Position numbers and translations under genes: made by a program | Part shown: positions 1-64,000 of the stretch, in pieces | Layout: every line of letters starts with the position of its first letter | How positions within the stretch are numbered: position 1 is the stretch's first letter | Assembly (NCBI GenBank): GCA_001442985.1 | Contig: LDYB01000019.1 | Location: forward strand, 186,001-250,000 | From: Armatimonadetes bacterium DC | GTDB lineage: Bacteria; Armatimonadota; Fimbriimonadia; Fimbriimonadales; GBS-DC | DNA length: 64,000 nt | Direction of reading: 5' to 3' | The notes under the pieces: model-generated | Databases searched by the model: none | The model's input: the letters and a program-made list of their open reading frames with translations, nothing else | What the model was told of the DNA's origin: nothing

Positions 1-1
1 C

Positions 2-799
2 GGGCTGATGAGTCTGGTGCTGGAATCCCAAACGCGGGACGAGCCACTGCTGTCGGTGGTGTTGAATGCGCCAGAAATCAGTTTAGACCCTGACGACGCC
101 GAGAAGCTGGCGCGGTTTGTGGGCTGGTTTGCGCCCTTGATGCAGGCGGTGGGGCGCGAGTCGGTCGGCTGGATTATGGCGCGTGCGCTGGAATATTCCG
201 CCTACGAGGCGAAACTGCTTGGGTTACCGCGTGGCAGGCAGATGGTCGCGAATGTGCGCAAACTGCTGGCGCTTGCTTTAGAGCAGCCAACGCTCACGCC
301 TGCCCAGTTCGCCGAGCAGCTCGATATGATGCACCGCACCGAGCAGCAGGAAGGGCATGCCCCCACTTACGAGGAGACCGCGAATGTCGTGCGGTTTTAC
401 ACCGTGCATGGCGCGAAAGGGCTGGAATTTCCTGTGGTGTTTCTGGTGGATACCGCCTATCGTCCGCGCCAGCGGGACAGCGCGGTGTTGACCGAGCCAC
501 GCGAGCGACTGCTGGGCACGCGCCTCCGTGTTCCAGACTCCGCCCAGCCTTATGAGAGCCTGCTCTACACCTTGCTACTTGAAGAGCGCAAAAAGCAGGA
601 GGAGGCAGAGGAGCTGCGCGCGCTCTATGTGGCGCTCACGCGCGCCCGCGACTACCTGATTGTCTGCCTCAGCCACAGCCAGAGCAACGAGTGGTGTCGG
701 GCGCTGGCAGGCGCGCTGGCAGAAACGCTCAACAAGCGTCAGACGCGCTTCACACTCCCAAACGGAGGCTGTGGGCAGATGGTCTATTGCGAAGAGTGA
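2..799 (+). CDS. UvrD/AddA-type helicase, C-terminal part (truncated by window edge)
   Basis: Motifs TVHGAKGLEFPVVFLVDT and RALYVALTRARDYL typical of the UvrD/AddA C-terminal helicase domain; frame is open to the window start. Confidence 0.85.
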   Translation, partial: GLMSLVLESQTRDEPLLSVVLNAPEISLDPDDAEKLARFVGWFAPLMQAVGRESVGWIMARALEYSAYEAKLLGLPRGRQMVANVRKLLALALEQPTLTPAQFAEQLDMMHRTEQQEGHAPTYEETANVVRFYTVHGAKGLEFPVVFLVDTAYRPRQRDSAVLTEPRERLLGTRLRVPDSAQPYESLLYTLLLEERKKQEEAEELRALYVALTRARDYLIVCLSHSQSNEWCRALAGALAETLNKRQTRFTLPNGGCGQMVYCEE

Positions 800-1974
800 A
801 GCACTTCGTGCCCAGCCGTGAGCGCCGCCTGCCACACCTGCTGAAGCGGAACCCCATGCTCACGGGCAAGGCGGGCGCAGTCCTCGTATTCCGGGGCGGA
901 GTGCAAAATCTGCTCGCCATCTCGCGCCAATTTGATTCGCACCGTGCCATAGGGGGTCTGCACCTCGCGAATTTCGCGCTGGAGGCATCGGCGATGGAGT
1001 AGGCTGTAGCGCACGCCCAGCGTCGGCGTCTCGGTGAGCAGAAGATTCATCAGGGCGTCGGCGCGGTCGGGCGGCGCAAGCAGAGTCATCAAGACGCCGG
1101 GGCGGTTCTTTTTCATCTGCACGGGCGTCAGGAAAGCGTCCAGCGCGCCCTGCGCCAGCGCCTGCTCCAGCACATAGCCCATCAGCTGGGGCGTGGCGTC
1201 GTCAAGGTGGGTCTCAATCTGCACGACGCTCTGCCAGTTGCCCTGCGCATCCTGCACGCCATACGATTCGCCCAGAAACAGGCGCAACAGGTTGGGCAAA
1301 GGACGCACCGCCTGACCTGTGCCATAACCGACCGCTTCCCAGCGCATGGGGGGTTGAACCCCAAACTCGCTGGCGAGCGCGACGGCAAGCGCCGCGCCTG
1401 TGGGCGTTACGGTTTCGCCCGTTATCGGGATGCCGTAGGTGGGAACCCCGAACAGCAGTTCCACCACAGCAGGCGCGGGTAGGGGCAGGTTGCCGTGCGC
1501 CGCGCTCACGAACCCGCGTCCCATCGGCAACGGCGAGCAGACCACGCGCTCCACACCCAGCCGCTCCAGCGCCCAGCATGCGCCCACCACATCCAGAATC
1601 GCATCCACCGCGCCCACCTCATGAAAATGCACGCGATCGGGCGTCGTGCCATGCACCCGCGCCTCCGCTTCCGCCAGCCGCGTGAAGACCGCCATCGCGC
1701 GAGCTTTGACGGTCTCGCTCAAAGGGGCGTTCCCGATAATCTCCACCACATCGCTGAGGTGGCGGTGCGGTTGCTCTTCGGAGACTCGAATCTGCACGCG
1801 CCGAGCGAAAACCGCATCCACCTCCACGCGCTCAGAGTGCCACTCCCATCCTGAAACAGGCAACGCGCGTAAAGTTGCCACCAGTTCCGATTCGGGGACT
1901 CCGACCTCAATCAGTGCGGCGAGCATCATGTCGCCCGCAATCCCACCGATACTGTCTATGTAGAGCGTTCGCAC
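784..1974 (-). CDS. larC: Nickel pincer cofactor biosynthesis protein LarC (DUF111)
   Basis: N-term [47 protein letters not shown]; 396 aa. Confidence 0.93.
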
Positions 1975-2066
1975 GCCTCTTCGATTTCGTGTCGCTTTGC
2001 TCCTGTCCTGCAGGGGCTATCAGCCATCAGATAAAAACAGGTACACTACTGGTGGAGGTTGAACCC

Positions 2067-3143
2067 ATGAAACGAATTCTGTTGTTGACGAGCGCGTTCG
2101 TAGTGCTGGCGCTGGGCATTCCCAGCCACGCCCAGACCCTCAAGGAAGGGGATACACCGCCCCCCATCAAAGTCGCCAGGTGGATTAAGGGCGAACCTGT
2201 TACCGAGTTCCGCAAAGACCATGTGTATGTCGTCGAGTTCTGGGCGACATGGTGCGGACCGTGCCGCCAGAGCATTCCGCACCTGACCGAGTTAGCCAAA
2301 AAACATCAGGGCAAAGTCACCATCATCGGCGTGAGCGTATGGGAGCGCGTGCCCATCGAAGAGGTGGAGAAGTTCGTGCGCAACATGGGCGAGAAAATGA
2401 ACTACACGGTTGCGGCGGACGACTCGGAGCGCACGATGGCGAAAACATGGATGGAAGCCGCCCAGCAAAGGGGTATTCCCACCGCCTTCGTGATTGCGGG
2501 GGGACGCATCGTCTGGATCGGACACCCCATGGCGATGGACGAGCCGCTGGAGGAGATCCTCAAAGGCACTTTCAACTGGCAGGAGGCGGCTCGAAAGCGT
2601 CAGGAAGCAGAAAAGCGCGAGGCGCTGATTGAAGAGGCGCTGCAAGGTATTCAGAAACTGGTTCAGCAGCGTAAATTCGGCGAGGCAGTCGCCGAGCTGG
2701 ATAAGTTTCTTGAGAAGCACCCCGACCTGCGCGCCGAACTGGCATTCTTCCGCTTTAACCTGCTGATTCGCCACGATGAGTCGCAGGCTTACGCCTACGC
2801 ACGCCAGCTGCTGGAAAGCGAGGGGAAAGAGAACCCCTTCCTGTTGAACGCGGTTGCGTGGACGATTGCCGCGGGCAGCCCGGATTTGCAACTGAAACAG
2901 CCTGACTACGCGCTCGCCGTGCAGATTGCCGAGCGCGCCGTCCAGCTCAGAAAGGATGACCCGAACATTCTCGACACGCTCGCCTATGCCTACTTCAAGA
3001 AGGGCGAAATCGCAAAAGCGATTGAAACCCAGCGCAAGGCGGTCGCCCTCGCCGAGAAAGACCCGCAGTTTGACCGCGAAACTCTCAACGAAATGCGCGA
3101 GCGTCTCGCACAGTTCGAAAAAGCCAGCCAGCAACCGAAATAA
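2067..3143 (+). CDS. Secreted TlpA-like thioredoxin-fold protein with C-terminal TPR-like region
   Basis: Signal peptide [34 protein letters not shown] active site; start at 2067 preceded by ggagg; ORF-track start 1875 is too far upstream. Confidence 0.88.
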
Positions 3144-3187
3144 TCGAAATCTTTCGGGTACAATACGCTTCTGGAGGTGAACGAAGC

Positions 3188-4609
3188 GTGCCAGACACGC
3201 TGGCGCACCCGAACTGGGAGGAGTGGCTGAACGCACTGGGGCAGGCAACTCCTCCCGACAGGGTGATCGAAAACGCGCTGCACTGGCTCTTAGAGCGAAC
3301 AGGCGCCCAGACCGCCTTTCTGATCCTGCCCGATACAACGGGGGAGTGGATCGATATTGCCCACGCCGTCGGTGCCGAAGCGGAAGCCCTGAAGGGACTC
3401 CGCCTGCGCCCCAGCGAGACCCTGCTTGAACCGACTCTCACCCTCGGCACGACCTGGTGGTACGAAGCCCCGACATCCCAGACAACGCCCATCATCCTGC
3501 GCAAACCCGTCGGAGGCATTCGCACAGGTCTTGCCGTGCCCCTTCCGGGCATCCCGCTCAGTGCGCTCGGCGTGCTGAACTGCGCGGAACCCTTTACCGA
3601 AACGGAGCAACAGATTCTGGAGTCGCTCGCTCCTGTGCTGAGTGTGCTGGTCCGCTATCAGGACTCCTGCGCTCGCGAACAGACTCAGGCGCGGATGCTC
3701 GCATGGTTCACGCGGCTCCCTCATCTGATTGGGGCAGACCCCAGCCTGCAGAACGCGCTGAACACGGTCGCCTCCGCCATGCAGGCGCTCGGCAGTGCAG
3801 GGGGCGGGATCTGGCTCTACAACGACGAGCGTACCGTATTGCTGAACGCCATCCGATTCGGCGCCCATCCGCTCCCCGATGTGCTGCTGGGGCTGGAACT
3901 CCCTCAGGGCTGGGACATGCGCGTCTCGGAGATGGTTCGGGACGGGCGCGCCCTGGTGGTGGTGCCACTGCGCCTTGCGGAGCAGAAGGTGCTGGGATTT
4001 GTTTCCCTCACGCTCCCGCTGGAGGAGCCAGCGCTCGCCGAGTGGCTGGAAGCCATCGCAGGGCATTTCGCGCTGGTGATTCACCACGCCCTGCTTTACG
4101 AGCAGACCGCACGCCGCGCACGCCAGCTGAGCCAGCTCTACGAACTCTCCCTCAAGTTGGGCGAGACCTATACCCCGCTGGAGGTGCTGAACGAGGTGGT
4201 GGTCGCCGCCCGCGCGCTTGTGCCCCATGATGTGGCGGTGGTCTATGTGCCTGACCCTCAGGACACCGAGCGCCTGCTGCCCACGCTGGTGATGCCCGCC
4301 AACGACGCGCTCTGGAACCACTTCCCCCACCGCCTGCACAGCCTGCCCGGTTATGTTTATAGCTTCGCGACGCCGCTCAGCGCGCCCGACCTCAGCGAGA
4401 ACCCCCATAACCGCAAGGAGCCGCTGCCCAGCCAGTTCATCTCCGCACTCGCAGTCCCGCTGCAGGTGGCGGACCGTCTCTACGGCGTGCTGATGGTGCT
4501 GACCGAAACGCCCCGCGATTTTGCGCTGGCGGAAGCCGAACTGCTGTTCACGCTCGCCAACACGGGCGCCCTCCGCCTGCACGACCTCCAGCAACGCATC
4601 CATGCGTAA
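3188..4609 (+). CDS. GAF-domain containing protein (GTG start)
   Basis: Repeated GAF-like blocks (AVPLPGIPLSALGVLN, AVPLQVADRLYGVLMVL); SD ggaggtga before GTG. Confidence 0.72.
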   Translation: MPDTLAHPNWEEWLNALGQATPPDRVIENALHWLLERTGAQTAFLILPDTTGEWIDIAHAVGAEAEALKGLRLRPSETLLEPTLTLGTTWWYEAPTSQTTPIILRKPVGGIRTGLAVPLPGIPLSALGVLNCAEPFTETEQQILESLAPVLSVLVRYQDSCAREQTQARMLAWFTRLPHLIGADPSLQNALNTVASAMQALGSAGGGIWLYNDERTVLLNAIRFGAHPLPDVLLGLELPQGWDMRVSEMVRDGRALVVVPLRLAEQKVLGFVSLTLPLEEPALAEWLEAIAGHFALVIHHALLYEQTARRARQLSQLYELSLKLGETYTPLEVLNEVVVAARALVPHDVAVVYVPDPQDTERLLPTLVMPANDALWNHFPHRLHSLPGYVYSFATPLSAPDLSENPHNRKEPLPSQFISALAVPLQVADRLYGVLMVLTETPRDFALAEAELLFTLANTGALRLHDLQQRIHA

Positions 4610-5366
4610 GCCCAGCCTCAGCCCCACCAAAATCACCACCTACCTCACCTGCAGGGTGAAATATTACTGGGCGTACCTCACTCCCTACGGCAAATGGATG
4701 AAGCGCCCGAACGCCGCGCTCTCGCTGGGTGCGAACCTGCACCGCGTGCTTCAAGCGTTTCATGAGCTGGGCGGTGCAGAAACCCTTTCCGAAGCGCAAA
4801 CCCGCACCCTGCTGGAACAACTCTGGAGCCACGAGGGCTTTGCAACCCCCCACGAAAGCGAACAGCATAAACAACTCGGCGAAACCCTCCTCCAAAACTA
4901 TTACCAGACGCAGGCAGAGCAACCTTCCGAAGCCCGATTGCTGTTCACCGAGCGGCTCCTGCGCAAAGATATGGGCGAGTTTGTGCTGATTGGGCGAATC
5001 GACCGCGTGGACGAGTACCCCGACGGCACGCTGGAGATTATTGACTACAAAAGCGGACGCAAGCAGCTCACCCCAGAGCAAGTGCAGGACGATATTGCAC
5101 TCCACTGCTACGCGTTGCTGTTACGCGAACTCTATCCCGAGCGCCCGCTCCGAATCGCGATTTATGCCCTGCAAATTGGCGAAAAGCTCAGCCTGCCTGT
5201 AGAACAAGATACCCTTGACGAGTTTGCGACCCTCATTCACGACCTCGGGGTGCAGATTCTAACCGAAGACTACTCGGCGATTGTGCCTGAACCGTTTGAA
5301 GCATGTGAGGGGTGCGAGTTTTTTGAGCTCTGTCAGCGCCATTTCTGGCGCGACCGTATGGGGTAG
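4602..5366 (+). CDS. RecB-family PD-(D/E)XK nuclease
   Basis: LSPTKITTYLTCRVKYYW; GRIDRVDEYPDGTLEIIDYKSG; C-terminal CxxCxxxxxC; overlaps preceding stop (ATGCGTAA). Confidence 0.88.
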   Translation: MRKPSLSPTKITTYLTCRVKYYWAYLTPYGKWMKRPNAALSLGANLHRVLQAFHELGGAETLSEAQTRTLLEQLWSHEGFATPHESEQHKQLGETLLQNYYQTQAEQPSEARLLFTERLLRKDMGEFVLIGRIDRVDEYPDGTLEIIDYKSGRKQLTPEQVQDDIALHCYALLLRELYPERPLRIAIYALQIGEKLSLPVEQDTLDEFATLIHDLGVQILTEDYSAIVPEPFEACEGCEFFELCQRHFWRDRMG

Positions 5367-5375
5367 ACTTAACTT

Positions 5376-7208
5376 ATGCAGTTTCAGTCGCTGGGGGTAT
5401 TGCTCTGGTTTTTGCCGGTGGCGGCGTTTATCATCTTTCTTTACCTGCTCAAGGTGCGCCGTCGGGAGATTCGTGTGCCCGCGCGTTTCCTCTGGCCCAC
5501 GATTACGACCGATGTGCGTGCGAATGCCCTCTTCCAGAAGCTGCGCCCGAACCTGTTGCTGTTTCTGCAGTTGTTGATTGCGTTTCTGTTGCTTGCCGCT
5601 CTGGCGCGTCCCATGATTCAGGCAAGGGGGCTACCGGGGCAATCCGTGATTGTAGTGGACGCCTCTGCCAGTATGGGCGCAGTAGAAAACGGCAAGTCGC
5701 GTTTTGAGCGTGCGCGGGAACGCCTGCGGGCACTGGTGCGCGAACTGAACCCCGGCGAGCAGGTTGCCATTATTGAAGCGGGAGCGCAGGTGCGTGTGGC
5801 TGCCTCACTAACTGCGGATAAGCAACGGCTCTACAGCGCGATAGACAGCCTGCAGCTCACAGATACGGCGGGCAACATCGACGAAGCGTTGCGCCTTGCC
5901 AGCGCGCTGGTCGGCAAGAATCAGAGCGGGCGCATTGTTCTGCTTTCAGATGGCGCGTTCCCGCCAGTAAGTGATTTCTCGCCCGGAAATGCGCAGCTCA
6001 TATATGAGTCGCTGGGCGCAACACGCGAGAATGTTGCCATCACCGCGATGGATGTGCAACCGCGTGCAGAGGGCTACGAGTGGTTCGTCGCCATGCGCAA
6101 CTTCGGCGCATCAGAAGCCTCAGGCGTTCTGGAGTTCTATTCGGGGGGCAAGCTCATCGATGCGCGGCAGATTAAAATCGCGCCCGGGCAGACTCTGGCG
6201 CAGACTTTGCGTGCCCGCCAGCTCGCTGAACCGCTGGAAGCACGCCTGAACATAGACGACGCGCTCGCCAGCGATAACCGCGCCTACCGCGTGGGGATTA
6301 CCGAACAAACGCGCCGTGTGTTGATTGTGGGGGAGGGCAACTTCTTTCTGGAGCGTGCGCTCGCTCTGGAGCCGAATGTGGAAGTGAACAAAGCGCCCAG
6401 CGTGCCCGAATCGGAGCGGGGTCAGCGCGTCGGCGATAGCCAGTATGACCTGATTATTTTTGACAACACACCGCCTGTGCCCGTCAAGGCGCGCGCGGTG
6501 ATGGTCATTCGGGCGCAGGGCGGACCGATTGCGAAACTCTCCGGGCAGGTCAAAACGCCCCGAATCGCCGTCTGGGAAAAGGAGCATCCCCTGTTGCGGT
6601 ATGTGGAGCTGGCGCCCGTGCTGATTGATAACGCGCCGCGCATGGAGCCTGCCCCATGGGCAAAAGTGATCGCGGAAAGCCAGCAAACCCCGCTGATTGT
6701 GGCAGGCGAACATGCGGGCAGGCGCTGGGTGGGTATCGGCTGGAACCTGCTGGAGTCTGATTTTCCCCTTCAGCCCGCGTTTCCCATCTTTATCGGAAAC
6801 CTGCTCAGGTGGGCAACTGGCGAGCAGGGTGGCACACAGGGTTTCACGGTGCGCACGGGCACACCCTTCAGCGTGAATGTGCCTCCCGATGAAACGCGCC
6901 TGACCCTGACAGCACCCGACTCGCAAAAGCAAGAGTTTCCCGTGAACGAAGGCACGCTTATTGTGCCCGGATTGCCGCGTGTGGGGCTTTACACGCTTCA
7001 GGGCAACAAAGTGCGCATCCCGGTTGGGGGCAACCTGTTCAATACCGACGAGTCGGATATTGCGCCGCGCCAGACGATTCAGCTGGGTGGGCGCACGGTG
7101 CAGGCGCAGGGGCAGATGTTCACCCTGCGCGACCTGTGGCGCCCGATTGTGCTTCTCATGCTGGCAATCCTGATGCTGGAGTGGTGGGTGTTTGTCAAGC
7201 GCTCGTAG
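5376..7208 (+). CDS. BatA/vWA-domain membrane protein
   Basis: N-terminal BatA-like LWFLPVAAFIIFLYLLKVRRREIRVPARFLWP; vWA VVDASASMGAVENGKSRFERARE; C-terminal TM segment. Confidence 0.85.
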   Translation: MQFQSLGVLLWFLPVAAFIIFLYLLKVRRREIRVPARFLWPTITTDVRANALFQKLRPNLLLFLQLLIAFLLLAALARPMIQARGLPGQSVIVVDASASMGAVENGKSRFERARERLRALVRELNPGEQVAIIEAGAQVRVAASLTADKQRLYSAIDSLQLTDTAGNIDEALRLASALVGKNQSGRIVLLSDGAFPPVSDFSPGNAQLIYESLGATRENVAITAMDVQPRAEGYEWFVAMRNFGASEASGVLEFYSGGKLIDARQIKIAPGQTLAQTLRARQLAEPLEARLNIDDALASDNRAYRVGITEQTRRVLIVGEGNFFLERALALEPNVEVNKAPSVPESERGQRVGDSQYDLIIFDNTPPVPVKARAVMVIRAQGGPIAKLSGQVKTPRIAVWEKEHPLLRYVELAPVLIDNAPRMEPAPWAKVIAESQQTPLIVAGEHAGRRWVGIGWNLLESDFPLQPAFPIFIGNLLRWATGEQGGTQGFTVRTGTPFSVNVPPDETRLTLTAPDSQKQEFPVNEGTLIVPGLPRVGLYTLQGNKVRIPVGGNLFNTDESDIAPRQTIQLGGRTVQAQGQMFTLRDLWRPIVLLMLAILMLEWWVFVKRS

Positions 7209-7247
7209 CGTTGGGCGGCGAGGGGGGATATGGTATACTCTTATGGG

Positions 7248-8153
7248 ATGAGCCCAACCGAGCTTTTGGAGCAGATAGTCCGCGCACTTGAGACCCACCC
7301 GGAGTGGCGTCTCCCATTTTTGCGCGCGCTGGGGCTGGAGGGGTTATTGCCGCTCCCTGAAAAGCTGGAAATCTATCGACGCGAGGATCAGGAGCGGTTT
7401 GACCGCCTTGAGAACGCTCTCACACATCTTGCGGCAGGCATGGAGGAGCTCCGACAGGTCGTGCAGCGCCTGACCATAGGGCAGGAAGAGCTTCGCGCGG
7501 GGCAGGAAGCGTTGCGTGCCGAGATGCGCCAAGAGATTGAGACCCTCAAAGCCGGGCAGGAACAACTGCGCGCGGGGCAGGAAGCGTTGCGTGCCGAGAT
7601 GCGCCAGGAGATTGACGCCCTCAAAGCCGGGCAGGAACAACTGCGTGCCGAGATGCATCGGGAAATCGGGCGGTTAGATGAGCGCTACAACCAATTGCGG
7701 GAGGTGGTGAACGGCATTCTCAAGGATCTCGCGGTTCTCAAGGGCAGCGACCGCGAGCGCTACTATCGCGAGCGTGCGCCTGCCATCTTCGGGCTTCACC
7801 TGCGCAAGGTACGCCTGCTTGACATGGGGGATCTGCTTGACGAGATAGCGACACGCATTCAGCTCTCCCCAGAAGAAGAGAAAGAGCTGCTGAGCGCAGA
7901 TGGGATTTTCTACGCCCTCAAAAAGACCACGCGCGAGCCGATTTATGTGGTGCTGGAGGTCTCGTGGGTGGTGGACTCAAACGACCTTGAGCGTGTGCTA
8001 CGGCGGGCGCAAATCCTGCAGCGAGCGGGATACCCTGCCGTGCCTGTGTTAGGCGGGGTGGAAGTGGTGGACGAAGTGAAGCAGGCGGCGCAGGCAGGAC
8101 AGGTAGTGCTGGTCTCAGACGGTCAGATGATAGGGGAAGCACTGCTGGCGTGA
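7248..8153 (+). CDS. Coiled-coil protein with C-terminal PD-(D/E)XK-like region (DUF3782-like)
   Basis: Heptad-like Q/E/R-rich repeats followed by the conserved-looking block ADGIFYALKKTTREPIYVVLEVSW. Confidence 0.6.
   Translation: MSPTELLEQIVRALETHPEWRLPFLRALGLEGLLPLPEKLEIYRREDQERFDRLENALTHLAAGMEELRQVVQRLTIGQEELRAGQEALRAEMRQEIETLKAGQEQLRAGQEALRAEMRQEIDALKAGQEQLRAEMHREIGRLDERYNQLREVVNGILKDLAVLKGSDRERYYRERAPAIFGLHLRKVRLLDMGDLLDEIATRIQLSPEEEKELLSADGIFYALKKTTREPIYVVLEVSWVVDSNDLERVLRRAQILQRAGYPAVPVLGGVEVVDEVKQAAQAGQVVLVSDGQMIGEALLA
7491..7640 (+). repeat. 75-bp (25-aa) intragenic tandem repeat, two near-identical units plus partial flanking units
   Basis: LRAGQEALRAEMRQEIETLKAGQEQ / LRAGQEALRAEMRQEIDALKAGQEQ; nearly identical at DNA level. 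Confidence 0.9.
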
Positions 8154-8168
8154 GCCTGCGCCCCCCGC

Positions 8169-8852
8169 TTAGCGCCGCGGGTCGTAGCGGTCTATTGTGC
8201 CATCGGGTGTCCATGTCTGCTCAAACTTATACCACTTCGCATGCCCATCCACGAAGGTGTAGTTTGCCCCGCCGCTATGCCAGCGCATCGCCAGCTCCTG
8301 TTCTGGCTCAATGTAATACACGCTGCTACATTCGTTGGGATAGCGCCATGCCCCAGGGTGATAATGGTCCGCACCCGCGCTGAGGTTCTCTTTAATCTCC
8401 GCGATATAAATCACATTCGCAGGTGAAACGATAGAGGCAAGGCTGTTATACCCCAGACAATCGGGCAAGCCAGTAATATTGGGCAGCATCCAGAAGTTCG
8501 TGCCGTAGGAAGTGTGGCGCTTTGTTTGCTGTCCGGGCAGGGGCGCGTCCCAGTTGCGGCTGGGGTCGCTGGGACAGCGGTAGAGCAGTTTCGTGCGTGT
8601 GTACGGCTCCAGCGTGAAAAGCCACACCCAGCTCGCGCCCGAACCTGTGTGGCTGTCCAGCGGGAAACGCTCGTCATAGTCCTGCAGATACATCTGCACC
8701 GCCATGCCCATCTGGCGCATATTCGAGAGACACATCGTCTGGCGCCCCTTTTCCCGCGCCTGCGCAAACACGGGAAACAGAATTGCCGCCAGAATCGCGA
8801 TAATGGCGATTACGACCAGCAGTTCCATCAATGTAAACGCTTTGCGCATCAT
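8169..8852 (-). CDS. Type II secretion/pilin-like prepilin with H-X9-DG C-terminus (DUF1559-like)
   Basis: [57 protein letters not shown]. Confidence 0.93.
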   Translation of the reverse strand: MMRKAFTLMELLVVIAIIAILAAILFPVFAQAREKGRQTMCLSNMRQMGMAVQMYLQDYDERFPLDSHTGSGASWVWLFTLEPYTRTKLLYRCPSDPSRNWDAPLPGQQTKRHTSYGTNFWMLPNITGLPDCLGYNSLASIVSPANVIYIAEIKENLSAGADHYHPGAWRYPNECSSVYYIEPEQELAMRWHSGGANYTFVDGHAKWYKFEQTWTPDGTIDRYDPRR

Positions 8853-8920
8853 GTTTCACCTCGCTTTGGGGCGCCCCCGTCCCCTGAACAAGGGAACAGG
8901 GGCGCATCCACGCACCCGAT

Positions 8921-9322
8921 TCAGAGCGAAATCACCTGATCGGGTGGGTTGTCTGCCAGAGCGCGGTACAGGTCCGGGAAACACCCGACCTGCACGCCCT
9001 CCACTGTGCCTGCAGGGTGGCATGCCGCAGGTTGCGTGCGCCCTTCGCCAGAAGTATCACACCAGCGTGGTGAACCCTTCGCCAGATGGCGTTCCAGGGC
9101 GCACATGTCGCACATCATCAGCAGAATCCCCTTCTCGCGGGCGATTTTGGCTAACCGCTCCCCAATCGGATGACCCTGCTGTAGCGCATACACATTGTCG
9201 TCAAAGAAGAACATCCCGACCACCTCCACCCCGTGCGTTCCAGCCTCAAGCTGGGGCAGAATCATCTGCCCCAGCTTGTAGGACGCGGCACGGGGAGAGA
9301 TAAAGACATAGGCGACTTTCAT
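8921..9322 (-). CDS. DsrE-family / SaoD-like protein
   Basis: MKVAYVFISPRAASYKLGQMILPQLEAGTHGVEVVGMFFFDDNVYAL...MMCDMCA; start 9322 overlaps upstream stop as ATGA. Confidence 0.65.
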   Translation of the reverse strand: MKVAYVFISPRAASYKLGQMILPQLEAGTHGVEVVGMFFFDDNVYALQQGHPIGERLAKIAREKGILLMMCDMCALERHLAKGSPRWCDTSGEGRTQPAACHPAGTVEGVQVGCFPDLYRALADNPPDQVISL

Positions 9323-9945
9323 GCGATGCGCCTCCGCAAGCGACGGCGAACCCCCAGCACAAGCAGTCCTGCCCCCAGCGCGGTCAACGACGCTGGCTCC
9401 GGCACGAACTCCAGCGTGTAGACCACCGAGCTGCCCACTGCGTTGCCGTCCCAATCCAGCGCATTCACCAGCTCGAACTGGAACAGGAGCGGGTTATCGT
9501 GGTCGGGCAGGGTCGTGCTGGCGAAGATGATATGCTGGTGTACTGCCTCAGGGTTGCTGGGGTCGTACTCCAGCGTCCACACGCCGGGCGCGCCGACGCC
9601 AAAGATGGGGTCTGTTTCACCCTCCACAACCCCGAACAGCCCGTCCGAGATAAACACCTGCCGTATCGTGACGCGGCGCAGCTGCGGGTGAGACATCCCC
9701 TCTTCGGTGTAAAAGTCCCAGCCTACATCTACGCCAAAAAGCCCGGGCAACAGCTCCTCGAAGGTCAACTCCAGCTTATACGGCGGCTCGGCGAGCTCGT
9801 GCGGTTCAATTACCGCGGCAGAACCGTCGAGAACACCGAGATAAATATCGCCCTCATGGTCATGGTCATGCTGGGCGAACGAAACGCTCAACAGCGCAGT
9901 CAGCGCTATCATCAGTCCGAAAGTCAGCCATTGCTTCATCATCAT
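9319..9945 (-). CDS. Secreted His-rich protein with PEP-CTERM anchor (choice-of-anchor-like)
   Basis: Signal peptide then QHDHDHEGD; HQHIIFA motif; C-term VPEPASLTALGAGLLVLGVRRRLRRR. Confidence 0.8.
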   Translation of the reverse strand: MMMKQWLTFGLMIALTALLSVSFAQHDHDHEGDIYLGVLDGSAAVIEPHELAEPPYKLELTFEELLPGLFGVDVGWDFYTEEGMSHPQLRRVTIRQVFISDGLFGVVEGETDPIFGVGAPGVWTLEYDPSNPEAVHQHIIFASTTLPDHDNPLLFQFELVNALDWDGNAVGSSVVYTLEFVPEPASLTALGAGLLVLGVRRRLRRRIA

Positions 9946-9966
9946 TACCTCCTCTTTCAGTGTGCT

Positions 9967-10896
9967 TTAAGGTTGATAGCCTTCGCCTGTGGCGCCGAAG
10001 TTGAACAGCACCACAAGCAAGTCGGCGTCGTCCACTATGCCATCGCCGTTCACATCGGCAGGCGTCTCGCCCGCCTGCCCGAAGGCGAACAGCACAGCGA
10101 GCAAATCAGCGTCGTCGATCAGGTCGTCGTTGTTCACATCCCCTGCGGTTGTGAACTCCCAGTTGATTTCGTGCGCGCCGCTGAGGGTGAACCCCGCGAT
10201 TTTGCGCGAGAGGTGCCCCTCCAGCTTCGCCACGATATCGAAAGTGCCCGACTGGGCAAAGCCCACCATGTAGTCGTAAATCGCGTCGGGGTTGGGGGGC
10301 AGAGACTGCTGGGCGAGGGTACTTCCGTTCTGGCGTATCGTGACGGTCAACATCCGCCGATACGGGTTCCCCTGATATGCTGAGTTGATATTCACCGCGC
10401 CGTAGAGCCGTTGCGGCGAACCAGCGACCATGTAAACACGGTACACCCACTCCATATCGCCGAGTGAGCTACCGTCGCGGGCGCGCGCGTTGATGGCACG
10501 CACATCCCACACATAAACACCGGGCGTATTTGCCGCGAACAGCAGATGATGGTGTGGGGTGCCCAGCGTCGGCAAGTCAAAGTAGTTCGGGCAGCCCGAA
10601 TCGCAGAAAACGGTGCCAATCCCAGAGCGGGTCGCCTGGATACCAGGCGTCTTCCACACCTGCTGCACGCGGCAGGACTGCAACTGGGCAAGCCCCGTGT
10701 GGGGGTCAAAGTAGAAATCCAGACCGACATCCAGAATGTAGCGCCCCAGCACGGACGACATCTGGCGCACAGGATGAGGCACGGGCTGCACAACCGTTGC
10801 CCTCCCCGCCTGAGCGCCGAACAGCAGGTCGTTCTCATGCTGGGCAGCGCCCACAAACACACAACTGCCAATAAGAACGATTGCGAACCATCGCAT
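9967..10896 (-). CDS. Secreted protein with dockerin-like C-terminal doublet; paralogous N-domain to the adjacent PEP-CTERM protein
   Basis: Start 10896 (MRWFAIVLIGSCVFVGA) behind ggaggt; HHHLLFAANTPGVYVWDVRA; DVNNDDLIDDADLLAVLFAFG...DVNGDGIVDDADLLVVLFNFG. Confidence 0.8.
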   Translation of the reverse strand: MRWFAIVLIGSCVFVGAAQHENDLLFGAQAGRATVVQPVPHPVRQMSSVLGRYILDVGLDFYFDPHTGLAQLQSCRVQQVWKTPGIQATRSGIGTVFCDSGCPNYFDLPTLGTPHHHLLFAANTPGVYVWDVRAINARARDGSSLGDMEWVYRVYMVAGSPQRLYGAVNINSAYQGNPYRRMLTVTIRQNGSTLAQQSLPPNPDAIYDYMVGFAQSGTFDIVAKLEGHLSRKIAGFTLSGAHEINWEFTTAGDVNNDDLIDDADLLAVLFAFGQAGETPADVNGDGIVDDADLLVVLFNFGATGEGYQP

Positions 10897-11041
10897 TTTC
10901 GGAAACCTCCTGATGTTGCATGTTGACACTCGCGCCTGACGCGCGACAAGACACCGGGAAATGAGAGCGAAGATACCTGCGAGACTCAGACTCCTGCCCG
11001 TGTGAGGGGCATACAATCTCGCAGGGAAGTTTCAGAGGCGA

Positions 11042-11335
11042 TTAGCAGGGCGGGGCACGGGGGATGAGAGGTTTCAGAGGAACAGAAAACAACTCCGCAA
11101 CGCAATCCGCAACAACCTGTAACGGCTCAGAGAGTGCAGGAGGCGCAAGGGCTTTAAGACTCTGCTGAAGAGGGCTGTCGGGTTGCGCCGGAGCTTTCTG
11201 GAGCGTACACACGAAACAGTCGCTCGACGGCTCCAGCGGATGGTGCGTCAGCGGGTGCAACACGAAGCCCGCCAGCCAGGCGAGCATCAGCACCACCAGA
11301 CTCCACACCGCAAAACGCCGTGAGCGCTGACGCAT
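11042..11335 (-). CDS. Small membrane protein with HP..HH...CFVC motif (DUF2946-like)
   Basis: MRQRSRRFAVWSLVVLMLAWLAGFVLHPLTHHPLEPSSDCFVCTLQ. Confidence 0.55.
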   Translation of the reverse strand: MRQRSRRFAVWSLVVLMLAWLAGFVLHPLTHHPLEPSSDCFVCTLQKAPAQPDSPLQQSLKALAPPALSEPLQVVADCVAELFSVPLKPLIPRAPPC

Positions 11336-11431
11336 CGCCTTAATTATACCCCGTCGTACCAGCGCCGCGCGTTTTTGGAGAATTTGGGGGGAATTTTGCT
11401 CCCAATTTGCCCTTAAATTCCCCTTAACCCC

Positions 11432-11461
11432 TTGACAAACGCCCCATGGATGTGGTATAAT
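11432..11461 (+). promoter_or_regulatory. Consensus sigma70-type promoter with extended -10
   Basis: TTGACA (11432-11437), 18-bp spacer ending TGG, TATAAT (11456-11461). Confidence 0.85.
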
Positions 11462-11467
11462 ATCTGC

Positions 11468-11795
11468 GTCGTTGGGGAAACCCGACGGCGCTCGCCCGAG
11501 TGCAGTCAGGATGCCCTGCTGTCGGGAGCCGAGCGGCAGTTCTTCCAGAGCCGTTGCGCCGGCAGCGGCGATGGAGAAAGATGCCAATCGGAGTAATGCG
11601 AGTCAGCCTGCGCCCCAGTTAGGCGACTCGTAAGCGGCAGATAGGAACTGCGTTCAGGCAGACCGTTCCCTCAGAAGAGGGGGCAGGAGACCTCAGGATC
11701 GGGGGCAACCTCGGTCAAGGCTCCGAAGCTGTACAGCACGGTCTGTACCCGCAGAACCGAAAAGGCGCCCTGAACCAGCACTCGGGCTTTTTCAT
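11468..11795 (+). ncRNA. Unidentified structured RNA or leader RNA (candidate)
   Basis: Follows the consensus promoter; 15-bp interrupted hairpin 11489-11535; further hairpins; GCCCGAGTGC (11494-11503) exactly complementary to GCACTCGGGC (11778-11787), which is followed by TTTTT; no conserved ORF. Confidence 0.6.
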
Positions 11796-11835
11796 TTTCG
11801 GGTATCATGAACTCGAAGCCACAGGAGGTACAACC

Positions 11836-13041
11836 ATGCAAAACACACTCAAGACTGTGCGTGACTTCCGCTCCGATAAGTTCTTTGTAACCTCGCTCTA
11901 CCTCAGTCTGACCCCTCAGGAACGCGCGACACGCCCCCCAATGTATCAAACGCGACTCAAAACCCTCCAGAACCAGCTCCGCCACTGGCTGGACGACCAC
12001 CCGATGGACCCCGACGCCCGCGAATCGGTAGAGCAGGACTTCAAGCGCATGATGGATTTTATCGATGAGCCCAAAAACCTGCTGGGCGAGAACTCGCTCC
12101 CCGTGCGCGGGATTGCTCTCTTTTCCTGCTCTGCAGAAGGCTTGTTTGAAGCGGTGCGACTGCCCTATGTGGAGCGCAACACCCTCGTGGTGGACAAAAC
12201 CCCCTACATCCGCCGGCTGTTCGCTGTAGAAGCCGATTTTGGGGTCAATCTCGTGGCGGTCTTCGACCATCGCGATGCGCACTTTTATCAGGTGGACATC
12301 CACGGCATTCGGGAACTGGAATCGTTCCGCTTCTCTCGCGATAGGGAAGTGTTGCCCCCGGGGGTGCATGGGGTTCGAACCCCGGCAGGCATGCGGGCGT
12401 TGCACGGGATGGGCGAGCGCAATGTGCAGATGCTCAAGCAGCATGAGCAACAGCAACACCTGCGCCATATTGCAGATACCTTGCTTCAGTTGAGGCGTAC
12501 CCATCCGTTTGACCGTCTGTTGATTGCCGCCCCAGACGACTTAGCCAGCGCGTTTCCAACTTACCTGCACGACTATGTACGCCGTACCTTCGCAGGCACA
12601 ATCGCGGCGCACGATAAGATGCCTGTCAATCAGCTTTACGAGCGCGTGCTGGACAAAATTCTGGAGCTGGATCGCGAGCAGGAGAAGCGACTCCTGCAAG
12701 AGTTTAACGAAAGCATTCCTCATCTGGCGATGTCGGGCATAGACCCCGTGCTGAAGGCGCTGGAGTGGGGTAATGTGCGCGTGTTGCTCTATGACACGGA
12801 CTACTCGGTGCCCGGTTGTGTGTACTATCCGTCGGGACTGCTCGGCTTGTACCCAGAACACGCGCCCGAAGGCACCGAAATGATCTGGATGCTGCCCGAT
12901 ATTGTGGACACCGTAGTGGAGCGGGCACTGGAGCAGGGCGCCCAGATTGAGGCGGTTCACGCGCCTGAAGCAAAGGCAGAGATTCACGGTGTGAGCGCCA
13001 TTCTGCGCTACCCGATGAGCGTGGGGGAGAGTGTAGACTAA
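11836..13041 (+). CDS. Bacterial archaeo-eukaryotic release factor-like protein (baeRF/eRF1 superfamily)
   Basis: VEADFGVNLVAVFDHRDAHFYQVD; HxADTLLQL...FDRLLIAAP; SD aggagg; family assigned from recalled motif pattern. Confidence 0.65.
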   Translation: MQNTLKTVRDFRSDKFFVTSLYLSLTPQERATRPPMYQTRLKTLQNQLRHWLDDHPMDPDARESVEQDFKRMMDFIDEPKNLLGENSLPVRGIALFSCSAEGLFEAVRLPYVERNTLVVDKTPYIRRLFAVEADFGVNLVAVFDHRDAHFYQVDIHGIRELESFRFSRDREVLPPGVHGVRTPAGMRALHGMGERNVQMLKQHEQQQHLRHIADTLLQLRRTHPFDRLLIAAPDDLASAFPTYLHDYVRRTFAGTIAAHDKMPVNQLYERVLDKILELDREQEKRLLQEFNESIPHLAMSGIDPVLKALEWGNVRVLLYDTDYSVPGCVYYPSGLLGLYPEHAPEGTEMIWMLPDIVDTVVERALEQGAQIEAVHAPEAKAEIHGVSAILRYPMSVGESVD

Positions 13042-13093
13042 GTACCCGCTCTGCCTTTCGGGGATAGGCAAGTTGCGAAAACGAAGGAAGGTC

Positions 13094-13122
13094 GCCCCTC
13101 TACCTTACTCTGGTAGAGGGGC
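13094..13122. terminator. Perfect 11-bp hairpin between convergent genes
   Basis: gcccctctacc-ttactct-ggtagaggggc. Confidence 0.75.
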
Positions 13123-13131
13123 TGAACGATT

Positions 13132-13659
13132 TCAGAACCGATAGCCCACCGTCACGGAAAGCCCGCTCGCGCGGTCGTTGTTCGGTCCGAAACGGTCGGT
13201 GATGTCGTAGTTCACCTCAACGCTGTAGTACTCGTTGACCCAGTAGGTCAGCCCGATGCGCCCGCCGAACACATTCTCGCTGGGACCCGTGGTGTCCACC
13301 ACATACAGCCCGGCGCCCAGGCGGATTTGCCACTTGCTGTCAGTGTCGGCGACAGGGCGCTCATACACCTGCGTGAACAGCAGGCTCGTGATGGTGCCCC
13401 GCGAGCCGCCTGTGTGATGCGCGAACAGGTCTACGCTCAATTCGGTGGCGTCGCTGCTTAACAGGGAAATGCCCGCGGTTTCGTAAGTCAACCCGACGGC
13501 GAACCATGTCTTATTGAAGTTCTGCAGGTCCACATCGGACGGGAAAAAGGCGCCTGCTCGCACCCGCAATACGCCCTCTTCAAACTGGGCGACAGCGGGC
13601 ACGCTCAGCAGGGCGGTCAGCGCCGAAAGCGCACTCCAGCACATCCATCGTTTCATCAT
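13132..13659 (-). CDS. Outer-membrane beta-barrel-like protein
   Basis: MMKRWMCWSALSALTALLSVPAVAQFEEGVLRVRAG; alternating-residue strands; terminal aromatic GYRF. Confidence 0.65.
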   Translation of the reverse strand: MMKRWMCWSALSALTALLSVPAVAQFEEGVLRVRAGAFFPSDVDLQNFNKTWFAVGLTYETAGISLLSSDATELSVDLFAHHTGGSRGTITSLLFTQVYERPVADTDSKWQIRLGAGLYVVDTTGPSENVFGGRIGLTYWVNEYYSVEVNYDITDRFGPNNDRASGLSVTVGYRF

Positions 13660-13885
13660 TCGTTTACCTCCATGTGATTGTGGCACAGGGGCGTCGGTTC
13701 GCCTTTTCCCACTATTTTCCTGCCAAATTCGCCCGATTTTCGCCCGTTGGCTGTCCGGTTTTGGCGCGTTTTTGAGTCTAATTGGGGTGGAAGGCCTCTG
13801 CAAGGGGTGCTTCCACAGGGCGAAATAACGAGATTGTAGGCGGCACTGGGCTTTGATCCTCCTTTCGACAGTGTCGCCCATTTTT

Positions 13886-14563
13886 TTATTTCAGGCGCGA
13901 TTTCACCTCCTCCAGTAATCCGGTCATCATGTCCATTGTGAGCAATCCCGTGTAGGTGTTGCGTGCGCTGGGGTGATAGCTCGCTGCCAGAAATTTACCA
14001 TCCGTCAACTCGTAAATGGCGCCGTGCTGAAAAGTGGGGCGTGCTTGTGGAGGAAGCAGGTTCTCCATTCGCGCCAGCCGCACACACGCGGAAAACGCAA
14101 TCTGCCCCAGCGCCAGCATCCCCTGCAGATTCGGCATAAGCCGATAGGTCGCCATGAGAAAGGGAAAACAGTTCGCCTGCTCTTCGGGGGTCGGCTTGTT
14201 GTCGGGCGGGGCGCAGTGAACGGCGGCGGTAATCAGCGCGTCTCGCAGGGTGAGACCATCGTCGCGCGAAACCGAGGTAGGCTGGTTCGCAAACCCTGCT
14301 CGATAAAGCGCCTCAAACAGAAAGTTGCCCGACGCATCGCCGGTGAAGATACGCCCTGTGCGGTTGCCCCCGTGTGCCGCAGGCGCCAGCCCCACAATCA
14401 GCAACCGCCCCTGAGGGTCGCCAAAATTGGGCACAGGCTTGCCCCAATAGACCTCCTCGCGAAAGGCGCGACGCTTGCGCTGTGCCACTTCCTCACAGTA
14501 GCGGCGCAACCGCTCACAGCGCGTGCAACCCACAATCGCCTCCTGAAGCGCTTCCCAGTCCAT
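13886..14563 (-). CDS. Uracil-DNA glycosylase, type 5 (UDGb-like)
   Basis: CTRCERLRRYCEEVAQRKRRAFREEVYWGKPVPNFGDPQGRLLIVGLAPAAHGGNRTGRIFTGD; SYHPSARNT. Confidence 0.9.
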   Translation of the reverse strand: MDWEALQEAIVGCTRCERLRRYCEEVAQRKRRAFREEVYWGKPVPNFGDPQGRLLIVGLAPAAHGGNRTGRIFTGDASGNFLFEALYRAGFANQPTSVSRDDGLTLRDALITAAVHCAPPDNKPTPEEQANCFPFLMATYRLMPNLQGMLALGQIAFSACVRLARMENLLPPQARPTFQHGAIYELTDGKFLAASYHPSARNTYTGLLTMDMMTGLLEEVKSRLK

Positions 14564-14652
14564 CGGCGAAAAGATACCTCACGGAAAACCCCGTAAAATT
14601 GCCTGTTTTTCCCAATTGCAGGGCGCCAGACCGCCGCTTTCGAGAGGAAATG

Positions 14653-14661
14653 TGCTATAAT
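14653..14661 (+). promoter_or_regulatory. Extended -10 promoter element TGC-TATAAT
   Basis: tgctataat; no clear -35; about 160 nt upstream of the PEP-CTERM gene. Confidence 0.5.
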
Positions 14662-14819
14662 ATGGGTGAGGATCAATTGCCCCTGCAGTCTCTGATTTTC
14701 GCCCTGTGAAGTAATGCGTGCCCCCGTCATGGGGGCTTCGTGTGAGAATACGATTTCTCACACAGGCTGTGGGTGAGTTCTCTCGCCCACTTCCCAATAA
14801 CGAAGAGGAGGCACATGCA

Positions 14820-15746
14820 ATGAAGCGAACGGTGAAATGGAGCATGCTGGCTTGTGCCGCGGCTTGGATAACGGCAAGCGCATCGGCGCAGACGATTGAC
14901 GGCACACGCGACGCTATTTACGGTTCACCCATCGTCGTGCAGGACACCCCGACGGGGTTCGGCGATAGCAATCTGGGGCAGGTAGACTACGCCAACGGCT
15001 CCGAACTGGACGCCGCCTATGCCTATGTGGACATGACAGGGCAAACCCTCTACCTGTTCCTCGCAGGCAACCTCGAATCGAACTTCAACAAGCTGGAAAT
15101 CTTCTTTGACACGGTTGCGGGTGGACAGAACCGACTGCGGGGCGATAACTCTGGAGTAGACTTCGGGGGCTTGAACCGCATGGGCGATGACGGCACCGGC
15201 AACGGATTGACCTTCGACTCAGGGTTCGAAGCCGACTACTGGATTGGCATCACGGGCGGCGGCTCGCCTTACGCCCTCTACGCGAACTGGGCGCAACTGC
15301 TGACCGGGGGCGGCGGACCGGGACACTATCTCGGCACAACCAGCGCCGCGAGCGATGGAACCCTAACAGGCGGTACTGACCTCGGTATTCGGGTCACCAT
15401 CAACAACAGCAACACGGGGGGCGTCACCAGTTCTGTCGCTGACCCGATTGCCGCTACCGCTGTGACCACAGGCGTGGAGCTCGCCATCCCCTTCTCGGCG
15501 ATTGGCATTTCGGGCGCGACCGTGATTAAAATCTCCGCCTTCATCAACGGCTCAGGGCACGACTACCTCTCCAACCAGGTACTGGGAGGTGTGGGCGGAC
15601 TGGGCAATCTCGGTGAGCCGCGCAATGTGAACTTTGCGAATATTGCGGGCGATCAGTTCTTCACCGTTGTTGTGCCCGAGCCTGCCAGCCTGCTGGCGCT
15701 CGGCGCTGGCTTGACCGCCCTCGCTTTGCGCCGACGCCGACGCTAA
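14820..15746 (+). CDS. PEP-CTERM secreted protein
   Basis: MKRTVKWSMLACAAAWITASASAQTIDGTRDAIYG; C-term VVPEPASLLALGAGLTALALRRRRR; SD gaggag. Confidence 0.88.
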   Translation: MKRTVKWSMLACAAAWITASASAQTIDGTRDAIYGSPIVVQDTPTGFGDSNLGQVDYANGSELDAAYAYVDMTGQTLYLFLAGNLESNFNKLEIFFDTVAGGQNRLRGDNSGVDFGGLNRMGDDGTGNGLTFDSGFEADYWIGITGGGSPYALYANWAQLLTGGGGPGHYLGTTSAASDGTLTGGTDLGIRVTINNSNTGGVTSSVADPIAATAVTTGVELAIPFSAIGISGATVIKISAFINGSGHDYLSNQVLGGVGGLGNLGEPRNVNFANIAGDQFFTVVVPEPASLLALGAGLTALALRRRRR

Positions 15747-15774
15747 GCCTTGCTTGCATCACCCTCACCTCCCG

Positions 15775-15805
15775 CGGCGGTTCCCTGCGTCTCAGGGAAC
15801 CGCCG
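15775..15805 (+). terminator. Hairpin downstream of PEP-CTERM gene
   Basis: cggcggttccctg-cgtct-cagggaaccgccg. Confidence 0.75.
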
Positions 15806-15844
15806 TCTATTTGAGGTACACTCATGCGAGCGAAAGGAGCCGCT

Positions 15845-16924
15845 ATGCGAATCTCTCCGTTTTTGCGAGCGAGCCAGTTGGTGATGCTCAGCCTGTTGCT
15901 CATCGCAGGCTGGGCGACCGAACTGCGCGTGATGAGCTGGAACATCGGGCGCGCGATTGGCGCCAACAACCCCAACGACGCCCAGCAACCCTATGTCGCC
16001 AAAATCTGGAACTATTTCCGTCCCGATGTGATTCTCTTACACGAAGTCGGGGGCAACACCAGCGGCTGGAACGCGCTTAATCAGGAAAGCGCGCTGGATA
16101 ATTTTATTCGCGCCAACCTGACCTATCTCGGTGCGAACCCCCAGCGCAATGTGAACTACTATCTGTATGTGAATCGGCTCTCGGATGGCTGGATCAGCTC
16201 AGCGATTGTGAGCCGCTACCCCCTTGTTTCCGCGACGGATGTGTCCATCGGCTCGCCCAACCGTGGGCTGACCATCGGGTTTGTGGATGTGCCGGGCACG
16301 AACGGCGTGGGCTTTTTCGGGGCGCACTTCAAGGCGGGCGGCTACACCACCGACGCCGAGAAACGCCAGACGAATGCGGAGCAGGCACGCGCCCATGTGA
16401 ACCGCTGGCGCTACCAGAACCGACGCTCTGCCTATCTGTTCGGGGGCGACCTGAACGAAAACGAAGACCCCGACCTGAACTCGCTTTATGATATTGGCGC
16501 ACTCTTACCCGACGGGCGCGTCTATAACCCCATCAGCACGGTGCAGTCCGCCCGGTTGCGCGACCATGTGCCCACCGACGGCATGGGCGGCAAGCGTACC
16601 TATAAGATTTCCAGCCGCAACTCCGACCTGGATCAGCGTTTTGATTATCTCTTCACCTCCGCCGATGAGCCGGGGCGCGACCGGATTCGCGTGCTGGAGG
16701 CGCGTATTTTCAACACACGGCGCATGAGCGAGCTTCCAGACGGCTTTGAAATTACGGATAGCCAGAACGCCTCCGACCACGCGCCCGTGTTTCTGCGCAT
16801 CCAGATTGACCGCTGGCACACGCGCCCCGACGGCTCAGGCTACTGGGTTCCCGAACCCAGCAGCTGGCTGATTCTGTTGGGACTGTCGGGGGCGCTGCTA
16901 CTGAAACGGCGACGCTCCGATTAG
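15845..16924 (+). CDS. Secreted endonuclease/exonuclease/phosphatase-fold protein with PEP-CTERM-like anchor
   Basis: LRVMSWNIGRAIG; GAHFKAGG; FGGDLNENEDPD; SQNASDHAPVFLRI; C-term VPEPSSWLILLGLSGALLLKRRR. Confidence 0.85.
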   Translation: MRISPFLRASQLVMLSLLLIAGWATELRVMSWNIGRAIGANNPNDAQQPYVAKIWNYFRPDVILLHEVGGNTSGWNALNQESALDNFIRANLTYLGANPQRNVNYYLYVNRLSDGWISSAIVSRYPLVSATDVSIGSPNRGLTIGFVDVPGTNGVGFFGAHFKAGGYTTDAEKRQTNAEQARAHVNRWRYQNRRSAYLFGGDLNENEDPDLNSLYDIGALLPDGRVYNPISTVQSARLRDHVPTDGMGGKRTYKISSRNSDLDQRFDYLFTSADEPGRDRIRVLEARIFNTRRMSELPDGFEITDSQNASDHAPVFLRIQIDRWHTRPDGSGYWVPEPSSWLILLGLSGALLLKRRRSD

Positions 16925-17012
16925 ACTTCGCAGAGAGAGGTTTTGTGGCAAAAATAATACCAATCTGCGCTTCAAACTTCGGGAATCCCAGACGATCCTG
17001 CTTTGAGAACCC

Positions 17013-17109
17013 GACGGCTGAAGCCGTTCCCAGTAGATAAAGCCAGCCTGCGCTGGCTCTTTTAGCCGACGAAGGTCGGCTTCGTTTTATAGGAACGGCT
17101 TCAGCCGTT
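17013..17109 (+). repeat. 97-bp multi-hairpin palindromic repeat, copy 1
   Basis: GACGGCTGAAGCCGTTCC ... GGAACGGCTTCAGCCGTT terminal inverted repeats; internal hairpins agccag/ctggct and agccgac/gtcggct. Confidence 0.9.
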
Positions 17110-17190
17110 AGGGCGGAGGCGTTCCCCAACAGGCTTCAGGAGCGCATAAAACGGTACCCCTCAAAAAAAACCACCCTATTGAGAATCTTA

Positions 17191-17272
17191 CGGAGGGGGG
17201 CAATTCACGAACTCTAACCTCCCAGTTGGTATAAAATCCCCCCTCCGAAGGTTCCCAAACTTGCGGAGGGGG
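17191..17272. terminator. Three-arm C/G-rich alternating hairpin region
   Basis: cggagggggg (17191-17200), cccccctccg (17238-17247), cggaggggg (17264-17272). Confidence 0.55.
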
Positions 17273-17302
17273 TGACTTACGGATAATTCCACAGCAGGTT
17301 TT

Positions 17303-18109
17303 TTAGACGCTCGTACCGAAGTTGAACAACACGGTCAGCAGGTCAGCGTCATCCACCGTGCCATCGCTGTTGGTGTCGCTGGCTTCATCGCTGGAGCCAA
17401 AGTTGAACAGCACCTGTAGCAAGTCGGCGTCGTCAATCTGGCAGTCGCCGTTCACATTGCCCAGCGAGCGCGGCAAGCCTCCTGCGTAAGATTCCCAGTC
17501 CATGTTGAAGATGCGGGCGTTGGCGAGGGTGTAAGATTGCTCAATGCAAAACAGGTAGCCTCGCACACGCAGGAGGTTGTTTGTATCGCCGCCGTTCTCC
17601 GTGATTCGCAGGTGAACACGGTGCGGCATCGCCCCCAGCGGGTCATCCTGACAGGAAATGCGCTCCACAAAGCCCTGCAGCCGACCCTCCAGCTCGGTGA
17701 TGAGAACCTGAACCTCAGAGCCTTGAAGATTGACAGTTATGCATTCATTTGGGGTATCTGTGCCCGTCCAGCGAATAATCGCTGTGCTACCGTTGTCCTG
17801 AACTACCTGAGCGATCAGAGGAATAGTGCGCTGAATGCCCAGATCGGGGATGAGTTCCTCAAGGTTCAGAACCACATCCAGTGCCAGTCCGTCGTTGTTG
17901 ATGTCCGTAAATTGGAACAGCACCGGGTCGCTTGCGTCCAGCGTTCCGCTCGCGGAGAGGCTCCCTGATACTTCATAGTTTCCTGAAAGGAATCGCCAGG
18001 CAAGGAACCCACCGCGTTCCAGCTCGTCCACGACGCTCTGGGCATAAGCTCCAGTAAACGCCAGCAACCCGCAAAGCGCGAGTGCGCTCATCAGTGAACC
18101 GTTTCGCAT
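17303..18109 (-). CDS. Secreted protein with dockerin-like C-terminal doublet
   Basis: MRNGSLMSALALCGLLAFTGAYAQ; NVNGDCQIDDADLLQVLFNFG...DTNSDGTVDDADLLTVLFNFG. Confidence 0.8.
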   Translation of the reverse strand: MRNGSLMSALALCGLLAFTGAYAQSVVDELERGGFLAWRFLSGNYEVSGSLSASGTLDASDPVLFQFTDINNDGLALDVVLNLEELIPDLGIQRTIPLIAQVVQDNGSTAIIRWTGTDTPNECITVNLQGSEVQVLITELEGRLQGFVERISCQDDPLGAMPHRVHLRITENGGDTNNLLRVRGYLFCIEQSYTLANARIFNMDWESYAGGLPRSLGNVNGDCQIDDADLLQVLFNFGSSDEASDTNSDGTVDDADLLTVLFNFGTSV

Positions 18110-18159
18110 CGTTGTTTACCTCCTTTCCTGCCGCCTTCGGCGTGCAAGAGTATTATACA

Positions 18160-18966
18160 CTAAACCGTCACGCGAGCGTAGTCCAGCACTTTAGGGCACG
18201 GGCAATTCCGCTCAGCAGGGATTTTCTCAATCAGCCCGAAAATCACCTTGCGGATGCGCTCGGCGTTCTGATGGAACACATGCATGACTTCTTCCGCCGT
18301 CACAGGCGACACTTCGCCCTCGGCGACCAGCCCGCTGTCATAATCCGTAATCAGCGAGATGTTGACCACGCACATCGCCAGCTCGCGCGCAAGATACGCC
18401 TCAGGGTACTGGGTCATGTTAATCACTTCCCAGCCCATAGAAGTGAACCACTTGCTCTCGGCTTTGGTGGAGAAGCGGGGACCGTTAATCACCACAATCG
18501 TGCCTTTTTCGTGAACCGGGATGCCGTGCGCGCGGATTTCTTCAATCGCGAGCTGGCGTAGCACGGGGCAGTAGGGGTCGGCAGGCGAGACATGGTGAAC
18601 GGTGGGACCCTCATAGAAGGTATCGGCGCGCCCGTGCGTGCGATCCACATACTGGTCAGCGACGACGAAATCGCCCGGTTTGACATGGCGTTGCAGGCTG
18701 CCCGCGGCGCACGGGCTGATGATGCGCGTAACACCCAGCTCCTTCATCGCCCACAGGTTCGCGCGGTAGTTGATTTTGTGGGGTGGGATGCTGTGCTTGC
18801 GCCCGTGTCGGGGCAGGAAAGCCACCTTGCGCCCTGCAATTTCGCCAATCGCAATCAGGTCGCTGGGGGGACCATAGGGCGTGTCAATCTTCACTTCTTC
18901 TACCTTCTCCAGAAAGGAGTAGAATCCCGAACCTCCGAAAACGCCAATCTCAGCATAGGGTTTCAT
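18160..18966 (-). CDS. mtnP: S-methyl-5'-thioadenosine phosphorylase
   Basis: AEIGVFGGSGFYSFL; PRHGRKHSIPPHKINYRANLWAMKELGVTRIISPCAAGSL; GPRFSTKAES. Confidence 0.93.
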   Translation of the reverse strand: MKPYAEIGVFGGSGFYSFLEKVEEVKIDTPYGPPSDLIAIGEIAGRKVAFLPRHGRKHSIPPHKINYRANLWAMKELGVTRIISPCAAGSLQRHVKPGDFVVADQYVDRTHGRADTFYEGPTVHHVSPADPYCPVLRQLAIEEIRAHGIPVHEKGTIVVINGPRFSTKAESKWFTSMGWEVINMTQYPEAYLARELAMCVVNISLITDYDSGLVAEGEVSPVTAEEVMHVFHQNAERIRKVIFGLIEKIPAERNCPCPKVLDYARVTV

Positions 18967-19663
18967 CGATGAGCCTCCTGTTTTGTTGGGTGTATTGGAG
19001 TGCCTCTTCGGCAGCTTTTTGCTCCGCCTGTTTTTTGCTGGGACCGCTGCCGCGCCCCACCACGAGGTCTTTGAGGCGCACCTGCACCACGAAAGTGCGC
19101 TGATGGGGGCTGCCGTGTTCCTCTACGACCTCATAGACAGGCGTCACGCGCCACCACGCCTGGGTGCGTTCCTGAAGCATGGACTTGTAGTCCTGAATAG
19201 GCATCCGCCCCTCATCGAGCGCCTGCAGCTCGGGCTGGAGATGGGTGAGAATATAGTCCTGCGCCGCTTTGTAGCCCTGGTCCAGATAGATGGCGCCGAC
19301 CACCGCCTCGAAGGTATCGCTCAGGATGGAGGCGCGTTCGCGCCCGCCTGCTTGCTCTTCAGCAGGGCTGAGTTTAATCAGAGGCGGCAGACCAGCGCGT
19401 TTCGCCGCCTCACATAGCACGCTGGCGCGCACGAGGCTTGCCCGCGCTTTGGAAAGTTGCCCCTGATCCCAGTCAGGGTGGCGGTGAAACAGGTACTCGG
19501 CAATCACCAGCCCGATGACGGCGTCGCCGAGCAGCTCCAAGCGCTCGTTGCTGGCTTGCAGGTCGCCTTCGGTGTAGGAGCGGTGCGTTAAGGCTTGCTC
19601 TGCCAGCGTCTTATTGCGAATGGGCAGAGCCGTCTCCGCTTTACGCGACCACCAGAAACGCAC
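18950..19663 (-). CDS. rnc: Ribonuclease III (GTG start proposed)
   Basis: LTHRSYTEGDLQASNERLELLGDAVIGLVIAEYLF; SDTFEAVVGAIYLDQG; C-terminal dsRBD. Confidence 0.93.
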   Translation of the reverse strand: MRFWWSRKAETALPIRNKTLAEQALTHRSYTEGDLQASNERLELLGDAVIGLVIAEYLFHRHPDWDQGQLSKARASLVRASVLCEAAKRAGLPPLIKLSPAEEQAGGRERASILSDTFEAVVGAIYLDQGYKAAQDYILTHLQPELQALDEGRMPIQDYKSMLQERTQAWWRVTPVYEVVEEHGSPHQRTFVVQVRLKDLVVGRGSGPSKKQAEQKAAEEALQYTQQNRRLIDETLC

Positions 19664-19740
19664 GGGTATAAGTATACCTGCTCTGTGAATCCCGCATCCG
19701 CCACACCCGTCAGCGGCCGTGTTGCAGGAGCCTCCTCCCC

Positions 19741-20247
19741 TCAAAACTGCCCCAGCTTGGTCAAAAGGAAACTCGCGTTATACACCAACCGCATCACCAC
19801 ATCGGGAACCCACGCTGCCCACAGACGCCGCTGCATCGCCTCATAACTCAAAATCTGCCAGATAATTCCGCCCAAACTCATCAGAAAATCGCCAGGAGCA
19901 TCCACCACCCATATCCACCACACAAAGAGGTGAAATGCCGTTGTGAAAGCGAAAGCTAACACAAGCCCTGCTGTATGCCGAAGCGTTCGATAAACCACCC
20001 CAATCTCCCACACTGTCCTGCCCACCGAAACTGCCAGTACGGAAATTGCAACCCACAGCCAGAACGGATAGGTGGAATGTTCCAGTGCCATACCCAGCCA
20101 CGCGCCTGTCGTGCCCTGCAGCTCGTGGGCGAAGAGGGCGAGCATCATCACCGCAACGAAACCCCATCCAATTACCACATCGCCAAACGCATCCAGCACA
20201 GGAACAGGCTGCGCTGGCGCACTGGCTTGCCTGCAAACTATCACCAT
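19741..20247 (-). CDS. Hypothetical multi-pass membrane protein (Yip1-like topology)
   Basis: Several hydrophobic segments; no clear family. Confidence 0.5.
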   Translation of the reverse strand: MVIVCRQASAPAQPVPVLDAFGDVVIGWGFVAVMMLALFAHELQGTTGAWLGMALEHSTYPFWLWVAISVLAVSVGRTVWEIGVVYRTLRHTAGLVLAFAFTTAFHLFVWWIWVVDAPGDFLMSLGGIIWQILSYEAMQRRLWAAWVPDVVMRLVYNASFLLTKLGQF

Positions 20248-20309
20248 CGCATACCCTACACTCCCATTCTACCTCATAGCCTCCACACAATCACGCCTGA
20301 GGTGAGTAC

Positions 20310-21062
20310 CTACTTGCGCTCCAGCACCCCATCGGCGCGCTGGAGCCACAGCGCCGCCTGCTCCGCCTCTTCTCGCGTGCGAAAAAACGCCACCGACTGC
20401 TCCAGCACGCCCGCCTCGGTGTAGCTGTGGTGTTGATACAGCGCACCTTCAAAAAAGCCCCACACATAAGGCTCCTGCGGCTTATGTCGCACGCGCACGC
20501 GGTACACGGTCTCCAGACTTAGCACGGGACGCTGCAAGGCTTCAGAGAGACGCGCGTCGTCCAGTTCCCGATTGGTCAGGAACTGGCTACCGAAACCATA
20601 GAATCCCCACAACCTCTGGGTGCGCTCGCCAATGGAAAGCGTGCGCTCAACACGCCGTGCCCACCATCGAGGCGCGCTCGCTTGACATTCTATCTCTGCC
20701 AGATAATCGCCCTCGCCAACGAACGCATTCAGATTGTAGACCCAAACTTCACGCACTGTCCAGGCTGGCGGCAGCTCAGGACGTTGGCGCAGTTCTGCGT
20801 CGTTTAGCCGCACCAGCGTCAGACGCGCGTAGCGATCTTTAGGAACTTTGGGTGGCGAAAGCGGGGGCGGTTTATCGCTTTCGTGAAGCGCAGGTTCGGG
20901 GAGGCTGGCTAAGAACCGCTCTTGCGCGCTTCCTATGGCTTCCGTGACAAGGTGATCGTATGTGGTTGCCACGCGCCATGACAGGAAGGCGTCAACCAGT
21001 AGCGCCAGAGCCGCTATCAGAAAGCCCCACTGTAGCCATTTCGGGAACGGCTTGACCCGCAT
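20310..21062 (-). CDS. Hypothetical membrane-anchored protein
   Basis: N-terminal TM (WLQWGFLIAALALLVDAFLSW); 250-aa ORF. Confidence 0.5.
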   Translation of the reverse strand: MRVKPFPKWLQWGFLIAALALLVDAFLSWRVATTYDHLVTEAIGSAQERFLASLPEPALHESDKPPPLSPPKVPKDRYARLTLVRLNDAELRQRPELPPAWTVREVWVYNLNAFVGEGDYLAEIECQASAPRWWARRVERTLSIGERTQRLWGFYGFGSQFLTNRELDDARLSEALQRPVLSLETVYRVRVRHKPQEPYVWGFFEGALYQHHSYTEAGVLEQSVAFFRTREEAEQAALWLQRADGVLERK

Positions 21063-21480
21063 CGTTGTTCACCTCAATCTGCGAATGTTCAATCGTGCGA
21101 TACACGAGGTAGCTTTCCCCATCGTATACTCCTACGACCATAATATCAGCAGATAGTGCCGCGTTTTTACTTCGTACCCGTTCCAGAAACGCTTCTCCAG
21201 AGGTACCACTTTTGCCAATCAGAAGCAAAGGGGGATAGAAATTATCCAGTTCGCGGACAAGATCTCTTAGCTGCTCTCCTGGACAAGTTGTATCCCACCA
21301 CTCAATGAGCCTGCCATCAACCAGGTTCAGCCCATACACCATCGGTACCCACTCGTTGCCACGGCGTTCTGCTATCAGCGTGTCTCCAGAGTACGCATAC
21401 TCCACCGCCACGCCCGCAACGCCATCCTGCGTGCGCACGCGGCAGCCTTGACCGAAGGATAGAAAGTAATCTATCTGCAC
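20992..21480 (-). CDS. Rhs-repeat remnant fused to an unknown C-terminal domain
   Basis: VRTQDGVAGVAVEYAYSGDTLIAERRGNEWVPMVYG resembles Rhs/YD repeats; only about 160 aa. Confidence 0.5.
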   Translation of the reverse strand: MQIDYFLSFGQGCRVRTQDGVAGVAVEYAYSGDTLIAERRGNEWVPMVYGLNLVDGRLIEWWDTTCPGEQLRDLVRELDNFYPPLLLIGKSGTSGEAFLERVRSKNAALSADIMVVGVYDGESYLVYRTIEHSQIEVNNDAGQAVPEMATVGLSDSGSGATG

Positions 21481-21484
21481 AAGA

Positions 21485-22576
21485 TTACCCCTCCTCTAAG
21501 CCAAAGAAGGATTTTACCAGCTCTTCTACGCTCTGTGGGACGATTTCGTAACGAACAAAATCGAACCACTGCTCAATATGCCTTACCTTGAATGCAAAAT
21601 CGCCGTTTTCCTTGAAGAGCACTCTTACTGCAACCCAGTACCTGCTTGTCGCCAGTAGAGTGATCGATTTCACAACACACCAAAACTCCACCACATTCCT
21701 GCGTAATATGTAGAATCCCGCAATCTCAGTGGTAAGTTCCTCAGGCTCTCCCTCTGCCTGAAGCCATATAGACGGGAATCTGCGGCTCATCTTTTGAGCT
21801 TCGCGAAGCGCTGCGGTGCGCGCCCGTTCACACACTTCAGAAATCTCAAAACGTGGGTACTTCTCCAGAAGGGATGTCAGCCGCTCTTGCATCATACGCA
21901 CGGTTTCATGAAAACGGCGGTTGACGCTCTCCAGCGCTATCGCCTCGCGTACCGCCTCTACCGAAAGGTTCGTGACGATTTCCAGCGCTGTGGAGTCGCG
22001 AAGCAGCGCGGCACAGAACCGCGTCTCTTCAAGGAGCGCCATCACCTGCTGGGGGCTGGGGCAGGTGGAACTAATCCTCTGGAATCCGATTGCGCTCTGG
22101 GCGGTTTCTGGGAAGAAGAAAATCTCTGTGCCGTCTCCAAAAAGTCGGGGTACAAGGTGGCGAAGCGCTCGGCTGGGGCAACGAAGAATCCCTCGCGACG
22201 GCGGCTCATCAAGGTAGAGGGGCTGTACGCTTTTCAGACGAGCCATTACCCGATAGAGCGACTCGCCTCCCATCAGGCTGGCGACAACGATATTCCACGA
22301 GTGCGTGGCTGAGAGCGATTGTAGCGCCTCAGCGAACACAGGGGCTATGAAGTATCGCAGGAACTCTGGGGGTAGAAAGGTCACGACATATCCCTCAGTA
22401 TCGTACAGTCGTAGCGTCCAAAGCGAGTATCCACGCTCTCTGAGCCGATTGTACAGGTGGTGGGCAGCGAGTTCACTCTCTACCTGTCCGAACAGCCCCC
22501 CCGCCGACCGACTCTCTGCTACCGTACACGGGGAAACCTTGAAAACCGCTCCGCTGAGTACCTTGTTACTCACCAT
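21485..22576 (-). CDS. Hypothetical protein in degraded Rhs locus
   Basis: ORF from MVSNKVLSGAVFKV; no recognised domain. Confidence 0.5.
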   Translation of the reverse strand: MVSNKVLSGAVFKVSPCTVAESRSAGGLFGQVESELAAHHLYNRLRERGYSLWTLRLYDTEGYVVTFLPPEFLRYFIAPVFAEALQSLSATHSWNIVVASLMGGESLYRVMARLKSVQPLYLDEPPSRGILRCPSRALRHLVPRLFGDGTEIFFFPETAQSAIGFQRISSTCPSPQQVMALLEETRFCAALLRDSTALEIVTNLSVEAVREAIALESVNRRFHETVRMMQERLTSLLEKYPRFEISEVCERARTAALREAQKMSRRFPSIWLQAEGEPEELTTEIAGFYILRRNVVEFWCVVKSITLLATSRYWVAVRVLFKENGDFAFKVRHIEQWFDFVRYEIVPQSVEELVKSFFGLEEG

Positions 22577-22590
22577 GGCAAAGGTATCGC

Positions 22591-22661
22591 GATCAGCGTG
22601 TCGCCTGAGCACGCATACTCCACCGCCACGCCCGCAACGCCGTCCTGCGTGCGCACGCGGC
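22591..22661 (-). pseudogene. Rhs-repeat gene fragment (direct repeat of 21373-21443)
   Basis: About 66/71 nt identical by eye to 21373-21443; one frame encodes RRVRTQDGVAGVAVEYACSGDTLIAIPLPW then TGA. Confidence 0.8.
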
Positions 22662-22688
22662 GACTTGAGCAGCATCGCTTGCAAAAAC

Positions 22689-23477
22689 TCACGGTGCAAC
22701 ACCCCAACCATCATATTCCCCGCCATACTGTTCAGCAATCTGCTTCAGTCGCTCTACAACCCGCTCAAAACCACTATCTTCAAGCGGTGTATTATCGTAT
22801 ACTACTACACAATAAGTCTCTTCCTCTGGATCGTCCAGAAAGCGCGCCTCGTAGCCAGCTGTCTGATACGCCTCTGCAGCAAGCATGGCACTCTCGGCGT
22901 CTGAAAAGAGAAAGAGGTGCTCCACAGGATTTGTCTGCAGAGCAGGTACCGCTTCGTCTGGGATTTCCTGCAGAACCCAATAGCGCGCCGCGCGGTCGGA
23001 CAGCCCCAGAGCCTCGTAGATGTTAGCAAGCGTCTCGTAGATCTGTTGTCTGGGAGCCTCTTCGCCTCCGTGCTGAAGCGCTTGTTCAAGATGTTCTGCA
23101 GCTTCTGCGAATCTTCTAAGTTGTATCAGCACCAGCCCCAGCAATAGATGGCTATCCCACTTGTCAGGTCGCACTTCAAGGGCACGCGTCAAGTAGGGAA
23201 CGGCTCGGTCTGGAAAACCCATCTGGTCATAGCAGTATCCCAAATTGTGCCATGCGCTTGAGAAATCGGGCGCCAGCTGGGTTGCTCGCTCAAACGCCTC
23301 TATAGCGGTGTCCCAGTGCCGCTGCTCCATATGTACGACGCCCAGCAGGAAGTGCGCGTCGGCGTGGTCAGGCGCAACTGAGAGGATATGGCGGAGCTCT
23401 GCCTCCGCCTTGGAGTATTCGCCCGATTCTATCAGAGAGATGACCTCTGCGAAGCCATGTCCGATATCCGAGTTCAT
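22689..23477 (-). CDS. TPR protein with C-terminal RraB-like domain
   Basis: TPR units (AEAELRHILSVAPDHADAHFLLGVVH...); C-term RVVERLKQIAEQYGGEYDGWGV resembles RraB signature. Confidence 0.7.
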   Translation of the reverse strand: MNSDIGHGFAEVISLIESGEYSKAEAELRHILSVAPDHADAHFLLGVVHMEQRHWDTAIEAFERATQLAPDFSSAWHNLGYCYDQMGFPDRAVPYLTRALEVRPDKWDSHLLLGLVLIQLRRFAEAAEHLEQALQHGGEEAPRQQIYETLANIYEALGLSDRAARYWVLQEIPDEAVPALQTNPVEHLFLFSDAESAMLAAEAYQTAGYEARFLDDPEEETYCVVVYDNTPLEDSGFERVVERLKQIAEQYGGEYDGWGVAP

Positions 23478-23495
23478 ATCAGCCTCCAGATTGCG

Positions 23496-24014
23496 TCAGT
23501 TTTTGGGTAAGATATTCTTCAGTTCAATACCCATTTTGCGTCCCGTTCTTATGAGATTCTCCTCGACGAGACGAGCCTTTTTCACATCCTTCAACGCCAC
23601 CAGTTTTTCTATGGTATCAAAATCTTTACCCGAACGGAAGTGCTGTATGCCCTTAGCACGAAGCGATTGTCCAGTGATACCGTAACACACACCCCTGCCT
23701 GCCTTCAGCAGACGATGTACTACTATGCTCTTCGCACCTAATTTTACCCCCACGACTACAAATGGCAGCAGGAAAGGAGCTAGTCCTTCGGGGTCTATCC
23801 AGTGTATTGGATTATTCACGCAGTAGCCGTATCGGCTCAGCGTGAGCGGCTGCGCCACATCCCCCAACCACGGGTCTTTCTGCAAGAACCGCCCGATTGT
23901 GGGGTCGTACCAGCGCACGCCGACTTTCAGCAAGCCGCCTGTGTGTGCCTCGTTGCGATAGCCCCACGCCCCGTTCCGCGCCCGAGTGTTCGCCATTTCA
24001 CAAGCCTTGCGCAT
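23496..24014 (-). CDS. Orphan Rhs C-terminal tip: Rhs core plus GIY-YIG/URI-like nuclease domain
   Basis: [19 protein letters not shown]...[36 protein letters not shown]...[11 protein letters not shown]; no long Rhs repeat region upstream. Confidence 0.75.
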
Positions 24015-24029
24015 GTTTCATCATTTTCA

Positions 24030-24446
24030 TCATTTTAACAATAGGCTGTATGCCAATAGACCCAACTGGAAACCAATGCCCGCCCAGACGCCCGAAAGAA
24101 TGCCCAGACTCCTGTATGCACGATGCAGGTCGAGTGCAAATGCAAGAAGCAATATGCTAACAATCAGGGCATACTGCCTTTCTAGTTTATAACCGAGCTG
24201 AAAATGTATCCCCATAGCAGTTGCGATACCTACAAAAAACATTATGGGTGCAACCGTATACGCAAATCTGCCCAATTGATGATTTGTAAGTAACACAAAA
24301 AGCATGCCCTGCACAACAGCTCCAACCGATAACACGAATAACGCATCCCTGTCTGTACCTACCAGTACCAGCAACAACGGAAACAGGAGAAGCCACACGA
24401 CTGCCTTTGCCACAAAAATCTGGACGCTGAACCTCTCGTCTGTCAT
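24030..24446 (-). CDS. Hypothetical membrane protein
   Basis: MTDERFSVQIFVAKAVVWLLLFPLLLVLVG; start 24446 behind gaggaat; multiple TM segments. Confidence 0.55.
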   Translation of the reverse strand: MTDERFSVQIFVAKAVVWLLLFPLLLVLVGTDRDALFVLSVGAVVQGMLFVLLTNHQLGRFAYTVAPIMFFVGIATAMGIHFQLGYKLERQYALIVSILLLAFALDLHRAYRSLGILSGVWAGIGFQLGLLAYSLLLK

Positions 24447-24579
24447 CGTTATTCCTCCGAGAGGATATTGTAGCATGGAAAGGGGCGTTTTGTCAAAGGG
24501 GGTGAAAAGGAACACCAGAAAAAAATCCCTTGCCCCAGATGGGTGAAGCGGCTTTATTGCGCGGGGAGAAGTAGACAAC

Positions 24580-26784
24580 CTAAAACAAACTCGGCTGGTT
24601 CGCCGACTGAATCAACGCCTGGGGCTTGGGGAACGCCTCGTCGAAGTTGGGGAAGAGGGGTTCCAGGCGCTGGGCGAACTTGTAGAGTTTCTCCACATAA
24701 TGTTCCAGGTCGGCGTCGTTGGCGTATTCTTCCAGTAGCCCCAGTGTGCCGTCGCGCTTGCGATAGACCATGATGTAGTCGCCAATCTGGAATCGCTGGG
24801 CGAGGTGTCGCAAAGGATGATGGGGCAGGCGGCTCTTTTCGGTGATGCGCTCGCGACGGCAGAGGTCTTCGATGGGCACCTCGCCGTTAAGAATCGCGAA
24901 CGCCAGCCGTCGATACTCTTGCGCCACAGCCTCAGGCTTGCCTTCCAGCAGCCACTCAATCGCGCGGGCGATAAACTCGCGCCCGAACCGCTCATCGGCA
25001 CGGGAACGGAGCGAAGCGCCTTTGAAGATGCGCTTGCCGTCATAGCTCTGCAACACATAGTTTTTGGTCTTCAGCGAGAGCATCACCGCGTAGCGCCCGT
25101 CGTGAACGAGGCGGATGCCCTCGGGCAGGATGGAACCCACCTGCTCCACGAAGGCGCGCTCTTCCGCTTCGGTCTGCACTTCAGGGGGCGGTTGAAAATA
25201 AACGCCGTCGGTATCAATCTCTATCACGCGCCCGCCGAGCGCCTCTATCTGCTGGGCAATCTGCTTCACAATATCCTGCCCTGTGATTGTAACTTTCTCG
25301 GCGGCGTCATAATCGTTGAAGTGGAACGGAGCGCCTAAGTAACCGTACATTGAGTTTATAAGAATCTTAAATGAACCCTGCAGCCCATCCCAATAAGCCG
25401 CTTCCAGCCCCTGCGTTTGGCGGGCGCGGTTTTTGGCGTCCAGTCGGCGCTGGCGCAGCTCTGCCAGCATCGGCAGGAACACATTGAGCGTGTCCACCTT
25501 CGGCTTGATGTGGAATTGGAGCATCACGCTGGGGTACAGGCTCTCCACATCTGCCTTGACCACGCGCTCGATGCGCCCGACCATCCGCACCTCTGTGTAG
25601 CCCCCTGGATACTCGCGCGCTGGCTCCGGGAGAGGAATCGCATGCCCTTTCATCAGGTAGGCGCGAACAAACAACAGGTTCGCCTTCTCGCCTGTGCCAA
25701 TCGTCGCCAGATTCTGGAGCGTGTCGGGAATCATCTGGCACTGGTAGAACTCGGTGGGAAGCACCAGCTCGGCGAGCCGACGGGTTTCGCGCACATCCTG
25801 CAGGCAATACTGGCGCACCGTGTCGGGGTCGGTACGCCAGAGGTGGGGGATTTGCTCGCGCTCCAGATAGATGCGCTCCTCTAACGCGATTCCAAGTTGC
25901 TGGGCAGCCTCTTTGAGACCGTAGCTTTCAAGGTCGCCGCGCCCGATGTCAAAGCGTTGCACGGCGAGATAGGTATCCAGAAGATGGCGTCCGTGAACGA
26001 AGGCGGGGGTGAAGGTGCGGTTATTCGCGCCGATGACGCATGCGCGCGGGCTACCGAAGCGCAGTTCCGAGCCGTCGCGTCCCCACCGAAGCGCCACGCC
26101 CAGCGCCTGCGCCCGCCGATGCAGATACGGCAGGTCAAAGCCGAACAGGTTGTGCCCCTCAATCACATCGGGGTCTAACTCCTGAATGCGTTCGGTGAGT
26201 TGCTGGAGGATGGTCTGCTCGTCGCCTTCCAGCAGCTCCTCGTAGCCCCGATTGTCGCTGAGCGCCACCATCAGAATCTGCGCATCCGACTGGTCGTGTG
26301 TGAGGGTGCTGGTCTCGATATCGAGTTGCACGCGGTGCAGTTCTTCGAACGCCATGCCCTTGAAGAGGGTTTTGCCAGAGAGGATGAGGTACTGGCGTGG
26401 CAGGCTTCCGAACGCCAGAATTTCGTGGTGGGCGTCGCGCAGGGCGCGTCGGAGGTTGTCGAATGCCTCGCGGTGGGCGCATCGCGCCAGATAGCGCAGG
26501 GCAGGGCGCTCGCCGAAATCGCCTTCCAGCTCCTGCCAGCGCACATCGGGCATCTCCATAAGGGTGTCGCTCAAAAGCCACGGCTCGAAGGGTTCCTCTT
26601 CCGTAATCAGGCGCTCGCCCTCGCGTCGATAAATCCGAATCAGCCCGTTCGCCGACTCGACGGCGATAATGCGTGGGGTCGGGTCGCGCCCGAACAGGAG
26701 CGCTTCCAGCAGGGCGCGCTCCTCCGACTGAGGTGGCTCTGCCGACTCTGCAGGCGCATCCAGCGGCAAAGAGGGCTGTTGCAT
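24580..26784 (-). CDS. B-family DNA polymerase
   Basis: Exo motifs DIETST, NLFGFDLPYL, YCLQDVRET; Pol motifs ADVESLYPSVM, KILINSMYGYLG, EIDTDGVYF; C-term QPSLF. Confidence 0.92.
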   Translation of the reverse strand: MQQPSLPLDAPAESAEPPQSEERALLEALLFGRDPTPRIIAVESANGLIRIYRREGERLITEEEPFEPWLLSDTLMEMPDVRWQELEGDFGERPALRYLARCAHREAFDNLRRALRDAHHEILAFGSLPRQYLILSGKTLFKGMAFEELHRVQLDIETSTLTHDQSDAQILMVALSDNRGYEELLEGDEQTILQQLTERIQELDPDVIEGHNLFGFDLPYLHRRAQALGVALRWGRDGSELRFGSPRACVIGANNRTFTPAFVHGRHLLDTYLAVQRFDIGRGDLESYGLKEAAQQLGIALEERIYLEREQIPHLWRTDPDTVRQYCLQDVRETRRLAELVLPTEFYQCQMIPDTLQNLATIGTGEKANLLFVRAYLMKGHAIPLPEPAREYPGGYTEVRMVGRIERVVKADVESLYPSVMLQFHIKPKVDTLNVFLPMLAELRQRRLDAKNRARQTQGLEAAYWDGLQGSFKILINSMYGYLGAPFHFNDYDAAEKVTITGQDIVKQIAQQIEALGGRVIEIDTDGVYFQPPPEVQTEAEERAFVEQVGSILPEGIRLVHDGRYAVMLSLKTKNYVLQSYDGKRIFKGASLRSRADERFGREFIARAIEWLLEGKPEAVAQEYRRLAFAILNGEVPIEDLCRRERITEKSRLPHHPLRHLAQRFQIGDYIMVYRKRDGTLGLLEEYANDADLEHYVEKLYKFAQRLEPLFPNFDEAFPKPQALIQSANQPSLF

Positions 26785-26787
26785 GCC

Positions 26788-28293
26788 TCACTCACCTCCG
26801 ATTTGCCACGCGCCCAGCGTTTGCCACGGGTCGGCGACGGGGGCGCCATCCTGCACAGGGTGCGCCTGAGTTCGGGGACGCAGGAGCGTTTCCGCCAGCC
26901 CCAGCGCCGTCAGCACAGGCAGGGGCAGCTCTTCTGGCTCGCCCGTGAGGGGATACTCTTCCAGAAAACCTGTGTGCAGTTTGCCTTCCTGAAAGGCGGG
27001 ATGGCGCAACAGGGCTATCAGGAACCCCAGATTGGTGCGCACGCCCAGCACGACAGTGCACTCCAGCGCATGAATCAGGCGTCGAATCGCCTGCTCGCGG
27101 TTCTCACCCCACGCAATCAGTTTGGCAATCATCGGGTCATAGTGGTGGGTAATCGTGTTGCCCGCCACAATCCCGCTGTCGATGCGCACATGGGGCAGGT
27201 GAGGTGCTTCCCACACCTGCACGGTTCCCAGCGAGGGGGCGAAGGCGTTCGCGGGGTCTTCGGCATAGAGGCGCGCCTCGATGGCGTGCCCGCGCTGGCG
27301 AATGGCATCCTGCGACAGCCCGAGCGGCTCACCGGACGCCACCCGCAACTGCAGATGCACCAGGTCTACCCCCGTGACCATTTCCGTCACGGGATGCTCC
27401 ACCTGCAGGCGCGTGTTGACCTCCAGAAAATAGAATCGCAGCCCGTCTGGCGTTTCTTCCACGAGGAACTCCACCGTGCCTGCGTTGGTGTAGCCGACGG
27501 CGCGCGCCAGTTTGACCGCCGCGTCGGTGAGCGCGGCGCGGGTGGCGTCGTCCAGCACAGGGGATGGGCTTTCCTCAATAATCTTCTGGTGGCGGCGCTG
27601 GATGCTACACTCGCGCTCAAAGAAGTGGAGAACCGTGCCGTGCATATCGGCGAGAATTTGCACCTCCACATGGCGCGGGCGGGGGATGTAGCGCTCAATC
27701 ATCAGGCGCGGGTCGCCGAAGGCAGCCTCCGCCTCGCGCTGGGCGCTTTCGGCGGCGTGCAGGAACTCCGACTCCTCCCAAACCGTGCGCATGCCCTTGC
27801 CGCCACCGCCTGCCACTGCCTTGAGCAGCACGGGAAAGCCGATTCTGCGTGCCTGTTCCAGCAGGGTATGGGCGTCCACAGGTTCCGCTGGGTTGAAGCC
27901 CGGCACCGTCGGGATGCCGTTTTGTTCGGCAATTCGTTTCGCCGCGCCTTTGTCGCCCAGCAGGCGAATCACTTCGGGCGAGGGACCGATGAAGCAAATG
28001 CCTGCTTCCTGACACGCCTGCGCGAACTCGGCGTTCTCGGCGAGGAACCCGTAGCCCGGATGGATGGCGTCCGCCCCACAGGCGCGGGCAATCTCGATAA
28101 TCTTCGGGATGGCGAGGTAGCTCTCGCGGGCGGGCGCTTCGCCCAGCCGATATGCCTCGTCCGCCTCATATACAAACGGCGCGTCGCGGTCGGCATCCGA
28201 GTAGACCGCGACAGTCGCCAGCCCCAGCTCACGACAGGCAGTAATAATGCGTCGGGCGATTTCCCCACGATTCGCAATCAGAACCTTGCGCAC
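26788..28293 (-). CDS. accC: Acetyl-CoA carboxylase biotin carboxylase subunit (GTG start)
   Basis: KVLIANRGEIARRIITACRELG; HPGYGFLAENAEFA; LKAVAGGGGKGMR; EVNTRLQVEHPVTEMVTGVDLV. Confidence 0.95.
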   Translation of the reverse strand: MRKVLIANRGEIARRIITACRELGLATVAVYSDADRDAPFVYEADEAYRLGEAPARESYLAIPKIIEIARACGADAIHPGYGFLAENAEFAQACQEAGICFIGPSPEVIRLLGDKGAAKRIAEQNGIPTVPGFNPAEPVDAHTLLEQARRIGFPVLLKAVAGGGGKGMRTVWEESEFLHAAESAQREAEAAFGDPRLMIERYIPRPRHVEVQILADMHGTVLHFFERECSIQRRHQKIIEESPSPVLDDATRAALTDAAVKLARAVGYTNAGTVEFLVEETPDGLRFYFLEVNTRLQVEHPVTEMVTGVDLVHLQLRVASGEPLGLSQDAIRQRGHAIEARLYAEDPANAFAPSLGTVQVWEAPHLPHVRIDSGIVAGNTITHHYDPMIAKLIAWGENREQAIRRLIHALECTVVLGVRTNLGFLIALLRHPAFQEGKLHTGFLEEYPLTGEPEELPLPVLTALGLAETLLRPRTQAHPVQDGAPVADPWQTLGAWQIGGE

Positions 28294-28313
28294 ATGGATA
28301 TTGTACCGCAGGG

Positions 28314-29639
28314 CTACCCCTCCAGCGGGTACGCCCCCACAAGGTAGAAAGAACCCGTCACCAGCACAAGGTCGTCGGGGGTTGCCAGCTCCAGCGCGCG
28401 CTGGAACGCGAGCGAAGGGGTCTCCGCCACCTCCATACGCACGGGGAGTTTACCCTGCGTTTCCTGAAGCCAGCGCTGGGCGCATTCCAGCAGGTGCTGG
28501 GGCGGATAGGCGCGTTCGCTGGGGGCGCGGGTGAAAATCGCTATCTCCGCTAAGGGCAACAGGTGGCGCAACACTTCGGATGGCTCGTGGGGACGGAGCA
28601 TGCCGAACACCATAATCATCCGCTGATATTTGAACACGCGGGGCAGACTGAAGGCGAGCGCCCACGCCGCCTCGGGGTTGTGCGCGCCGTCCAGCACCAC
28701 CTTTGGCGAATCGCCCACCACCTGCATCCGCCCTGGCAGGTGGGCGTGCTGAACCCCTGCCTGAATCGCGCTGTCGGGGATGGTGTAGCCCTGCTGGCGC
28801 AGCTGGAGCGCCGCGCCCACCGCGCACGCCACATTATGACGCTGGTGGTCGCCAATCAGCTGAGGATGAGCGTCCAGCTCCCACGAATCGAACCGCAACC
28901 GCACGGACGAGTCGCGGGGCGAGGGCAGGGGAGTGTAGTAGAGTGTCGGCAGGTCGCTGGAGGTTCCTTCGGGCAGGACTTCCAGCAACGGAACTCCCTG
29001 CGCCTGCGCCACCTGACGCGCCATCGCCCGTGCATCGGGGTGTAGCGCGCCGCTTACTGCAGGACGCCCCGGCTTGAAAATCTTGCTCTTCTCATAAGCA
29101 ATATCGGCGTGTGTGGGTCCGAGGCGGTCTGTATGATCCAGCCCCACGCTCACCAGCACGCTCACAAGGGGCGTTATCACATTCGTCGCGTCCAGCCGCC
29201 CCCCCAGCCCGACCTCCATCACGGCAATCTCCACGCCTGCCTGCGCATATGCCCAGAACGCCAGTGCGGTTTTCAGCTCAAATTCCGTGACCTGCCCGTA
29301 TTCGGTGTCGGTGAGGCGCTCGATCAGCGGTTTCGCATACGCCACCCCTTCAGCGAGCAGTTCTTTCGGGATGGGTTCGCCGTCTATCAGGATACGCTCG
29401 CGGAAGTCAAACACATAGGGCGAAAAATACGCGCCCACGCGGTAGCCCGCGTGCTTCAGAATGCTGGCGACGAGCGCAGTGGTGGAGCCTTTGCCGTTCG
29501 TGCCCGTGATGTGAACGACGGGTATGCGCAGGTGGGGGTTGCCCAAGCGCTCCAGCAGCGCTTCCATGCGGGCGTTGCCCAGCCGCCAGCCGTACAGGTT
29601 GAGGCTCTCGATGTATGCAACCGCCTGTTCGTAGGTCAT
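28314..29639 (-). CDS. folC: Folylpolyglutamate synthase/dihydrofolate synthase
   Basis: HITGTNGKGSTTALVASILKHAGYRVGAYFSPYVFDFRERI; VLDGAHNPEAA. Confidence 0.94.
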   Translation of the reverse strand: MTYEQAVAYIESLNLYGWRLGNARMEALLERLGNPHLRIPVVHITGTNGKGSTTALVASILKHAGYRVGAYFSPYVFDFRERILIDGEPIPKELLAEGVAYAKPLIERLTDTEYGQVTEFELKTALAFWAYAQAGVEIAVMEVGLGGRLDATNVITPLVSVLVSVGLDHTDRLGPTHADIAYEKSKIFKPGRPAVSGALHPDARAMARQVAQAQGVPLLEVLPEGTSSDLPTLYYTPLPSPRDSSVRLRFDSWELDAHPQLIGDHQRHNVACAVGAALQLRQQGYTIPDSAIQAGVQHAHLPGRMQVVGDSPKVVLDGAHNPEAAWALAFSLPRVFKYQRMIMVFGMLRPHEPSEVLRHLLPLAEIAIFTRAPSERAYPPQHLLECAQRWLQETQGKLPVRMEVAETPSLAFQRALELATPDDLVLVTGSFYLVGAYPLEG

Positions 29640-29665
29640 CGGCGAGAATTATACTTGCCCGCACG

Positions 29666-30253
29666 CTATTTCGCCGCTGGCACGCGCACCGAGACCGCGC
29701 CGCGCAGGTCGCCCAGCCGATAGCCCGTTGCCTTATCGTTGGGGTATCGCTCGCGAATGAGGCGGCGCACTTCAGGCTTGATGTTCTGCCCGTGGCACTC
29801 CAGGCAGAGCGGCATCATCACCATAATCGGGCGCATGTAGCGGTAGACCTTTTTGCCCCTCTCGGTGGTCTGCACAATCACGGGTGAGAGGGGTTTCTTC
29901 TGCTGGAAATCGCGCTCCCAGCGTTGCAGAATCTGGCGCTCCCACGCATCGGGCGCGTTTCGGGGGTTGCGGTTTTTGAGGGAGACACGCCGAATCTGCA
30001 CACCGTACTCTTTGCCAATCTGTTGCGTGAGCTGCTGCGCGATTTCGGAGCAGACTTTGACGCCGCGCTCTGCCCCACCTGCCTGATATTCCTGATTGAG
30101 GCGTGCGAGCAGGCGGGCAATCAGCGCATCGGAGGCTTCGCTCGCCTTCCGAAACGCTTCCATCTGCGCCTCATCCTGCGGCTGCCGACTCTGACCCATG
30201 CTCACCGCCAGCAACACCGAGAGAATCCCCACGAAGAAACCAAGCCGTTTCAT
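29666..30253 (-). CDS. DUF3365 (Tll0287-like) heme-binding-type secreted protein
   Basis: Signal peptide; VYRYMRPIMVMMPLCLECHGQ; LRGAVSVRVP. Confidence 0.85.
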   Translation of the reverse strand: MKRLGFFVGILSVLLAVSMGQSRQPQDEAQMEAFRKASEASDALIARLLARLNQEYQAGGAERGVKVCSEIAQQLTQQIGKEYGVQIRRVSLKNRNPRNAPDAWERQILQRWERDFQQKKPLSPVIVQTTERGKKVYRYMRPIMVMMPLCLECHGQNIKPEVRRLIRERYPNDKATGYRLGDLRGAVSVRVPAAK

Positions 30254-30297
30254 AGGGATAAGGATACCCGACTCGTTCTGAGGTATAATCGCACGGG

Positions 30298-30522
30298 GTG
30301 AAATCGATGCAAGAGCTGCAAGAGCGTTATGTGGTGGATGCGGAAGGCAATCCTGTAGCCGTTCTCCTGGACATCAAGGTCTATCAGCAGCTACTTGAGG
30401 CTCTGGAAGAGCTTGAGGCGATCCGAGCTTACGACGAAGCGAAAGCGTCTGGAGAGCAGCCGATACCGCTGGAAGCGATACAGGAAAATAATCACAGAGG
30501 AGCTTTTGCAGCTGACGGCTAA
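30298..30522 (+). CDS. Phd/YefM-like antitoxin-type protein, C-terminus apparently altered by repeat
   Basis: MQELQERYVVDAEGNPVAVLLDIKVYQQLLEALEELEAIRAYDEAKASGEQPIPLEA; stop codon lies in palindromic repeat. Confidence 0.65.
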   Translation: MKSMQELQERYVVDAEGNPVAVLLDIKVYQQLLEALEELEAIRAYDEAKASGEQPIPLEAIQENNHRGAFAADG

Positions 30523-30610
30523 AGCCGTTCCTATGAGACAAAGCCGACCTGCGTCGGCTAAAAGAGCCAGCGGAGGCTGGCTTTGTTTAGTAGGAACGGC
30601 TTTAGCCGTC
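30514..30610 (-). repeat. 97-bp multi-hairpin palindromic repeat, copy 2 (inverted relative to copy 1)
   Basis: Perfect 18-bp termini GACGGCTAAAGCCGTTCC/GGAACGGCTTTAGCCGTC; same length as copy 1. Confidence 0.92.
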
Positions 30611-30703
30611 GCTCTTTCGGGGGCATCGTGGGTTCCAGGAGGTGTCTCTCCAACAGAGCAGGTTCACCCCTCTGGCTCCAATAGGCGATTCAGCGTTAGC
30701 CCC

Positions 30704-31387
30704 TCAGCTCCCCGTCCGAATATCTCGTAGCCAGCGGATGTGCCCGTCCAGAAAGAGGCGGTTCCTGCCCCCGCGATGGACAGCAAGCCCCCTCAGTTCG
30801 GGCGCAACGGTGGGGATAGTGCGTGGAAAGTAGGGGTCTACCGTCAGTTCCACATCGCTGACGCCTTCGGGGCGTGCGTAAAACGAGCTGGGGTTCGCCT
30901 GCAGGTCAGCGACCGCCTGTTCAGGCGTCTTGCCCCAGAAGTTGTCGGGCGGCACAGGGTCTTCTACACGGTCAAAGCGCCACATCCAGTAGCGCGTGCG
31001 CCGTGTGGGGTCTATGGTTTGCACGACGGAAACCATCTCGCCCAGCCGACTGCCCGCCACGCTGGGGCACGACCAGAGCGCCCAATCGCGCATATAAGGC
31101 TCCAGCACAAGCCCTGCCCATCCACAGCGCGGGTCGGAGGGGGGCCAGCCGCTCCACGGGCGATAGCCCAGAGCCAGCTTCAAATCGCGACGGTCGGGCA
31201 TGCGCTCGTCGTAGTCCTGCAGATAGAGCCAGAAGGCTTGCCCAATCTGGCGCAGGTGCTGGCTGCAGACGCTCTGGCGTGCGCTCTCGCGTGCCTGCGC
31301 CAGCACAGGAAACAACAACGCCGCCAGAATTGCTACAATCGCAATCACCACGAGCAACTCAATCAGTGTGACACCCCACCGTCGCAT
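30704..31387 (-). CDS. H-X9-DG prepilin-like protein
   Basis: [54 protein letters not shown]. Confidence 0.9.
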
Positions 31388-31424
31388 CGCATAAAGGATA
31401 CCCGTGCGGGGGTATACTTGCTCT

Positions 31425-32630
31425 GTGAGTCGGCAAATCCTGCTGGGTGTTACGGGGAGTATCGCGGCGTATCGGGCGTGCGATGTGGCGCGCGAGCTGA
31501 TGCATCGGGGCTACACTGTGCGCGTGGTGATGACCCACTCGGCGACGCGGCTGATCGCGCCCGCCACTTTTGAGGCGCTCACAGGGCATCCCGTCGTGGC
31601 GGATGTGTTCGACGAACCCGAACGCGGTCAGATTGCCCACATCCGCCTCGCGCAAGATTCTGACCTGGTGCTGATTGCCCCCGCCACGGCACACACGATT
31701 GCACGGCTCGCGCTGGGGCTGGCAGACGATATGCTCACCACCATCTGCCTCGCAACGCGCGCGCCGATTCTGATTGCGCCCGCGATGAACCCCGCGATGT
31801 GGACACACCCTGCCACTCAGAGCCATGTGCGCACGCTTCAGGAGCGCGGCGTGCAGTTTATTGACCCCACCTACGGCATCATGGCGTGCGGCGATGAGGG
31901 CTGGGGCAAGATTGCGGACACCCCCACGATTGTGGAGGCGGTGATTGCGCGGTTGAGCCAGAGCGAGTCGCTCAAAGGGGTGCGCGTGCTGATTACCGCA
32001 GGACCAACCTATGAGCCGATAGACCCCGTGCGCTTTATTGGCAACCGCTCCAGCGGCAAGATGGGCTACGCCGTTGCGGAGGCGGCGCGCCAGCGCGGCG
32101 CTGAGGTCACGCTCATCTCAGGACCCACCGCGCTCCCTGACCCCTTCGGCGTGCAGGTGATACGGGTGCAGACCGCCCAACAGATGTACGAGGCGGTGCT
32201 GGAGCATTTTGAGTCGTGCGCGATTTTTATTGCGACCGCCGCTGTCGCCGATTACCGCCCCGAAGTCGCGCTACCCCGCAAGCGCAAGCGGGGGAGCCGT
32301 GCGTGGACGCTCCGACTCGTGCCCAACCCCGACATTCTCGGCGCAGTCGCCCAGCGCAAAGGTAATCGCCTCGTGGTGGGCTTCGCGGCGGAGACCGACA
32401 AAGTGCTGGAACACGCCCGCGAAAAGCTCCAGCGCAAGAACTTAGACCTGCTGGCGGTCAACGATGTGCTGGAGCCGGGCAGCGGATTCGAGGTGGACAC
32501 CAATCGCCTCACCTTGCTCTATGCCGATGGGCGTGTGGAGGCGTTGCCCCAGATGAGCAAGCGCGCCTGCGCCGACGCCCTGATGGAGCAGGTGGCTGCC
32601 ATGTATCAGGCGGCTTCGAAGGCTGTCTGA
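31425..32630 (+). CDS. coaBC: Bifunctional phosphopantothenoylcysteine decarboxylase/synthase (GTG start proposed)
   Basis: [61 protein letters not shown]. Confidence 0.95.
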
Positions 32631-32649
32631 GAGTTTCGTGCCTGAAGCC

Positions 32650-32797
32650 CGACGGGAGAACCCACTCCTGCTAAACAAAGCCCGCCCGCGCTGGCTCCCG
32701 TAGCAGGGGCATCCTGCCTCTGTCCACGCGCAGGATGCGCGTGCCACTGAAGCCGACGCAGGTCAGCTTCGTTTCTCAGGAACGGCTTCAGCTGTCA
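32650..32797 (+). repeat. Degenerate palindromic repeat, copy 3, with about 50-bp nested inverted-repeat insertion
   Basis: Flanks match copy 1 (ctaaacaaagcc...gctggctc / gaagccgac..ggtcagcttcgttt..ggaacggcttcagctgtc); insert holds gcatcctgc/gcaggatgc. Confidence 0.75.
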
Positions 32798-32852
32798 GGT
32801 ACAAAAGAGGCTGGCTTTGTTTCGGCGGCGCGGGTTCGTCCGTCCTGCCGCG

Positions 32853-33524
32853 CTAAGGCACAATAATCAGCCCGCTGGCGCTCGCGCCCCGAAGCACCTG
32901 CTGCACAAACTGCGGCTCAGGCAGCGCGCCCTCGAAGCTGTGTTTATCGTTAATAACGATTTTGGGCACTGCCATCACGCCGTACTGATTCGCCAGCTCA
33001 GGGAACTCCTCGCTGCTGATGCCTTCGGCGGTAATCAGGTCGCTCGCCATCGCCAGTTTGTGCGCCAGTCGCACGGCGCTGGGGCAGTAAGGGCATCCGT
33101 AGGTCACGAAGACGCGGATATGCACAGGGCGGTTCAGGTTCGCCAGCATCAATCGGCTATCAGGCGAAAGCCCTGGGTCGCCCTTGCCCACATCTTCAAT
33201 CGCCCCGATCAGCGAGACGAACTCGAAGCCTGCGGGAATGCCCAGATAGCGGATACCGTAATCTTTCTCTTCCGAGCGCACCACAATCGCGGGCGCGAGC
33301 TGAATGCCGTACTCCTGCGCCACGCTCGGCTCCGCCTCAAGGCTGTGCTGCTCCATCACCACCTTGCCGCTTGATGCGCCAACCACCTCCTGCGCCAGCT
33401 GCGAGAGCAGCTCGCTGGTCTCTGGCGCCTGCTCCGTCGTGAACACGACCAGCTTCACGGTGTTCGGTAGCACACCCAATCGTTGCTGTAAGGTCTGTCG
33501 GTCTTTTTCCTGTAGTATCGCCAT
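32853..33524 (-). CDS. Protein disulfide oxidoreductase-like (tandem thioredoxin folds; only the C-terminal CPYC retained)
   Basis: VHIRVFVTYGCPYCPSAVRLAHKLA; GVMAVPKIVIND. Confidence 0.85.
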   Translation of the reverse strand: MAILQEKDRQTLQQRLGVLPNTVKLVVFTTEQAPETSELLSQLAQEVVGASSGKVVMEQHSLEAEPSVAQEYGIQLAPAIVVRSEEKDYGIRYLGIPAGFEFVSLIGAIEDVGKGDPGLSPDSRLMLANLNRPVHIRVFVTYGCPYCPSAVRLAHKLAMASDLITAEGISSEEFPELANQYGVMAVPKIVINDKHSFEGALPEPQFVQQVLRGASASGLIIVP

Positions 33525-33528
33525 TTTT

Positions 33529-34323
33529 TCACCTCGTCGTTATGTTAGAGTCGGCTGGGGCGGGCTTCGATTCCAGCGGTTGTGCCGCCGCCTGCGACGG
33601 CAAACTCACGACATGCACATTCACCAGCCCCTTCGCTAATTTTAGGCAAGTTTCCACCGCTTCTGCAAGGCGCGATTCGACGCCCGGACGAATCACGAGG
33701 CGGTCTACGACCACCTCAATCGTGTGTTGTTTGTAGCGATCCAGTTTGGGCGCGTCGGGCAGTTCGTAGAGTTGCCCATCCACGCGCACACGCACGAAGC
33801 CGAGTTTCTGAATCTCCTCAAACACATGGCGGTACTCGCCCTTGCGCCCGCGCACAACAGGCGCCAGCACCTGAATGCGCGTGCCCTCGGGCAAACGCAT
33901 CACCGATTCCACAATCCCGTCCACCGTCTGGCGCGTGATGGGCTTGCCACAATTGGGGCAATAGGGCTGCCCCACCCGCGCAAACAGCAGGCGCAGGTAG
34001 TCGTAAATCTCCGTTACCGTGCCGACGGTGCTGCGTGGGTTGTGGCTGGTGGATTTCTGGTCAATAGAGACAGCGGGGGAGAGACCCTCAATAGAGTCCA
34101 CATCGGGTTTGTCCATCACGCCGAGAAACTGGCGTGCGTAAGAGGAGAGGCTCTCCACATATCGGCGCTGCCCCTCCGCGAAAAGCGTGTCAAACGCCAG
34201 CGTGGACTTGCCCGACCCGGAGATGCCCGTGATAACCACGAGCTTATCGCGCGGGATTTCCACCGTGATGTTTTTCAGGTTGTGTTCCCGTGCGCCAGTG
34301 ATGACAATCTTATCCTGTGCCAT
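33529..34323 (-). pseudogene. uvrA: Truncated UvrA (N-terminal about 250 aa only)
   Basis: [87 protein letters not shown] stops before zinc finger, signature motifs and second ATPase. Confidence 0.85.
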
Positions 34324-34326
34324 AGT

Positions 34327-34647
34327 TCACTCCTTACGCAACAGCGCAACGAGCATCAGGATGAAGGTCAGCCCACTGAGAATCATACTGATTCCGCCGG
34401 GCATCCATTTTCCCGTGTTAAGGAACCGCATCGTGAAGAAGACGGCGAGCGCGAGCGCCACGATCGCCGCCATTCCAAAGCCAAGTTTGGGGTTGGAGAA
34501 CGAGAGCCAGAGCGCAATCGCGAGCAACACCCCGCTGGCGAGTCCCGCAATCAACGAGGCGATGCTTTGCGCCGATACATAGCCCATTACGCCGCCGCCT
34601 GCCACCACCAGCAGGTAAATCAACAGGATTATCTGGTAAACATTCAT
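34327..34647 (-). CDS. TMEM14-family-like small membrane protein
   Basis: [42 protein letters not shown]; four hydrophobic segments. Confidence 0.75.
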
Positions 34648-35864
34648 ACGGATACCTCCTTGAAAACAGAGTGCAGGATTTGTACAGATTCTTGCACATC
34701 GGCTTCGGTGATAATCAGGGGTGGCACAAGGCGCAGCACCCAGTCGCCGACGGCATTGATAATCAGTCGCTTCTCGAACGCTTTCTGGGCGACGGTACGC
34801 GCAATCGGCTGGGTGAGCTGCACGCCGAGCATCAGCCCTTTGCCGCGGATTTCGGCAATCGGCGCGCCATCCGACTGAAGGTGGGCAAGTTGCGTGCGCA
34901 GGGAGTCGCCGATGCGTGCCGCGTGCGTGAGCAGGTCCTCGTCTTCTATTGTCTGGAGAACTTCCAGCGCAGTCGCCGTCGCGAGGGGGTTGCCCCCAAA
35001 GGTGGAGCCGTGTTCGCCTGGCTGGAGCAGGGTCGCCGCGTGCCCCCGCGCCAGACATGCGCCAATCGGAATGCCGCCGCCCAGCCCTTTCGCCACAGCC
35101 ACCAGATCGGGCAGGACATCTGTATGCTGATAGGCGAACCACTTACCCGTGCGTCCGATGCCCGACTGCACTTCGTCCACCGCCATCAGCGCGTTATAGC
35201 GGTCGCACAGGGCGCGCGCGGTTCTCAAATACTCCTCGCTGAGGGGATGAATCCCGCTCTCGCCCTGAATCGGCTCCAACAGGATGCCTGCCGTGCGCTC
35301 CGAGAAGGCAGACTCCAGCGCCTCAATATCGTTGCGGGGCACGACTCGAAAACCCGGCAGCAGAGGCTTGAACGGTTCCTGATACTTGGGTTGAGCGGTT
35401 GCGGAAACCGCGCCCATCGTGCGCCCGTGAAAACTGCCCTCAAGCACCAGAATCTCATAATCGGGCGTTTGCTTGACGGCGTTCGCGTGCTTGCGGATAA
35501 TCTTAATCGCCGTTTCACAGGCTTCCGCGCCCGAATTGCAGAAAAAGGCGCGCTCCATGCCTGAAATCGTGCAGAGCTTTTGCGCCAGCCGCGCGACAGG
35601 CTCAGTCAGCAACAGCCCACTCACATGAATCAGCGTTTCCGCCTGCTGCTGGAGGCGCCGCACCATGCGAGGGTGGCAGTGCCCCAGGGCGCAGACGGCG
35701 ATTCCCGCCAGAAAATCCAGATAAGCGTTGCCCTGCTCATCATAGAGGCGCGCCCCCGACCCGCGCACAAACAGCGTGGGCATGCGCCGATAGGTGGGCA
35801 TCACATAGGTCTGGTCTAACTCCCAGATGGTATGCTGTAAGGTGAGCGTGTCTGCTTGCGCCAT
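34644..35864 (-). CDS. argD: Acetylornithine/succinyl-type aminotransferase
   Basis: GSGARLYDEQGNAYLDFLAGIAVCALGHCHP; FFCNSGAEACETAIKIIRKH; HGSTFGGNPLA. Confidence 0.9.
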   Translation of the reverse strand: MAQADTLTLQHTIWELDQTYVMPTYRRMPTLFVRGSGARLYDEQGNAYLDFLAGIAVCALGHCHPRMVRRLQQQAETLIHVSGLLLTEPVARLAQKLCTISGMERAFFCNSGAEACETAIKIIRKHANAVKQTPDYEILVLEGSFHGRTMGAVSATAQPKYQEPFKPLLPGFRVVPRNDIEALESAFSERTAGILLEPIQGESGIHPLSEEYLRTARALCDRYNALMAVDEVQSGIGRTGKWFAYQHTDVLPDLVAVAKGLGGGIPIGACLARGHAATLLQPGEHGSTFGGNPLATATALEVLQTIEDEDLLTHAARIGDSLRTQLAHLQSDGAPIAEIRGKGLMLGVQLTQPIARTVAQKAFEKRLIINAVGDWVLRLVPPLIITEADVQESVQILHSVFKEVSV

Positions 35865-35879
35865 AGGAATTAGTGTACC

Positions 35880-36548
35880 TCAAAACAAACTCAGTTGCCC
35901 CTCTTCATTCGGCGGGAGCAGTTTCTGCTCTTCCTGAAGGCGGCGCAGTTCGATTACTTTCTGGCGGGCGGCGAGCAGGTCTTGAACCAGATACTGATAG
36001 CCCTGCTGGAAGCTTGCACCTGCCTGACGCAGAATGTAGGCAGGGTGGAGTGTGGCAATCGCCGCAGGCGCCCAGCGCGAGGTGAACCACTGCCCGCGCT
36101 CCTGCAGAATCTTGAAGTTTTTGTGAATAATCAGCGAAGCGGACGGTGCGCCCAGGCACACAATCACCAGCGGGCGGATAATCGTCAGCTGCGCGTCCAG
36201 CCACGGCAGGCACGCCTGAATCTCGTCGGGCAGGGGGGCACGGTTGCGCACGCGCCCGTTCACCACCTCGCTGGCGCGGCATTTGACAATGTTGCAAATG
36301 TAGACATGCTTGCGCTTCATACCCGCGTCGTGGAGCGCCTTGTCTAACAGTTGCCCCGCGCGTCCCACAAAGGGGCGCCCTGTGGCGTCTTCCTGTTCGC
36401 CCGGTCCCTCGCCGACCAGCACCAGCGGCGAGCGCGGGTTGCCCTCGCCGAACACCACATTGGTGCGAGTCTGCGCCAGTCGGCAGGCGGTACACTGGCT
36501 CGCTTTCGCGGCGACCTCCGCTAACTGTTGCTCAATCGGTTCGTCCAT
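35880..36548 (-). CDS. Uracil-DNA glycosylase, family 4 (Fe-S type)
   Basis: CTACRLAQTRTNVVFGEGNPRSPLVLVGEGPGEQEDATGRPFVGRAGQLLDKAL; LHPAYILRQ; C-term QLSLF. Confidence 0.95.
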   Translation of the reverse strand: MDEPIEQQLAEVAAKASQCTACRLAQTRTNVVFGEGNPRSPLVLVGEGPGEQEDATGRPFVGRAGQLLDKALHDAGMKRKHVYICNIVKCRASEVVNGRVRNRAPLPDEIQACLPWLDAQLTIIRPLVIVCLGAPSASLIIHKNFKILQERGQWFTSRWAPAAIATLHPAYILRQAGASFQQGYQYLVQDLLAARQKVIELRRLQEEQKLLPPNEEGQLSLF

Positions 36549-37047
36549 CGCGCATCGCCTCCTCGAAGGCGGTTTTCAGGCGTGCGTAGGTCTGTTCCAG
36601 CGATTCGGGTAGCACGCGCACTTCGCCGATGGTGGTCATAAAGTTCGTATCGCCGTGCCAGCGCGGCACAATATGCAGGTGCAGATGCCCTTCAATCCCC
36701 GCGCCCGCGGCGCGCCCCAGATTGAACCCGATGTTGAACCCATCGGGCTTGTAGACCTGCTGGATGGCGCGCACGCACTTTTGCATCAGCTGCCAGAGGT
36801 CAAGGCTCTCGTCGGGGGTTAAGTCCGCAATATCGGCGGTGTGGCGGTACGGGGCGACCATCGTATGCCCGCTGGTGTAGGGGTACAGGTTCAGCAGGGC
36901 GAAACAATAGGTGCTACGCCAGAGAATCAGGTTCTCGGCGTCCTGCTGTTCGGCGGGCTTGGTGCAAAAGATACAGCCCTCGCTCTCTGTTTTGCCCGCG
37001 TTACTGACATATTGCAGTCGCCATGGCGCCCATAACCGCTCGCGCAT
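36532..37047 (-). CDS. HIT-family hydrolase
   Basis: MRERLWAPWRLQYVSNAGK..CIFC; GHLHLHIVPRWHGDTNF. Confidence 0.93.
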   Translation of the reverse strand: MRERLWAPWRLQYVSNAGKTESEGCIFCTKPAEQQDAENLILWRSTYCFALLNLYPYTSGHTMVAPYRHTADIADLTPDESLDLWQLMQKCVRAIQQVYKPDGFNIGFNLGRAAGAGIEGHLHLHIVPRWHGDTNFMTTIGEVRVLPESLEQTYARLKTAFEEAMRDGRTD

Positions 37048-37113
37048 GAGAAAAAGTGTACCCGAAACCGTCTCGGTGAGCAACACCCCGCAAATTTCAC
37101 ATCCGCAAAAATC

Positions 37114-37137
37114 TGGTGTATAATTAGGATACCAGAA
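37114..37137 (+). promoter_or_regulatory. -10 element embedded in an imperfect inverted repeat (candidate operator)
   Basis: tctggtgtataattaggataccaga; TATAAT at 37119-37124 flanked by TCTGGT(g)TAT / ATACCAGA. Confidence 0.5.
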
Positions 37138-37152
37138 AAAAGGAGGTGCGCT

Positions 37153-38277
37153 ATGCACAACAAGGGATTCTGGCTGATGAGTCTGATGGCTGTTGTGTGC
37201 AGTCTGCCTGCTGCTGCCCAGATTAGCAATGGCACAAACCTGACGGTGCCTGTGGATGGCTACGGTTCATGGTACACGAACTTCCAGACTGGCGGCAGCT
37301 TCGGCGAGTCCTTCCAGCCCTGTGGCTTCTCCGCAGGTTACCCGACCTTCAGTGCGGGTACCTTCATCTTCGTCGAGGGCGTTCACCGCGGCATTTTGAC
37401 GGACTATGCACCCTGGATCGGGGTTTACGCCTCCAACCCGCCCACCTTAACCGTGTCGCTGACGAGCGGTCCCAACTTCGCGGACATCGCTTACGGCGAC
37501 TCGGTGAACGACACAGCGTACAGTACGGTAAGTATCACGGGAACTGACTTTAGCCTTTCCCTTGAACTGACTCAAGCCGCTCGTCGAACCTCTGATTCCT
37601 GCAAGGCGTTCCTGGTGCAGCGGTATCGCTTCACCAACACGGGCGGCTCAGCGGTCTCGTTCAGGGTGAATCGTGCATGGGACCTTGACATGTTCTGGCG
37701 CGGCGCCCCGAATGACTACACGAACGATGAGGTCGGTGTGGGCAGCTATGGGGGACAACTTTACCCCTGGCAGGGCGAGTTCAACGCACCCGCCACAAGG
37801 TGTTCCCTGAGCAGCATCGGTCCGCAGACCTACTACTACGCCGCCAAGCGACTCCACACGCCTTCGGGGGGACCGCCCACGATGGGCTACGGCACCGATG
37901 TGATCACCTGGAATAACTACGGTACGCCCACAACCTGGCAAAACTACGGCGCGTTTATCGGTTATAACACCACGGGCGCCTGTGGCGACCAGCTCGATGA
38001 TGCCCACATCAGCCTGGAGTGGCATGTTTCCCTGGTGCCGAACGCCAGCACCGAGATTATCATCGTTCACACCTACGGCTCCGACACGCCTGCCATCTGC
38101 TCGCTGGCGGATGTGAACACCGACGGTGTAGTGGACGACGCCGACCTGCTGGCAGTGTTGTTCGACTTCGGCGGCACCCAGAGCAACCAGAACACCGATG
38201 TCAACTTCGACGGCGTGGTGGACGACGCTGACCTGCTACTGGTGCTGTTCGAGTTCGGCTCCAGCTGTTCCAGCTAA
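37153..38277 (+). CDS. Secreted protein with dockerin-like C-terminal doublet
   Basis: Signal peptide MHNKGFWLMSLMAVVCSLPAAAQ; DVNTDGVVDDADLLAVLFDFG...DVNFDGVVDDADLLLVLFEFG; SD aggagg. Confidence 0.85.
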   Translation: MHNKGFWLMSLMAVVCSLPAAAQISNGTNLTVPVDGYGSWYTNFQTGGSFGESFQPCGFSAGYPTFSAGTFIFVEGVHRGILTDYAPWIGVYASNPPTLTVSLTSGPNFADIAYGDSVNDTAYSTVSITGTDFSLSLELTQAARRTSDSCKAFLVQRYRFTNTGGSAVSFRVNRAWDLDMFWRGAPNDYTNDEVGVGSYGGQLYPWQGEFNAPATRCSLSSIGPQTYYYAAKRLHTPSGGPPTMGYGTDVITWNNYGTPTTWQNYGAFIGYNTTGACGDQLDDAHISLEWHVSLVPNASTEIIIVHTYGSDTPAICSLADVNTDGVVDDADLLAVLFDFGGTQSNQNTDVNFDGVVDDADLLLVLFEFGSSCSS

Positions 38278-38285
38278 CCTATCCA

Positions 38286-38317
38286 AGCCTTGCTCCCCTA
38301 TCAGGGGGGCAAGGCTC
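38286..38317. terminator. Hairpin between convergent genes
   Basis: agccttgctcccc-tatca-ggggggcaaggct. Confidence 0.75.
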
Positions 38318-38320
38318 CCC

Positions 38321-39148
38321 TTATTCTGCACTCTGATACGGGATTAGCAGAGTCACACGACGGTTCGCGTAGTGGTATGGATTCTGGGGAAAGCGCAGGC
38401 GTGTGTCGGCATAGCCGCGCACTTCGGCGACCTGACCTTTCCATAAACCGCTCGCCTCCAGCACGCGCCGCGCCGCATTCGCACGATCTGTGGAAAGCTC
38501 CCAGTTAGAGTAGCCGTTGCCGTATTTATACGGGTGGGAGTCAGTGTGCCCCTCCACAATCACGCGGTTATCCAGCTTGCGCAGCTCCTGCGCGATAACG
38601 CTCAGCAGGCGTCGGGCGCCGGGGGTGATTTCCGCGCTCCCCAGCTTGAAAAAGACAGGTTCGGGACCTTCTATCAGCTCAATTCGCAGCCCCTCTTTGA
38701 CGAACTCAATTTTGACATGCTCCTTGAGCCGCGCCAGCTCGGGGATGTTGGCAAGCGCCGACTCCAGATATTTTTTGAACGCTTCCATCTCCGCCTGTTC
38801 CGTTTTGCGGTCTTTTGCGCCCGGCTTTTTGCCTGGCGGCATGAAGCCCTTTTCGCCCGACAGGTGGGGGTCTTCGGTGGTGTTTTTGCCTCCGGGCGGC
38901 TGTGTGTCGTTGATGTTGACGATATTTTTGGTGCGGGGGTACGACTCAAAGAAGCCCGTGGGGTCGCGGAAGTAGCCTGCAATCGCGCGGCGGGTTTCCA
39001 CATCCAGCCCAATCAGCCACATCACCAGAAAGAACGCCATCATCGCGGTTACGAAGTCGGCGTAGGCGACCTTCCACGCGCCGCCATGATGCCCATGCCC
39101 CGCGTTTTTCTTTTTGATGACCCGAATCTCGCAACCTTCTTTCGCCAT
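38321..39148 (-). CDS. motB: MotB-like / OmpA-domain stator protein
   Basis: WKVAYADFVTAMMAFFLVMWLIG; VEGHTDSHPYKYGNGYSNWELSTDRANAARRVLE. Confidence 0.92.
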   Translation of the reverse strand: MAKEGCEIRVIKKKNAGHGHHGGAWKVAYADFVTAMMAFFLVMWLIGLDVETRRAIAGYFRDPTGFFESYPRTKNIVNINDTQPPGGKNTTEDPHLSGEKGFMPPGKKPGAKDRKTEQAEMEAFKKYLESALANIPELARLKEHVKIEFVKEGLRIELIEGPEPVFFKLGSAEITPGARRLLSVIAQELRKLDNRVIVEGHTDSHPYKYGNGYSNWELSTDRANAARRVLEASGLWKGQVAEVRGYADTRLRFPQNPYHYANRRVTLLIPYQSAE

Positions 39149-39160
39149 TGGGGACTCCTG

Positions 39161-40081
39161 TTATGCCGCCTGGGCTGACGCGCCGCCGCCCTTGACCGCC
39201 TCTTCCATCTCCTGGAACGAGGGTCGCAGGCTCGGCTCGATACTGCGTCGGGCGAACTCGATGCAGGTTAGCGGGGCGTCGCCGCGTGCGAACGCAATCA
39301 ACGCCTGGCGGATGCATTCCATATATTGATGTTCGGGGTGGACATTGTTCTCAATCGCCGATGCCAGTGGCTGGAAAATTCCGTATGCCAGCAACACGCC
39401 CAGAAAGGTTCCCACCAGCGCTGCGGCGACCTTTTTCCCGATGGTCTCAGGACCCTGATCCAGATAGCCCATCGTAATCACGACGCCCAGTACGGCGGCG
39501 ACAATCCCGAACCCGGGCATCGCGTCGCCGATTTTGCTCAGCGCGTGGGCGGGGCGCATCGCCTCTTCATGATGCTTCTCCAGGTCGGTTTCAGTGAGCT
39601 CCGCCAGCTCAAACGCGCCCACCGCGCCCGTCAGCACTACTTTCATCGTGTCGCACAGAAAATGGAGCGCATGATGATTGCTCAACAGGAAGGGGTATTG
39701 TGCGAACAAGGAGCTTTCCTCGGGACGCTCCACATGCTGCTCCAGCGCGAGCAACCCTTCTTTACGGGCTAAGGTGAACAGCGCAAAGAGCGCGGTCAGC
39801 AGCTCCAGAAAGGTCTCTTTTTTGTAGGGGTTTCCTTTGAGCAGCCCCAGCACCGATTTGATAATCGCGGAGACGACGCTCGGGGGGTTGGCTGCCAGCA
39901 GCGCGCCCGCCCCTGCGCCGCCGATAATCACAAACTCCGAAATCTGAATCAGCGCGGCGATTTTGCCTCCGTGCATGATGAAGCCGCCGAAGACCGCGCC
40001 AAACACCACCAGAAACCCTATCAGAACGAACATGCCGTCCGAGACGCCTCCAGCAGAGGTTATTCCATATTCGGACGGCAA
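39161..40081 (-). CDS. motA: MotA-like stator protein
   Basis: FVIIGGAGAGALLAANPP; GDAMPGFGIVAAVLGVVITMGYLDQGPETIGKKVAAALVGTFLGVLLAYG. Confidence 0.92.
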   Translation of the reverse strand: MPSEYGITSAGGVSDGMFVLIGFLVVFGAVFGGFIMHGGKIAALIQISEFVIIGGAGAGALLAANPPSVVSAIIKSVLGLLKGNPYKKETFLELLTALFALFTLARKEGLLALEQHVERPEESSLFAQYPFLLSNHHALHFLCDTMKVVLTGAVGAFELAELTETDLEKHHEEAMRPAHALSKIGDAMPGFGIVAAVLGVVITMGYLDQGPETIGKKVAAALVGTFLGVLLAYGIFQPLASAIENNVHPEHQYMECIRQALIAFARGDAPLTCIEFARRSIEPSLRPSFQEMEEAVKGGGASAQAA

Positions 40082-40087
40082 ACTCCA

Positions 40088-40777
40088 CTACTCGATAGCG
40101 AGGGGGTTGAAGTTGGTATCGACATCGTAGGCGTCCACATCCTCCACACGCTTCAGGAACCCGACCACCAGATAGGTGATGGGGGTTGCCAGCGCCTCAT
40201 AAGCCGTTTTCGCGAGCCACTGCACCCCAATCATCGTCGCCAACGCGCTGAGGGGGACAATTCCCACAAAGGCGACTGTGCTGAACACCGCGGTGTCCAC
40301 CAGCTGCCCCACAAGGGTAGAGCCAATCGTGCGAGTCCACAGCCAGCGTCCCTGCGTGAGAATCTTCATTTTCGCCAGCACGAACGAGTTGGTGAACTCG
40401 CCAAACAGGTAGGCAATCAGGGAGGCAGTTAGCAGGCGGGGCGTTGCGCCCAGCACTGCAGCGTAAGCCTCCTGCTTGTCCCAGAAGGGCGCAGGCGGCA
40501 GCCAGATGGCGACCATAATGGCTGCCACCATAATCAGGTTGCACAGGAACCCCAGCCAGATGACACGCCGCGCATGGCGGTAGCCATAAACCTCCGTCAA
40601 CACATCCGCGACGATATAGCTGATGGGGAAGACCACAATACCCGCTGGCAGGGGCAGGCTGCCAATGATTGCGATTTTGGACGCAATCACATTCGAGACA
40701 AGCAAGGTCGTGACGAACAGCGCCACCGTCAACACGAACCACATCGAGTAGGTATTGGCGGTGTAGCGGGTTTTCAT
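40088..40777 (-). CDS. Queuosine precursor transporter (VUT/YhhQ family)
   Basis: ALFVTTLLVSNVIASKIAIIG...FPISYIVADVLTEVYGYRHARRVIWLG; FGEFTNSFVLAKMKILTQGRWLWTRTIGSTLVGQLVDTAVF. Confidence 0.93.
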   Translation of the reverse strand: MKTRYTANTYSMWFVLTVALFVTTLLVSNVIASKIAIIGSLPLPAGIVVFPISYIVADVLTEVYGYRHARRVIWLGFLCNLIMVAAIMVAIWLPPAPFWDKQEAYAAVLGATPRLLTASLIAYLFGEFTNSFVLAKMKILTQGRWLWTRTIGSTLVGQLVDTAVFSTVAFVGIVPLSALATMIGVQWLAKTAYEALATPITYLVVGFLKRVEDVDAYDVDTNFNPLAIE

Positions 40778-40778
40778 C

Positions 40779-42017
40779 TTACCTATCTGCTCCCTGTGGA
40801 GGCGCGAGTTTCGCGAAGCGGTGCTTACCGACACGCAACAGTTTGCCTGTTAGATGCTCCACTGGCACCGAGTAGGTGGGGTCGCTGATGCGCACGCCGT
40901 CCAGCTCCACGCCGCCGCCCTGAATCAGTCGCCTCGCCTCCGAGTTGCTGGAGGCGAACCCAATCGCGGCAATCAGCCCCGCCAGCCACACGGTGCCGTC
41001 CTCTTTAATCAGCGAGGCAGGGATAGGCACTTCGGGCGCGTCGGTGGGCAGCTGGCGTTGCGAGAAGATGCGCATAAACTGCTCGTCCGCCTGTTGGGCA
41101 GCCTCTGCAGAATGATAGAGCGCGACAATCTCCCGTGCGAGCCGACGCTTCACATCGCGCGGGTTGATGCGCCCCGCTTTCCAGTCCCGTTCCAGAGCGT
41201 AAACCTCCTCTTCGGGCACATCGGTGCAGAGGATGAAGTAGTGGGTCATCAGTTCGTCGGGCAGGCTCATCACCTTGCCGAACATCTGGTCGGGCGGCTC
41301 GCTGATACCGATGTAGTTGCCCAGCGACTGGCTCATCTTCTCCTTGCCGTCCAGCCCGATCAGCAGGGGCATGAGCATGACCACCTGCGGCTCCTGCCCG
41401 TACTCGCGCTGGAGGTCGCGCCCCACAAGGTTATTGAACCGCTGGTCGCTGCCGCCCAGCTCCACATCGGCGCGAATCGCGACCGAGTCGTAGCCCTGAC
41501 AGAGGGGGTAGAGAATTTCGTGTACGCCCAGCGGCAGGTTGTTCGCAAGGCGGTTCGCAAAGTCCTCGCGCTCCAGAATCCGCGCGACGGTGTATTTGCT
41601 GGCAAGCTGAATCACATCGGCAAAGGTCATCTTGCCCAGCCAGTCGGCGTTGTAGTAGACCTCCGTGCGCTCAGGGTCTAAGATACGGAACAGCTGCGGC
41701 TTGAGGCGTTCCACATAGCTCATCACCTCTTCGCGCGGGAGCTGGCGGCGCGTTTTGGACTTGCCTGTAGGGTCGCCAATCATTGCCGTGAAATCGCCCA
41801 CAATCAGGCAGGCGATGTGCCCCAGGTCTTGAAACTGGCGCAGTTTGCGCAACACCACCGCCCAGCCCAGATGCACATCGGGCGCCGTGGGGTCTATACC
41901 CAGCTTGACCCGAAGCGGCTTACCGCGCTCCAGTTTGGCACGCAGCTCCTCTTCTGTGATAATCTCCTCGGTTCCACGCCGAAGACGGGCAATCTGCTGG
42001 TCTATCTCCATGCTCAT
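40779..42017 (-). CDS. tyrS: Tyrosyl-tRNA synthetase
   Basis: KLGIDPTAPDVHLGWAVVLRKLRQFQDLGH; DGKEKMSQSLGN (KMSxS); C-terminal S4-like region. Confidence 0.95.
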   Translation of the reverse strand: MSMEIDQQIARLRRGTEEIITEEELRAKLERGKPLRVKLGIDPTAPDVHLGWAVVLRKLRQFQDLGHIACLIVGDFTAMIGDPTGKSKTRRQLPREEVMSYVERLKPQLFRILDPERTEVYYNADWLGKMTFADVIQLASKYTVARILEREDFANRLANNLPLGVHEILYPLCQGYDSVAIRADVELGGSDQRFNNLVGRDLQREYGQEPQVVMLMPLLIGLDGKEKMSQSLGNYIGISEPPDQMFGKVMSLPDELMTHYFILCTDVPEEEVYALERDWKAGRINPRDVKRRLAREIVALYHSAEAAQQADEQFMRIFSQRQLPTDAPEVPIPASLIKEDGTVWLAGLIAAIGFASSNSEARRLIQGGGVELDGVRISDPTYSVPVEHLTGKLLRVGKHRFAKLAPPQGADR

Positions 42018-42078
42018 CGGGGGTGAATTGTACCCGTTGGGGGCAGGAGTTGCGTCCCGCAAGGGGAACAAGACGGCT

Positions 42079-44544
42079 ATGTGGGGTCTTGTGGTGATGG
42101 CGCACTTGACCGCTCAAGATTTTGTGGAGTCGTTTGAGGGACGCTCGCTTCAGCCGCGATGGGAATGGCACGCGCCCGTGTCGGGACCGACTTACACGGT
42201 GGCAAACGGAAGCTTGATAGTGGAGGTGCCTGCGCGGCGTGGGGGCTACAATCACTGGGCAGGGGTCGCGGATGCGCCCGTTTTGCGCACGCCCAGCCCA
42301 TCGGGCAACTGGGCAATAGAGGCAACCCTGCAACTGCTGGACGCTCCGCCCGAAGCCGAGTTCCATGTGGGGCTAACGGTCGGCTTCAGCGAGCGTCGGC
42401 TGATTATCTGGGGACCGTTTCAGAGCCGACGGTTCGTGGGCAAGCCATCGCCCGAACTCTGGCTGGAGCGCACAGGCGAGGCGCGCCTCGCCACCGCGCC
42501 GATGAACACACCGCGCGTGAACCTGCGCATCGTCAAGCAGGGAGGGCGCTACACCTTCTTCACCCGACCCGATGAGAATTCCGAATGGCGGGCGGTCAGC
42601 ACGCTGTATAGCCTGATTCCAGAGCGCTTTGTGGGGATTGTGGGCAAAACCTTCGCCGAGGGCGAGTCCACCCCCATTCGGTTCGCGGTAGAGCGCTTCG
42701 CCCTCCAGAGGCTGCCTGTTGAGACGGCAGTGCAGGAGCCAGTGATTGCCATCAACGCCCGCGAAGCGGAGGCGACCGTCTCGCCCCTGCTGTTCGGGCA
42801 CTTCATCGAGCATATGGGCTTGTGCATTCAGGGGGGCTTGTGGGCGGAACTGCTGACAAACCGCAAATTCGCGGGCGAAGTGGGGGCGAACGGCGCGATT
42901 GAAGGCTGGCAAAAAATCGGCGACGCCCAGCTGAAAGCGGAGTACCAGACCGTCTACACAGGGGGACAGGCGCAACGAATAGAGGTACGCGGCGGGCGCG
43001 GCGGCGTCGGGCAGGCGGGCATCCCCGTGCAGGGCGGACGCGCCTATCAGGTGCGCGTGGTGGTCTATCCCGAAGGTGCTTCGGCGGTGTCGGTGGGCTT
43101 CGGGAACGCCGAACAGCGCTGGGAGGGGCTTCAGGCGGGGCAGTGGCACACACTCATGGCGACACTGACCCCCACCCAGAGTGAACCTGCAGGCGTGTTT
43201 CGGATTGAGGCGGAGGGGCAGGGGGCGCTGATTGTGGGTTGCGCCTCGCTGATGCCCGCCGATAACCTGCACGGCTGGCGGCGTGATGTGGTGGAAACCC
43301 TGCGCAAGATACCCATCCCTATCCTGCGCTGGCCCGGGGGCAACTTCGTGTCGGGATACGACTGGCGCGAGGGGGTCGGCGAACGCGACAAGCGTCCCCC
43401 ACGCTGGAACCGCGCATGGGGCAACTGGGAGATGAACGATGTCGGCACCGATGAGTTCATCCAGCTCTGCCGACTGATTAACGCCGAACCGTATATCTGT
43501 GTGAACGCAGGCGAAGGCACGCCCCGCATGGCGCAGGAGTGGGTGGAATATTGTAACGGAAGCGCAGACACGCCGATGGGACGGCTCCGCGCCCAGAACG
43601 GGCACCCCGAACCCTACCGCGTGCGCTACTGGGGCACAGGCAACGAGATGTACGGCAACTGGCAGCTGGGGCATCTGGATGCCGTCAAGTATGCGCTCAA
43701 GGCGAACGAGCTCGCCCGTGCTATGCGCGAGGTAGACCCCAGCATTCAACTGATTGCCGTGGGTGTGGACGCTGACGAATGGGGGCAGTGGAACCGCAAA
43801 GTGCTGCGGATTTCGGGCAGGCACCACGAGTATCTTTCGGTGCATTTCTATCAGGGATGCCCTCTGCCCAAAGACAGCCCCGAAGCCTACGAAACGGTCG
43901 TGCTGGGCGCGAAGCGCGTGGAGTGGATTCTGCGCCGCACTGCCGAGATTATTCGCGAGGAGATGCCCGACAACCCGCCCCTGATTGCGTTTGACGAGTG
44001 GAACACATGGTATCCCGAAGCGAATGCAGAGAACCAGTATCGCCAAATTGCTCCGTTATACGATGGGATTTTTGCGGCAGGGGTGTTCCACGCGCTGGTT
44101 CGCAACGCCGAGTATGTGGGCATGGCGAATCTGGCACAGCTGGTGAATGTGTTGCCCGCGCTGCTGGTGAACCCCACACAGGTGGTGGAAACGCCCACAT
44201 GGCTTGCTTTCGCGATGTATGCGCCCTATTTTGCGGGACAGCGGCTCAAGGTGCGCCTGCCCGAATCGCTGGAGGGGCAGGTGGATGCGGTGGCGGTGCG
44301 TGTGGGCGAGCGGATTCATATCGGGCTGATTAACTACAGCCTCACCGAGACCGCGCGCGTGCGCTTAGAGATCGAAGGCGCGACGCTCCAGCAGGTGGAG
44401 CAGATTCGCCTGCACGCGGAGCCGTTTCACGCCATGAACACCTTCGAGCAGCCGAACCGTGTGCAACTCCAGCGCGAACGCAAACGCTGGCAAACCGAGT
44501 GGGAACTGCCGCCCCATTCGGTGACGGCGGTGTTGGGGTGGTAG
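42079..44544 (+). CDS. GH51-like alpha-L-arabinofuranosidase with N-terminal beta-sandwich domain
   Basis: VSPLLFGHFIEHMGLCIQGGLWAELLTNRKF; RWPGGNFVSGYDWREGVG; RYWGTGNEMYGNWQLGH; LIAFDEWNTWY. Confidence 0.9.
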   Translation: MWGLVVMAHLTAQDFVESFEGRSLQPRWEWHAPVSGPTYTVANGSLIVEVPARRGGYNHWAGVADAPVLRTPSPSGNWAIEATLQLLDAPPEAEFHVGLTVGFSERRLIIWGPFQSRRFVGKPSPELWLERTGEARLATAPMNTPRVNLRIVKQGGRYTFFTRPDENSEWRAVSTLYSLIPERFVGIVGKTFAEGESTPIRFAVERFALQRLPVETAVQEPVIAINAREAEATVSPLLFGHFIEHMGLCIQGGLWAELLTNRKFAGEVGANGAIEGWQKIGDAQLKAEYQTVYTGGQAQRIEVRGGRGGVGQAGIPVQGGRAYQVRVVVYPEGASAVSVGFGNAEQRWEGLQAGQWHTLMATLTPTQSEPAGVFRIEAEGQGALIVGCASLMPADNLHGWRRDVVETLRKIPIPILRWPGGNFVSGYDWREGVGERDKRPPRWNRAWGNWEMNDVGTDEFIQLCRLINAEPYICVNAGEGTPRMAQEWVEYCNGSADTPMGRLRAQNGHPEPYRVRYWGTGNEMYGNWQLGHLDAVKYALKANELARAMREVDPSIQLIAVGVDADEWGQWNRKVLRISGRHHEYLSVHFYQGCPLPKDSPEAYETVVLGAKRVEWILRRTAEIIREEMPDNPPLIAFDEWNTWYPEANAENQYRQIAPLYDGIFAAGVFHALVRNAEYVGMANLAQLVNVLPALLVNPTQVVETPTWLAFAMYAPYFAGQRLKVRLPESLEGQVDAVAVRVGERIHIGLINYSLTETARVRLEIEGATLQQVEQIRLHAEPFHAMNTFEQPNRVQLQRERKRWQTEWELPPHSVTAVLGW

Positions 44545-44551
44545 GACTAAA

Positions 44552-44586
44552 AGCAGCACCCCCTCTTTAAGGGAGGGGGTGCTGCT
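44552..44586. terminator. Perfect 14-bp hairpin between convergent genes
   Basis: agcagcaccccctc-tttaagg-gagggggtgctgct. Confidence 0.85.
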
Positions 44587-44607
44587 GGATTCGAGATGGC
44601 GCAGGTC

Positions 44608-45747
44608 TTAACAACCGTTACCGAAGTTGAACAGTACCTCCAGCAGGTCGGCGTCGTCTACCACGCCGTCGCAGTTGACATCCTCGGCGCCACCCGAGCC
44701 GCCGAAGGCGAACAGGATGGCAAGCAGATCGGCGTCGTCCACGCAGCCGTTGCCGTCTACATCGCCACCGCTGGGCGTGCAGCCGGCAGCCTCTGCCCAG
44801 AACGCTATCGCGCCACCCAGCAGGCTGGGGTTAGGACAACCGAAACTGCTGAGGTTCAAGGTGTAATTGTAGCACTCAGTGGGGGAGGTATGATCCCCGT
44901 CGGCGGGGGCGTCGTCATCGAACTGGGTGCTTGTCGAGTCGCCCACCTGCGGGTTATTGAGCCGGTTGTGCCACAGCATCGGCTGGGCGCCTGTCGCTAA
45001 TGTAATCCCCGACTCGGGGTCGAACGCCTGACCGTAGACGACAAGATAGCCACCCAGAAGTTCGGTACCGGGATCGCCATCATCGGCAGGCGTGGAGGGC
45101 AGAGCGAACTCAAGCCCATCCAAGCAGGCAGACGAGTACCAGAAACCTTCGCTCAAGCTGCCGTAATCGAGGATGACGCCCTCGCCAGCGCTCTGCTCAT
45201 GCACATCGGCGCACTCGGCGTCGAACTCTTCAACGGCGAAAATAGCAATCACGCAGTTCTGGGTGTCGGAGTTGTCGTCCGTGTTGTTGTCAAGGTTGGG
45301 ATTCCACTCCCAGAAGTGAGTGAGCGAGTTAACATTAGCGCCGTTGAAGCTGGTGTCGGACAGTGAGGCGATGTCGTTCGCGTAGTAGGGGTTGTGATAG
45401 TCTGGACCGAACCAGAAGAGGCTTCCGGCGGCACAGACCTGTACGGACGAGTCAGGATTGCCAGTGTTAGCGTTCACCGGGGCGGCAGAGAAGACCAGCG
45501 TCTCGCTCGCGCCAGTGGAGTCGCAGGGTCCTGCGGGTGCGAACTCACCCACCTCAATCCACGGGGTCAAGGGGATAATCCGCCCGTTCTCCCAGCGCGC
45601 TTTCATAATGCGCTTGGGGATCGCACGCTGAACCTGGTTCAAATCAACCGCCCGAAGCTCGGTGTTCTTAGTACCATCCGCATACGCAAACGCAGCGCAC
45701 AAAATGGCGCCTGTCGCAACGGCTAAAAAGAGTTTAGCTCGTACCAT
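44608..45747 (-). CDS. Secreted protein with dockerin-like C-terminal doublet
   Basis: MVRAKLFLAVATGAILCAAFAYA; DVDGNGCVDDADLLAILFAFG...DVNCDGVVDDADLLEVLFNFG. Confidence 0.82.
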   Translation of the reverse strand: MVRAKLFLAVATGAILCAAFAYADGTKNTELRAVDLNQVQRAIPKRIMKARWENGRIIPLTPWIEVGEFAPAGPCDSTGASETLVFSAAPVNANTGNPDSSVQVCAAGSLFWFGPDYHNPYYANDIASLSDTSFNGANVNSLTHFWEWNPNLDNNTDDNSDTQNCVIAIFAVEEFDAECADVHEQSAGEGVILDYGSLSEGFWYSSACLDGLEFALPSTPADDGDPGTELLGGYLVVYGQAFDPESGITLATGAQPMLWHNRLNNPQVGDSTSTQFDDDAPADGDHTSPTECYNYTLNLSSFGCPNPSLLGGAIAFWAEAAGCTPSGGDVDGNGCVDDADLLAILFAFGGSGGAEDVNCDGVVDDADLLEVLFNFGNGC

Positions 45748-45962
45748 CGTTTAGTCTCCTTTCGCCAGTGGTTTAGTCCCTGACAACTCTGTTATACCCC
45801 TTTTCATGCGCAAACGCGAGGGTTTTGAGCCACTGGCATCTGCAATTATACCCCAGTTTTACGCAAATGCAATTGGAATCAAACCACGAGCTATCCGATT
45901 CATACTCTACTTTGCACGGAATGTTCAGTGGCAGTCGCCAACATCGCGAAGTCTCCATCGGG

Positions 45963-45968
45963 TATAAT
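45963..45968 (+). promoter_or_regulatory. -10 element (TATAAT) upstream of rpsF-ssb-rpsR
   Basis: ggTATAATac, about 70 nt before rpsF start. Confidence 0.5.
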
Positions 45969-46035
45969 ACACCCCATCACAGGACCCTTCTGACTCCAGC
46001 GCGGAGTCCCGAACACGGTCCACAGGAGGGAAACG

Positions 46036-46350
46036 ATGGAGCAGACACGGTATTATGAGACGATGGTGATTGTGCCAACGACTTTAGGCGAGGAGCAGGT
46101 GAACGCGCTGATAGAGCGTGCGCGCACGGTGCTGCAGAACCTCGGCGCCACCGTGGACGAAGCGCGCGTGTGGGATCAGCGCAAACTCGCCTACGAAATC
46201 AAACACCACAAAGAGGGTATCTACCTCCTCTTCCGCTATCATGGCGCACCCCAGGCGGCAGAAGAGCTCAACCGCATCCTCAAAATTAATGAGGATGTGA
46301 TTCGGTTCCGCACCTTCCGACTGGAGCCTGAGGAGGTAGCCCAGGTTTAG
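46036..46350 (+). CDS. rpsF: 30S ribosomal protein S6
   Basis: RYYETMVIVPTTLGEEQVNALIERARTVLQNLGATVDEARVWDQRKLAYEIKHHKEGIYLLFRY. Confidence 0.95.
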   Translation: MEQTRYYETMVIVPTTLGEEQVNALIERARTVLQNLGATVDEARVWDQRKLAYEIKHHKEGIYLLFRYHGAPQAAEELNRILKINEDVIRFRTFRLEPEEVAQV

Positions 46351-46364
46351 GGGAGGCTACGCAC

Positions 46365-46940
46365 ATGTATTTTAACCGAATCACCCTGGTGGGGCGGCTG
46401 ACCCGCGACCCCGAACTGCGCACCACACCCGAAGGGACTTCCCTTGTACGCTTCGGGCTGGCAGTGAGTCGTGGATCGCGCCCCGAAGATGAGACCGACT
46501 TTTTTGAGATTGTGGCTTTTGGAACCACGGCGGAGACAGTCGCCAACTACATGACCAAGGGGCGTCTGGTGCTGGTGGAAGGGCGCGTCCAGACTCGCAC
46601 CTACACTGCAGGCGACGGCACCCAGCGCAAGGCATGGGATGTCATCGCGAATGTCGTGCGCTTTCTGGAGCCGCGCTCGGCAGTGGAAGCCGCTGCGGCT
46701 GCACCTGCGGCGGCGGAACCTGAGCCGACACCCGTAGAGAGCGGCGGCTACGACGCCATCACGATGGAGGAACCCGAACCGCCTGCGGCGCGCACTTCTG
46801 CCTCGCGCAGTGCAACGCCCCGTGCCCCCCAGCGCCCTGCGCGCACCAGCACCCCGCCGCCACAGGAAGAAGAACCCGATTTTGATCTGGACTTTGACCC
46901 CGAAGAGATGGGAGACTCCGATGACGACCCATTCCGATAA
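46365..46940 (+). CDS. ssb: Single-stranded DNA-binding protein
   Basis: MYFNRITLVGRLTRDPELRTTPEGTSLVRFGLAVSR; acidic C-term DSDDDPFR. Confidence 0.94.
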   Translation: MYFNRITLVGRLTRDPELRTTPEGTSLVRFGLAVSRGSRPEDETDFFEIVAFGTTAETVANYMTKGRLVLVEGRVQTRTYTAGDGTQRKAWDVIANVVRFLEPRSAVEAAAAAPAAAEPEPTPVESGGYDAITMEEPEPPAARTSASRSATPRAPQRPARTSTPPPQEEEPDFDLDFDPEEMGDSDDDPFR

Positions 46941-46955
46941 TACAGGAGGCTTGCC

Positions 46956-47222
46956 ATGGAACTGGAGAAGCAACTGATGGATGAGAGTACCGATTCAAAG
47001 CAGCGTGTCGTTCGCCGTCGTCGGCGTGTGTGCGCTTTCTGTGTGGAGAAGCGCCCGATAGACTACAAAGATGTCGCGCGGCTGAAACGCTACACCTCGC
47101 CCGAACGGGGCAAGATTCTGCCGCGGCGTCAGACGGGACTGTGCGCCAAATGCCAGCGCAGACTCGCGTTAGCCATCAAGCGAGCGCGCGAGCTGGCGCT
47201 CCTGCCCTATGTGGCACAGTAA
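46956..47222 (+). CDS. rpsR: 30S ribosomal protein S18
   Basis: [61 protein letters not shown]. Confidence 0.95.
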
Positions 47223-47228
47223 ACGGCG

Positions 47229-48296
47229 ATGACACACCTGCTGGACGACACGGGCTTGTTGAGTCAAGCGGACCCGAAAGGGATGATGACGCTCACGCTG
47301 GATTTTCCTGCCCAGTGTGAGCGTGCTTATCAAATTGCCAGCCAGTTCTCCCTTCCCAGCCTGCCGCGCACGCCGCGCCTCGTAGTGGTGTGCGGCATGG
47401 GCGGGTCCGCGATTGGCGGCGACTACCTGCGCGCCCTGTTTGAAGCGTACGGGAACATCCCCGTGCTGGTGGTGCGCGACTATCATCTGCCCCAGTGCGT
47501 TGATGCCGGGAGCCTCGTGTTCGCCGTGAGCTATTCAGGCAACACGGAGGAGACGCTCTCCTGCTACCGCGAGGCGCACGCGCGGGGGGCGATGATCCTC
47601 ACGCTCTCCAGCGGCGGGGAACTGCAGGAACGCGCTTCAGCAGACGGCTATCCCCATCTGCAGGTCCCAGGCGGGCAGCCGCCACGCACGGCGCTGGGAT
47701 ACCTCTTTGTGCCCCTGATGCGCCTGTGTGAACGCTGGGGTCTGCTGCCCGACCTGAGTCAGGCATACGCCCAGACCCAGAAACGCCTGGTTCAAACCCG
47801 CGACCAGCTGGCGCCTTCCGTGCCCACAGCGCAAAACCCTGCAAAGCAGCTGGCGCAGGCACTGTACGGGCGTATCCCGTTGATTTATGGCTCATGCGGA
47901 CCCCGCGCCACCGTCGCCCTGCGCTGGAAAGGGCAGTTCAACGAGAACGCCAAACAACACGCCTTTGCCTACACCTTCCCCGAGCTGAACCATAACGAAA
48001 TTCTGGGCTGGGTGCTGGCGCACAAGCAGGCGCCGAACTGGAGCGTGGTCGTATTAAGCGACCCCGACGATAGCCTCAAAATCCGCACGCGTATCGAGGT
48101 CACGCGCCGACTGGTGGGCGAGCAGGTTCCCTGGCACGAGATTACCGCTCAGGGCGAAAGCCTGCTGGAGCGCCTGATGTATCTCACCTACTTCGGCGAC
48201 TTCGTGAGCCTGTACCTCGCCTATCTCAACGAAGTAGACCCCGAAGCAATTGACTATATCAACACACTCAAAGCGGAACTGGCGAAAATCAATTAG
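47229..48296 (+). CDS. Bifunctional phosphoglucose/phosphomannose isomerase
   Basis: VVCGMGGSAIGGDYLRALF; AVSYSGNTEETLSCYREA; FPELNHNEILGW. Confidence 0.92.
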   Translation: MTHLLDDTGLLSQADPKGMMTLTLDFPAQCERAYQIASQFSLPSLPRTPRLVVVCGMGGSAIGGDYLRALFEAYGNIPVLVVRDYHLPQCVDAGSLVFAVSYSGNTEETLSCYREAHARGAMILTLSSGGELQERASADGYPHLQVPGGQPPRTALGYLFVPLMRLCERWGLLPDLSQAYAQTQKRLVQTRDQLAPSVPTAQNPAKQLAQALYGRIPLIYGSCGPRATVALRWKGQFNENAKQHAFAYTFPELNHNEILGWVLAHKQAPNWSVVVLSDPDDSLKIRTRIEVTRRLVGEQVPWHEITAQGESLLERLMYLTYFGDFVSLYLAYLNEVDPEAIDYINTLKAELAKIN

Positions 48297-48308
48297 GAGG
48301 AGGAACCT

Positions 48309-49235
48309 ATGGCAGCAGCACACCATGTATGCGGCGGTCTTCTGCTCTCAGAGACCCATACCGACGCGGTGATGTATACCTACCGCGTCAAAAATGTAAT
48401 GCAAATGGCTCGAACGAAATTTCAGGACGCATGGATTGTAGACCTCTACGGCTATGGCAAGGCGCTATTTCTGGATAAGAAGATTCAGTCCGCCCTGCTG
48501 GACGAATACATGTTCCATGAGCCGATGGTCCAGCCCGGGATGTTCACCCACCCGAACCCACAGCGCGTGCTGGTGGCAGGGGGCGGAGAGGGCGCCACGC
48601 TCCGCGAGGTTCTGCGCCACAACACGGTCAAAGAGGCGGTGATGGTGGATATTGACGATGAGCTGGTGGCGTTCTGCAAGCAGTGGATGCCCGAATGGCA
48701 TCAGGGTTCGTTCGATGACCCCCGCACCACGCTCATTCACGATGACGCCCGCAAGATTATTGCCCAGTATCGCAACCACTTCGATGTGATTGTCTCCGAC
48801 CTGACCGACCCGCTGGAGGCAGGTCCCTCGCAAATGCTGTTCACGAAAGAGTTTTATCAGCTCGTTTACGACGCTCTGACTGACGACGGTGTGCTGACCG
48901 TTCAGTCGGGGGCAGGAGACCCACTCTATCCCTACCTGTACGGCTGCATCGTGCGCACGCTTCAGGAAGTGTTCCCTGTAGTGCGTCCTTACTGGTGCTT
49001 TGTGGCATCGTTTATGTTGCCGTGGGGTTTCGTGCTGGCGTCCAAGAAGCACGACCCGCTGGCGTTGACCGCCGAGGCGATTGCCCAGCGCATCGAGGAG
49101 CGCGGCGTAAAAGGGCTACGGTATTATGACCCCTTCACGCACTTCGGCATGTTCGCCATTCCACCGTACTTGCGTGAGGTGATTGCCCAGGCGCGCGTGC
49201 TGACCGACGCCGAGCCGTTCAACTGGGAAGCCTGA
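48309..49235 (+). CDS. speE: Polyamine aminopropyltransferase (spermidine synthase)
   Basis: LFLDKKIQSALLDEYMFHEPMVQP; VLVAGGGEGATLREVLRHNTVKEAVMVDIDDELV; VIVSDLTDPLEAGPSQMLFTKEFY. Confidence 0.95.
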   Translation: MAAAHHVCGGLLLSETHTDAVMYTYRVKNVMQMARTKFQDAWIVDLYGYGKALFLDKKIQSALLDEYMFHEPMVQPGMFTHPNPQRVLVAGGGEGATLREVLRHNTVKEAVMVDIDDELVAFCKQWMPEWHQGSFDDPRTTLIHDDARKIIAQYRNHFDVIVSDLTDPLEAGPSQMLFTKEFYQLVYDALTDDGVLTVQSGAGDPLYPYLYGCIVRTLQEVFPVVRPYWCFVASFMLPWGFVLASKKHDPLALTAEAIAQRIEERGVKGLRYYDPFTHFGMFAIPPYLREVIAQARVLTDAEPFNWEA

Positions 49236-49249
49236 GGAGGGCGTTCAGT

Positions 49250-50746
49250 GTGGAGGCACAGAGCAGAGGCTACCTGCGCGTCGTTCTGTGCCTCCTGATG
49301 CTTTGTTCCGGAGACATTTTCGCATATTCTCAGCCTGTAGACGCCGAGTTAACCCTGCGAGCAGGCAGGTACCTTGTGAGCCGAAACCCGGAAGGCGCCC
49401 TGCAGATTCACCTCTCTGATGGCGTGGAACTGATTTATCAGGAGCGTCGCTTGCTGGCGGAGTCTCTCCAGTTAGATACCGAACGCAAAGAGGCGCTTAC
49501 CGAATCGCCTTTTATGCTCATCGCTCCCGAAGGCACTTTGCGCGGGGAGCGTCTACGCTACGAATATGAACGCGGCTTCGGGCGGTTTGAAAACTTTCGA
49601 GCAGAGGTGCTGAAAGTCATCATTCGGGGCGCTGTTCTGGAAGGCGACCTGAGCCAGTTTACCGCCTACCAGATTTCAGCCACCACCTGTGAAAACACGG
49701 TTCCTGACTATGTAATCGAGGCGGACAGCGTACGTCTGACGGAAGGCGTGCGTTTACGCTTGCGCAACGCCCGACTGAAAATTCGCGGGCGCACGGTGTT
49801 GAGCCTGCCGTTTCTGACTGTGCGGGTGCGGGAGACTGCGCAAATACTGGAGCTACCCTCGCCCGTGTATCGCCAGCCTGATGGGTGGGGCATGCGCTCC
49901 CAACTGGAGCTGCCCATCGGCTCGCGCACGGTCGCGACCGCTTCAGGCACGGTGTATTTCAGGGCGCTTCCTGAAACGCGCCTTACCCTCGCGACTGCCC
50001 TGACGCCGGGCATCCCCTATGCCTCCGAACCTGAACTTCGTGCGCGTTTTGAGGCAAGCGCCCTCTATAACCTGCGCATCATCCATGAGCAGGAGCAGGC
50101 GCGCCTCGCTGCTCGAACGCCCACCCTGCGCCTGGAGCAAAGCACCCACATTCGCCCTCTGTTCGCCCCAGAGCGGGACACCCGCCTCTCCCGCAGTGAG
50201 CTGGCGCTGGAGGTCCCCTTTCAAACGAAAGGAGGGGCAGGCGCGCTGGCTTTTCGCATCGGTTCGCAGGCGGAGCGCGTGGGAAGCCGACACACCCCCC
50301 GCACACACCGCGCTACTGCAGAACTGGAGTGGCGGCAATCACTTTTCACAACCCCAAAATGGGAGCTCTGGCTGCTTGCATGGGCAAGCCACACACAGTA
50401 TGGGTCCCGTGGACATTATGCGTGGCTACGTCCCAATGTGGCGCTTCGCTGGCGCCCCGCGCCCACGCTCAGTTTCACACTCGGCTACGGTTCCGCCCGC
50501 GTGGAAGGGTCCACCCCGTTTCTCACGGACCAGCTGGAGGGGCGGAATGAACTCATCATGCGTGCGGAAGGGGTCTGGGGCAACCTGCGCGGCGGTGTGT
50601 TGACGCGCTGGGACACTCAGGGGCATACCCTGAACGATCTTCAGCTGCAGGTGGGTTGGCGCATTCACTGCATCGAGCCGACCCTGTTCTGGCGGCGCTC
50701 GCCCAGCACGCTGTTGCTGGGGATTAACCTGACCGCGTTTCTGTAG
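49250..50746 (+). CDS. LptD/OstA-like outer membrane protein
   Basis: Signal peptide; LPFLTVRVRETAQILELPSPVYRQPDGWGMRSQLELPIG followed by beta-barrel-like strands. Confidence 0.65.
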   Translation: MEAQSRGYLRVVLCLLMLCSGDIFAYSQPVDAELTLRAGRYLVSRNPEGALQIHLSDGVELIYQERRLLAESLQLDTERKEALTESPFMLIAPEGTLRGERLRYEYERGFGRFENFRAEVLKVIIRGAVLEGDLSQFTAYQISATTCENTVPDYVIEADSVRLTEGVRLRLRNARLKIRGRTVLSLPFLTVRVRETAQILELPSPVYRQPDGWGMRSQLELPIGSRTVATASGTVYFRALPETRLTLATALTPGIPYASEPELRARFEASALYNLRIIHEQEQARLAARTPTLRLEQSTHIRPLFAPERDTRLSRSELALEVPFQTKGGAGALAFRIGSQAERVGSRHTPRTHRATAELEWRQSLFTTPKWELWLLAWASHTQYGSRGHYAWLRPNVALRWRPAPTLSFTLGYGSARVEGSTPFLTDQLEGRNELIMRAEGVWGNLRGGVLTRWDTQGHTLNDLQLQVGWRIHCIEPTLFWRRSPSTLLLGINLTAFL

Positions 50747-51191
50747 CAGGTGAAGGACTGTCCACAATCAGCGTCACGGGTCCGTCGTTCTCAAGGCTGA
50801 CCACCATATGGGCGCCATAAACCCCCGTCTGCACGGGAACTCCCTCTGCACGCAGGTAGTCGCAGAATCGCTCATACAGCTCACGCCCCCTCTCAAAAGG
50901 GGCGGACTCGGTGAAGCTGGGGCGTCGCCCTTTGCGGCAATCCCCATAGAGCGTGAAGTTGGAGACCACCAGAAAGCTGCCGCCCACCTCTGCCGTAGAC
51001 CGATTCAGTTTGCCCTCCGAATCTTCAAACAGGCGCAGGTGCGCAATCTTTTGTGCCAGCCACCGCGCGTCGGCGTCGGTATCGTCCACATGAACGCCCA
51101 GCAACACCAGCACACCTTTGCCAATCTCCGCGACGCACTGGTCATCCACGACGACCTTTGCGCTTCGAACGCGATTTATCACTCCTCTCAT
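50724..51191 (-). CDS. dtd: D-aminoacyl-tRNA deacylase
   Basis: MRGVINRVRSAKVVVDDQCVAEIGKGVLVLLGVHVDDTDADARWLAQKIAHLRLFEDSEGKLNRS; VVSNFTLYGDCRKGRRPSFTE. Confidence 0.95.
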   Translation of the reverse strand: MRGVINRVRSAKVVVDDQCVAEIGKGVLVLLGVHVDDTDADARWLAQKIAHLRLFEDSEGKLNRSTAEVGGSFLVVSNFTLYGDCRKGRRPSFTESAPFERGRELYERFCDYLRAEGVPVQTGVYGAHMVVSLENDGPVTLIVDSPSPATETRSG

Positions 51192-53415
51192 AGGTTTCGG
51201 AGCCTCCTGCCATCACGCGCATCACCGACAGCACATCCTCAATCGAGTGCAGGCGCTGGGAAAGCACCCGCAGCTCCTGTGCGGAACGCACCTGCACCAT
51301 CAGGTTAATCACCGCCGTGTGGGTGGTGGGGTTTTGCTTCACGCTCACATTGGCAATATTGATGTTCGCGCTCGCCGTGAGGGTTGAAATCTCCGCCAGC
51401 ACTCCCGGCTTATCGATTGCCTCAATGCGCAGGGCGACGGGGTAGACGCGCTCGCCTGTAGCGCTCCACTCGATCGCCATAATCCGGGCAGGCTCTTGCT
51501 CTTCAAGGGCGCGCAGTTGCGGGCACGAGGCGCGATGGACCACAATTCCGCGCCCGCGCGAGACATAGCCGCGCAGCTCGTCACCAGGCAGGGGGTAGCA
51601 ACACGAGGCGCGTCGGGTCAGATACCCCTCGGCGTCCTCAATCTGCATCGCCCGAATCTCACGCACCGGGGACGCCGTTGTCTCCGCGGCAGGGGCAGAG
51701 GACTGCGGTGTCAGCGTGCGCAGGCGCTGCACCACCGCCTGAACACTGGTAATGCCCTCCCCCAGACTGGCGAGCAGGTCGTCTTCCGTGCGGAAATTCA
51801 TCGCCTGCAGAATCGTCGGCAAATGCTCTTTGTAAAACGCGAGCGGGATGCGCAGACGGTTCAGTTCATGCTCCAGACGGTCGCGTCCGAGCGCAATAAA
51901 CTCGGCGCGGCGCTGTTCGCGGAAGTAGGCACGGATTTTGGAACGCGCGCTGGAGGTGCGCACAAGGCTCAGCCACTCGTAGCTGGGCTGAGGTGTGTTG
52001 CGGGTAAGAATCTCCACCACATCGCCCGTGCGCAGCTTGTACTCGTTGGGCACAAGGCGCCCGTTCACTCGCGCCCCGTTGTAGCGCAAGCCAATCTCCG
52101 TGTGAATGCGGAACGCGAAATCAAGCGGCACCGAACCCTCAGGCAGGTCAATAATCTGCCCCTTCGGGGTGAACACGAACACCTGATCGGAGGTGAGGTC
52201 GCGAAACAGGCTGGAAAGGAATTCCAGATGGCTTTTGCGGTCGGTCAGGTCGCGCAGCTGGTCTTGCAGGTCAGGAAGCGCCATCGGCTTCTGGTCAGCG
52301 CGAAGGTTCTCGCCCTCCTTGTAGCGCCAGTGCGCCGCAATCCCGTATTCCGCTATCTGATGCATCTGCCATGTGCGGATTTGAATCTCTAAGGTGCGCT
52401 GATTGGGCCCTATCACTTTGGTGTGGAGCGACTGATAGCCGTTGGGTTTGGGCGCCGCGATATAGTCATAGAAGAGGGCAGGGATGGGCGTCCACATCTC
52501 ATGCACCACGCCGAGCGCCAGATAGCACTCTTCCACGCTCTCGGTGATGATGCGCAGGGCAGTGAGATCATAAATCTGGTTGAAGTCAATCTTTTGCTGG
52601 ATCATCTTGTTATAGATGCTCCAGAGGTGTTTGGGGCGTCCCATCACCTCGGCGCGGATGCCGCGTTCCCACAGGCGCTCTTTGAGCATGCGCACGAGCT
52701 CCTGCACCTCCTGCTGGCGCTCGGCGCGGGTGCGCGCCACCTTCTGGCTAATCTCCCGATACTCCTGCGGGTAGAGATACTTGAACGCCAGATCGTCCAG
52801 TTGCGATTTGATCTGCCAGATACCGAGTCGGTGCGCCAGCGGCGAGTAGACCTGCAGAGTTTCGGTGGCGATTCGCATCTGCTTGTCGGGCGGCAGGCTA
52901 TCCAGGGTCTGCATGTTGTGCAGGCGGTCGGCGAGTTTAATAATCATCACACGCAGGTCGTCGGAGACCGCCAGCAGCAGTTTGCGCAGGTTCTCAGCGG
53001 TTTTGGTGATTTCGAAGTGGCGTCGGCGTGCTTCGCTGAAAATCTCGGCTTTGCTCTCCGAATGGCGCAGCTTGGTAACGCCTTCCACCAGCTGGCGCAC
53101 CGTTGTGCCAAACCGTGCTTCCAGTTCTTCGGGGGTGGTGGGGGTATCTTCCAGCACATCGTGAAGCAGCCCTGCGATAATCGTGTTCAGCCCCATCTTG
53201 AGGTCGGCGAGGATGTGCGCCACCGCCAGCGGGTGGGTGATGTACGGCTGTCCGTCCCGCCGATACTGTCCGTGATGGCGCTCCTCAGCGAACAGGTACG
53301 CGCTTACGATGCGCGAGGTATCCGCCGACGGCAGATATTCCCGCACCTTCTCTATCAGAGCGTCCACCTGCTCGGGGAGCTCAAACTCCAGAAGGCTCTG
53401 CTGTCGCTCATTCAT
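51142..53415 (-). CDS. RelA/SpoT (p)ppGpp synthetase/hydrolase
   Basis: HD domain HHGQYRRDGQPYITHPLAVAHILADL; HDVLEDT; synthetase YQSLHTKVIGP; TGS and ACT domains. Confidence 0.96.
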   Translation of the reverse strand: MNERQQSLLEFELPEQVDALIEKVREYLPSADTSRIVSAYLFAEERHHGQYRRDGQPYITHPLAVAHILADLKMGLNTIIAGLLHDVLEDTPTTPEELEARFGTTVRQLVEGVTKLRHSESKAEIFSEARRRHFEITKTAENLRKLLLAVSDDLRVMIIKLADRLHNMQTLDSLPPDKQMRIATETLQVYSPLAHRLGIWQIKSQLDDLAFKYLYPQEYREISQKVARTRAERQQEVQELVRMLKERLWERGIRAEVMGRPKHLWSIYNKMIQQKIDFNQIYDLTALRIITESVEECYLALGVVHEMWTPIPALFYDYIAAPKPNGYQSLHTKVIGPNQRTLEIQIRTWQMHQIAEYGIAAHWRYKEGENLRADQKPMALPDLQDQLRDLTDRKSHLEFLSSLFRDLTSDQVFVFTPKGQIIDLPEGSVPLDFAFRIHTEIGLRYNGARVNGRLVPNEYKLRTGDVVEILTRNTPQPSYEWLSLVRTSSARSKIRAYFREQRRAEFIALGRDRLEHELNRLRIPLAFYKEHLPTILQAMNFRTEDDLLASLGEGITSVQAVVQRLRTLTPQSSAPAAETTASPVREIRAMQIEDAEGYLTRRASCCYPLPGDELRGYVSRGRGIVVHRASCPQLRALEEQEPARIMAIEWSATGERVYPVALRIEAIDKPGVLAEISTLTASANINIANVSVKQNPTTHTAVINLMVQVRSAQELRVLSQRLHSIEDVLSVMRVMAGGSETYERSDKSRSKRKGRRG

Positions 53416-53440
53416 AAAGGTTTCTACGGAATTATACTGG

Positions 53441-54694
53441 CTAAATCATTTTGGGGTTCCATGTGCCCTGTGCCACGGCAGGCACAAATTGTTCCAGCTC
53501 AGGGCAGGGGAGGTCTACCGTCTGGCGGCGCTCGGCACTGAGATAGGCTGCCATCAGTAGCTCCGTGATACGCACCCCGTACTCCAGCGTGCAGAAAGGC
53601 GTCTCGCCCTTGAGAAAACACTCCGTGAAGTAGCGGTTTTCGGCGATATAGCCGTAGCTGTGTACCTCATCCGCCAGGTAGGGCATCAAGCCCTGCTCGG
53701 CGTTCTGTTTTTCCACGATATCCTCGCCTGCCGCACCCTGCACATTGCGGCTGAAGAAGATCGTGCCTTCGCCCGCGAGCGTGTTGATGGCTAACATATA
53801 TTCAGGTCCCAGCACCTCAAAGGTGAGTCGCAGGCCAGGTCCCACAAAACACCACGAAGTGGTGGCTTCCACAAGGGCGAGGTTGCCGCTGGGGGTTTCA
53901 AAAACAATTTTGGCAGAGGCGTAGTCCTCGGCAGGGTGGTTAACATAATCTACCTCCATCTCGTGGGCGTAGGCGTCGCGGAGTTTCTGGGCGTATTCAG
54001 GGCGTGCCCACTTGAGGCAGGCAATCTGTGCTGTTACGGAGCGCGGCTTAAGCGCCTCAAGGGGCAGGGAAGGGGGCGTCAGCACGAACCAGCCTGCGGC
54101 GACGCTGTGGCACATCATGTCGTTCAGCACGCCGCCGCCCTGCAGGTCGCCCCGCCAGAACCATGCGCGGTGGGGTCCGCTATGTTCCTCGGCGCATCGC
54201 GCCAGATACGGCTCGCCCGCAATTGAGGCGCCGCGCCGCCAGAGCAGCTCCTTGCCACGCACCACCGACGGCGCAAAAAGCTGATTCTCCAGATACCCGT
54301 GGGGGATACCTGCTTCTTCAACTGCCTGAAGCACGCGGCGCGCTTCGGCGAGGTTCCGTGCCAGCGGCTTCTCCACCGCCAGCCCTTTGAGCGCCGCACG
54401 CCCCGATCTCACCTCGTCGGCAATCGCCTCGATGAGCTCCACCCGCACATAGTTTGGCGCGAGGAACCAGATGGCATCCACCGACTCATCGCGCGCCATC
54501 GCGCGTACATCGGTGAACACTTTCGGGGAACCCACGCCAAGCGTCTGGCACAACTGCGCCAGTTCGCTGGCGGACTTTTCGTTCCGGCTCGCGATGGCTG
54601 TAATCTCGGCGTCTCGAACATTCACAAACGCCTGCGCATGGAAGCGGGCAACAAAGCCACTGCCGACAATCCCAATTCGCAACCGACTCGCCAT
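53441..54694 (-). CDS. Gfo/Idh/MocA-family oxidoreductase
   Basis: RIGIVGSGFVARFHAQAFVNVRDAEITAIASR; AVEKPLARNLAEARRV. Confidence 0.92.
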   Translation of the reverse strand: MASRLRIGIVGSGFVARFHAQAFVNVRDAEITAIASRNEKSASELAQLCQTLGVGSPKVFTDVRAMARDESVDAIWFLAPNYVRVELIEAIADEVRSGRAALKGLAVEKPLARNLAEARRVLQAVEEAGIPHGYLENQLFAPSVVRGKELLWRRGASIAGEPYLARCAEEHSGPHRAWFWRGDLQGGGVLNDMMCHSVAAGWFVLTPPSLPLEALKPRSVTAQIACLKWARPEYAQKLRDAYAHEMEVDYVNHPAEDYASAKIVFETPSGNLALVEATTSWCFVGPGLRLTFEVLGPEYMLAINTLAGEGTIFFSRNVQGAAGEDIVEKQNAEQGLMPYLADEVHSYGYIAENRYFTECFLKGETPFCTLEYGVRITELLMAAYLSAERRQTVDLPCPELEQFVPAVAQGTWNPKMI

Positions 54695-54817
54695 ATCGTT
54701 TTATTTTCGGGCAGCCGCGCACAATTCCTGCGAAACGCGGGTTATAGTCGCCCGTCGAGTAGAATATTAGCAGGGGACCCGAAATTTGCGGGGAACTTGA
54801 TAAAACGGAGGTTGCCT

Positions 54818-55408
54818 ATGTGGAGAATACAGACGGTTCTGGCTGTTTTGTTCGCCAGCATGCTGGTGAGCTTTGCTCAGATGAACTTTTTCGCCATCCA
54901 TGGCTCCACTGCCGACCCAGAGGATGATGACACGCTCGCTCTGTCGGCGGTGGGACCTGGACCAGCGGCGAGCTTGCGAATTAACCTGATGTTTATTAGC
55001 GGGCTCGGAAATCAACCGATTCGAAGTGCGCTTTTTGAGTTCACGCCTGCTACCCCGATTGCGGTGCCGAACGGGCAACTGCTGTTTGCCACCGCCGACC
55101 CTGCGCAGGCGTCCAACCAGCTGCAGGTTACGGCTCGCTCTGTGCCTGGCGCGCGAATTGGTCAGGCGAGCTTTCCCGCGCGTTTTCAGATTCGTGACAA
55201 CAACGGTAACATTCAGGAACAGCAGGGAACCATTCAGATAACCGTAACGGACACGGAACCCTACGCCTTCCAGCGTCCGAACCCTACAGCTCCGCGCGAC
55301 CGCATCCAGATCCAGTTCATTATCAACAATGTGCCCGTCAACTACACTGGGGAGCTTTCTACGCCGCGCGGTCAGGGGAACCTGTTTGTGGGCGGGCGTG
55401 TCATCTAA
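54818..55408 (+). CDS. Secreted hypothetical protein
   Basis: Signal peptide MWRIQTVLAVLFASMLVSFAQ; SD ggagg. Confidence 0.65.
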   Translation: MWRIQTVLAVLFASMLVSFAQMNFFAIHGSTADPEDDDTLALSAVGPGPAASLRINLMFISGLGNQPIRSALFEFTPATPIAVPNGQLLFATADPAQASNQLQVTARSVPGARIGQASFPARFQIRDNNGNIQEQQGTIQITVTDTEPYAFQRPNPTAPRDRIQIQFIINNVPVNYTGELSTPRGQGNLFVGGRVI

Positions 55409-55420
55409 GGAGGTGCGCCG

Positions 55421-56890
55421 ATGAGAAAACCGATCCTGTCTTTCTTGCTTGGGAGTGTGGTGCTGTGCCAGATAGCCAGCGCCCAATATGTCCAGAATGC
55501 TTTGCCCCCTGAGGATATCTCCTCTCGCCCGATTTTTGGCGACAACCAGCGCCTGAGCCATACCAGCCGTTATGCGGGTCCCACAGTGCCTCAGGTACGC
55601 TGGGTGGCGTCTGGGGGCGCAATCCACGAACCGACAGACCTTCAGGGAACCGTTGTCGCGCCCCAGATGACCGCCTTTGGAAGCGTGCGTTACCCCTACT
55701 ATGGCTTCTTCGACTCGCTCACAGGCGAATTTGGTGGCACCTTCGGACCCTTCTGGGGACAAGTATCGCCCCTTACGACCTTCAACACTGCCGTCTATGT
55801 GTTTGGCGACAACGATGTGCTTCTGCAAGTGATTCCTGAGTGGCCCGTCTTTATCCTGTCCGGGGGACAGTACGAGGCGCGTGTCATCAGCCCCAGCCCT
55901 GTGTTGGGCGTCCCCGATCTGGACACGACACTCCGCGGCTTGCCCGCCTATCGCAGTGGGTTTGGCGTCTACACCGACGGCTTAATGAGCTACGCTGTGC
56001 TGGGCGACAATTTCGGGAATCTGTTCGCGATTGGGGTCTACTGGGTTATCAGCAACCGCTACACAGGACCCTTTGTTGGGGTGGACTTCAGTTTCACACC
56101 GTTTCCCCCAATCATCTCGGCGGTGTGGAGTACGGCGGTATTCAACGAATACAACGATTCGGGCTTTGCCGCGTACCACAACGGCGTCGTGCTACAGTAT
56201 GATATCGCCGCCATCCCTGCACCTCAAATTTCCAATGGTTTCACCGTGATGGACCTGAGTCAGGATGACCGCGTGGACCCCAACGACCCGAGTAGCGACC
56301 CCGACCCCATTCCGAGCGACTCGGTGGATCGCCCGATTGTGTTCAGCGCAGATAACAACCGTGCCTACATCTGCGCCTCCAACTACGGGCGTATCTACGC
56401 CGTGGACGCGCTCACAGGGGATCGGCTCTGGGGTTTGAAACTGGATGTGAACCGCCGCATCCCGATTATGGCGGGTCCCTCACTGGGCACGGACGGGGCA
56501 GGGAACGAGCGCCTTTATGTGATTGGGCGCACCGCCAGCAACCGAAGCACTCTGTACGCGATTGATACTCAGACCGGTACAGTGGTGTGGCAACGCGCGT
56601 TGCCGAATGTGAGCCGATGCACACCCACAGTGGATGTGAACGGTCGGCTCTATTTCGGCGACGATAGAGGGTTCCTCTACTGCTACGACGCCAACGGCAA
56701 TCAAATCTGGCGGCTGAGCTTCGGTGCGCCGATCAATGTGTCGCCTGCGCTGATGCTGGACACGGACGGTAACCCGATTCTGGTGGTTGCCGTTTCCAAC
56801 CGTTACCTGGTGGCTATCCAGCAGCGCCAGCCCATTCCGCCCATCGGAGGCACGATAGGCGTCGGCGCCATTGGCGGCGGTGCGCAATAG
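55421..56890 (+). CDS. Secreted PQQ-like beta-propeller repeat protein
   Basis: RPIVFSADNNRAYICASNYGRIYAVDALTGDRLWGLKLD; ALYAIDTQTGTVVWQRALP; YDANGNQIWRLSFGAPINVSPAL. Confidence 0.8.
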   Translation: MRKPILSFLLGSVVLCQIASAQYVQNALPPEDISSRPIFGDNQRLSHTSRYAGPTVPQVRWVASGGAIHEPTDLQGTVVAPQMTAFGSVRYPYYGFFDSLTGEFGGTFGPFWGQVSPLTTFNTAVYVFGDNDVLLQVIPEWPVFILSGGQYEARVISPSPVLGVPDLDTTLRGLPAYRSGFGVYTDGLMSYAVLGDNFGNLFAIGVYWVISNRYTGPFVGVDFSFTPFPPIISAVWSTAVFNEYNDSGFAAYHNGVVLQYDIAAIPAPQISNGFTVMDLSQDDRVDPNDPSSDPDPIPSDSVDRPIVFSADNNRAYICASNYGRIYAVDALTGDRLWGLKLDVNRRIPIMAGPSLGTDGAGNERLYVIGRTASNRSTLYAIDTQTGTVVWQRALPNVSRCTPTVDVNGRLYFGDDRGFLYCYDANGNQIWRLSFGAPINVSPALMLDTDGNPILVVAVSNRYLVAIQQRQPIPPIGGTIGVGAIGGGAQ

Positions 56891-57664
56891 ATGCGAGCGT
56901 TCACGCTGATTGAACTGCTCGTGGTCATAGCGATTGTCGCGTTGCTCATGGCAATCCTGATGCCTGTTTTCCTGCAGGCGCGTGAGCAGGGGCGTCGAAG
57001 CCTCTGCTCACAGAACCTGCGTCAGCTGGCGCTCGCGAATCAGATGTACGCTCAGGACTGGGAGGGCTACTTTGTGCCCGCGGCGCCCGAATTTTTGCGT
57101 GACCAGCGTCGCTGGTTCGGTACACGCAACAGGCAAGGGCGGTTCGAGCCGAAAAACGGACCGCTCGTGCCTTATCTCAAGGATGGGGGCTTGCTACGCC
57201 GATGCCCCTCGTTTGACACCGCCGTCGGATTCGATATGGGCACAGGTGGCTATGTTTACAACGAGGTGGGCGTTGGCTCACGGCTCTGGTTCATGGGGTA
57301 CACCGCAGGGCTACCTGCCTACGATTGTGGGCTGGCAGAGTGGGAAATCCGCAAGCCTGCCGAAACCGCCATGTTCGCGGATGGCGCCCTCGATATCGGC
57401 ACAGGACTGGCGGAATACACCTTCCTGATTGCACCCCCTGATGTGCTCCGCCGCATCCCAAACAGCTACTACCCATTAGATCCCTCGGTGCATTTCCGAC
57501 ACAACCGGAACGCAAATGTGGTGTTTGTGGACGGGCACCTGAGGGCGCTGAAAATGGCGGAGTCCACACCCCAAAGCGGTGCCTATCCCAACGCAAACCC
57601 GCAAGCCCACAACATCGGCTGGTTCGCCCCCACCACGGGAGACACCTACTATGATCCAGAGTAG
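56891..57664 (+). CDS. H-X9-DG prepilin-like protein
   Basis: [57 protein letters not shown]. Confidence 0.92.
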
Positions 57665-57683
57665 GGAAGCGCAGAGAAGCCAT

Positions 57684-57711
57684 TTGCATTCGGCGAAAAA
57701 TAGGGTATAAT
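57684..57711 (+). promoter_or_regulatory. Candidate rho promoter
   Basis: TTGCAT (57684-57689), 16-bp spacer, TATAAT (57706-57711). Confidence 0.6.
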
Positions 57712-57786
57712 AGTGGGTAGTGAGCATCCCCAAACGAGCAAGCGTGTGCCCATGCCCACTTGCCAGAATACCAGAACATCGAACGG

Positions 57787-59202
57787 ATGGGAGCAACGAT
57801 GAGGAAACGAACACGCACGGCAACTTTAGAAGAACAGCCTGAGACGAGTCCAACTGTCGCTTCGGGCGAAGTCGCAGACGACCCCAACGGTTCCGAGAAC
57901 GGCGGTCTTGCGGTGGAAATGCGCCCCGCACGGGTCAAAGAGGTCGCCGACTTCAAATCGCTGATGGAAATGTCCCTGAGCGACCTCAAACGACGCGCGA
58001 AGCGTGCAGGCGTGGAGGAGACCGACGACAAAGCCGAACTGGTCTACCGCCTGATGCGCGCCCTCAATACCGAACCCGGAACGGAATACACCTGGGGCGT
58101 GCTGGAAATCCTGCCCGACGGTTGGGGCTTCCTGCGCCGCCACCCGAACTTCCAGAACACCAACGAGGATGTCTATGTCTCCCAATCGCAAATTAAGCGT
58201 TTCGGCTTGCGTACAGGAGACCTCGTGTTCGGGGTGGCGCGCCCGCCAAAGGAAGGCGAAAAGTATTACGGGTTGCTTCGAGTGGAAGCCATTAATGGGG
58301 TGCCCGCCGATGAGGCGCGCCGACGCAAAGATTTCGAGCAACTCACACCCCTGTACCCCAACGAGCGCCTTGTCATGGAAACTACCCCCGAAAACATTTC
58401 AGGGCGGATTGTAGACCTGATTGCGCCCATCGGGAAGGGACAGCGTGCGCTGATTGTGGCGCCGCCAAAAGCGGGCAAAACAACCCTGCTCAAAAGTATT
58501 GCGAACAGTATCACCACAAACCATCCCGAAGTCATCTTGCTGGTGCTGCTGGTGGATGAGCGCCCTGAAGAGGTTACCGATATGCGCCGCTCGGTCAAAG
58601 GGCAGGTGGTCAGCTCCACCTTCGACGAGCCGCCCGAAAACCACATGCGCGTCGCCGACCTCGTGCTGGAACGCGCCAAGCGACTGGTGGAGCAGGGTAA
58701 AGATGTGGTGATTCTACTGGACAGCCTGACCCGATTCGGGCGCGCCTCTAACCTGACCACCAGCCCCAGCGGGCGCACCCTCTCCGGAGGGCTGGACCCT
58801 GCCGCCCTGTATCGTCCTAAGCGCTTCTTTGGCGCGGCACGCAACATTGAGGAAGGCGGAAGCCTCACCGTCATCGCCACCTGTCTTATCGACACAGGCT
58901 CCCGAATGGACGAGGTGATTTTTGAAGAGTTCAAAGGCACGGGCAACATGGAACTGGTGCTGTCCCGTGAGCTGGCAGAACGGCGCATCTTCCCGGCGAT
59001 TGATGTGAAGCGCTCCGGCACGCGCCACGAAGAGCTGCTTTACCCGCGCGAGGAACTGATGGCAATCTGGCAACTGCGCCGACTGCTGGCAAACCAGGAA
59101 GACCTCGTGGAGGCGGCAGAACAGCTGATACGGCTGCTGCAGCGCACCCGCTCCAACCGCGAATTCCTGCAGGAAGTGGTGGCACGCACCCGAACGACAT
59201 AA
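57787..59202 (+). CDS. rho: Transcription termination factor Rho
   Basis: LEILPDGWGFLRR; GQRALIVAPPKAGKTTLLKSIANSI; LLVDERPEEVTDMRRSVKGQVVSSTFDEPPENH; LDSLTRFGRASN. Confidence 0.97.
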   Translation: MGATMRKRTRTATLEEQPETSPTVASGEVADDPNGSENGGLAVEMRPARVKEVADFKSLMEMSLSDLKRRAKRAGVEETDDKAELVYRLMRALNTEPGTEYTWGVLEILPDGWGFLRRHPNFQNTNEDVYVSQSQIKRFGLRTGDLVFGVARPPKEGEKYYGLLRVEAINGVPADEARRRKDFEQLTPLYPNERLVMETTPENISGRIVDLIAPIGKGQRALIVAPPKAGKTTLLKSIANSITTNHPEVILLVLLVDERPEEVTDMRRSVKGQVVSSTFDEPPENHMRVADLVLERAKRLVEQGKDVVILLDSLTRFGRASNLTTSPSGRTLSGGLDPAALYRPKRFFGAARNIEEGGSLTVIATCLIDTGSRMDEVIFEEFKGTGNMELVLSRELAERRIFPAIDVKRSGTRHEELLYPREELMAIWQLRRLLANQEDLVEAAEQLIRLLQRTRSNREFLQEVVARTRTT

Positions 59203-59212
59203 GGAGGCTCCT

Positions 59213-59818
59213 ATGCGCGACGATGAACGACGCAGGCGTCCCGACGAGGACCCTGAAGAGCCAGAATTTGGGGACCTCTTCGGATTCGAGGAAGAAGAGG
59301 AAGAAGAGCCGCGCGACCTCGAGGCGGAGCTGAAGCGCCTCTTTGGCAGTGAAAGCGAGCCGCCCGATGAGCTGGAAGAGGCGCGACGCTTTGAGCGCGG
59401 GCGCGAGCTGGAAGTGCGCGTCACAGGCGTCTACGAGCGCATCGAGATGGGGCAACCGCAGGCGCTGCTGGTGCATCTGCGCGATAATTACGGGCGTACC
59501 GTGCCGATTGTGATTGGTCCCTTCGAAGCCCACGCGATTGTGATGGCGCTCAACGATGAGGTCCCTCAACGCCCGCTGACACACGACCTGATGCGCAACA
59601 TCCTGATGCGTCTGGGGGTGTCGGTAGACCGCGTGGTGATTGACGACCTCTGGCAGGGCACTTTTTACGCCAAGATTTACCTCCTGCATGGCGACGAGGA
59701 GATAGAGATCGACTCCCGCCCCAGCGATGCGATTGCGCTCGCGTTGCGCTTCCGGGCGCCCATCTATATGGTGGAGTCGGTGCTGGAGGCGGAAGGTCAG
59801 TCAGACGACTTTAGTTAA
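59213..59818 (+). CDS. Bifunctional nuclease family protein (DUF151) with long acidic N-terminus
   Basis: VPIVIGPFEAHAIVMALNDEVPQRPLTHDLMRNIL; IEIDSRPSDAIALALRFRAPIYM. Confidence 0.92.
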   Translation: MRDDERRRRPDEDPEEPEFGDLFGFEEEEEEEPRDLEAELKRLFGSESEPPDELEEARRFERGRELEVRVTGVYERIEMGQPQALLVHLRDNYGRTVPIVIGPFEAHAIVMALNDEVPQRPLTHDLMRNILMRLGVSVDRVVIDDLWQGTFYAKIYLLHGDEEIEIDSRPSDAIALALRFRAPIYMVESVLEAEGQSDDFS

Positions 59819-59841
59819 CATAATCCCACTTATCAGACTCT

Positions 59842-60483
59842 ATGCGCCACGCCCTCTACTGGCTCACTTTCTACCTCGCCTATGCGTTCTGCAAAGTTTT
59901 CTTCGGGCTGGCGCTACGCTTTCCGTTTCTGGCGTGGATTCGAATCGAGAACCGCCACCGCATGCCGCGCCGCGGCGGGCTGATTGTGATTGCCAACCAC
60001 CGCTCACTCGCTGACCCCGTGGTTCTTTGGTACGCCTCGCCGCGCCACCTCTGCTTTATGGGACGCGCCGACATTCTGGACATCCCCATTATCAGCGCGA
60101 TTGCCCGACTGGCGCGTATGATTCCCGTGCGCCAGCGCTCTGCCGACCGGCGTGCGCTGATGGAAGCCATTCAGGCGGTACAGCGTGGCGAGGCGCTCTG
60201 TATCTTTCCTGAGGGTGAACTGAGCGAAACCGGCGAATTGATGCCGTTTTTGCCTGGCGTGCTGCTGATTCTGCGCCAAACAAAAGCGCCTGTGCTACCT
60301 GTGGGGCTTATGAACACCGAGAAGCTTGTGCCATACGGAAAACTTTCCCCAAGAATTGCGTTTACTGTCATCACGGTGCGCTTTGGCGAGGCTATCCCCG
60401 CCGAGCAGATTCTGGCGCTGCCCGACACCGATTCGCAACTGGAGTTTCTGCGCGAGCAGGTGCGCAGGTTGGTGGGGGTATAA
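59842..60483 (+). CDS. 1-acyl-sn-glycerol-3-phosphate acyltransferase (PlsC-like)
   Basis: IVIANHRSLADPVVLW (HxxxxD-type); FPEGELSETGELMPFLPGVLLI. Confidence 0.9.
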   Translation: MRHALYWLTFYLAYAFCKVFFGLALRFPFLAWIRIENRHRMPRRGGLIVIANHRSLADPVVLWYASPRHLCFMGRADILDIPIISAIARLARMIPVRQRSADRRALMEAIQAVQRGEALCIFPEGELSETGELMPFLPGVLLILRQTKAPVLPVGLMNTEKLVPYGKLSPRIAFTVITVRFGEAIPAEQILALPDTDSQLEFLREQVRRLVGV

Positions 60484-60492
60484 TCTTACCAT

Positions 60493-61386
60493 ATGAAGAA
60501 CGGCTCATCCAAACGTCTGGCGTTTGGCTGGTACGGAGGCAAATACAGTCATCTCGATTGGCTGCTCCCTTTGCTACCCCCTGCCTTCCATTACTGCGAG
60601 CCTTTCGGGGGATCGGCAGCAGTATTGCTCAACCGTCCCCCCAGCCCAGTGGAGACCTACAACGATATAGACGGCGAAGTGGTCAATTTCTTTCGTGTGC
60701 TTCGCGAAACTCCAGAAGAATTGATACGAGCTATAGCACTAACGCCTTTCTCGCGCAAGGAGCTGGAAATTGCCTGTTCTCGCTCCACCGACGACCTGAG
60801 CCCACTGGAGCGAGCTCGCAGGTTCTATGTTCGCGCACGCCAAACACGCACAGGACTGGCACAAACAGCCTCACCCGGACGATGGGCTTATTGCGTGCTA
60901 ACAAGTCGGGCAGGGATGTCAGGCTCTATCTCACGCTGGTTCGGGGGAATCCGCGAGCTCTTCTACATAGCCGATAGGTTGCTGAGGGTGCAGATAGAAA
61001 ACCTTCCTGCTCTTGAAGTGATAAAAAAGTACGACTCGCCACAAACCCTCTTTTATTGCGATCCTCCCTACCCTCATCGTGCGCGTGGCGATAGTAAAGC
61101 CTATGCTTACGAAATGAGCGACAAAGACCACGAACAGCTGGCAGATCTGCTACATTCGGTCAAGGGTATGGTTGCTATATCTGGTTATCACTGCGACTTA
61201 CTGGATCGACTGTATAAGGACTGGTATTGTCACGAGGCGCCTATCCGGGTTTGCCATTCTGTTAAGAGCCCTCGCCAAGAGGTCCTCTGGACGAACTACG
61301 ACCCGCAGGAGGTACGGTTTTGGAGCGAACACCAAAAGCCATTCTCGAAGAAGTCTACGGAATCGTTGAATCCAACCCTGATGTAA
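60493..61386 (+). CDS. D12-class adenine-specific DNA methyltransferase
   Basis: FGWYGGKYSHLDWLLPLLPPAFHYCEPFGGSAAVLLNRPP; FYCDPPYPH. Confidence 0.92.
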   Translation: MKNGSSKRLAFGWYGGKYSHLDWLLPLLPPAFHYCEPFGGSAAVLLNRPPSPVETYNDIDGEVVNFFRVLRETPEELIRAIALTPFSRKELEIACSRSTDDLSPLERARRFYVRARQTRTGLAQTASPGRWAYCVLTSRAGMSGSISRWFGGIRELFYIADRLLRVQIENLPALEVIKKYDSPQTLFYCDPPYPHRARGDSKAYAYEMSDKDHEQLADLLHSVKGMVAISGYHCDLLDRLYKDWYCHEAPIRVCHSVKSPRQEVLWTNYDPQEVRFWSEHQKPFSKKSTESLNPTLM

Positions 61387-62465
61387 GCCACTTGCCAGAG
61401 AACTACGAAAAACTTGCGCAGTGGCTTCAGCAAGTTATCCACAGTGAGCGAACCCAAGCGTTTACACGCGCTTTACTTGCCTGCTTACTCGCAAAGGTTG
61501 ACAAAGGCGACGACATAGACATCAGGCATCCCTACACGGAAATTCCAGAAAAGTCCTATTCTGGACGACACTACGACGAAGAATACATAGGTGAATTCTG
61601 CGTCGCAAAGGGTCTTAAGGCTAACCTAACAACAGCATTTCTGACACCTGCTCTCCGCACTAAGAACACTCCACTGACAAGAGGGGTCTCTCTTTCGAGC
61701 AAGGATAGCGCGGCTGAGCAGGCGTTTCTGGAAATCCTCTCAGCAGTCGAGGAGTATAACGGCGATAAGGCAGAATTTGCGAAATCTGTCCTGAAAGAGG
61801 CGATACGCCTGCTCTATCAAAAGACGCTTACACACCAGAAGACGCTAGAGGATCTTCTTCAGAAATCAACATCGCAATCCGCACTAAGCATACACAGGAT
61901 TATGAACATTCTTAAAAAACATCTGAAGTCCGAGCGTTCCAGTCGTTTGCCCGTGCTAATGATTGCTGCTTGCTATGCCGTCGCCGAGAAGAGTCTGGGT
62001 AAGCATGTAAGGAAAATTGCAAGACACACCGCTGCAGATGTACGAACGGGTACCTTGGGCGATGTTGAGATTGAGTGTGTTGGTGCTGACGGCACGAATG
62101 TAATTGTGTATGAGATCAAGATGCGCCCTCTTTCTGTGGGCGACCTGAAAAATGCCCTCGAGAAAGTTAGGCATGCTCGCGACCCGATAAGTCAGTATGT
62201 GTTCATAGTAAACTCCCCACCCAAAAGCGGGTTAACCGAGTTGCTAAATCAGCCAAACCTTCCCGTGGAGTTTCTAGTATTTGACTGCCTCTCCTTTGTG
62301 GAGCATTTTTTGCATATTTTCCATGAGAGCAGAATGGAATTTCTTGAGAAGTATAAGGAGTTGCTTCTCAACGAACCCGATTCCAGTGTAAGCTATGCGC
62401 TCAAAAAGGCTTTTCTGGTGTTGTGGGCTGAAGAAGCAAGCTCAGAGAGTGGTCTCTCTCACTAA
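61320..62465 (+). CDS. Putative type II restriction endonuclease (PD-(D/E)XK), TTG start
   Basis: Overlaps the 3' end of the MTase; GDVEIECVGADGTNVIVYEIKMRPLSVGDLKNAL fits a D...ExK core. Confidence 0.7.
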   Translation: MERTPKAILEEVYGIVESNPDVSHLPENYEKLAQWLQQVIHSERTQAFTRALLACLLAKVDKGDDIDIRHPYTEIPEKSYSGRHYDEEYIGEFCVAKGLKANLTTAFLTPALRTKNTPLTRGVSLSSKDSAAEQAFLEILSAVEEYNGDKAEFAKSVLKEAIRLLYQKTLTHQKTLEDLLQKSTSQSALSIHRIMNILKKHLKSERSSRLPVLMIAACYAVAEKSLGKHVRKIARHTAADVRTGTLGDVEIECVGADGTNVIVYEIKMRPLSVGDLKNALEKVRHARDPISQYVFIVNSPPKSGLTELLNQPNLPVEFLVFDCLSFVEHFLHIFHESRMEFLEKYKELLLNEPDSSVSYALKKAFLVLWAEEASSESGLSH

Positions 62466-63973
62466 AGCACTACCCTTGCCTGCTCTTGTGCAAGCGACGG
62501 TGCAGTGTCATCCCACTCCGGCGTCAGTTTGCGCACGCCTTCACGCACAGCACGCGCGCGGCGCACCACTGCCAGCAGCCCACCCAACAGCGTCAGCGGC
62601 GGACCCAGCCACACCAGTATCGTGAACGGCTTGTAATAGACCTCCAGCGGAATCACCCAGCGCGGGTTCGTTTCGGGCTTGCCCGGCACCATGATGAGCT
62701 GGAACTCCACCAGTCGGCGGCTCACATCCATCTGCCCCACCAGAATCTGCGCGCCGTCAGGCAGGGGCACAGGGATGGGAATAATCCCGCTCCGATCCAT
62801 CAGGCGGAACGGCGCCACCTCCACAGACTCTCTCCAGCGGGGATGGCTCACCCGTGCGACCGCAATCGCCCGAAAGCCTTCCTGTCCCATCGCCCCAGCG
62901 GTTTCAAAGCCTTTGAACTCTATCGTGTAGTCCCCTACCTTGCCCTTCTCTTTCTCATGCAGGCGCAGGGTCAGGGGGTCAGCGCTTACCTGGGGCGGCG
63001 CGAAGAAAGAAACATAGAGGTCATGGTCCCACCAGCGCACGATATGGGGCCAGACCACATTGCTCACTTCCCCGCCACGCTGGAACTGGTAGAAGCGCGG
63101 TTCTACAATAAACTTCGTGTCATGCGAGGCAACCTCAATCCGCACCCGATTGAACTTATCGCGCATCGGGTCGCCCGGAAACTTTTCGTTGCCCGTCATG
63201 CCCAGATAGCGCCAGCGGTAGCCGAAGGCAATCGTGTCTCTCCCCTGCTCCACGACCACCTGCTGCTTCACCTCGTAGGCATAGGAGAGAATCAGCCCGA
63301 TTAACCCCACCGCCAGCCCGAAATGGGTCAGGAATCCGCCCATTGAATAGCGAGCCTGCCATAGCCCTGCCAGCGCCTGCCCATAGGCGGCGGGGCGGAG
63401 CCATGCTTGCCAGCCCTTCCCCTTCCCGACCTGCGCCCGACGCCAGATCGCGCCCAGGTTTGCGAATGCCACGAAAGCCAGTAGCACCACGATAAATAGG
63501 GTCAGCGGTTCACGGAAGCCGTACCAGAACGCCGCGAACCCCGTCAGCACCGCCAGCACCCAGCTTTTGGTGAGGCGCTCCAGAATCTGATCCAGTGTCA
63601 TGCCGCGCCAGCCGAGCATCGGCGCCGCCGCCGCCACGATGGCGGTCAGAATAATCCACGGGATATGCACCTGATTGTAAAATTCAGGCTGGAGCGCCGC
63701 CGCCTGCCCGCGAAAGAGTTTCGCAATCAGCGGCCAGGAGGTGCCCACAAGGCTAATCAGCGCAGAGATGCTCAACAGGGCAATTCCCCAGCGCAGAGCC
63801 GCCTCGCGCGAGAAGCCTTTCGTCATGTCGGGCGCAGGCAACGGCATCTGCCGATACCGATAGAGCCACAGCCCCAGCGTCACCAGAACGCCGCCCGCCA
63901 GCATGCCAATCAGAATGCCCAGCGCGCTCTTGGTTAAGGCGTCAAACGAGTGAACCGAGACCTCCGCCAGCAC
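62462..63973 (-). CDS. CcmF/CcsA-like cytochrome c biogenesis protein
   Basis: Multi-TM; GGFLTHFGLAVGLIGLILSYAYEVKQQVVVEQG; C-terminal VYYKPFTILVWLGPPLTLLGGLLAVVRR; the frame reaches close to the window edge and may be incomplete. Confidence 0.75.
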   Translation of the reverse strand: MLAEVSVHSFDALTKSALGILIGMLAGGVLVTLGLWLYRYRQMPLPAPDMTKGFSREAALRWGIALLSISALISLVGTSWPLIAKLFRGQAAALQPEFYNQVHIPWIILTAIVAAAAPMLGWRGMTLDQILERLTKSWVLAVLTGFAAFWYGFREPLTLFIVVLLAFVAFANLGAIWRRAQVGKGKGWQAWLRPAAYGQALAGLWQARYSMGGFLTHFGLAVGLIGLILSYAYEVKQQVVVEQGRDTIAFGYRWRYLGMTGNEKFPGDPMRDKFNRVRIEVASHDTKFIVEPRFYQFQRGGEVSNVVWPHIVRWWDHDLYVSFFAPPQVSADPLTLRLHEKEKGKVGDYTIEFKGFETAGAMGQEGFRAIAVARVSHPRWRESVEVAPFRLMDRSGIIPIPVPLPDGAQILVGQMDVSRRLVEFQLIMVPGKPETNPRWVIPLEVYYKPFTILVWLGPPLTLLGGLLAVVRRARAVREGVRKLTPEWDDTAPSLAQEQARVVL

Positions 63974-64000
63974 CCCACTGCGAGTCAGGAAAGTCCCGTA

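Follow-up and report, generated by a model that had tools for sequence, protein, structure and literature searches.

A putative gene for a ~325 nt RNA with a conserved many-armed fold in a group of Armatimonadota bacteria

The window analysed here (64,000 nt of genomic DNA) contains a locus that appears to be the gene for an RNA of ~325 nt with a conserved many-armed fold, present in a group of Armatimonadota bacteria. This is almost certainly a real, stand-alone structured RNA: as is characteristic of stand-alone structured non-coding RNAs (ncRNAs), it has its own promoter, a compensated secondary structure, no conserved open reading frame (ORF) and variable gene neighbours. It is uncommon for a large conserved RNA of bacteria to be missing from Rfam, and several earlier examples proved to form the core of unusual machines made of RNA or of RNA and protein. 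The RNA described here offers a complete, covariation-backed secondary structure in named genome records (including AP024673.1), with boundaries sufficient for its direct synthesis and study, and gives the poorly studied phylum Armatimonadota a probable core RNA.

Promoter and transcript ends

The features listed in the original prediction for this locus were all found in the window sequence, beginning with the promoter and the RNA that follows it:

11432..11461, + strand: sigma-70 type promoter (TTGACA at 11432-11437, 18-nt spacer, TATAAT at 11456-11461, extended -10 TG)
11468..11792, + strand: noncoding RNA, predicted transcript of ~325 nt, with homologues found by blastn and covariance model and a common structure

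The promoter matched the consensus at 12/12 positions as claimed, with 0.2 such sites expected in shuffled sequences. The sequence TTGACAAA...GATGTG.TATAAT was kept across the family, with the same promoter located 5′ of the homologues, and the RNA would be transcribed from a promoter of its own. The ends at 11468 and 11792 were placed from the promoter and the U tract, respectively. A U-rich tract lies directly 3′ of the closing helix in most copies, and in the window the TTTTT immediately after 11778-11787 is a probable terminator, which is weak by simple rules (local stem of 5 bp); the closing helix may double as the transcription terminator. The 326-nt region had a predicted folding energy of -169.3 kcal/mol, versus -126.6 ± 5.8 kcal/mol for dinucleotide shuffles (z = -7.3).

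Upstream of the -35 sequence (11365-11431), AT tracts recur every ~10 bp and CTTAA repeats every ~11 bp (CCTTAA...CCTTAACCCCTTGACA), which are conserved in much of genus g5 and absent from HRbin15, and which possibly represent curved DNA or an activator site. Phosphate regulation via the CTTAA repeats was considered and dropped, as HRbin15 lacks them at its RNA promoter.

Homologues detected in Fimbriimonadales

Homologues were detected in 16 of the 18 genomes of the window's own family (Fimbriimonadales, Armatimonadota), with blastn reaching most of these genomes and a covariance model extending the set to 16. Strongly diverged copies were present in G020 and G018, which represent two other families of Fimbriimonadales; the G020 copy was first matched by a model built without G020 (E = 5e-4), and both copies were recovered with the gapped motif TAGGA - GNRA hairpin - CCGAA. 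This motif was found in 13/292 genomes of the phylum, all within the window's own family and the families of G020 and G018, while a reversed control pattern matched three unrelated genomes. A model of the 3′ arm gave E = 8e-14 and 2e-11 for the two distant copies, values that are not independent, as both copies are part of its alignment, which covered the 3′ arm alone. The named records carrying the core motif are Fimbriimonadales/Armatimonadota metagenome-assembled genomes (MAGs), including KatS3mg018 (complete genome AP024673.1), HRbin15 and JP3_11. A recognisable copy was missing from G005 (94% complete) and G010 (85% complete), and the genomes sampled from f5 and the large family f3 yielded no convincing match, which shows that the RNA is not universal even inside the order.

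Among the homologues the RNA ranges from roughly 280 to 430 nt with one conserved architecture. The G018 homologue (L080, - strand, ~1418-1848) is ~430 nt long and has extra hairpins in the 5′ arm. The MAG SKW30 contains, at the end of a 1639-base contig (L069), a second, partial and differing copy of the RNA, which may come from a contaminating strain in the MAG instead of being a paralogue. Several other matches were judged to be chance or chance-like and were discarded, as they lacked the promoter and the motif order: a pattern match in Nitrospinaceae (L067), blast matches in two f3 genomes (L015, L016) and weak model matches (L078, L079, L081-L084). The discarded matches fall mostly in coding-like DNA.

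A covarying secondary structure over nearly the full length

The conserved architecture consists of a 5′ GNRA hairpin (P1), a closing helix (P2/P3), a 5′ arm (P4-P5-P6) and a 3′ arm (P7-P8) bearing P9, P10 and P11. In the window the elements are as follows:

11468..11489, + strand: P1, 5′ hairpin with GNRA tetraloop, starting at the predicted start site
11494..11503, + strand: 5′ strand of P2, closing helix, GCCCGAGTGC
11507..11515, + strand: 5′ strand of P3 (CAGG..GCC), partner 11764-11772
11519..11524, + strand: 5′ strand of P4 (CTGTCG), base of the 5′ arm, partner 11635-11640 (CGGCAG)
11529..11591, + strand: P5 arm, 11529-11534 with 11586-11591, inner hairpin 11553-11566
11597..11632, + strand: P6 hairpin with conserved C-rich loop GCGCCCCAG, 6/9 pairs compensated
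11635..11640, + strand: 3′ strand of P4 (CGGCAG), followed by conserved ATAGGAAC
11644..11758, + strand: 3′ arm, with P7 (11644-11650/11752-11758) and P8 (11660-11665/11739-11744)
11668..11681, + strand: P9 hairpin CCCTC-AGAA-GAGGG, 4/5 pairs compensated
11686..11724, + strand: P10 hairpin GGATCGG.G-GCAA-C.TCGGTC with GNRA loop, the most conserved element
11728..11737, + strand: P11 hairpin GCTGTACAGC
11764..11772, + strand: 3′ strand of P3, partner 11507-11515
11778..11787, + strand: 3′ strand of P2, GCACTCGGGC, then TTTTT

A covariation analysis, as suggested in the original prediction, revealed compensatory changes in 55 of the 86 pairs among 16 family members after realignment, with 96.8% of the alignment cells paired (53/86 compensated in the first alignment of the same 16 sequences). 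When partners were slid by 1-3 columns, only 33-40% of cells were paired, and 0/500 shuffles reached the observed values. As alignments of this sort lean towards structure, the same pairs were mapped onto a structure-blind MAFFT alignment of 14 sequences, where 32/86 were compensated and 96.1% of cells paired, versus 33-40% for slid partners.

The changes are spread over the individual helices. P1 has 9 pairs, with both partners changed in four of them (99% of cells paired), and P2 has 6/10 pairs compensated with 100% of cells paired. The P2 strands read GCCCGAAACG/CGTTTCGGGC in L059 and GCCCAAGTGC/GCACTTGGGC in L058, and thus both strands have changed together. In P3 and P4, 6/8 and 5/6 pairs are compensated, respectively; the register of P4 initially given by RNAalifold (CTGCTGT/GCGGCAG) was replaced by CTGTCG/CGGCAG, which is still paired in divergent members. 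The two innermost pairs of P5 are non-standard in the window copy. The unpaired joining segments AGTAA, ATAGGAA and CCGAAAA are also conserved, and P10 is kept in the two other families of the order. Besides the proposed helices, a search for pseudoknots gave no clear covarying stem.

Single-sequence minimum-energy folds of the two distant copies (z = -6.4 and -7.4) share a layout of 5′ GNRA hairpin, long closing helix, two arms and a GNRA hairpin in the 3′ arm, and the single-sequence folds of L059 and L058 show the same layout in broad outline.

The long-range helix is conserved, the local 5′ hairpin is not

The exact 10-nt complementarity between 11494-11503 and 11778-11787, followed by TTTTT, had been noted in the original prediction, and this is the covarying closing helix P2. 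The accompanying proposal that the 5′ segment alternates between this helix and a local hairpin, as in a switch-type leader, was not supported. In the local hairpin (CCCGA-GCAG/CTGC-TCGGG) only 1/9 pairs was doubly changed, which is no better than shuffles (272/500), and pairs are broken in several members; furthermore, its 3′ strand belongs to the covarying P4 (11519-11524 with 11635-11640), with which the local hairpin is incompatible. Two further hairpins named in the prediction are present as complementary stretches but are not conserved pairings, and compete with P7/P8 and P11; the conserved partners are instead GGAACTGC with GCAGAACC (11751-11758) and CAGACCGT with ACGGTCTG (11738-11745).

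These results bear on whether the RNA acts in cis on the downstream baeRF family 10 gene (11836-13041), as a leader or riboswitch with the local 5′ hairpin and the terminator-like long-range helix as its two states. The distance from the RNA to a downstream same-strand start codon is indeed 40-50 nt in the window, as in several relatives, and the window sequence can form only one of the two pairings at a time. Since the local hairpin lacks covariation, and covariation was seen only for the long-range pairing while P2 and P4 take up both strands of the local hairpin, the switch model was rejected. The downstream gene also differs in class between lineages. It encodes a baeRF family 10/host-attachment-type protein in the window, a PstB-like ABC ATPase in HRbin15 and a glycosyltransferase in L068. 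Most of genus g5 has a PilB-like T2SSE ATPase carrying an MshEN domain at this position, with an HDOD protein next in line, and inspection by eye identified a Gfo/Idh-like gene for L077 and, for L080 (G018), one resembling RNase G/E. Upstream of the RNA, a tRNA-Glu is found in several g5 genomes, and no gene neighbour was conserved among the homologue loci. As the neighbours vary between lineages, the RNA is best seen as a stand-alone gene, and we consider a role as cis-leader very improbable.

Two further observations were made next to the RNA. Just 3′ of it in HRbin15 (L066), ahead of the PstB-like ABC ATPase gene, is the sequence CTTAACCTCTTCTTAACAC, which resembles a Pho-box direct repeat, and in the window a divergent ORF resembling a small membrane protein (MRQRSRRFAVWSLVVLMLAWLAGFVLHPL...) is located upstream on the - strand (11042-11334).

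Coding potential and known RNA families

The only same-strand ORFs over the RNA are two short ones of 54 and 53 aa with TTG starts, and no reading frame was maintained among the homologues, so that a small-ORF reading was rejected. The Rfam covariance-model search, also proposed beforehand, gave no match in the window at the gathering cut-off (4227 families, Rfam 15), and the best match of a relaxed search (E up to 10) was a chance miRNA match with E = 7.3. On the homologue loci, Rfam recognised only the neighbouring tRNA, next to sub-threshold matches outside the RNA. Neither tRNA nor tmRNA was found in the window (ARAGORN for tmRNA).

The single copy, strong promoter and a length like that of RNase P RNA and tmRNA could fit a diverged housekeeping RNA (RNase P, tmRNA, 6S or SRP RNA), but three of these RNAs are found elsewhere in the same genome (G000; 2.85 Mb, 26 contigs). 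RNase P RNA (RF00010) is located at C19:346575-346911 (260.8 bits), tmRNA (RF00023) at C20:103480-103830 (168.3 bits) and SRP RNA (RF00169) at C16:356444-356542 (75.8 bits), which contradicts this reading for these three RNAs, and a weak 6S candidate (RF00013; 33.2 bits, below the Rfam cut-off) is likewise at another locus (C25:74602-74782). A housekeeping identity therefore has next to no likelihood, and the expectation of a closed ncRNA of about 320 nt outside the known classes was borne out by the absence of an Rfam match, the housekeeping RNAs located elsewhere and the strong covariation. The 6S candidates of relatives score 30-52 bits, and the Rfam 6S model may underfit Armatimonadota.

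Proposed role of the RNA

Judged from sequence and its conservation, the best overall explanation is probably that of an ncRNA gene with its own promoter, encoding a folded core that acts in trans and is likely to be a ribonucleoprotein scaffold. A tertiary fold is in keeping with the conserved joining segments and both GNRA loops, through which the RNA would form a stable three-dimensional core. Combined with these features, the constraint over nearly the full length favours a folded core or scaffold in trans. The RNA would thus most likely act as a ribonucleoprotein scaffold, and not as a switch or antisense RNA, with the chances of the scaffold role itself appearing evenly balanced.

A trans-acting antisense function would have the C-rich P6 loop (GCGCCCCAG) pair with G-rich ribosome binding sites, with the remainder of the RNA serving as a stabilising frame. 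The loop sequence GCCCCAG is almost invariant in the family, the divergent L059 included. However, the matching hairpin in the copies of the two other families appears to carry a GAAA loop, and structural constraint extends over nearly all of the RNA, which is not typical of sRNAs that act by pairing, making an antisense function unlikely.

Taken as a folded core, the RNA may represent a large structured class specific to Fimbriimonadales lineages, forming the core of an undescribed ribonucleoprotein or being itself catalytic, beside the RNase P, tmRNA and SRP RNAs; we give this about an even chance.

Comparison with known large RNAs

The RNA resembles type A RNase P RNA (RF00010) in length, closing helix and GNRA loops, but does not match RF00010, and a clear RNase P RNA is encoded elsewhere in the genome. 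Its size and elaboration are similar to those of the HEARO/omega RNA, which is 343 nt in Limnospira maxima (PMC12286853), as would suit a ribozyme or an RNA component, similar to HEARO/omega RNA, of an RNA-guided enzyme whose protein is encoded elsewhere. Against this, Rfam HEARO was unmatched, a search of 16 family genomes gave no nuclease with the IscB/IsrB-type RRXRR domain, the RNA is single copy with no nuclease or transposase adjoining it in the loci read, and no match turned up in collections of plasmids, phages and viral sequences at the search sensitivity applied, which renders the reading quite improbable. The same searches led us to discard a phage or plasmid origin.

The ROOL and GOLLD RNAs are, like the RNA described here, large and elaborate RNAs defined by covariation, and their function is unknown, with GOLLD often >800 nt and encoded by phages or prophages (PMC12286853). 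Both are longer, and our RNA was without match in the phage collection or viral contigs. OLE RNA, another large elaborate RNA discovered by covariation, is also longer (577 nt in C. acetobutylicum, with at least six protein partners; PMC12286853) and showed no sequence or model match. The raiA motif RNA (205 nt for the C. acetobutylicum construct) has a solved monomeric fold and an incompletely understood cellular role (PMC12286853); both are stand-alone structured bacterial RNAs, which differ in length and lack Rfam-level similarity, with the RNA of the window found in Armatimonadota only. In the open-access literature, to which the comparison was confined, no paper linked Armatimonadetes, Armatimonadota or Fimbriimonadales with structured or small RNAs, and none described this RNA. 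We regard it as a probable new family among the large orphan RNAs of bacteria, a kind that is already known.
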